IMG/VR virus record: IMGVR_UViG_3300040806_001924
Span: 1 to 27,222 of that record
DNA: 27,222 nucleotides
Strand: one strand, 5' to 3'
Source of the DNA: a virus
Translations under genes and position numbers: made by a program
The notes under the pieces: model-generated
Databases searched by the model: none
Told to the model about the DNA's origin: nothing
The model's input: only the letters and a program-made list of their open reading frames with translations
Shown: positions 1 through 27,222 of the stretch, in pieces
Numbering within the stretch: position 1 is the first letter of the stretch
Layout of the letters: each line of letters begins with the position of its first letter

Positions 1-1357
1 GCTCATTCATTTTAAGTTTAAGCTTACGATCACTTAATTTATATTCTTCCCACCAACCTCTAAGTTTAAGGTGCGTAATAAATGCTTGTTTAATCGTTTC
101 AGCAAATTGCCTTTGAATACGAATAACAAATTTAGCAAACTTAAGTTCTTCACGAAGCATTTCTGTTCCATCACTATAGTTACTGTCAGAAGCTAATCTA
201 TTTACTGGAACATTTAATGATTGGAATAATTTTTTGGTGAAGAAATCAAGGTCTGGAAGATCACCCAATGTTTGACCACCCTGTAATTTCTCAACACTTG
301 TTCCCTCACTTCCCGCACGTTTAGGGAACCAGAATGCATCAAGCATGGATTGAGGATTAAACATATTAACACCACCTTGTTTTGAGTCATATGTTTTCTT
401 AGACCAATATTTTTGAGCGAGTTGGTTAATATAACGTTCACTTTGAGCTTGTGGCATATTACCAACGTCGATTTTAAATACAAGTTTTTCTGGTGCATTA
501 ACAAGACGATGGATAACAATACTATCCTCAATCATATTGATTTGTTTATATGCACGACGAGCATGTTCAATATGAGGCATTCTAAATGTCTTAGACTCAT
601 TCCATTCATTTGAGTTGAAATAAGTAATTTGATTCTTATCGAATATAATTGGAATAATATCCTTTACCTGTTTAGTTTGCTCATCATAAACTGGTTTTCT
701 TAATAGATATCCACGAACTAATAAATTCTGAACATTATTAAATACTGGATCAATAAATTCAGTCGGGATGGAAACTACACCCAAAATACCCTTATCTTTA
801 TGCTCTTCATGAATAATATTCTCAAAATAGATTTCACCATCAACTAAAAGATTCCTACAATATTCCCACCCCTTATTTTCAAGGTCAAAATGTTGAATAA
901 ACTTACCAAATTCTTCTTTTAACGTTTCCCTCTCTTGCTTATCAACCGATTCATCAACTTTAAATTCAAAAATTTCATCTTTATCATTAATAACAATAAA
1001 CTCATCACAAATTTCATCAAGTGCAGCAACGATAAAATCATAACCCGCCATCATACGATACTCCTGTAATCGCTTATGTTTGTCTGGTTCAATATTAGCA
1101 TACATGAACGCATGATAATCACCATTAAGACTAAATTCACCCATCGGATGAGTATCATAAGGATTACCCTGTGAAATACTATGATTTACAAGAACCTCAT
1201 CTCTACGAGTTCCTTGATTATAGAACTGCGAGTATTTTGGATTATCTTGTGAAATCATTTCCACCATATTTTTACTTGAATATGGCGCAAGTGAACGAAG
1301 AGTTGACATCAACTCATTGCGAAAACTACCTCTGGATATATCATTAAAACTTGCCAT
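1..1357 (-). CDS. 20: T4-like portal vertex protein, C-terminus cut by window edge
   Basis: This is the portal (T4 gp20 family), the dodecameric ring at one capsid vertex that nucleates head assembly and passes DNA. I translated it by hand from the ATG at 1357; about 452 residues are visible and the frame is still open at base 1 (T4 gp20 is about 520 aa). Family-typical stretches are seen: EDSIVIHRLVNAPEKLVFKI, then the DVGNMPQAQSERYI region, then FFTKKLFQSLNVPVNRL and a FAKFVIRIQRQF helix. These align in order with the T4 portal core (EDALVIYR..APDRR..DTGNMP; LTFAKFIRELQ). No strong Shine-Dalgarno lies before the start. A TATAAATA late-promoter motif lies 51 bases upstream, just after the gp15 stop. 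The family call is by recognition, not by search, but is well supported. Confidence 0.93.
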   Translation of the reverse strand, partial: MASFNDISRGSFRNELMSTLRSLAPYSSKNMVEMISQDNPKYSQFYNQGTRRDEVLVNHSISQGNPYDTHPMGEFSLNGDYHAFMYANIEPDKHKRLQEYRMMAGYDFIVAALDEICDEFIVINDKDEIFEFKVDESVDKQERETLKEEFGKFIQHFDLENKGWEYCRNLLVDGEIYFENIIHEEHKDKGILGVVSIPTEFIDPVFNNVQNLLVRGYLLRKPVYDEQTKQVKDIIPIIFDKNQITYFNSNEWNESKTFRMPHIEHARRAYKQINMIEDSIVIHRLVNAPEKLVFKIDVGNMPQAQSERYINQLAQKYWSKKTYDSKQGGVNMFNPQSMLDAFWFPKRAGSEGTSVEKLQGGQTLGDLPDLDFFTKKLFQSLNVPVNRLASDSNYSDGTEMLREELKFAKFVIRIQRQFAETIKQAFITHLKLRGWWEEYKLSDRKLKLKMNE

Positions 1358-1408
1358 TTGTTACAGTGTTTACCAATTTAAGATAAACCTAACATTGTTA
1401 TTTTTAAT

Positions 1409-1416
1409 TATTTATA
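1409..1416 (-). promoter_or_regulatory. Putative T4-type late promoter for portal gene
   Basis: Exact TATAAATA on the minus strand, in the 75-base gap between the gp15 stop and the portal ATG. TATAAATA is the T4 late -10 element read by the gp55 sigma factor, and a gp55 homologue is encoded in this window. The predicted transcript leader is about 45 bases. In DNA this AT-rich the octamer occurs by chance about ten times per window, so placement between two late genes is the main support. Confidence 0.55.
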
Positions 1417-1432
1417 ATAAACAAATAAATAA

Positions 1433-2464
1433 TCAACTATTTATCACTTCAATTTCATCACTAACTACATACCCACTAGGATTTTCAACAACAATTGAAA
1501 TATTTCCAACATCATTTAAAGTTCTAGTATTTACATATAACACATTATCACTAATAATTGAATATTCTGATGAGGATAATAAAATTCCATTAAATTCATC
1601 ATAAGATGATAGTGTATCACTAAAGATTGAACCAGAATCAGCAGACAAATAAACAGCAGATGTAAAGTCAAAGTTGTCACCCTCGATTTTAATTGTAGAA
1701 ATATCGCCATTAATAACTCTTGATGTTAATGTTGAAGTAATTAATGGATAAGCTGATAAAGAAAATGAATCAAAAACAGTTAAATCATCACTTAAATATT
1801 GCCCCATAGATGAAATCGGGTAGAAATTTGTATCGATTTCATATATATTACCGATTGGAGAATCTGGATGTTTCTTAAACAACCACCCTTTAATAATAAA
1901 TGAAGTATCTGCGATATTTCTATATTTTAAACCTTCTCCCATATCAGTTGGTTGTTCAAGCGATATGTTTTCATCCCATAAAACTTCACTTCTTAATTCA
2001 ACACCAATAGATGGTGCAAACTCATCTGGTAATTTCCAAGAAATTATAATATATGGGTTATTATAAGGGATAAAATTAGCTAGAATTTGATCCATATCAT
2101 CTTGGTATCGTGTAATGACACTCATCTTAACACTAATGTTTACAGGTACAGGTTGAGGAACCTCGTAGCTGTATTGACCTTTTGTGTTAATCATATGACC
2201 AATATTTTTTGATTCAACTCTATCTTTGTCTCTAGCGATAGATGTTATACTAACAGCAATAGCTGGAACCGTAATATGTTGAGCCTTATTTACAAGGTCG
2301 TGAAGAACTTTTTGCTTAGGGGCATAGACATATCTAACTCTAATATCTTTCTCTTTAGAGTTATCTTTATTATAACGACCAATGATAATACTATCAAAAG
2401 CTGAAACAAATTGGGTTATGAGGTCTTTTACCTCAAAGTAATGGATTCCGTTTTTGTCTTTCAT
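1433..2464 (-). CDS. 15: gp15-like tail sheath stabilizer / tail completion protein with C-terminal Ig-like domain
   Basis: In T4, gp15 caps the tail tube and sheath and connects tail to head. The first ~215 residues follow the gp15 pattern: FDSIIIGRY at the N-terminus, a DIRVRYVYAPKQKV strand, a long ITVPAIAVSITSI strand, then VITRYQDDMDQILANFIPY (T4 has IFTRYEDDMFQIVEQILPYF), and finally SFIIKGWLFKK (T4 FEVNGWMYPP). Residues from about 235 to the end are Ser/Thr-rich beta strands (TIKIEGDNF, SIVVENPSG) that look like an IPT/TIG or Ig-like domain, making this protein longer than T4 gp15 (about 270 aa). It lies directly upstream of the portal. A TATAAATA ends six bases before the ATG. Confidence 0.82.
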   Translation of the reverse strand: MKDKNGIHYFEVKDLITQFVSAFDSIIIGRYNKDNSKEKDIRVRYVYAPKQKVLHDLVNKAQHITVPAIAVSITSIARDKDRVESKNIGHMINTKGQYSYEVPQPVPVNISVKMSVITRYQDDMDQILANFIPYNNPYIIISWKLPDEFAPSIGVELRSEVLWDENISLEQPTDMGEGLKYRNIADTSFIIKGWLFKKHPDSPIGNIYEIDTNFYPISSMGQYLSDDLTVFDSFSLSAYPLITSTLTSRVINGDISTIKIEGDNFDFTSAVYLSADSGSIFSDTLSSYDEFNGILLSSSEYSIISDNVLYVNTRTLNDVGNISIVVENPSGYVVSDEIEVINS

Positions 2465-2470
2465 TTTAAA

Positions 2471-2478
2471 TATTTATA
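2471..2478 (-). promoter_or_regulatory. Putative late promoter abutting gp15 start
   Basis: Exact TATAAATA on the minus strand followed by six bases (TTTAAA) and the gp15 ATG. T4 late transcripts begin about six to seven bases after this box, so the mRNA would start at or next to the start codon. The box runs directly on from the T-tract of the terminator at 2478-2512. Confidence 0.6.
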
Positions 2479-2512
2479 AAAAACCCTCGCTGGTCGTATC
2501 CAACGAGGGTTT
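2478..2512 (-). terminator. Intrinsic terminator after kinase block
   Basis: Perfect 9-bp arms AAACCCTCG (2481-2489) and CGAGGGTTT (2504-2512), extended by TGG/CCA inside, loop near 2494-2499. On the minus strand the stem ends in GAGGG followed by a run of T (2478-2483), the classic rho-independent layout. It separates the sigma70-driven block (2561-3611) from the late gp15/portal genes. Confidence 0.85.
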
Positions 2513-2566
2513 AAATAGAACTGATTACGTTTTAGTTTATTATTTTGCTATACTTTAGTTCTATTT
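2513..2566. repeat. 10-bp inverted repeat at the kinase 3' end
   Basis: AAATAGAACT (2513-2522) and AGTTCTATTT (2557-2566) are perfect inverted copies around 34 bases of AT-rich non-coding DNA. The second arm includes the kinase stop codon. It could extend the terminator hairpin next to it or protect the mRNA 3' end; it has no other recognised role. Confidence 0.5.
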
Positions 2567-3235
2567 TAAATCAGCGTCTTTAGTTATAACATCCCCAACA
2601 TCATCTAATAGCATCGAATCTTCTTCTCCATAAAATTCACCATCTTCACGAATATATAGTTGACACATAGCAATTCTAGCTTCACGGCTACCAAATACTT
2701 CAATAAATGGTGGACTATCATCTTTAACAAAAAATACATCATCATCAGCTTCGCGTTTTCTTTTTAACCCTTGAAATAATTCATCAATTTCTTTCCTATA
2801 GACTGGATCGGTTTCGCGTTGTTCACTTTCTTCAATCTTGATCTGATGATGTTTTGTAAGTGGGATCAAAAGCATAATATCAAGTTTTTTAATAGCTTGA
2901 CGAGCAATTTTAATACAATCAGCTACAAAACCATCATCAATATCACCTACATTTTTATCATATGCCCATAGTGAATAAACTAAATTATCAATAGGTGATC
3001 TATCAAAAAGAATAAACTCATCTTTTGAAGCTAAGTTAATATCTTCAACAATAGCCTCAAGAATTAATTTTTGAGATTCTTGTGTAGTTTCTTTATTGAT
3101 TTTTAGTTTCTCCGACCTAATAACATCCCGATATGTTTTATCGGCTGTTTTATACATAGGCCATTGAGCTAAGAAATCTTTGATAAAAGTAGTTTTACCA
3201 ACACATTGAGTTCCCGATACACTAATTAATGGCAT
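2561..3235 (-). CDS. P-loop nucleotide/nucleoside kinase-like ATPase (AAA_28-like)
   Basis: This is a 224-aa protein with a Walker A motif at residues ~7-15 (GTQCVGKTT) and a downstream FDRSPIDNLVYSLW segment at ~77-90, the arrangement of deoxynucleoside/nucleotide kinases and the NadR-like AAA_28 family. A helical middle part (IARQAIKKLDIMLLIPL) is followed by a charged region ending in acidic residues. It probably phosphorylates a nucleotide or small molecule; the substrate cannot be told from sequence, and T4 dNMP kinase (gp1) is not clearly matched. It is the last gene of a three-gene block with its own sigma70-like promoter (3618-3645) and terminator (2478-2512), suggesting early rather than late expression. 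The ATG lies one base after the stop of the 51-aa gene. Confidence 0.65.
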   Translation of the reverse strand: MPLISVSGTQCVGKTTFIKDFLAQWPMYKTADKTYRDVIRSEKLKINKETTQESQKLILEAIVEDINLASKDEFILFDRSPIDNLVYSLWAYDKNVGDIDDGFVADCIKIARQAIKKLDIMLLIPLTKHHQIKIEESEQRETDPVYRKEIDELFQGLKRKREADDDVFFVKDDSPPFIEVFGSREARIAMCQLYIREDGEFYGEEDSMLLDDVGDVITKDADLK

Positions 3236-3236
3236 A

Positions 3237-3392
3237 TTATTTACCCTTTGCTAATTGTTTCACACCAACATGTGGTGTATATTTTGAACGAGAATTTGGT
3301 GTATATTTATAAGGAATAGACCCCTTAGCTGTTCGTTCTTTAAGAAGATTGATTCTTCTTTCTTCTTTTTGTGTTGTTTTATCTTCTTGCAT
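3237..3392 (-). CDS. Small basic hypothetical protein (51 aa)
   Basis: Hand-translated ORF beginning MQEDKTTQKEERRINLLKER and ending GVKQLAKGK. It is highly charged, basic towards the C-terminus, with a YKYTPNSRSKYTP stretch containing a near-repeat (Y-T-P). No domain is recognised. Support for being real is positional: it exactly fills the gap between the 70-aa gene (6 bases away) and the kinase (1 base away), on the same strand and in one apparent transcript. A TATAAATA at 3304-3311 falls inside it and is probably a chance match. Confidence 0.55.
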   Translation of the reverse strand: MQEDKTTQKEERRINLLKERTAKGSIPYKYTPNSRSKYTPHVGVKQLAKGK

Positions 3393-3398
3393 AATATA

Positions 3399-3611
3399 TT
3401 ATCCTCTAATTAGTTGTTCTCCACCGTTCCCTGATTCGTTAATATTATCTGATAAAACATCTTTTACAATAACTTTATTAATATCAACCCACATCCCGCC
3501 AATATTGACAGAATTATTAGCAATTTGCATAACAACACCCTCTGTAAACAATGTTGAGTCATCGCGTGTTGCATATACTACCCTCTTATTTAAACAATTT
3601 TTAATATCCAT
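3399..3611 (-). CDS. Small hypothetical protein (70 aa), first gene of early-type block
   Basis: Begins MDIKNCLNKRVVYATRDDST and contains GMWVDINKVIVKDV; this reads like a small beta-barrel or SH3-like fold, but I do not recognise a family. An upstream in-frame ATG at 3629 exists, but it overlaps the -10 box. The ATG at 3611 sits six bases after a perfect extended -10 (TGC TATAAT), which favours this start and implies a transcript with little or no leader. It is followed closely by the 51-aa gene and the kinase. Confidence 0.6.
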   Translation of the reverse strand: MDIKNCLNKRVVYATRDDSTLFTEGVVMQIANNSVNIGGMWVDINKVIVKDVLSDNINESGNGGEQLIRG

Positions 3612-3617
3612 TTTTAT

Positions 3618-3645
3618 ATTATAGCACACTTTTCAAACAATGCAA
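3618..3645 (-). promoter_or_regulatory. Sigma70-type promoter with extended -10, near-leaderless
   Basis: Minus strand: -35 TTGCAT (3640-3645), 16-base spacer ending in TGC, -10 TATAAT (3618-3623), then six bases and the ATG at 3611. The -10 is a perfect consensus with an extended -10 TG. The start point predicted about seven bases downstream coincides with the ATG. Confidence 0.75.
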
Positions 3646-3646
3646 C

Positions 3647-3677
3647 AAAAAAATCCAACATTTCTGTTGGATTTTTT
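3647..3677 (-). terminator. Strong hairpin terminator after the acidic late gene
   Basis: Perfect stem TCCAACA (3654-3660) / TGTTGGA (3665-3671) with a four-base loop TTTC, flanked by seven A on one side and six T on the other. It can therefore terminate in either direction. On the minus strand it follows the 155-aa acidic gene (stop at 3698) by about 20 bases and directly precedes the promoter at 3618-3645. Confidence 0.88.
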
Positions 3678-3697
3678 GAAAAATATATTATTTAATG

Positions 3698-4165
3698 TTA
3701 GAGTGATCTACCTTGATTCTGAGAAGTGAATTCTTTACGAACAATAGTTGATACCTTATTAGCAAATGCTTCGGCTTCGGAATCGTCCATTAGACCCAGT
3801 TTAACAACATCTGTAACTAAACTTGATAATACACTATCAACTTTACTTAGGTGTCTTTTCAATACACGTTGTTGTTTACCTTGATCATATTTTTTAGAAA
3901 AACCTTGGCCTTTCCCACTTTTAAAGCCTTCAACACCAGCTTTAACAGCGTCTTTAGCTGATCCAACACGGTCTTTTACACGATCAAACACACCTTCTTC
4001 AACTGTATCCTCTTCATCTTCTTCATCCCCTTCTTCGGATTCTTCTACAGTCTCTTCATCCTTTTCCTCATCTTCATCCTTTTCATCTTTTTTTTCAAAG
4101 TTGTAGGATTCTGTATAAATCTGGAAAATATCTTCGAAATCGTTATTATTTGGTGTTTTATTCAT
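3698..4165 (-). CDS. Acidic late protein, possible prohead core/scaffold component
   Basis: 155 aa with two parts. Residues ~25-58 are almost entirely Asp/Glu/Lys (for example EEGDEEDEEDTVEE), a low-complexity acidic tract. Residues ~60-155 are basic to neutral and helical (GVFDRVKDRVGSAKDAVKAG; LSKVDSVLSSLVTDVVKLGL). No family is recognised with confidence. A late-promoter motif 21 bases upstream and a terminator just downstream make it a single-gene late unit near portal and gp15. An acidic, helical late protein suits a head core or internal protein such as T4 gp67/gp68, but this is inference from composition and timing only. Confidence 0.55.
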   Translation of the reverse strand: MNKTPNNNDFEDIFQIYTESYNFEKKDEKDEDEEKDEETVEESEEGDEEDEEDTVEEGVFDRVKDRVGSAKDAVKAGVEGFKSGKGQGFSKKYDQGKQQRVLKRHLSKVDSVLSSLVTDVVKLGLMDDSEAEAFANKVSTIVRKEFTSQNQGRSL

Positions 4166-4186
4166 AATATAATTAGTTGTTTTAAT

Positions 4187-4194
4187 TATTTATA
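4187..4194 (-). promoter_or_regulatory. Putative late promoter for acidic protein
   Basis: Exact TATAAATA on the minus strand, 21 bases before the ATG at 4165, in the non-coding gap after the phosphoesterase gene. Confidence 0.55.
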
Positions 4195-4216
4195 AAATAA
4201 AAGAAATATAATATTA

Positions 4217-4284
4217 ATTAGAACAACCCGATTGTGGACAACTGCGTTCGTTCCTCACTACATGCCTCATCTTGACGTTCTAAT
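4217..4284. repeat. 8-bp inverted repeat enclosing a GC-richer non-coding segment
   Basis: ATTAGAAC (4217-4224) and GTTCTAAT (4277-4284) flank about 52 bases that are visibly richer in G and C than the surroundings (for example GAGGAACGAACGCAG on the minus strand). The right arm includes the stop codon of the phosphoesterase gene. There is no T-tract, so it is not a standard terminator. It could be an mRNA 3'-end structure or a small structured RNA. Confidence 0.4.
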
Positions 4285-5794
4285 CAAAATAAAAGTGTAG
4301 AATCTCTTCAATATGATATTGACCAACAATAAAACAATTTTGTCTAGCCTTTGTCATATACCCCAATGCTTCAGCGAATCCATCAGCAGTTACGGTAGAC
4401 GGAACACGAATGAATTCAAAATCATTCATCTCTTCTTGTAAATAATTGTGTAAATGCCCCGTAATAAAGTATTTTGATTTTACACCAACAAGTTCTTCGA
4501 CACGTTTTAGCAATAATGATTGGACAAAACTCTCAAGTTTTTGTTTATTATTAGGTAATGCAACATGATTATCATCATCTTTACCATGAGTATAAACAAA
4601 ATAACAGTTATTTACCTTGAAACTATCGAGCCAATAGTCAGAAATATTCCAAACGATACCTTCTACATTTTCAAAATATCTAGATGCGCTATAATATACA
4701 GCACCAATCATAAAACTGTCATGATTGCCATTCACACAACTAATATTTACAACATCAAATACTTGTTTAAGTGCAGATACAAAAGTAATAATAACATCAA
4801 GACCAATCTTATACATATCGCCATTAACGATATCATTATGTAGCTTAGTCCCTTTACGTGTCATACCATCAACACATGAATTAAGGATATCTCCCATAAT
4901 AACAAGTTTACATTTAGACGGAACTTCCTTCCATTCGTTTAATTTATTATTAATTTGATCAATATAATTGATAATATTAGATACAGCCTTTTGTGTATTG
5001 AAAACTTTACCCTCCCAACAGGTTCTTGTAAGTTCTCCGATATGAGTGTCAGTTAGAACACATAAAAATACTTTATCATTAACTTCTCGTTCAACTGGTT
5101 GAGAAATTTGCACAAGTGATGGTGGACTCCATGTATCAAGTGCATCAATAAATGGGTTATATTTTCCAATAACAAACTCATTCCATTTTCTAGCATCATC
5201 TTTAGTCGATTTCCAACCTTCTTTTTGAAGTTTTTGACTAAGAGCAAACTTTTTACCTGTAATACACTTCTCTTTAAGGTCTTCAACATCTTCCTCATAG
5301 AATTCCTCTGGTGTAAATGGTAGTGAATCATGAGTTACCCCAAGAATCTTTAAGATATAAATCAAATAGTTGCGAGGAACTTCATATTTAGTTGATACCT
5401 CATTGATTGATTCTGGTTGATCATCGTAATTACTATAATTAGCAATGATACCACGAATTCGTTCACCTTTAACGACTATATTTTTACCGAATCTTTTTTC
5501 TAAGAGGAACAAATAAGTATCTTCATCTTTATTATAAACGTATCTATCACTAAATTCTAAATCAGATTCGACTTCACTTGTAACTGTGTCGTCATAATTA
5601 TCATCGCCAATTTCATCTGGTTCAGCACTACCAAAAACTCGACATTCATCATAAATTCGTCTTGCCCATTTTTTGGATTGTGTTCGGCCTAAACCAATCT
5701 GTTCTTGAATGTATCTTGCTGCATCTGCTTTAATACCACCATTTTGAAAAATTTCAATGATGTCCTCTTTAATTGATTTAATATCTTTAGTCAT
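4280..5794 (-). CDS. Metallophosphoesterase with N-terminal helix-turn-helix region
   Basis: 504 aa. The C-terminal half (~240-500) carries the calcineurin-like phosphoesterase motifs in order: LTDTHIGE (metal ligands D and H), IMGDILNS, CVNGNHDSF, YTHGKDD and TGHLHNY. The N-terminal ~180 residues have two helical pieces that look like DNA-binding modules: GIKADAARYIQEQIGLGRTQ and INEVSTKYEVPRNYLIYILK. The whole suggests a DNA-directed nuclease or phosphatase, distinct from gp47, which is encoded separately. The substrate is unknown; relation to the SbcD/Mre11 nuclease group is by motif only. It has its own putative promoter (5810-5838) overlapping the 3' end of the upstream homing endonuclease gene. 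Confidence 0.72.
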   Translation of the reverse strand: MTKDIKSIKEDIIEIFQNGGIKADAARYIQEQIGLGRTQSKKWARRIYDECRVFGSAEPDEIGDDNYDDTVTSEVESDLEFSDRYVYNKDEDTYLFLLEKRFGKNIVVKGERIRGIIANYSNYDDQPESINEVSTKYEVPRNYLIYILKILGVTHDSLPFTPEEFYEEDVEDLKEKCITGKKFALSQKLQKEGWKSTKDDARKWNEFVIGKYNPFIDALDTWSPPSLVQISQPVEREVNDKVFLCVLTDTHIGELTRTCWEGKVFNTQKAVSNIINYIDQINNKLNEWKEVPSKCKLVIMGDILNSCVDGMTRKGTKLHNDIVNGDMYKIGLDVIITFVSALKQVFDVVNISCVNGNHDSFMIGAVYYSASRYFENVEGIVWNISDYWLDSFKVNNCYFVYTHGKDDDNHVALPNNKQKLESFVQSLLLKRVEELVGVKSKYFITGHLHNYLQEEMNDFEFIRVPSTVTADGFAEALGYMTKARQNCFIVGQYHIEEILHFYFD

Positions 5795-5809
5795 AATTTA
5801 TTTTGTTTT

Positions 5810-5838
5810 ATATTAACACGTTGTTGGCAAAATGTCAA
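5810..5838 (-). promoter_or_regulatory. Sigma70-type promoter for phosphoesterase gene
   Basis: Minus strand: perfect -35 TTGACA (5833-5838), 17-base spacer ending in TGT (extended -10 TG), -10 TAATAT (5810-5815), 15 bases before the ATG at 5794. The -35 lies inside the last codons of the homing endonuclease gene. Confidence 0.6.
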
Positions 5839-5842
5839 CAAC
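5820..5842. other. Hairpin overlapping the endonuclease stop codon
   Basis: Perfect 7-bp arms GTTGTTG (5820-5826) and CAACAAC (5836-5842) around a nine-base loop. It contains the stop codon of the homing endonuclease gene and overlaps the promoter spacer. It lacks a minus-strand T-tract, so it may be an operator or mRNA 3'-end structure rather than a terminator. Confidence 0.4.
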
Positions 5843-7349
5843 TTATATTTTTTATCATCGATATATTACCACAGTCCCATATATGATAATATAATTCATC
5901 TTCGATAATATCATCACAAGTTAATAATTCATACCTTTTTGATTTATTTCTAAAATACCAACATTTTGGGTCAGTTTTATATTCTATCCTAAACCCTTGA
6001 TTCAAAAATAACATACTATAATTCCATCTTCTGTCGATAGATTTATATATTTTATCACACATTAAAATATGTGATAATTTCACCCAATCATTATCATTAA
6101 AATCAATCAAATAATCATCTATATTATTTGATATAAGTAAACCATCTTTATGGTTTTCAAAATTTATTTCAAATACACTATCAGTTGTAACGCACTGTAT
6201 AGTAAATATATTTTCGGTTTGGTTAATTTTTTCAAACCCAATTATTTTAGATTTTTTAACCAACCCCAATAAATATTTTATTTTTTGTAAAACATGATCA
6301 CAATTATTTTGAAATTCACTTTCAAAAATATGAATTAAGTTAACTCTTTTTTTCTCACATTCAATGGTTTTATTTAAATGATACAATTTATCTTTTCCCA
6401 TCTCTTCACTATGCCAATAAATTCCATTCACTTCAATTGCTAAATTTTTATCGGGTATATAAAAATCTAATTCTAAACCATCTAATATATTTCTATCGTT
6501 CTCTATAAATTTAATATCATTATTTATTAAAAATTGTTTAATTTCTTCATGATATTTTGAAAATTGAACCCCACATTTTCTACAACCATGGCCATTTAAA
6601 TGACAATTTGCTTTTTGTTTAAACAAACCATGTTCTGGACATATGATCTTAACCTTACTATAACTATCAACGTATTCGACCAATGAATAATCATAAAAAT
6701 TATTATGTTTTATATTAGCAAGAGTTATAAACTTATCATTATCATATTTGCGTTTTTCTCCTTTTAGAATTTCTGCACATTTTCTGCACCCTCTACCTCC
6801 CAAATGACCTGTAATTATTTGTTTAAATACACCGTGTTCTTTACATATAATTTTTATTTTTTCTTGAGAATTATTAAATTTAACCAATGAATAATCATAT
6901 TTATTACCATGTATATCTTTAAATTTAAGTAACAATTCTTCTTTGGTATATTTTTTATTATTTGCACAAGATGGACACCCATGTGCCTTTTTATTTATAT
7001 GACTAGCTGCCTCCTGTTCAAAAACACCGTGTTTTTTACAAATGATTTTTATTTTTTCTTTGCCCCCATTATATTCAACCAATGAATAGTCATATTTATC
7101 ACCATGTAATAACTTCGCCCTACCAATGAACTCAAAATTAGTATGTTTGGAGTTATCGGATATACAGTTCGGACACCCCATCATACTATGTATACCACTT
7201 GGAACTTTCAAAAATTCGCCATGTGTATCACATATTATTTTAACTTTAGTTTTATTGTTTATATAAACAATTTTAGATAGATCGCAATTATCAAATTCTC
7301 TATTTGATCTAAATTCTTTAATAATTTGATCTGTGGTCTTACGTTTCAT
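5835..7349 (-). CDS. Homing endonuclease, DUF723-type zinc repeats plus Vsr-like (EDxHD) nuclease
   Basis: 504 aa. The N-terminal half has one short and three full copies of a ~55-residue module of the form HGDKYDYSLVEY...KIKIICKKHGVFEQ...GCPSCA, each ending in a Cys pair (zinc-binding, DUF723-like), at about residues 27-65, 78-128, 137-190 and 208-262. A Vsr-like PD-(D/E)XK catalytic domain follows: LELDFYIPDKNLAIEVNGIY then WHSE at ~299-325, and a NLIHIFESEF strand. This is the EDxHD homing endonuclease architecture (I-Bth0305I type). The C-terminal part (DRRWNYSMLFLNQGF, IWDCGNI) matches the end of the second endonuclease at 24636-26102, but the region between is divergent. The ATG overlaps the stop of the upstream gene (TAATG), so it is a free-standing intergenic insertion translated by coupling. 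Confidence 0.88.
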   Translation of the reverse strand: MKRKTTDQIIKEFRSNREFDNCDLSKIVYINNKTKVKIICDTHGEFLKVPSGIHSMMGCPNCISDNSKHTNFEFIGRAKLLHGDKYDYSLVEYNGGKEKIKIICKKHGVFEQEAASHINKKAHGCPSCANNKKYTKEELLLKFKDIHGNKYDYSLVKFNNSQEKIKIICKEHGVFKQIITGHLGGRGCRKCAEILKGEKRKYDNDKFITLANIKHNNFYDYSLVEYVDSYSKVKIICPEHGLFKQKANCHLNGHGCRKCGVQFSKYHEEIKQFLINNDIKFIENDRNILDGLELDFYIPDKNLAIEVNGIYWHSEEMGKDKLYHLNKTIECEKKRVNLIHIFESEFQNNCDHVLQKIKYLLGLVKKSKIIGFEKINQTENIFTIQCVTTDSVFEINFENHKDGLLISNNIDDYLIDFNDNDWVKLSHILMCDKIYKSIDRRWNYSMLFLNQGFRIEYKTDPKCWYFRNKSKRYELLTCDDIIEDELYYHIWDCGNISMIKNISC

Positions 7350-7729
7350 TAATCAGATAATTCATCGACAATGGCGATTAATCTACCCAATAACTCTTCA
7401 TATCTACCTTGTTCAAATAAATTACCGAATTCATGTTTTGTATCTAAGGTGTTTTCTGGATTCTGGCGATAAATCTGAACAGCTACATTTAAAATGTCTT
7501 GTTCCCTATCAGTAAACGTGGTTTCTGGTGCTTGAACCTCTGGTTCTTCTTCTGGTTGTGGTTGTGGTTGTGGTTGTTCTTCTTCACCACCTTGAGGTTC
7601 TTCTGGAACATCCTCTTCGTCACCCATAGGAGGTAATTCTGAGTCTTCATCACCTTTTACAAACTTACCTTCTTTGATAAATTTGGCATTCTCATTGAGA
7701 ATATCTAAAAATTTAGAGCGCGGAGCCAT
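7349..7729 (-). CDS. Acidic hypothetical protein with Pro-Gln repeat linker (126 aa)
   Basis: Three parts are visible: a basic N-terminal helix (MAPRSKFLDILNENAKFIKE), an acidic, proline-rich middle (~25-70) with the run PQPQPQP encoded by a 4 x 6-base DNA repeat, and a C-terminal helical domain (~70-126; FTDREQDILNVAVQIYRQNP, YEELLGRLIAIVDEL). No family is recognised. The composition resembles phage head-core or internal proteins and the neighbouring 71-aa gene is similarly charged. It overlaps that gene by 17 bases and the homing endonuclease by one base. It appears complete, so the endonuclease insertion did not truncate it. Confidence 0.6.
   Translation of the reverse strand: MAPRSKFLDILNENAKFIKEGKFVKGDEDSELPPMGDEEDVPEEPQGGEEEQPQPQPQPEEEPEVQAPETTFTDREQDILNVAVQIYRQNPENTLDTKHEFGNLFEQGRYEELLGRLIAIVDELSD
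7554..7577. repeat. Four tandem copies of GGTTGT
   Basis: Perfect hexamer array (plus-strand reading) encoding the Pro-Gln run of the 126-aa protein. Copy changes would stay in frame and alter only linker length. Confidence 0.9.
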
Positions 7730-7928
7730 TTTGACGAGATTGTTGTTCTTGTTTTTTAAGTTTTTGAAGTTTATCCTTCTTAACTTTTATTGTTGTTTTG
7801 CGTAAATCATCATCAACCTTCTCAAGTTCTTCCTCTTCACGCTTATCTTGTTGTTCATTCATATCTTCTTCAAGATACTCTTTACGGTAAGATTCCAGTT
7901 TTTGTTCAAATATAGATTTTGCTTTCAT
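7713..7928 (-). CDS. Small highly charged helical protein (71 aa)
   Basis: Begins MKAKSIFEQKLESYRKEYLE and is nearly all Glu, Lys, Gln, Arg and Asp, predicted as one long helix or coiled coil with a basic second half (KVKKDKLQKLKKQEQQSR). No family is recognised. It overlaps the 126-aa gene by 17 bases, so the two are co-expressed. An AATAAATA box, one mismatch from the late consensus, ends six bases before its ATG. Confidence 0.55.
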   Translation of the reverse strand: MKAKSIFEQKLESYRKEYLEEDMNEQQDKREEEELEKVDDDLRKTTIKVKKDKLQKLKKQEQQSRQNGSAL

Positions 7929-7934
7929 TTTAAT

Positions 7935-7942
7935 TATTTATT
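7935..7942 (-). promoter_or_regulatory. Late-promoter-like box (AATAAATA)
   Basis: Minus-strand AATAAATA followed by six bases (ATTAAA) and the ATG at 7928. It has one mismatch to TATAAATA but exactly the same distance to the start codon as the boxes at 2471-2478 and 18766-18773. Confidence 0.4.
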
Positions 7943-7958
7943 AATATGGCACTTATTT

Positions 7959-8150
7959 TTACATTAACGCATCATATGCTCGACTCAAATGTTCATCTCG
8001 TTCCTTTTTATTATCCCAAGACTTTGAACAATGTGCTGGATTGCACCAGTATTTTCCGTTTATTTTCTTTTGATAGTCATCTGGACAACCACCATATTTT
8101 TTACGATATTGTGGGGGTGTCATATCTTTAGGTCGTTTTATATTATCCAT
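7959..8150 (-). CDS. Small Cys-rich protein, possible zinc binder (63 aa)
   Basis: Begins MDNIKRPKDMTPPQYRKKYG and contains GGCPDD and YWCNPAHC, giving three Cys and one or more His that could hold a metal ion. A longer in-frame start at 8264 exists but would overlap the gp46 gene by 113 bases; the ATG at 8150 follows the gp46 stop by one base and is preferred. No family is recognised. It ends the long operon that starts at UvsY. Confidence 0.6.
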   Translation of the reverse strand: MDNIKRPKDMTPPQYRKKYGGCPDDYQKKINGKYWCNPAHCSKSWDNKKERDEHLSRAYDALM

Positions 8151-8151
8151 A

Positions 8152-9924
8152 TTATTTTTCAATCCTCGAAATTCCGTTTTGTTTAACAACCTTGATAATA
8201 TCACCCGTAGCGTGTTGCTGTAACTCTTTTCTATGGGTGATAAGGTATATTGATTTACCTTCATTGTTACATTTATCTAATAATATATCAACTACAAAGT
8301 TTACCCCATCCGTATCCAAGCTACCATCAACCAACTCGTCAAAACAAAGCATATTTGTATCAAATTTGCCTTGAATTTTTTGTAAATCCATGAATGCAAA
8401 CATGATTGCAATGTCAATATTACGCCTTTCACCACTTGAAAAATTAAAATATGAGCATTCATGTCTCTTATCATTGATAATTTTTTCTTCAAAGAATTCA
8501 TCAAAGGTTAATACACAGTTAGCATTGAGCTTATCTAGATAAAAGTTGATTCGTTTATTGAAAATATCTAATAGTTTATTGACGATATATGATTTTACAC
8601 CATTCTCCCCACAAATAAACTTAATTTGATCAAGGATTTCAACCTGTTTTGTTGTTTCTTCGATTTCTACAGAACAATCAGATAGTTCTTTACCAACTTT
8701 GGTAATAATATCCTCTAAATCATTAAATTCTTCTTTGATTTCTTTAGCATTTGTTAATAAACTCTTAATATTTGTATCACAATCTTGGATACGGTTCTTA
8801 ATGATTTCGTTTTCATTGATTTCTTTTTGGATTTTAGTTATTTCGGTATCACAATCTCGTATTTTGGTTTCGATAACAGTTAAAACACCTCTAATTTCTT
8901 TAATGTTTTGTTCTCTTCGTTCCTTTTTATCGGTAAGATCAACAATATCAGCCTGTAATTCATCAACATGTTTTTGAACATGTTCTTTATCGTCTTCTGA
9001 CATTTCTCGATTACATGTTGGACAAATACCAGATGTGAACAGATTATCTATTTGTTTTTTCTTATTATTAATCTCAAAAACAATTGCTGCTAATTTTTCT
9101 TTTACGTTATCTAACTTTTCTTCTTTAATAGCTAATATTTTGTCATTTAAACCCTGTTTTTTATCTTTAATACCAATATATTGGTCTTTATCAATATCAA
9201 TAATCTTAGATTCAAGCTCTTTTTTCTGTTTTTGTTTCTCTTTAATCTGCTCTTTGATCTTTTCGATCTTCTGGAGTTTGTTTTCTTCAAATTTTTCGGA
9301 TTGTTCCTTATAAATCTCAAGATTTTTTTCTTTTTCAGTCTTTTTAGATTCTAATGCGGTTAAATTCTTCAACGATTCATTATAATCCTTGCGAGCTTCT
9401 TTAAGAATCTCAGAAAAAATGTTCATATCAAAGATACCTTCAATGAATTTTCTCTTTTCAACCTTCGATTGAGCCATAAATGGAACAGTTTGGTTAATCC
9501 CCATGATAACACAGTTCTTAATAACATCCTCAGATACCCCTATAACCTTCTCTATATCCTCTTGTGTATTGTTTATACTGTCTCTGGTAACATCTTTACC
9601 ATCTACATGAAACTCAAGGCTTGAGGGCTTTAATTTACGAACAATCTTGTATTCTTTTTTACCTTTTGAGAATTCTAAAACGATTTCAGTTCCTTTTTTG
9701 GTCTTTTTATTAACAACATCTGATTTATTTAAACCACGAATTGTTTTACCAAACATCGCAAAGTAAATACTCTCAACAATTGTAGATTTTCCCGAACCAT
9801 TGCTACGAGCTTTATCTTTATTCTCACCAAGAATAATATTTAAACCGTCATTTATATTCAATTCAACAGGGTCTTTACCTATTGAAAGAAAATTTTGAAC
9901 TTTTACTTTTTTAAAATTAATCAT
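8152..9924 (-). CDS. 46: gp46-like recombination endonuclease subunit (Rad50/SbcC family ATPase)
   Basis: 590 aa (T4 gp46 is 560). Domain order is clear: N-terminal ABC half with Walker A RSNGSGKSTIVES at ~40-52; a long coiled coil on both sides of a zinc hook CPTCNREM at ~303-310; then the C-terminal ABC half with signature FNFSSGERRN, Walker B MLCFDELVDGSLD and the H-loop ITHR. With gp47 it forms the Mre11-Rad50-type complex that resects DNA ends for recombination-dependent replication and degrades host DNA. In T4 the two genes are close; here the gp47 gene lies 5 kb upstream in the same operon, separated by ThyX and the glycan cassette. The start overlaps the upstream glycosyltransferase by eight bases and an AGG lies about seven bases before it. 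Confidence 0.95.
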   Translation of the reverse strand: MINFKKVKVQNFLSIGKDPVELNINDGLNIILGENKDKARSNGSGKSTIVESIYFAMFGKTIRGLNKSDVVNKKTKKGTEIVLEFSKGKKEYKIVRKLKPSSLEFHVDGKDVTRDSINNTQEDIEKVIGVSEDVIKNCVIMGINQTVPFMAQSKVEKRKFIEGIFDMNIFSEILKEARKDYNESLKNLTALESKKTEKEKNLEIYKEQSEKFEENKLQKIEKIKEQIKEKQKQKKELESKIIDIDKDQYIGIKDKKQGLNDKILAIKEEKLDNVKEKLAAIVFEINNKKKQIDNLFTSGICPTCNREMSEDDKEHVQKHVDELQADIVDLTDKKERREQNIKEIRGVLTVIETKIRDCDTEITKIQKEINENEIIKNRIQDCDTNIKSLLTNAKEIKEEFNDLEDIITKVGKELSDCSVEIEETTKQVEILDQIKFICGENGVKSYIVNKLLDIFNKRINFYLDKLNANCVLTFDEFFEEKIINDKRHECSYFNFSSGERRNIDIAIMFAFMDLQKIQGKFDTNMLCFDELVDGSLDTDGVNFVVDILLDKCNNEGKSIYLITHRKELQQHATGDIIKVVKQNGISRIEK

Positions 9925-10675
9925 TTTTACCTATTAAAAAATATTGTATAAATTTATCATCAACTTTTATTTTTGATAATACAAACTCACTTAACTCTCT
10001 ATTAAATTTTACTACATTAGAGTAATCATTATCCCTTACACCGCTCTTCCAGTTTGCCCTTTTATAATCAACAGATGTTATAGGTTCTCTAAAACTCGCA
10101 CCGTGATGATATATAAAATCATATATAGCAAAGAAAAATGAATGTAGTAAAATATTATTTGTTTTATTTATTGGTTTCCAAGAAATATCATTATCAGATA
10201 ACCAACACTCTAAGGCTGGTCCAGATGTTGGGAATCGTTTGTTTTTATACGAAAAACTCCAATTTAGTTTATTTTTTCTCCAAAAACCAACTGTTGTCAT
10301 AAGAAAAATAGGGTGTGGAAATGTATCACCAATTTCATTTCTTTGAACGGCAATTAGTTTATATGTATCTACTAGTTTCTTGGATTTATTCACCCAATCA
10401 TTAAACGGAAACGCATCACCATCCATGAATACAATATATTCATCATCATTAGCTTCGGATAATACTTTATCAGCTAAAAAATTCATTCTAACATGGTGAT
10501 CTTTACCAACACCAACTAAATCAGTTTGCCAATGATATTTTGTAGTATAATCATTTTTACAATTATAGACACCTGCAAATATTTTGTAGTCGGGCTTAGT
10601 GAATTTTTTTATATACTTAGATTGTAAATCAATAAATTTAGAATCAGTGTGATGTATTGTTACAATATTAATCAT
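9917..10675 (-). CDS. Glycosyltransferase, GT-A type
   Basis: 252 aa, beginning MINIVTIHHTDSKFIDLQSK. A YIVFMDGDAFPFNDW segment at ~79-93 carries the DxD motif (DGD) that binds metal and the nucleotide sugar in GT-A enzymes. SGPALECWLSDN around residue 150 and HHGASFREP near 191 are compatible with an acceptor-site region. Donor and acceptor are unknown. It is the last gene of the five-gene glycan cassette, overlapping the methyltransferase by one base and gp46 by eight. Confidence 0.7.
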   Translation of the reverse strand: MINIVTIHHTDSKFIDLQSKYIKKFTKPDYKIFAGVYNCKNDYTTKYHWQTDLVGVGKDHHVRMNFLADKVLSEANDDEYIVFMDGDAFPFNDWVNKSKKLVDTYKLIAVQRNEIGDTFPHPIFLMTTVGFWRKNKLNWSFSYKNKRFPTSGPALECWLSDNDISWKPINKTNNILLHSFFFAIYDFIYHHGASFREPITSVDYKRANWKSGVRDNDYSNVVKFNRELSEFVLSKIKVDDKFIQYFLIGKND

Positions 10676-11274
10676 TATATTTTTAAAACCATTCTTATTA
10701 ATATAGGGTCATTCTCATTATAATCAACTCCAAATTTCTCATCATATACAGAAAACCCTCTAGATTTTTCAGCATATACTATTTTAAACCCAAGGTCAAT
10801 TACTTTTTTAATTGTATTTTCAAAATTTAAGAATCTTCTATAATGATCAGTTGTTTTATTGACCAATGAATCTTCATCTGAACGAACTTCGATGAAGAAA
10901 TAGTTGCACACATTATTTTTAACCCAATCAAATATATGATCTTCAGTGTGTTCTTCAACCGAATGCAATGTGAATCTACTATATGCATGATCAAACCACA
11001 TACTAGAATCAAGTTCTTCAAATTTAAGAGGCAATGCTGTAAAATATGGAAACTGAAGCCTATTTAATTCCATAATAATATTTTCAGACTGATCTATAGC
11101 AGTGACTTCTAATTTATTTTCATAAAAAAACAAGGAATCGCGACCATTACCGCAACCTAAGTCTATAATGGATTCTGTTTCATCAACATATTTCATAATA
11201 AACTTAGAAAATGGTGATGGTTCAAATGGGTGTTTATGTTTCTCGTAAAATTTATTCCAGTATTCTTTATCCAT
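10675..11274 (-). CDS. Class I SAM-dependent methyltransferase
   Basis: 199 aa. Residues ~35-50 read SIIDLGCGNGRDSLFF, the glycine-rich SAM-binding motif I; VTAIDQSENII at ~57-67 is motif II with the acidic residue that binds the ribose; YSRFTLHSVEEH follows as the motif-IV region. It resembles small-molecule or sugar methyltransferases (Methyltransf_11/25 group) more than DNA methyltransferases: no DPPY or PC motif is seen. Lying between a LicD-like gene and a glycosyltransferase, it probably methylates a sugar or cap residue of the glycan; this is inference from context. It overlaps the next gene by one base and sits one base after the LicD-like gene. Confidence 0.8.
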   Translation of the reverse strand: MDKEYWNKFYEKHKHPFEPSPFSKFIMKYVDETESIIDLGCGNGRDSLFFYENKLEVTAIDQSENIIMELNRLQFPYFTALPLKFEELDSSMWFDHAYSRFTLHSVEEHTEDHIFDWVKNNVCNYFFIEVRSDEDSLVNKTTDHYRRFLNFENTIKKVIDLGFKIVYAEKSRGFSVYDEKFGVDYNENDPILIRMVLKI

Positions 11275-11275
11275 A

Positions 11276-11845
11276 TTATTTTCTATTAGTATGTTTTGGG
11301 TGCGCAGATAAACCCTTTATCGGCGTTTTCCAATCACCACCGTAATATTTTTTAAAGAACGATTCTGGGTCTGGTATGGTATAAAAAACATATCCATCAA
11401 TCTCCAGTTCACTTGTTTCCTTAAAATCATTTTCGTTTAATTCGTAAACTGAGCATTTAAATTTACTTCCAGCATTTTTAAATAAATAGATATCAATATA
11501 AACATTATTTCTAAATACTGTCAACAAAACATCTCTAGTGTATCTACAGATTTTAAAACCATCTTTCTCCAACTTCTGAACACATTCGCATAATTTCTGC
11601 TGATCCGAATAACGAACAACTATATCCATATCAGCATCATGGGGGATTAATTTATTATCCCTATATAATCCCAACATCGTTCCAAATAATAATCGATATG
11701 TTACATTATTGGTATCTAACATATAACATACATCAAATAGATCGACAATAGCTAAATCATGATCCATTGGTAACTTATTATAGTTACCAAATGGCTTTGA
11801 TATTGCATGTTTATGGTTTTTTATTATATATTCTGTTAAATTCAT
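11276..11845 (-). CDS. LicD/fukutin-like nucleotidyltransferase-fold protein
   Basis: 189 aa. The core LFGTMLGLYRDNKLIPHDAD at ~53-72, followed by MDIVV, is the diagnostic LicD pattern (G-T-L-G-x-R-x-G/N...P-x-D-x-D-x-D), with the acidic pair of the nucleotidyltransferase fold. The end has PESFFKKYYGGDWKTP, close to the usual LicD C-terminal Y-G-x-x-W. LicD enzymes transfer phosphocholine or other phospho-alditols to glycans from nucleotide-activated donors. Length is short for the family but the key parts are present. It overlaps the upstream glycosyltransferase by one base (TAATG). Confidence 0.8.
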   Translation of the reverse strand: MNLTEYIIKNHKHAISKPFGNYNKLPMDHDLAIVDLFDVCYMLDTNNVTYRLLFGTMLGLYRDNKLIPHDADMDIVVRYSDQQKLCECVQKLEKDGFKICRYTRDVLLTVFRNNVYIDIYLFKNAGSKFKCSVYELNENDFKETSELEIDGYVFYTIPDPESFFKKYYGGDWKTPIKGLSAHPKHTNRK

Positions 11846-13071
11846 TAATAGTTTTTATTAGTTGTTTCAAACAAATATTTATATATCGGAGACTCGATTA
11901 ATACTTCAGTTTTAAGATATTTTTTAACCCTATTACTAAAATCTAAATCTTCACCAGATTTTAGACTTTCATTAAAACCCCCTATATTAAAAATATGATC
12001 ACGTTTAATTGGGTTCAAGTGGTTTGGGCAACGCTCATAAAAATCTTTATTTTCGCCCCATTTTTTAAATTTTATAGAATGAACAAATTTTTTAATATAT
12101 TTACCGTCTCTCCAATATTCGCCAGTTATGCCTATACAATCTGGCCTAGTTAGCAACCCATCATATATTTGTTGAATATAATTTTCTGATATATCATCAT
12201 CATCATCTATAAAACATACATATTCACCAATTGAATTTCGTAATAATCTATTACGTTTTGTGGAGATAATCAATTCACCATTATCTCCACATATCTTAAT
12301 TTCAACATTTTTATTTTTACATTGTTTTTTAAGTTTTTTTAATAATATATCTAACTTGGGTTTTCTTATATGTAATGAGCAAATAAGTATCGAAAGTAAA
12401 GGAGGATGTTTAACCCTCTCTTCAAAATTTAGTTGTTTTCGATGTGTATATGTTTTTTTATCAATAGAATCATATTTAGCATTGTTCAAATCGGATTCAT
12501 CTCGTTTTCTACCAGATGTTGTCCAATGTTTATGTTCAAATTTTGGGGCATCTTCATTATTATCAATATGCAATAAATTTAAAAACAAAAGATTATCATA
12601 TAATTCATTATCAGAATAATGGTGATTGTAAGCAGGGTGATAAATGTAACCATTTAATTTTTTAAGTGTGTAACCATCGATAATTGGTATAGATACAATA
12701 ACACTTCTACCCCCATCATTAAGACCATCTACTTTAACACTTAATGCGCCAGTATTATTTTTATAAAAACCAAGAAGATATGTATCCCAATTTTCGGGGG
12801 GGAAGAAATCATCAGACATAACAACAATTATATCATCATCCTTAACGCGACTAACTAAATCTAATGTTAATTTAGTTAATGGTTTAGTTATCCCGAACGC
12901 AGGTAAACCATATAGTTTACAATTATCAATTTGTTTTTGATCTTCTGGTGTATCAGCTATAATATCTATTTTTATGGCAGACTCGTTACTAGCTCTGCTT
13001 AACCAAACCTTTAAAGTATCTTTATAAACATCTGGTCTAATTGTTGCTGATATTAAATATATTTTCTTCAT
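11845..13071 (-). CDS. Two-domain glycosyltransferase (two GT-A domains)
   Basis: 408 aa with two GT-A-like modules. The N-terminal one (~1-200) has IIVVMSDDFFPPENW at ~81-95, where SDD stands at the DxD position. The C-terminal one (~222-400) is clearly GT2-like: LSILICSLHIRKPK at ~226, STKRNRLLRNSIGEYVCFID at ~273, the acidic DDDDD cluster, then ERCPNHLNPIKRDHIFNIGG and SGEDLDFSNRVKKY, the family's acceptor-side ED motif. The two halves may add two different residues, or one half may only bind. It overlaps the upstream GT-B gene by four bases (ATGA), indicating tight coupling. Confidence 0.8.
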   Translation of the reverse strand: MKKIYLISATIRPDVYKDTLKVWLSRASNESAIKIDIIADTPEDQKQIDNCKLYGLPAFGITKPLTKLTLDLVSRVKDDDIIVVMSDDFFPPENWDTYLLGFYKNNTGALSVKVDGLNDGGRSVIVSIPIIDGYTLKKLNGYIYHPAYNHHYSDNELYDNLLFLNLLHIDNNEDAPKFEHKHWTTSGRKRDESDLNNAKYDSIDKKTYTHRKQLNFEERVKHPPLLSILICSLHIRKPKLDILLKKLKKQCKNKNVEIKICGDNGELIISTKRNRLLRNSIGEYVCFIDDDDDISENYIQQIYDGLLTRPDCIGITGEYWRDGKYIKKFVHSIKFKKWGENKDFYERCPNHLNPIKRDHIFNIGGFNESLKSGEDLDFSNRVKKYLKTEVLIESPIYKYLFETTNKNY

Positions 13072-13994
13072 TTATTAAATTCTAATATTTCCTCTACTAC
13101 TTTACTTACATAAAACTTACCCATATCTGATTGTGGTCGGACTGTTTCAACGCAATTTATATGCCCCTTATCATTGATATCATAAATTCTAGCGGTTTTA
13201 CCACACATCCAACCCTCGATAACAGTTCTACCCATAAGAACACTAGCTACCATTGAACATTTTTTCGTGAAATTTTCAATATCCCATGTTGGTTCAAACG
13301 TATGAACCCATGATTCAACGAAATTTGGATAATCTCTACCGACAAGCCACAACTCTTTACCTTGGTCTTTTGAGTATCTAATCAAATCAGATATCGTATT
13401 GCGTCTGAGATAGTCATACGACCCAACAAATAAAATGTAATCACCATCTCGTTTACAATCAACCATATTAAATCGTTTTGTATCAACAGGGTTATAAACT
13501 ACTTTTATTTTTTCTTCTTTAATACCCCATTCTTTAATCAGATATTCTTTAATTTCTGGTCTAATTGCAATATACCCCTTGATATTTTTATGTTCCAACG
13601 GGTGTTCATACTTTGGTAGAACCTCAGAGTGAATAATATTCAATGCGGGTGCATCGTATAGGTCTAAAACAACCTTTGAAATTGATGGGTGGCTAAGTAA
13701 CATCAAATCATATTTTGTATCATTTGATGTCTTATAGAATTTATTTTTAAGAGCTACTTTGGTTTCGCCATTAACTTTATATTCTCTTTCACCATCACCT
13801 AAAAAAAAGTTGGGTGGGGATTTGATGTCATAACACTTTACACCATGAACACTAACCCGATCCACCAAATCCCCACCAACATTCGATATAATATCAACAT
13901 CATGCTCTTTTGCAAGCTCTTTTGCAAGTTCATAAACATAAAGTTCAGAACCTGTATAAGATTGAAACGAGAGGCATGATATTAATATTTTCAT
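13068..13994 (-). CDS. Glycosyltransferase, GT-B type (GT4-like)
   Basis: 308 aa. The N-terminal Rossmann half begins MKILISCLSFQSYTGSELYV with the Gly-rich acceptor loop and YELAKELAKEHDVDIIS. The C-terminal half has KIKVVYNPVDTKRF, then YILFVGSYDYLRRN and ELWLVGRDYP, and GRTVIEGWMCGKTARI at ~253-268, standing for the GT4 E-x7-E region that binds the sugar nucleotide. It is shorter than usual GT4 enzymes (~350-400). First gene of the five-gene cassette; the ATG overlaps the stop of the 71-aa gene by one base. Confidence 0.78.
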   Translation of the reverse strand: MKILISCLSFQSYTGSELYVYELAKELAKEHDVDIISNVGGDLVDRVSVHGVKCYDIKSPPNFFLGDGEREYKVNGETKVALKNKFYKTSNDTKYDLMLLSHPSISKVVLDLYDAPALNIIHSEVLPKYEHPLEHKNIKGYIAIRPEIKEYLIKEWGIKEEKIKVVYNPVDTKRFNMVDCKRDGDYILFVGSYDYLRRNTISDLIRYSKDQGKELWLVGRDYPNFVESWVHTFEPTWDIENFTKKCSMVASVLMGRTVIEGWMCGKTARIYDINDKGHINCVETVRPQSDMGKFYVSKVVEEILEFNK

Positions 13995-14209
13995 TAAACA
14001 ACAAACTGACCACAGTTAAGGGCAGTAACGGTTGATTTATTCATTTTTACTTCGTCACCAGTATTGATATCTGTGATAGTCATATACTGTGCGCTTTCAG
14101 AAACAAGTTTTGCACAATATTTCTGAGTTTTGTTTCTTACTTTACGTTCAAGAGTAAAAAATTTACCTTGGACGTGACGTTTGATGTTATTTAGTTTATT
14201 TTTCTTCAT
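13994..14209 (-). CDS. Small basic hypothetical protein (71 aa)
   Basis: Begins MKKNKLNNIKRHVQGKFFTL and continues with alternating strands (KYCAKLVSESAQYMTITDIN; TGDEVKMNKSTVTAL), looking like a small basic beta-barrel (OB/SH3-like). No family is recognised. It is tightly packed: two bases after ThyX and a one-base overlap with the next glycosyltransferase. A small nucleic-acid binder is possible, from composition only. Confidence 0.55.
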   Translation of the reverse strand: MKKNKLNNIKRHVQGKFFTLERKVRNKTQKYCAKLVSESAQYMTITDINTGDEVKMNKSTVTALNCGQFVV

Positions 14210-14211
14210 AA

Positions 14212-15003
14212 TTAAATTTTCCCATTTTCAAATGTTATTTCATTGATACCATCGACTTCTTCAATAACAGAATCTGTAAAAATTGCTGGATATTTATCTT
14301 TAACCAAATTAAAAATCTGATTAAAGATCACTCTAATTTCGTATTCAGCATGTCTTGATGTCCTCATAACAATAGTATGTCTGAGTGATCTAAGATTTAC
14401 TGAAAACCCAATTTCATTAGCTTGCCCATTTGGTAAAATTCTACGCATGGCTGATGTGATTTTCTTTTTAACAGAAAAATCTTTAACGCCATCAATATCC
14501 ATTTTAGTTTCAATCTTTTTATATTGTTCTTCAATGATTTTCAAAGTCTCAATAATTTCATCTTGAGCAGGGTCAAGGATAGGATCATATACCATATCAA
14601 TCTTATCCGCACGAACGTATCTTCCAGACGTTTGTGAAAATGCTGTCCCAACTCGATGTCTAACTAATTCATGCGTAAAAACACGCGAACAATTATGAAT
14701 CATAAAGTTAAGATTACAATGCTCAAACACACTTCCATGACCAGATGCGATAGTCCCTAATACATTGTCATGGATACTACGAACTCTACTGATGTTTTTA
14801 TTTTTTTCAGTAGTCAGTGCAGCATAACATGCTTTAGCATAAAATGAACATAAAATTTCACCATCATTTAGACCTTCTCGTTTAGCTTGTTCGACTTCTT
14901 CTAAAAAAGTTTCTTGATCCGTATCTTCAAGATAACGCTTTATTTCTTCAAAATCAACAACGGTTGATCCGATCCAATAAGTTTCTGGTTTTACTAAGCT
15001 CAT
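14212..15003 (-). CDS. thyX: Flavin-dependent thymidylate synthase ThyX
   Basis: 263 aa. ThyX makes dTMP from dUMP using FAD, NADPH and methylene-tetrahydrofolate, supplying thymidine for phage DNA synthesis. The signature RHRVGTAFSQTSGRY at ~117-131 is the RHRX(7-8)S motif that binds FAD and dUMP. Other family marks are the GHGSVFEHCNLNFMI segment at ~88-102 and the C-terminal LRSLRHTIVMRTSRHAEYEI region. T4 itself uses the unrelated ThyA-type enzyme (gene td), so this is a replacement often seen in other phages. It overlaps gp47 by four bases (ATGA). Confidence 0.96.
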   Translation of the reverse strand: MSLVKPETYWIGSTVVDFEEIKRYLEDTDQETFLEEVEQAKREGLNDGEILCSFYAKACYAALTTEKNKNISRVRSIHDNVLGTIASGHGSVFEHCNLNFMIHNCSRVFTHELVRHRVGTAFSQTSGRYVRADKIDMVYDPILDPAQDEIIETLKIIEEQYKKIETKMDIDGVKDFSVKKKITSAMRRILPNGQANEIGFSVNLRSLRHTIVMRTSRHAEYEIRVIFNQIFNLVKDKYPAIFTDSVIEEVDGINEITFENGKI

Positions 15004-16055
15004 GATTTTTTACTGTAATATTCTTTAATTCGTTCTATCGTGTCTTCTTTATGTTTAATCTCACCCATCTTCTCAATAAATTCATTGATAGATGATTCAA
15101 TGTTTATGTCGCCTATATTATCATCTAATTCGATAGAGTCAAGTTCTTTTTTAATCGTAATATCATCAACAATCAAATTCACAGGGTTTTTTGAGTTAAG
15201 TTTGATCACCAATTTCTCAAGAGCAGCTTCTTTTACCTCCGTATCAACCTGTAATTTGCAATAATTATTCGAAACATCATCAAGATTTAAATCTTTTAAT
15301 TTAGATACCTTAATATATTTAAATTTTGGATAATCATTGTTATTTTTTACAAATTCACATTCACCTGTTGTAGTATCAAGGATGTGGAACCCATTTTCAT
15401 TGTCAACATCGTTAAAATCATGTTGGAATGGGCTACCAACGTAAGTTATAGACCCATTTTTATATTGTTTACTCTGATACTTGTGGAAGTGACCAGTATA
15501 AACATCTGCACCCGATTTAACCAACGATGATGAGTCTACACCTTTGCTACAGATGGTGTAATTGTTCATTTTAAAGTTTTTAATCTCAAAATGACCAAAC
15601 ACATAATCAGATTTCTCTAATTTTTCATCTTCACACCCCCAAGGGACAACCCCAATTGTTTTACCCCCCGAAGATTTGATTGTTTCTAGTTTATCATAAA
15701 CCGTAACGTTCTCCCACCCTTTAAACATCTGTAAAGAATGAATTTCTGAGTTATCTTTAAAATAACAATCATGATTACCAGTTAAAATATGAACATTTAT
15801 ATTTTTAGGGAACATATTCATAAGTTCAGATGAAACATCGAGTGTCATTACACTAATTTCATCCCTATAATGATGCCAATCACCTAAAATAAACACATGG
15901 TTTACCTTTCGTTTAATACATTCACCTATAAAATATTTAATCCACTTTTTTGAAGTTTCATAAAATTCTTCAGAGTTTTTATTTACACCAATATGTAAAT
16001 CACCTAATAGTGCTATTTTATTACCAACAGTTTTCATCTTTAAATTCATTTTCAT
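15000..16055 (-). CDS. 47: gp47-like recombination endonuclease subunit (Mre11/SbcD family)
   Basis: 351 aa (T4 gp47 is 339). Metallophosphoesterase motifs appear in the Mre11 order: LLGDLHIG at ~15-22, FILGDWHHYRDE at ~54-65, ILTGNHDCYF at ~93-102, FGHFE near 153 and TGHFHKYQSKQ near 189. The last ~100 residues are charged and probably contact gp46. It is the nuclease subunit of the gp46/47 end-resection complex. The start is uncertain: ATGs at 16055, 16049 and 16037 all overlap the gp55 gene, and 16037 (MKTVGNKIALLGDLH) would give the most family-like N-terminus. The best distinction from the other phosphoesterase (4280-5794) is the absence of an HTH region and the operon with gp55 and UvsW. 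Confidence 0.92.
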   Translation of the reverse strand: MKMNLKMKTVGNKIALLGDLHIGVNKNSEEFYETSKKWIKYFIGECIKRKVNHVFILGDWHHYRDEISVMTLDVSSELMNMFPKNINVHILTGNHDCYFKDNSEIHSLQMFKGWENVTVYDKLETIKSSGGKTIGVVPWGCEDEKLEKSDYVFGHFEIKNFKMNNYTICSKGVDSSSLVKSGADVYTGHFHKYQSKQYKNGSITYVGSPFQHDFNDVDNENGFHILDTTTGECEFVKNNNDYPKFKYIKVSKLKDLNLDDVSNNYCKLQVDTEVKEAALEKLVIKLNSKNPVNLIVDDITIKKELDSIELDDNIGDINIESSINEFIEKMGEIKHKEDTIERIKEYYSKKS

Positions 16056-16602
16056 CTTGATGGGCTATCCCATATTCATTTTCATAATCATCAAATATCT
16101 TTTCCCTGTAATTATTCAAGTCATTTTCAATCTTCTTCTCTTTATTTATCCTACCTATAAATGCATTACTAGCTGTTCTAGTGAAATATGAATGAATATT
16201 ATTTTGAGTTACTAACTTTTCTATTTTATCACCATATTCATCTAATTTAAATTCACCATCTTTATCAACTTCATATATTATATTACCATTACAATCCAAC
16301 TCAACCTCACCTAACTTATCATCAGGAATAACTTTGCAGTTTTTATCAAATACTGATTTTGTTATCCTCCACATCGCTTCACTATACATTTCGGCCCCCC
16401 AAGGGTTATCTTCCTTGAAATAATTTATAAAATTGGGCATATGGGATACACCATCAACAATTCGCCTAATATATATTCCTAATTGCTCTGTAAATACATC
16501 ATCATCATAATATTTTTTAACCTCAGTAACGAGGTCTTCATTTGCGACATAATATCTCCCTTGTTTGCGTCCTCTAGTTTCTTTTTTATTTTGTTTTTTC
16601 AC
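16021..16602 (-). CDS. 55: gp55-like sigma factor for late transcription
   Basis: 193 aa (T4 gp55 is 185). gp55 is a minimal sigma70-family factor that, with gp33 and the gp45 clamp, directs host RNA polymerase to TATAAATA late promoters. Matches seen by eye to T4 gp55: YYVANEDLVTEVKKYY (T4 YVNNKELLQAIIDW); then IYIRRIVDGVSHMPNFINY; AEMYSEAMWRI; and the best block IHSYFTRTASNAFIGRINKE (T4 [20 protein letters not shown]). A ~45-residue acidic segment (DCNGNIIYEVDKDGEFKLDE) is inserted compared with T4. The start codon is GTG, with AAGGAG at 16613-16618. It lies in the order UvsW-55-47 and overlaps both neighbours. The TATAAATA boxes in the window support its function. Confidence 0.82.
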   Translation of the reverse strand: MKKQNKKETRGRKQGRYYVANEDLVTEVKKYYDDDVFTEQLGIYIRRIVDGVSHMPNFINYFKEDNPWGAEMYSEAMWRITKSVFDKNCKVIPDDKLGEVELDCNGNIIYEVDKDGEFKLDEYGDKIEKLVTQNNIHSYFTRTASNAFIGRINKEKKIENDLNNYREKIFDDYENEYGIAHQDENEFKDENCW

Positions 16603-18064
16603 TAATGAATATCTCCTTATATTCTATTTTTTGGTCATCATAAATCCCTTTTCTTTTTTCAGCGTGTTTGCTACTGAATATCAAATTATCACATATATCA
16701 AAAAGAATAAACTTATCCTTTTGGTCATGCAACCTCAATCCACGACCAATTGACTGTATAGTTTTATTCCAAGCCTTTCCTATATAGTAAAATATACCAT
16801 AAGGAAGATTATTAATAGAAATTCCTGTAGAAAAAATCTGTGACATTGCGATGCATATAATATCATCTGACTTCTCCATCTCATCAGTGATTTTAGTCCT
16901 CTCATCAACAGACATAGACCCTCGTATGAAATAAACTCGTTTATTCTTTTCATTTTTAAATACCTCCTGTAGTTTTTCGCCTTGTTCTATCCTATCAACT
17001 AATAGTAAAACATTACCCCTCAACTTACAAACTATTTTTTTAATTATATTATTTCTATACTCGGAATATGTTATATATTCGATTTCAAGATTGTAATTCT
17101 CAATTTCTGGGTTATCTTTACTCTCAGACGTATAAATTGTTGACATATCAACATCATGCTCAATGTTAATCATTTTAACATCTATATTTGAAATATATTC
17201 ACCTTCTCGGAGTTCTTTAGATGTTTTAATATAAAATGGTCTACCAAAATACCCATATACTTTATCAGATTTATATGTCCTATCTTCTAAAGTTCCAGTA
17301 AACCCAAATACATGTTTATAATTATATTCCTTTAATAGTTTAGTAGCCTTTGGTTCTGGATCATTCCCAAATGAATGAACCTCATCATAAAAAAGGCAAT
17401 CTACCTTTTTAAAAAATTGTTCATATTCTTTTGACCTTTCCTTAGATGATTGAAGAAAACCAGTATTAACAATAACTACATTCGCATTCTCATCTAATTT
17501 ATCCTTCCCAGACCATTTAGAATATGTAAATGAACATTGATGTTTTTTAAAATCATTATACATCTGAGTAATAAGACCCAATCTAGGAACAACAATTAAA
17601 ATTTTTATGTTTTTGGACAATTTATGGTAAAGTGTTTCAACCATTGTCGAGATAATTAAACTTTTACCTCCACCTGTAGCAACTAAACATATTCCACCAC
17701 CCATTTTAAATGCATTTTCAACACTTTTTTTCTGATAGTCATAAATTTTTAACTTTTTATTAGGAACTTCTACCAAATCAACATTGATGGGATTTACCAT
17801 AATACTTTTAACCCTATCGGATAGTTCAAGTTTAACATCCCACTGTTCCCTTTCGATAAATTCTCTAACCCCCCACAGTAAACCTATATCGCAATACCCT
17901 TTTGTTGAGATTGAATACAGTCTTTTAGGTAAACTTGCATATTTAGTGAACCGAGCAGCAGGATTATCGTAAGAAAAATGATTCCTTATAGTATAGAAAT
18001 AAGGATTATTCTTATCGATGACACATCTACGCCCATCTAAATATGTAACTTTGATTTTATCCAT
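16586..18064 (-). CDS. uvsW: UvsW-like SF2 helicase
   Basis: 492 aa from the ATG at 18064 (MDKIKVTYLDGRRCVID); a longer frame to 18103 exists, but this start overlaps the previous stop by only eight bases and matches the T4 N-terminus. Motifs (numbered from this start): Walker A LVATGGGKSLI at ~126-136, DEAH-type box FYDEVHSF near 225, FGFTGTLEDR as motif III, and QSIGRGLRLHD as motif VI near 446. The N-terminal ~90 residues match the UvsW-type DNA-binding domain (FSYDNPAARFTKYASLPKRL; T4 FSFEADGYRFNPRFRYG). UvsW unwinds R-loops and branched DNA and drives fork regression in the change from origin to recombination-dependent replication. Overlaps gp55 by 17 bases. Confidence 0.93.
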   Translation of the reverse strand: MDKIKVTYLDGRRCVIDKNNPYFYTIRNHFSYDNPAARFTKYASLPKRLYSISTKGYCDIGLLWGVREFIEREQWDVKLELSDRVKSIMVNPINVDLVEVPNKKLKIYDYQKKSVENAFKMGGGICLVATGGGKSLIISTMVETLYHKLSKNIKILIVVPRLGLITQMYNDFKKHQCSFTYSKWSGKDKLDENANVVIVNTGFLQSSKERSKEYEQFFKKVDCLFYDEVHSFGNDPEPKATKLLKEYNYKHVFGFTGTLEDRTYKSDKVYGYFGRPFYIKTSKELREGEYISNIDVKMINIEHDVDMSTIYTSESKDNPEIENYNLEIEYITYSEYRNNIIKKIVCKLRGNVLLLVDRIEQGEKLQEVFKNEKNKRVYFIRGSMSVDERTKITDEMEKSDDIICIAMSQIFSTGISINNLPYGIFYYIGKAWNKTIQSIGRGLRLHDQKDKFILFDICDNLIFSSKHAEKRKGIYDDQKIEYKEIFISEKTK

Positions 18065-18320
18065 CTGTTTCACAACTAACGGGAAACATAGGCGATTCCC
18101 CATCTAAATTAAATTTAAATTTAATAGGTATTGATTTGTCAGTTTCTTTATTGATTTTGAAATAATCATATACATCATCCAAACTTTGATCTGATACATT
18201 AACAGCCAACCTAATAAGTTGTTTATCAACAATATAGGTTATTATACCAATACCATTTTTTAAATTATGATATTGTTCATTTATTGGGTATATTTTTTCT
18301 GATCTTTCAATAATTTTCAT
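18057..18320 (-). CDS. Small hypothetical protein (87 aa)
   Basis: Taken from the ATG at 18320 (MKIIERSEKIYPINEQYHNL), four bases after the previous stop; the longer frame to 18353 would overlap UvsY. It reads as an alpha/beta protein (GIGIITYIVDKQLIRLAVNV; SIPIKFKFNLDGESPMF). No family is recognised. Its position between UvsY and UvsW suggests a role in recombination, but nothing in the sequence proves it. Confidence 0.6.
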   Translation of the reverse strand: MKIIERSEKIYPINEQYHNLKNGIGIITYIVDKQLIRLAVNVSDQSLDDVYDYFKINKETDKSIPIKFKFNLDGESPMFPVSCETDG

Positions 18321-18324
18321 AATT

Positions 18325-18762
18325 TTACATCTCATCAATTTTAATAGTCTCAATCAAATTCTTAATATCCCAATTGATATTTTGGATCGCATAAACACTA
18401 TCACTAAAATATTCAACAAGTGCTGTTAAATTTTCTACCTTGTGGGTTATTTCTTTGTATTTCTTTGAATTTTTAAGAATCTCTTCAGCACCCTTTTTAA
18501 GAATCGGATGACCTGCATCTTCATGTTGTTGTTTAACAATATCGACACCCTCATCTAATATTCGTTCTTGTCGCCTTTTCAACTTAATTAATGCGGCTTT
18601 ATTATATGCCTTATAAGATATCCACTTACCCTTTATACCAGCCATTTTTAATAGCATTTCACGTAATCTAAGCTCATCAATACGTGTATCTTCGCCATAT
18701 TCTTTAGCATATTTGGCGATAATATCCATCAATTCTTCTGGTTCTTGATTTTCTTCTGACAT
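18325..18762 (-). CDS. uvsY: Probable UvsY recombination mediator
   Basis: 145 aa, all helical and charged (T4 UvsY is 137 aa). UvsY loads the UvsX recombinase onto gp32-covered single strands. Similarity seen by eye: RLREMLLKMAGIKGKWISYK then AYNKAALIKLKRRQERILDEG (T4 LQYEAANNVMLYSKWLNKHSSI, AQKKVALKARLDYYSG), and the C-terminal LVEYFSDSVYAIQNINWDIK (T4 LLDFCSGALDAIKSRGFAIK). The nearby UvsW gene, as in T4, supports the call. The match is weak enough that another small helical protein cannot be excluded. It opens the minus-strand operon; only 17 bases separate its ATG from the divergent plus-strand ATG at 18780, so its promoter must lie inside that gene. Confidence 0.68.
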   Translation of the reverse strand: MSEENQEPEELMDIIAKYAKEYGEDTRIDELRLREMLLKMAGIKGKWISYKAYNKAALIKLKRRQERILDEGVDIVKQQHEDAGHPILKKGAEEILKNSKKYKEITHKVENLTALVEYFSDSVYAIQNINWDIKNLIETIKIDEM

Positions 18763-18765
18763 TTT

Positions 18766-18773
18766 TATAAATA
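18766..18773 (+). promoter_or_regulatory. Putative late promoter, near-leaderless
   Basis: Exact TATAAATA on the plus strand, then six bases (TTTGAA) and ATG at 18780. It lies in a 17-base gap between divergent genes. Geometry is identical to the gp15 promoter (2471-2478). Confidence 0.6.
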
Positions 18774-18779
18774 TTTGAA

Positions 18780-19247
18780 ATGGGTATGTTTAAAAAATTA
18801 ATGAATGAAAATGTTATGTTCACCAAAAAGGGTGAGCGCAAATACAAACTAATTTTAAATCTTGAGAGAAAGTCTCAAGATTCTATTATTATACACTACG
18901 TTGATGATAAAATCAAGCATAAACTCCAAATAACTGAAAAATCTTTGGGTGATTATGATTTTATTAAACGAACTAAAAACTTTTTCTATAAAAAATACGT
19001 AAAACTCGACACACAAACCATTAATGAAATGGTAACAGGTGACGCTGGTGTTGGATCAACTGCTCCAGATCAATTCTCTGGTGATTTTTATGCTAAAGGT
19101 GATGCACGTAACCCATTTGGAACAGGTAATACAAAATTTCCCATCACAAGACGACCAAAAATCAAAGATACATTAATGAAAAATGTAGAAGACGAAAAGC
19201 CTAAGAAGAAAAAGAAGAAAAAGAATGGGAAAAAACAGCAAAAGTAA
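18780..19247 (+). CDS. Hypothetical late protein with poly-lysine tail (155 aa)
   Basis: Begins MGMFKKLMNENVMFTKKGER. Residues 1-70 are basic and mixed alpha/beta; ~85-120 are Gly-rich and low in structure (GDAGVGSTAPDQF; YAKGDARNPFGTGN); the C-terminus is a lysine run (KPKKKKKKKNGKKQQK) that would bind DNA or acidic surfaces. I do not recognise the family. The late-promoter motif six bases before the ATG suggests a virion or assembly role. It overlaps the following nuclease-like gene by 23 bases. Confidence 0.6.
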   Translation: MGMFKKLMNENVMFTKKGERKYKLILNLERKSQDSIIIHYVDDKIKHKLQITEKSLGDYDFIKRTKNFFYKKYVKLDTQTINEMVTGDAGVGSTAPDQFSGDFYAKGDARNPFGTGNTKFPITRRPKIKDTLMKNVEDEKPKKKKKKKNGKKQQK

Positions 19248-19794
19248 AATTGAGTATGACGGAATAAATTTTGATTCAAATGAAGAGTTAGAGTTTTACC
19301 ATTGGTGTATAGAGGCTAAAAGGTATAAGATTATTTCCGATTTCAAATATAATTGTGAGACATATCAGCTTTCACCGAAACAAACTACTGTTGAAATCAA
19401 GCAATTAAAGACCAAATCCAAAGAAGTAACCAAACATTTGTTTCACGAACACGTATATTCGCCAGATTTTCATTTATTTAAGGGTGAAAGATGGGGGGTA
19501 TTAGACAAAAACACTCTACTGTCACTTCATGGTTATAATAATGAGTTTGTGATTGATATCAAGGGTTCATTCCAGCTACATGATGGTTCAAGAAGCTTCT
19601 CTATCAATCAAAAATGGATGTTTGACAAATATCGCATTTATATTAATAAGGTTATACCAGAAAAGTTTTTTAAATTGACTTGGTTACCCGAAAAGTGTAA
19701 ATTTAGCCCAAAGAAAAAACAAATTCGTAAAAAGTATGAAGGAATACCTACAATCGCAGAAAAATTTGGAAATCTTGGGTCACAAGATAGTTAA
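19225..19794 (+). CDS. PD-(D/E)XK nuclease-like protein
   Basis: 189 aa. It begins MGKNSKSKIEYDGINFDSNE; the DGINFDSNEELEFYHWC pattern is typical of phage PD-(D/E)XK proteins (DUF1064-like, and T4 gp4-like head-completion nucleases share the layout). The likely active site is SPDFHLF (the PD) around residue 80, then EFVIDIKGSFQ (D-x-K) around 110, followed by a helix with QKWMFDK. T4 gp4 trims or protects DNA ends at head completion; DUF1064 proteins are proposed junction resolvases. Which applies cannot be decided by eye. It follows a gene with a late promoter, and overlaps both neighbours. Confidence 0.62.
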   Translation: MGKNSKSKIEYDGINFDSNEELEFYHWCIEAKRYKIISDFKYNCETYQLSPKQTTVEIKQLKTKSKEVTKHLFHEHVYSPDFHLFKGERWGVLDKNTLLSLHGYNNEFVIDIKGSFQLHDGSRSFSINQKWMFDKYRIYINKVIPEKFFKLTWLPEKCKFSPKKKQIRKKYEGIPTIAEKFGNLGSQDS

Positions 19795-20293
19795 TTTTGA
19801 TCAAGAAATCAGAAAACCAACCGAAATATTAATTTTAGATAACCTATATGATCAGAGGATCGATTTCGATAAGTTCAGTTTAGGATCAAAGTCATATAAG
19901 AGGTTATTTTTCAATTATTACATCAAGTATATGATTGAGTATATCAAAACTCAAGACAAGAAGATGTTGTTTGTTGTTTCAAAACCAATCAACTCAGAAT
20001 GTTACAAGTATTTTGATGAAGAACGATATCTAAAATCATATAAAACAAATATTACATCTCTTTTTAGGATGTTACCCATTTTAAACGTCACAAACACTGA
20101 ATTATATTTCGATCAGATTGTTGATGAATCTGATCCCGAACTAATTGATTGTTTTAGGAATTGTATTATCAATCAAAAAGATAGATTAACTAATAAGAGT
20201 TATAAGGATATCAAAAAACGTGTAGTTTATTACGATCTAAGCTATATTGATAATAAAATATTCAATGAACTCAGATATTCTAATATGTTCTAA
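19736..20293 (+). CDS. Hypothetical protein (up to 185 aa)
   Basis: Reads EILILDNLYDQRIDFDKFSL, then RLFFNYYIKYMIEYIKTQD, KMLFVVSKPINSE and a charged C-terminal half. I do not recognise the family. The ATG at 19736 overlaps the previous gene by 59 bases, which is long; a non-ATG start closer to 19790 (TTG codons lie in frame) is possible. It ends 14 bases inside the convergent 304-aa gene. The small palindrome AATATGTT/AACATATT (20282-20300) at the junction could weakly mark the end of both transcripts. Confidence 0.55.
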   Translation: MKEYLQSQKNLEILGHKIVNFDQEIRKPTEILILDNLYDQRIDFDKFSLGSKSYKRLFFNYYIKYMIEYIKTQDKKMLFVVSKPINSECYKYFDEERYLKSYKTNITSLFRMLPILNVTNTELYFDQIVDESDPELIDCFRNCIINQKDRLTNKSYKDIKKRVVYYDLSYIDNKIFNELRYSNMF

Positions 20294-21194
20294 ACATATT
20301 CCCCTTATGAATACAAGGAGCTAACAAATCTTTATATCGACCACCTAATTCATCAATAATATCTGATCCTTTAACTGGACTACATAGATAATCTTCAAGT
20401 TTTCTAGCAATCTTCATAAAATCGTCAAAACAAATCTTTCTATAATATTTCAACTTCAAAACTACGTTATAATTCAACTGTATAGCCTTTTGAATACCAT
20501 ATTTCTTCCGATTATTGATCGTATTTAACTTTTTATCATTGATATACACCATAAATTCATCCCATCGAGTAACATGTCTTACATCATTTGAGTGTTTAAC
20601 GAACCCTCTACCCTTTCTGCCAAACAATTTTGGTCGTTTATACTTAGAAATCTTACGAACTACCTTGTTCATGTATGGTTTACAGAAATAAAATGCCTGT
20701 AATTCTTCAATATTTTTAAGGATTTTAGCCTTTGTCTTATAAAAAATTACCCTATGAGCATAAATATCTTTACCCATCTCATCAAATTGTTTTTCTGTTC
20801 TATTCCACCTATATCCTTTTGTACTTTCACCTACCTCATAAGTTTCAATCCCACCACGCCTCTGTTTAACATATAAAATACCATGTTTCATCATCAATTC
20901 GATACAGATTCTATAGTATTTATCTGAACAATTTTTCTTTATTTTACTAGTAGCAATATATCCATAACTCTTTCTCTCAGATACATATGGGATATCGATA
21001 TTTGATAAGAAATTAATCAATCTGATATAATTTGTCTTTAATGTATCTGGATTGATCTTACGTGATAATCGTTGTCCTTTATTGAGTTTCCTAGATTCCT
21101 TATTAAAATCTATGCAGTCAACTAGTTCTCTAGGACAATATAAATACACTGAATCATCAAAATTCTTTGGTTTTTGTAGCATCGGATTTGTCAT
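20280..21194 (-). CDS. Basic hypothetical protein (304 aa), possible DNA-binding protein
   Basis: Not recognised. It is strongly basic, with many Lys, Arg and Tyr. Around residues 90-122 YYRICIELMMKHGILYVKQR followed by GGIETYEVGES reads like a winged-helix recognition unit (helix, then beta wing). Other segments are WNRTEKQFDEMGKDIYAHRV, RKISKYKRPKLFGRKGRGF and FDDFMKIARKLEDYLCSPVK. It has its own promoter (21204-21232) facing away from the 422-base non-coding region with hairpins. A winged-helix basic protein beside a structured control region fits an initiator or regulator; this is inference. It converges on the plus-strand gene with a 14-base overlap. Confidence 0.6.
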   Translation of the reverse strand: MTNPMLQKPKNFDDSVYLYCPRELVDCIDFNKESRKLNKGQRLSRKINPDTLKTNYIRLINFLSNIDIPYVSERKSYGYIATSKIKKNCSDKYYRICIELMMKHGILYVKQRRGGIETYEVGESTKGYRWNRTEKQFDEMGKDIYAHRVIFYKTKAKILKNIEELQAFYFCKPYMNKVVRKISKYKRPKLFGRKGRGFVKHSNDVRHVTRWDEFMVYINDKKLNTINNRKKYGIQKAIQLNYNVVLKLKYYRKICFDDFMKIARKLEDYLCSPVKGSDIIDELGGRYKDLLAPCIHKGNMFRTY

Positions 21195-21203
21195 CGTTTC
21201 AAT

Positions 21204-21232
21204 AATATAGCATATGGTTTTTAAAAAGTCAA
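21204..21232 (-). promoter_or_regulatory. Sigma70-type promoter for 304-aa gene
   Basis: Minus strand: -35 TTGACT (21227-21232), exactly 17 bases, -10 TATATT (21204-21209) preceded by TGC (extended -10). Nine bases separate the -10 from the ATG at 21194, leaving a leader of about two bases. Confidence 0.78.
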
Positions 21233-21292
21233 GGGTTTCGGAAAAGAAAAGAAAGGTTATCTATACATTACCAGATAAGGTCTAAATCTCCC

Positions 21293-21379
21293 TGTCACGA
21301 AGTGGCATATTGTTTCGAGCGTAGCGAGAACATCGTTTAAATAAAATAAAATAATACAAAATATCTCGCCGCAAGGCGA
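21293..21379. repeat. Cluster of three compact GC-rich hairpins
   Basis: (1) TGTCAC-GAA-GTGGCA at 21293-21307, a 6-bp stem (one G-T pair) with a three-base loop. (2) TTTCG/CGAGA within 21312-21331, containing GAGCG-TA-GCGAG. (3) TCGCC-GCAA-GGCGA at 21366-21379, a 5-bp stem capped by a GNRA-type tetraloop. They stand out as G+C islands in AT-rich DNA. None has a T-tract, so they are not plain terminators. Confidence 0.65.
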
Positions 21380-21384
21380 AAGTG

Positions 21385-21413
21385 TTGTAATCTTAATACT
21401 GATTTGGTATAAT
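21385..21413 (+). promoter_or_regulatory. Sigma70-type promoter with perfect extended -10
   Basis: Plus strand: -35 TTGTAA (21385-21390), 17-base spacer ending TGG, -10 TATAAT (21408-21413). A transcript would begin near 21420 and run about 197 bases before the glycosyltransferase ATG. Confidence 0.6.
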
Positions 21414-21581
21414 TATTTACTTCTGGGACTAGATTTTTTTTTATTTTAGATTGTATGTCGAAAATGGATGGAAAAAGGTGAATAGAAAGATAAAAATTAT
21501 ATAGTTAATAATAGATATTATATTAGAATACGTTGTAATTCCAGAGTCAATAAAACGGGGTAAGGTAGGGTGATAAAATAC

Positions 21582-21610
21582 TTGATTAATTGATAAATAT
21601 GTGATACAGT
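21582..21610 (+). promoter_or_regulatory. Possible start-proximal promoter for glycosyltransferase
   Basis: Plus strand: -35 TTGATT (21582-21587), 17 bases with TGA before the -10, -10 TACAGT (21605-21610), then six bases and the ATG at 21617. Each hexamer matches 4 of 6, but the extended -10 and the six-base gap match other promoters in the window. Confidence 0.45.
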
Positions 21611-21616
21611 AAACTT

Positions 21617-22813
21617 ATGAATAATAGTTTTTTAAGAGGAAGTATACAAGGACAGGGTAATGTGATGGGTTTAAATAGACCAATTCCACAAAATAACCCC
21701 AAAGAAAATAAAAAAGATGATATAACAAAAATCGTTACACATTGTGCGGATAAAAGTGGGTGCGCTCACTATAGGATGATCTGGCCTAACTATGTTTTGA
21801 ATTCAGCCAAAGAATATATCATAGCAGATTTTAAAAGACCCGTATTGGATGTAGGTTGGTATGAGGGTGTTGATGTTATTCGTATGCAAAGACAAGTTTC
21901 ATCTACCCAAAGACAATTATTCGGTAAGTTGAGGCAAATTGCAGATAAATATGATATTAGATTGATTTATGAACTAGATGATATTCCTTTATATGAGGAT
22001 ATTCCTTTATATAATAAGAATCGAAATAGCTATGCTAGGGATGATTTCAGACAAAATATCATAGAAATGATGAATATGAGTGATGAGGTCACTGTTTCAA
22101 CTAATTTTATGAAGAAATATTTCTTAGATAAGATTAGTAACACCAAAATTACACATGTTCCGAATTATATGCCTAGATTTTGGACTGATAGGTACTATGA
22201 TGAGGAACAATTGAAGGTAAACTTCAGTAAAAATAAGAAAAAACCACGTATTTTATATGCGGGTAGTGCTTCACATTATGCTCAAAGTTCAAATGTTGAA
22301 GATGATTTCTCAAAATTGGTTCCATATGTGTTAAAAACGATGAAAGATTATCAATGGGTATTCTTTGGTGGGCTTCCAAGAGAACTTATACCTTATTATA
22401 AGCAAGGGAAGATCGAATTTCATAATTATTCACCAGTTGTTAATTATAATGAGACATTTAAGAACATTAAAGCAAATATTTCGATTGCTCCACTACTTAA
22501 AAACAATTTTAATCGTGCAAAAAGCCATATTAAGTTGACAGAAGCAGCGGCTTTCGGTATGCCTTGTATTTGTCAGAGTGAAATCGAACCATATGAAGAG
22601 GCTATTTATACATTTGATACCCCATCTGAACTTGATGATCAAATTAAAAAGTTGACAAAAGATTCTGGTGAGTATATGAAAGCATGTAGAAAATCTAGAA
22701 TGATAGCCAATAATCATTGGCTTGAAGATAACATTGACGTGTGGGATGAACTCTATAGATTACCATATCAAGACGAAAAACGAGTAAACTTAAATAAAAT
22801 AAATGACAGATAA
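21617..22813 (+). CDS. Glycosyltransferase, GT-B type
   Basis: 398 aa. After a ~45-residue low-complexity N-terminus rich in Asn, Pro, Gly and Lys comes IVTHCADKSGCAHYRMIWP; this S-G-x-x-x-Y-R-x-x-x-P pattern is seen in phage GT-B enzymes. RLIYELDDIPLYEDIPLY at ~115 and EVTVSTNFMKKYFLD at ~155 follow. The C-terminal half has RILYAGSASHYAQ at ~212 and the donor-site region ISIAPLLKNNFNRAKSHIKL, then TEAAAFGMPCIC at ~290-325, which carries the GT4-like K-x-x-E-A-x-x-x-G-x-P motif. The substrate is unknown. It is transcribed with DNA polymerase, away from the main glycan cassette. Confidence 0.82.
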   Translation: MNNSFLRGSIQGQGNVMGLNRPIPQNNPKENKKDDITKIVTHCADKSGCAHYRMIWPNYVLNSAKEYIIADFKRPVLDVGWYEGVDVIRMQRQVSSTQRQLFGKLRQIADKYDIRLIYELDDIPLYEDIPLYNKNRNSYARDDFRQNIIEMMNMSDEVTVSTNFMKKYFLDKISNTKITHVPNYMPRFWTDRYYDEEQLKVNFSKNKKKPRILYAGSASHYAQSSNVEDDFSKLVPYVLKTMKDYQWVFFGGLPRELIPYYKQGKIEFHNYSPVVNYNETFKNIKANISIAPLLKNNFNRAKSHIKLTEAAAFGMPCICQSEIEPYEEAIYTFDTPSELDDQIKKLTKDSGEYMKACRKSRMIANNHWLEDNIDVWDELYRLPYQDEKRVNLNKINDR

Positions 22814-22865
22814 AGAAAAAATTAAATGTTATGAAGATTTAACAATGAGGATATCAGATGTATAG
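22803..22865 (+). CDS. Possible 20-codon leader peptide overlapping polymerase start
   Basis: A short frame reading MTDKEKIKCYEDLTMRISDV starts inside the end of the glycosyltransferase gene and stops eight bases inside the polymerase gene (ATGTATAG). It fills the 44-base gap exactly. It could couple translation of the two genes; it could also be chance. Confidence 0.25.
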   Translation: MTDKEKIKCYEDLTMRISDV

Positions 22866-24582
22866 AGGAATAACATACGACTATAATAAATCAAACATCA
22901 AATTGTTCACATGGAACAAGGATGGTGATAGAATTACTAGAGACTTTCATTATAAACCATATTTTTATACAGAAACTGCTAATAAAACTGGCTTGAAGTC
23001 AATTTTTGATGGTAATCTCAAGAAACATGAGTTTGATAATGAGTTTGATCGCAGAAAGTCGATTAAAACATCTGGTAATGACCGAATTTATGGTAATCTA
23101 CCCGTAGAGCAACAGTTTTTGATTGATGCCTTTGGTGGGGTGTGTAAAAAAGATGGATTTTCACAATTTCCGATATCATTTTTCTATATTGATATTGAGG
23201 TTTATTCACCAGATGAATTTCCCGATCAATGGGATGCAAAACACCCAATTAATGTTGTAACAATCTATAATTCGTTGAAGAATCACTTTAGAGTGTTCTG
23301 TTTAGATAGACCCTTTGATCCAAATGGTTTAAGCCAAGATAATAAAGAGAGATATAAAAAAATAACTGATGTATCGTCGGTTAAGATGACAACTCATTCT
23401 AGTGAGAAAGAGTTATTGAATTCTTTTATTAATTATTGGATAAGAGACTACCCAGATATTATTACAGGTTGGAATTTACCCTTCGATATACCTTATTTGA
23501 TTAATCGTATCGAAAAAAAGATGTCAAAGAAGGATACCCTAAGACTTTCACCGATTAGAAAGGTTAGAGAAATTGAAAGGCAACAGAAAATGGGTGCTCA
23601 ATATTCTCAAGCCGTTAGGGATTATCTTATAGATGGGGTAACAACACTTGATTATCATGATGTTTACATGAAATTCAATATGAAACCAATCCCTAATAGA
23701 AAATTGGATACGATTTTGGGTATTGAGTTGGGTATTGGTAAAGTTCAATATGAATCGTCTAATTTGGCAAAATTGTCAGAAGATGATTGGGATTTATTTG
23801 TATTTTATAATATAGAAGACGTAAACGGACTTAAATTATTAGAAGAGAAGCTTAAGTTCCTTCAAACGTGTCGAACAATTTCATATATGGGGTTAGTTCC
23901 AATGAAAAAATCATTAGATACGTTACCTATTATCAATGGATACTCTGCGGTTAATGCTCTAGAAGAGGGGAAGATTATTCCAACCTTTGAAAAGAACGAT
24001 AATTGGAGAAAATTTGATGGTGCGTATGTTAAAGAGCCAGTCCCTGGGATTTATAATGATGTTGTATCATTCGATTTAAATTCTCTATATCCAATGACTA
24101 TTATTACCCTCAATATGTCGCCAGAAACTAAGTTTGGTCGAGTGAGGTTTGTTGGTAAAGACGCTATTGTAGAGGATAATGTTGGTAAAGAGACAAGAAT
24201 GACTAAAGAAAACTTCGATAAGATGTTAGAAAAAACAAATCTAGCTATCAGTAAATCAAATGTTCTTTTTACACAAAATAAAAAGGGGATTTTCCCGAAA
24301 TTAGTTGAAGAGGTGTATTCTAAACGTCTTGAGGCTAAGGCGAAACTTAAAAAACTCAGACAAGAAGATGAAAAGAAGAATAAAGATGAGATTGAAAGAT
24401 TAACTGCATATCAAAATGCTTTGAAAGTGGTCATCAATAGCTTATATGGATACTGCGGAAATCGATATGCTCAAATGTCAGATATCGATATAGCAGAATC
24501 AGTAACCCTTACCTGTCAAGAGGTTATCAAAGAGTCATCAAATATTTTGGATAATATTGTTAATGATATTTTGAAAAAATAA
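22858..24582 (+). CDS. 43A: DNA polymerase, family B, N-terminal part (split gp43)
   Basis: 574 aa holding the N-terminal domain, the 3'-5' exonuclease and the first part of the palm and fingers. Exo I is FFYIDIEVYSP near 102, Exo II ITGWNLPFDIPYL near 200, Exo III YNIEDVNGL near 319. Polymerase motif A is SFDLNSLYPMTI near 405; motif B is NALKVVINSLYGYCGN near 525. Translation ends at TAA after NIVNDILKK, before motif C, which is found in the gene at 26105. Together the two parts give 877 residues, close to T4 gp43 (898), so no segment appears lost. A GAGG lies eight bases before the ATG. The two parts must associate to make an active enzyme. Confidence 0.93.
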   Translation: MYRGITYDYNKSNIKLFTWNKDGDRITRDFHYKPYFYTETANKTGLKSIFDGNLKKHEFDNEFDRRKSIKTSGNDRIYGNLPVEQQFLIDAFGGVCKKDGFSQFPISFFYIDIEVYSPDEFPDQWDAKHPINVVTIYNSLKNHFRVFCLDRPFDPNGLSQDNKERYKKITDVSSVKMTTHSSEKELLNSFINYWIRDYPDIITGWNLPFDIPYLINRIEKKMSKKDTLRLSPIRKVREIERQQKMGAQYSQAVRDYLIDGVTTLDYHDVYMKFNMKPIPNRKLDTILGIELGIGKVQYESSNLAKLSEDDWDLFVFYNIEDVNGLKLLEEKLKFLQTCRTISYMGLVPMKKSLDTLPIINGYSAVNALEEGKIIPTFEKNDNWRKFDGAYVKEPVPGIYNDVVSFDLNSLYPMTIITLNMSPETKFGRVRFVGKDAIVEDNVGKETRMTKENFDKMLEKTNLAISKSNVLFTQNKKGIFPKLVEEVYSKRLEAKAKLKKLRQEDEKKNKDEIERLTAYQNALKVVINSLYGYCGNRYAQMSDIDIAESVTLTCQEVIKESSNILDNIVNDILKK

Positions 24583-24590
24583 GCTGAATT

Positions 24591-24636
24591 TTATAAATAA
24601 TTAAAAGTATCTGGATAACTAGGGAACTATTTATAA
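24591..24636 (+). promoter_or_regulatory. Hairpin sequestering the endonuclease start codon
   Basis: Perfect 9-bp arms TTATAAATA (24591-24599) and TATTTATAA (24628-24636) around a 28-base loop. The right arm runs into the A of the endonuclease ATG, and AGGGA in the loop is the only SD-like element. The left arm contains the late promoter at 24592-24599. A read-through early mRNA would contain the whole hairpin; a late transcript would begin inside the loop and lack the left arm. Confidence 0.6.
24592..24599 (+). promoter_or_regulatory. Putative late promoter for homing endonuclease
   Basis: Exact TATAAATA, 36 bases before the endonuclease ATG, in the 53-base gap after the polymerase N-terminal gene. 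The expected start point is near 24606, giving a leader of about 30 bases that contains AGGGA. Confidence 0.55.
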
Positions 24637-26102
24637 TGAATCGGGAAGAAACTATAGAAAAAATAAAAAATAAATACGGTGATCGTTTTTTATATGATGA
24701 TGTTGAAGATAAAAAATATAATTATACTACAAAAATAAAATTGGTATGTAAAGAACATGGTATATTTGAAAAACCATTAAGGAGTTTAATATATAGAAAT
24801 CAAAATTGTAAAAAGTGTTTAGGTTGGGTATTTGATACCGAAAGTTTTATAAAAAAGGCAAGAGAAGTTCACGGTGATAAATATGACTATTCTTTATCAG
24901 AATATGTTAATACAAAACATCCTATAAAAATAATTTGCCCAGTTCATGGTGTTTATGAACATATACCGAATAAACATGTGTCGGGTAGAATATGTCCCCA
25001 ATGTGCAATGCGTAAAAAGGGGAAAAAACGAGAATTACATGAAGATGATGTTAAAATCCAATTTAAAGAAGTTCATGGTGACAAATATGATTACTCTCTA
25101 GTTGATTATAAAGGGACACATGAAAAGGTTAAAATAATTTGCCCCGAACATGGTATATTTGAACAAATTCCTCTAAATCATAAACGTGGACAAAATTGCC
25201 CAATATGTGCAAAAGGTGAATCACAATATGAAATTTTTGTCGAAAGTTTTTTTACAAAAAATAACATTAAATATAAACGGAATATCAGAAAAACAATATA
25301 TCCATTGGAATTAGATTTTTATTTACCCGAATATAATGTGGCAATAGAGGTTGATGGTATATATTGGCATGGAGAAAAAAAAGGTAAGGATAAAAATTAT
25401 CACCTTAATAAAACAAATTTATGTAAGGATAAAAATATAAAACTTCTTCATATAACAGATTATGAATTAAAATTTAAAAAACGAATCGTTGAATCCAAAC
25501 TTAAATCAATTTTAAATATTTCAAAAAGAAAAATTCATGGTAGAAAATGTGAAGTTAGAGAAATTGATACTAAATTAAAATCTAAATTCTTAAACAAATA
25601 TCATTTACAAGGTAATGATAAAGCTAGTGTGAAACTTGGTTTATTTTATAAAGATAAATTAGTTAGTGTAATGACATTTTGTAAACGTAGAATAGCTATG
25701 GGTAAGAAATCATCAGAAGAGGGTGAATATGAATTATCAAGATATTGTGGTAATTTCAATTTCTATGTTATTGGTGGTGCATCAAAGTTACTTAAATATT
25801 TTGAACGAAATTATACCCCATCTAAAATTGTTACTTATGCAGATAAAAGGTGGTCAATGGGTGATTTATATTTCAAGTTAGGGTTTACACATACACATGA
25901 TTCTAAACCCAATTATTGGTATTTTGATTCTCATTACATCCACAATGAAAAAATATATCATCGTTTTAATTTTAGAAAATCCGAATTATCTAAAAAACTA
26001 GATAAATTCGATCCTAATAAAACTGAATGGCAAAACATGAAAGATAATATGTTTGACAGATTTTGGGACTGTGGTAATATGGTTTTTGAAAAAACATATT
26101 AA
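24636..26102 (+). CDS. Homing endonuclease interrupting DNA polymerase, DUF723/EDxHD type
   Basis: 488 aa. One short and two full zinc modules: KIKLVCKEHGIFEK...CKKC at ~33-61, then HGDKYDYSLSEY...GRICPQCA at ~78-124 and HGDKYDYSLVDY...GQNCPICA at ~144-191. The Vsr-like catalytic domain has LELDFYLPEYNVAIEVDGIY at ~226-245, followed by WHGE and LLHITDYELKF. A C-terminal domain (~300-488) contains KYHLQGNDKASVKLGLFYKD, YELSRYCGNFNFYVIGGASK and DKRWSMGDLYFKLGF. It shares ancestry with the gene at 5835-7349, but its C-terminal domain is better conserved. Homing enzymes cut alleles lacking the insertion and spread by repair. It stops two bases before the polymerase C-terminal ATG, so coupling is possible. 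Confidence 0.9.
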   Translation: MNREETIEKIKNKYGDRFLYDDVEDKKYNYTTKIKLVCKEHGIFEKPLRSLIYRNQNCKKCLGWVFDTESFIKKAREVHGDKYDYSLSEYVNTKHPIKIICPVHGVYEHIPNKHVSGRICPQCAMRKKGKKRELHEDDVKIQFKEVHGDKYDYSLVDYKGTHEKVKIICPEHGIFEQIPLNHKRGQNCPICAKGESQYEIFVESFFTKNNIKYKRNIRKTIYPLELDFYLPEYNVAIEVDGIYWHGEKKGKDKNYHLNKTNLCKDKNIKLLHITDYELKFKKRIVESKLKSILNISKRKIHGRKCEVREIDTKLKSKFLNKYHLQGNDKASVKLGLFYKDKLVSVMTFCKRRIAMGKKSSEEGEYELSRYCGNFNFYVIGGASKLLKYFERNYTPSKIVTYADKRWSMGDLYFKLGFTHTHDSKPNYWYFDSHYIHNEKIYHRFNFRKSELSKKLDKFDPNKTEWQNMKDNMFDRFWDCGNMVFEKTY

Positions 26103-26104
26103 AC

Positions 26105-27016
26105 ATGAATACAAATACACAATTAGAAGGTAATCAAGACCATACCGTTTATAATGACACGGATTCGGTTTACATTACAATAGAAGACATAATCAAGAAA
26201 TATAACATTGATTTCTTCAATGAAGATAGATCAAAAGTCAATCCAAAGGTTATTAAACTCTGTGGGAAGATTGAAGATAAACTTAATCAGTCAATTAAAG
26301 CTTGGGGGGAGAAAGAATTAAATTCAAAAGACTGTAGATTTGAATTTAAAATGGAAGCTATTGCAGATAAAGCATTTTTCATTGCTAAAAAGAATTATGT
26401 TGTTCATGTGATGAATGATGAGGGTATAGATGTTACAAATGAAGATAAGCGTTGGAAATACAAAGGAATTAAACTTGTATCGGCTTCAATGGCAGAAGAA
26501 ACCAAACCACTTGTTGAACAGGTTTTAAGAAATGTTGTTATGAACAACAAAAAATCAGAGTCTGATAAGATTTATATGAAGGCTTATGAAGACTTTGAGA
26601 ATCTAGATTATAATTCAATCGCAATCATCAAATCTCTTAATAAATTAGATGAATATGTATCAAAATGCGATGGGTGGAATGTAGCACCACGTATGCAAGC
26701 GCATTATCGTGGGGCTTATTATTATAATATGCTTTTAGATGATATTGGTATTTCAAATAAGTATGAAAAAATCAGACAGGGTGATAAAGTTAAGTTTGTT
26801 TATCTAAAAAGTAACAATAAATATGAGATAAATGTCATTTCATATGTCGATACCTACCCAACAGAGTTTGAAACCTTATTTGAGATTGATAAAGAGCTTA
26901 TGTTTGAGAAATGCGTTAAGGATGTTGTTAATCAGTTTTATAAAGCATTGGATTGGAGTTTATATTCACCGAACTATCAACCAGTTGTTGATATTGAAGA
27001 AATGTTTTTTGAATAA
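26105..27016 (+). CDS. 43B: DNA polymerase, family B, C-terminal part (split gp43)
   Basis: 303 aa beginning MNTNTQLEGNQDHTVYNDTD. Motif C, YNDTDSVYI, lies at residues ~16-24 and supplies the second catalytic Asp pair; Asn replaces the usual Gly before DTDS. A KKNYVVHV segment near 98 and KYKGIKLVSASMAEETKP near 119 correspond to the late palm and start of the thumb (T4 KKRYALNV, LKIMGMETQQSSTPK). The last ~150 residues form the thumb. It continues exactly where the N-terminal part (ending 24582) stops, without visible gap or duplication. The first ~12 residues may be new sequence created by the split. Needs the partner protein to act. Confidence 0.92.
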   Translation: MNTNTQLEGNQDHTVYNDTDSVYITIEDIIKKYNIDFFNEDRSKVNPKVIKLCGKIEDKLNQSIKAWGEKELNSKDCRFEFKMEAIADKAFFIAKKNYVVHVMNDEGIDVTNEDKRWKYKGIKLVSASMAEETKPLVEQVLRNVVMNNKKSESDKIYMKAYEDFENLDYNSIAIIKSLNKLDEYVSKCDGWNVAPRMQAHYRGAYYYNMLLDDIGISNKYEKIRQGDKVKFVYLKSNNKYEINVISYVDTYPTEFETLFEIDKELMFEKCVKDVVNQFYKALDWSLYSPNYQPVVDIEEMFFE

Positions 27017-27018
27017 TT

Positions 27019-27198
27019 ATGAAAAAAGATAAAATACCCCTTGAAGAATTATTCAAAGATATTGAACATTCTATACCAGAAGGTGAACCAGTCGAAGAAT
27101 GTATCAAATGCAATGCGATTGGTGAACTTTTAGAATATGGTGATTGGGTAACATGTCCTAAATGTTTAGGGCAATGTTATTTTCCACTAGATAGTTAA
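27019..27198 (+). CDS. Small zinc-ribbon protein (59 aa)
   Basis: Hand-translated ORF starting MKKDKIPLEELFKDIEHSIP, two bases after the polymerase stop (TAATTATG). It carries two Cys pairs, CIKCNAIGELLEYGDW then CPKCLGQCYF, spaced as a zinc ribbon. The acidic N-terminal helix may contact a partner. Function unknown; the place after polymerase suggests a small accessory or regulator. Confidence 0.7.
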   Translation: MKKDKIPLEELFKDIEHSIPEGEPVEECIKCNAIGELLEYGDWVTCPKCLGQCYFPLDS

Positions 27199-27216
27199 AA
27201 TAATTTCAAAAATGTG

Positions 27217-27222
27217 TTGACA
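27217..27222 (+). promoter_or_regulatory. Perfect -35 box (TTGACA) at window edge
   Basis: Consensus TTGACA in the last six bases, 18 bases after the last stop codon. The -10 would lie outside the window, so this is only a candidate for a new transcription unit. Confidence 0.4.

Follow-up and report, generated by a model that had tools for sequence, protein, structure and literature searches.

A late promoter and a predicted read-through hairpin at the start of an EDxHD homing endonuclease gene that splits a T4-type phage DNA polymerase gene

The window examined here (a whole IMG/VR virus record of 27,222 bases, probably a genome fragment) carries an EDxHD homing endonuclease gene that, judged from the sequence, interrupts the DNA polymerase gene of the phage, leaving it as two parts, 43A and 43B (Table 1). 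In the explanation that we favour as a whole (probability about 0.5), a late promoter directly behind the 43A stop would start an RNA at about 24605, so that the endonuclease would be mainly a late product; in read-through RNA from 43A the promoter sequence would pair with the segment just 5' of the start codon and reduce endonuclease translation, and late RNA, lacking the left arm of the hairpin, would have an open start. The mechanism is not new, since a hairpin combined with a late promoter is established for I-TevI and similar arrangements exist in others; new here are the nuclease family and the translation context, and the window endonuclease is a plausible further case.

Table 1. Positions of the features discussed, in window coordinates.
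Feature	Positions	Strand	Basis
gp55-like late sigma factor gene	16021..16602	-	phrog_234 late sigma transcription factor, E 1.6e-10
43A, N-terminal part of T4-type family B DNA polymerase	22858..24582	+	phrog_262, E 4e-126, residues 15-567 of 856
Left hairpin arm TTATAAATA (overlaps late promoter)	24591..24599	+	direct sequence check
Late promoter TATAAATAATTAAAA, predicted RNA start ~24605	24592..24606	+	exact match to clade consensus
Small inner stem AGU-UCUGG / CUAGG-ACU, in long and short RNA	24606..24628	+	partition function; -4.1 to -4.4 kcal/mol in RNA lacking the left arm
Right hairpin arm TATTTATAA	24628..24636	+	pairs with left arm in predicted fold
Free-standing EDxHD (Vsr-like) homing endonuclease, 488 aa	24636..26102	+	phrog_559/3339
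43B, C-terminal part of DNA polymerase	26105..27016	+	phrog_262, residues 568-841

The T4-type genes of the window comprise a gp55-like late sigma factor, a UvsY-like protein, a tail sheath stabilizer and the split DNA polymerase. 43A (stop codon TAA, 24580-24582) and 43B match adjoining parts of a single polymerase profile, and 43B is 65% identical to the corresponding portion of intact polymerases. The polymerase is a single intact 868-aa ORF in two relatives that are 75-77% identical (L009 and L010), and in a third (L011) it is uninterrupted up to the contig limit. The 1.5-kb insert separating 43A from 43B consists of a single gene, flanked within the insert by 53 nt on its 5' side and 2 nt on its 3' side, 43B starting 2 nt 3' of the endonuclease stop. 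A search for a group I intron core around the endonuclease gene gave nothing at the Rfam gathering threshold and, with E relaxed to 5, a single irrelevant match, and a group I intron or structured RNA at the insertion was rejected, there being no credible match. A gene fractured by a split intein was likewise rejected: 43A and 43B align with the polymerase profile almost to their ends, without an intein segment. As neither an intron nor an intein was found, we class the gene as a free-standing homing endonuclease. Among further polymerase loci, 0 of 76 were split by an endonuclease; among 44 earlier loci two were split (L258, described below, and L266), and L232 looks frameshifted. In L266 (1056-5188) the polymerase is broken at DTDS, apparently by a split intein whose two halves enclose an endonuclease gene.

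The insert encodes a Vsr-like EDxHD nuclease domain and is an EDxHD homing endonuclease gene; its ATG at 24636 is the first in-frame ATG past the preceding stop. Zinc-finger-like repeats, the nuclease domain (residues ~195-300) and a C-terminal Mom-like domain make up the protein. The family profile matched the catalytic domain of I-Bth0305I (3r3p) with E 3e-7, and an AlphaFold model (pLDDT 85.6) gave I-Bth0305I in Foldseek at TMt 0.79; the solved entry is a mobile intron protein, whereas the window gene is stand-alone and carries the additional C-terminal domain. This match, together with the intact polymerase genes of L009 and L010, bears out the EDxHD endonuclease of the first-pass annotation and supports its insertion in the polymerase gene. 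The top Foldseek match of the C-terminal domain (window 25540-26102) is phage Mu Mom (E 3.8e-7), a relative of the endonuclease in L012 matches the Mom-like phrog_1384, and the fusion of a nuclease to a possible DNA-modification domain is kept across 16 aligned relatives. A second, related endonuclease gene (phrog_559) lies at window 5835-7349 on the minus strand, its start abutting the stop of the preceding gene and without a late promoter directly upstream.

The late promoter has strong support, as had been claimed. The window holds 3 copies of the 15-mer TATAAATAATTAAAA, and three related contigs hold 8, 5 and 8 (24 in total; ~0 expected under an order-2 model); the copies sit mostly directly 5' of gene starts. 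By itself the octamer TATAAATA shows no enrichment in the window (11 vs 8.0 expected). The gp55-like protein is the likely reader of this promoter. Bacteroidota housekeeping promoters were rejected as candidates, being found at chance level. In T4 late promoters the first T of the octamer lies at -13 (PMC2988020); with this geometry the octamer at 24592-24599, inside the left arm, places the predicted +1 at 24605, and the left arm would therefore be left out of late RNA. A late-type promoter was found at the corresponding place in none of the relatives' intact polymerase genes, and the promoter accordingly belongs to the insertion. Comparison with related phages, proposed earlier as a check, thus gave an intact polymerase and an absent promoter in the relatives, but no orthologue of the insertion was found. 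Judged from this promoter match, it is very probable that the endonuclease is expressed late, from a promoter of its own.

The two arms, TTATAAATA and TATTTATAA, are perfectly complementary over 9 bp, all of them A-T. The description of this repeat in the first-pass annotation is confirmed: the -10 box lies inside the left arm and within the 15-nt consensus match, and the right arm ends on the first base of the ATG. Tests of the repeat against shuffled sequence disagreed, because the helix is all A-T. A perfect match of at least 9 bp between promoter and shuffled leader was rare (P = 0.008), whereas the predicted structure of read-through RNA over the start region (-9.6 kcal/mol) had a z-score of -1.24, with 25 of 200 shuffles equally good, and the arm duplex energy was unexceptional (P = 0.33). 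RNA folding, suggested earlier as a check, thus paired the arms as predicted, but at an energy within the range of shuffled sequence. The window holds 37 perfect 9-bp inverted-repeat seeds with loops of 3-40, so that 9-bp repeats as such are common there. Among 84 late-promoter leaders the endonuclease was top for complementarity of promoter to leader, tied with an overlapping divergent promoter pair, and over the 84 late genes generally there was no enrichment of promoter-leader hairpins. No terminator was called at the endonuclease leader, where a T run is absent.

We examined how the loss of the left arm would change access to the start region. In read-through RNA, opening positions -16 to +4 was calculated to cost 7.2-7.7 kcal/mol, or 5.8-6.7 when more upstream sequence was included; in late RNA beginning at the predicted +1 the cost was ~4.0 kcal/mol. 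Loss of the left arm thus cuts the cost by ~3-4 kcal/mol, and by 3.1-3.6 at 20 and 12 C. This difference ranks tenth among 140 genes in four contigs, and three of the nine genes with larger values have opposed or paired late promoters. Bases 2 and 3 of the start codon are partly or mostly unpaired in the predicted structure, and a ribosome terminating on 43A at 24582 would sit over some of the left arm; both points count against the hairpin. We infer a translational repression of modest size; whether the hairpin represses translation from read-through RNA at all is about an even call. The 43B start region is itself fairly open (4.2 kcal/mol), and 43B therefore need not depend on late RNA; it is possible, as was proposed earlier, that a late transcript reaches 43B and alters the 43A:43B ratio.

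The T4-style picture of a hairpin over the ribosome binding site needs correction here. Genes of this clade (window, G001, G002 and G004) gave no Shine-Dalgarno signal consistently above shuffles, and their start regions favour A at -3 and -6. With Shine-Dalgarno sequences not in use in the clade, what the hairpin would hide is the start region. A Shine-Dalgarno-like AGGG is only partly within the small inner stem, and that stem is predicted for read-through and late RNA alike. In Flavobacterium johnsoniae, initiation hinges on A at -3 and start-region structure (PMC6847099), and the A at -3 without a Shine-Dalgarno signal in the clade is the same pattern; a hairpin over the start codon could accordingly have an effect here. 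This suggests a Bacteroidota host; a search of genome contigs for relatives that might identify the host found none.

A less elaborate explanation is that the late promoter alone times the endonuclease and that the arms match simply as a consequence of the leader being A-T-rich, without translational effect. We hold this to be a serious competitor, at somewhat under even odds. The fold and duplex energies inside the shuffled range and the abundance of 9-bp seeds in the window are what it would lead one to expect. Most late promoters of the same type have no hairpin, and in L012 another EDxHD gene (5977) is preceded, 9 nt from its start, by a late promoter with the hairpin absent. It accounts poorly for the length of the match and its position exactly on the start codon, and for a strong analogous hairpin in L258.

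L258 (part of the 51.7-kb record IMGVR_UViG_3300035698_017634) has a distant T4-type polymerase split by a different gene, phrog_5104, which we read from its sequence as HNH-type and unrelated to the EDxHD family. At 3459-3521 the endonuclease start region is covered by a hairpin of 14-16 bp, formed by pairing of the 43A 3' end with the segment preceding the endonuclease start, and a phage-specific late promoter occupies its loop. The promoter, GATAAATATTTAAAA, occurs in three copies in the record, the other two upstream of genes. The hairpin had a fold z-score of -2.45 and a duplex P of 0.0003, and opening the start region was calculated to cost 14.3 kcal/mol with the hairpin and 2.5 without it, a difference of 11.8 vs at most 5.7 in 64 other genes. 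This record uses Shine-Dalgarno sequences, and the GGAG of the endonuclease is at the edge of the right arm. A search for relatives of the HNH-type gene, sought for covariation, returned only itself. L258 is a stronger case than the window and, being independent, gives the best support for a switch there.

Several known endonuclease genes invite comparison. In the td intron of T4, early RNA is kept from being translated into I-TevI by a hairpin within which the I-TevI late promoter lies (PMC2988022), and I-TevII, I-TevIII, segB and the free-standing mobE have similar arrangements (PMC2988022; PMC3014915). The window matches the I-TevI geometry, with the late promoter inside the hairpin, whereas I-TevI is a GIY-YIG enzyme, intron-encoded and with its hairpin over a Shine-Dalgarno sequence, and the window has no intron signal and lies in a clade without Shine-Dalgarno use. 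The claim that the same switch has evolved here is supported for geometry and for the predicted gain in accessibility, but not by the hairpin energy, which is not exceptional. mobE of Aeromonas phage Aeh1 splits nrdA, and its hairpin is reported to sequester the ribosome binding site (PMC2988022; PMC3014915). Like mobE, the window gene is a free-standing endonuclease splitting an early replication gene, with a late promoter just 5'; it differs in being EDxHD instead of HNH, in its target (polymerase gene instead of nrdA), and in having a predicted, A-T-only hairpin where that of mobE was experimentally tested. The window thus shares with the I-TevI and mobE kind a late promoter immediately 5' of the endonuclease gene, but not sequestration of a Shine-Dalgarno sequence; its structure may act via the start codon region instead. 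In Aeromonas phage 25, seg43 splits gene 43 between 43A and 43B in a variant of this arrangement and likewise has a hairpin close to its start (PMC2988022), but seg43 is segD-like (GIY-YIG) and its hairpin lies upstream of the ribosome binding site, which is left uncovered.

We put forward tentatively, as somewhat less than probable, that unrelated nuclease families splitting T4-like polymerase genes have independently evolved timing by a late promoter inside a hairpin, including, in a clade without Shine-Dalgarno use, through start-codon accessibility alone. If so, the switch that times T4 homing endonucleases would be a convergent answer and not a feature of a single nuclease lineage, the shared problem being to keep a selfish nuclease quiet within an early replication gene. 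L258 offers a strong second case, and the window would extend the switch to translation without Shine-Dalgarno sequences.

The right arm could instead be a DNA operator: as in the autorepression of I-TevI, the endonuclease would bind a target copy close to where its gene begins and so repress itself, with the RNA hairpin incidental. At the endonuclease start, TTTATAATGAATCGG is similar to TTTATAATGACACGG, which lies in 43B, where the target probably is, and the tile 26081-26240 was best among 330 window tiles against the 5' region; however, the similarity between leader and 43B reached only P 0.04-0.12 against shuffles and the target site is putative, and we consider an operator improbable. 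Duplication of the target site as the origin of the leader was rejected on the same values. Such a duplication is clear in L012, where a gp21-like gene start is duplicated on either side of a related EDxHD gene (957-1075 and 2561-2680; score 150 vs 68 for the best shuffle); upstream of that gene is an apparent C-terminal remnant of another endonuclease. In L013, which has the closest relative of the endonuclease, a 16-bp perfect inverted repeat (3928-3990) lies directly 5' of the start. Very improbable is that the repeat represents opposed late promoters, the right arm reading TATAAATA on the minus strand and starting antisense RNA into 43A: overlapping opposed late promoters do occur in relatives (e.g., G001 9376-9387 and G004 9806-9838), but here the minus-strand site continues GTTCCCTAG instead of ATTAAAA and no minus-strand gene follows.

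Two further features of the late promoters were seen. Many of them (window 18766 and, on the minus strand, 2478; also in G001, G002 and G004) read TATAAATAATTAAAATG; the start codon then follows the octamer at 6 nt, and this predicts leaderless late mRNAs. A tandem triplet of late promoters, with a spacing of 24 bases, lies on the minus strand of G001 at 2471, 2495 and 2519.
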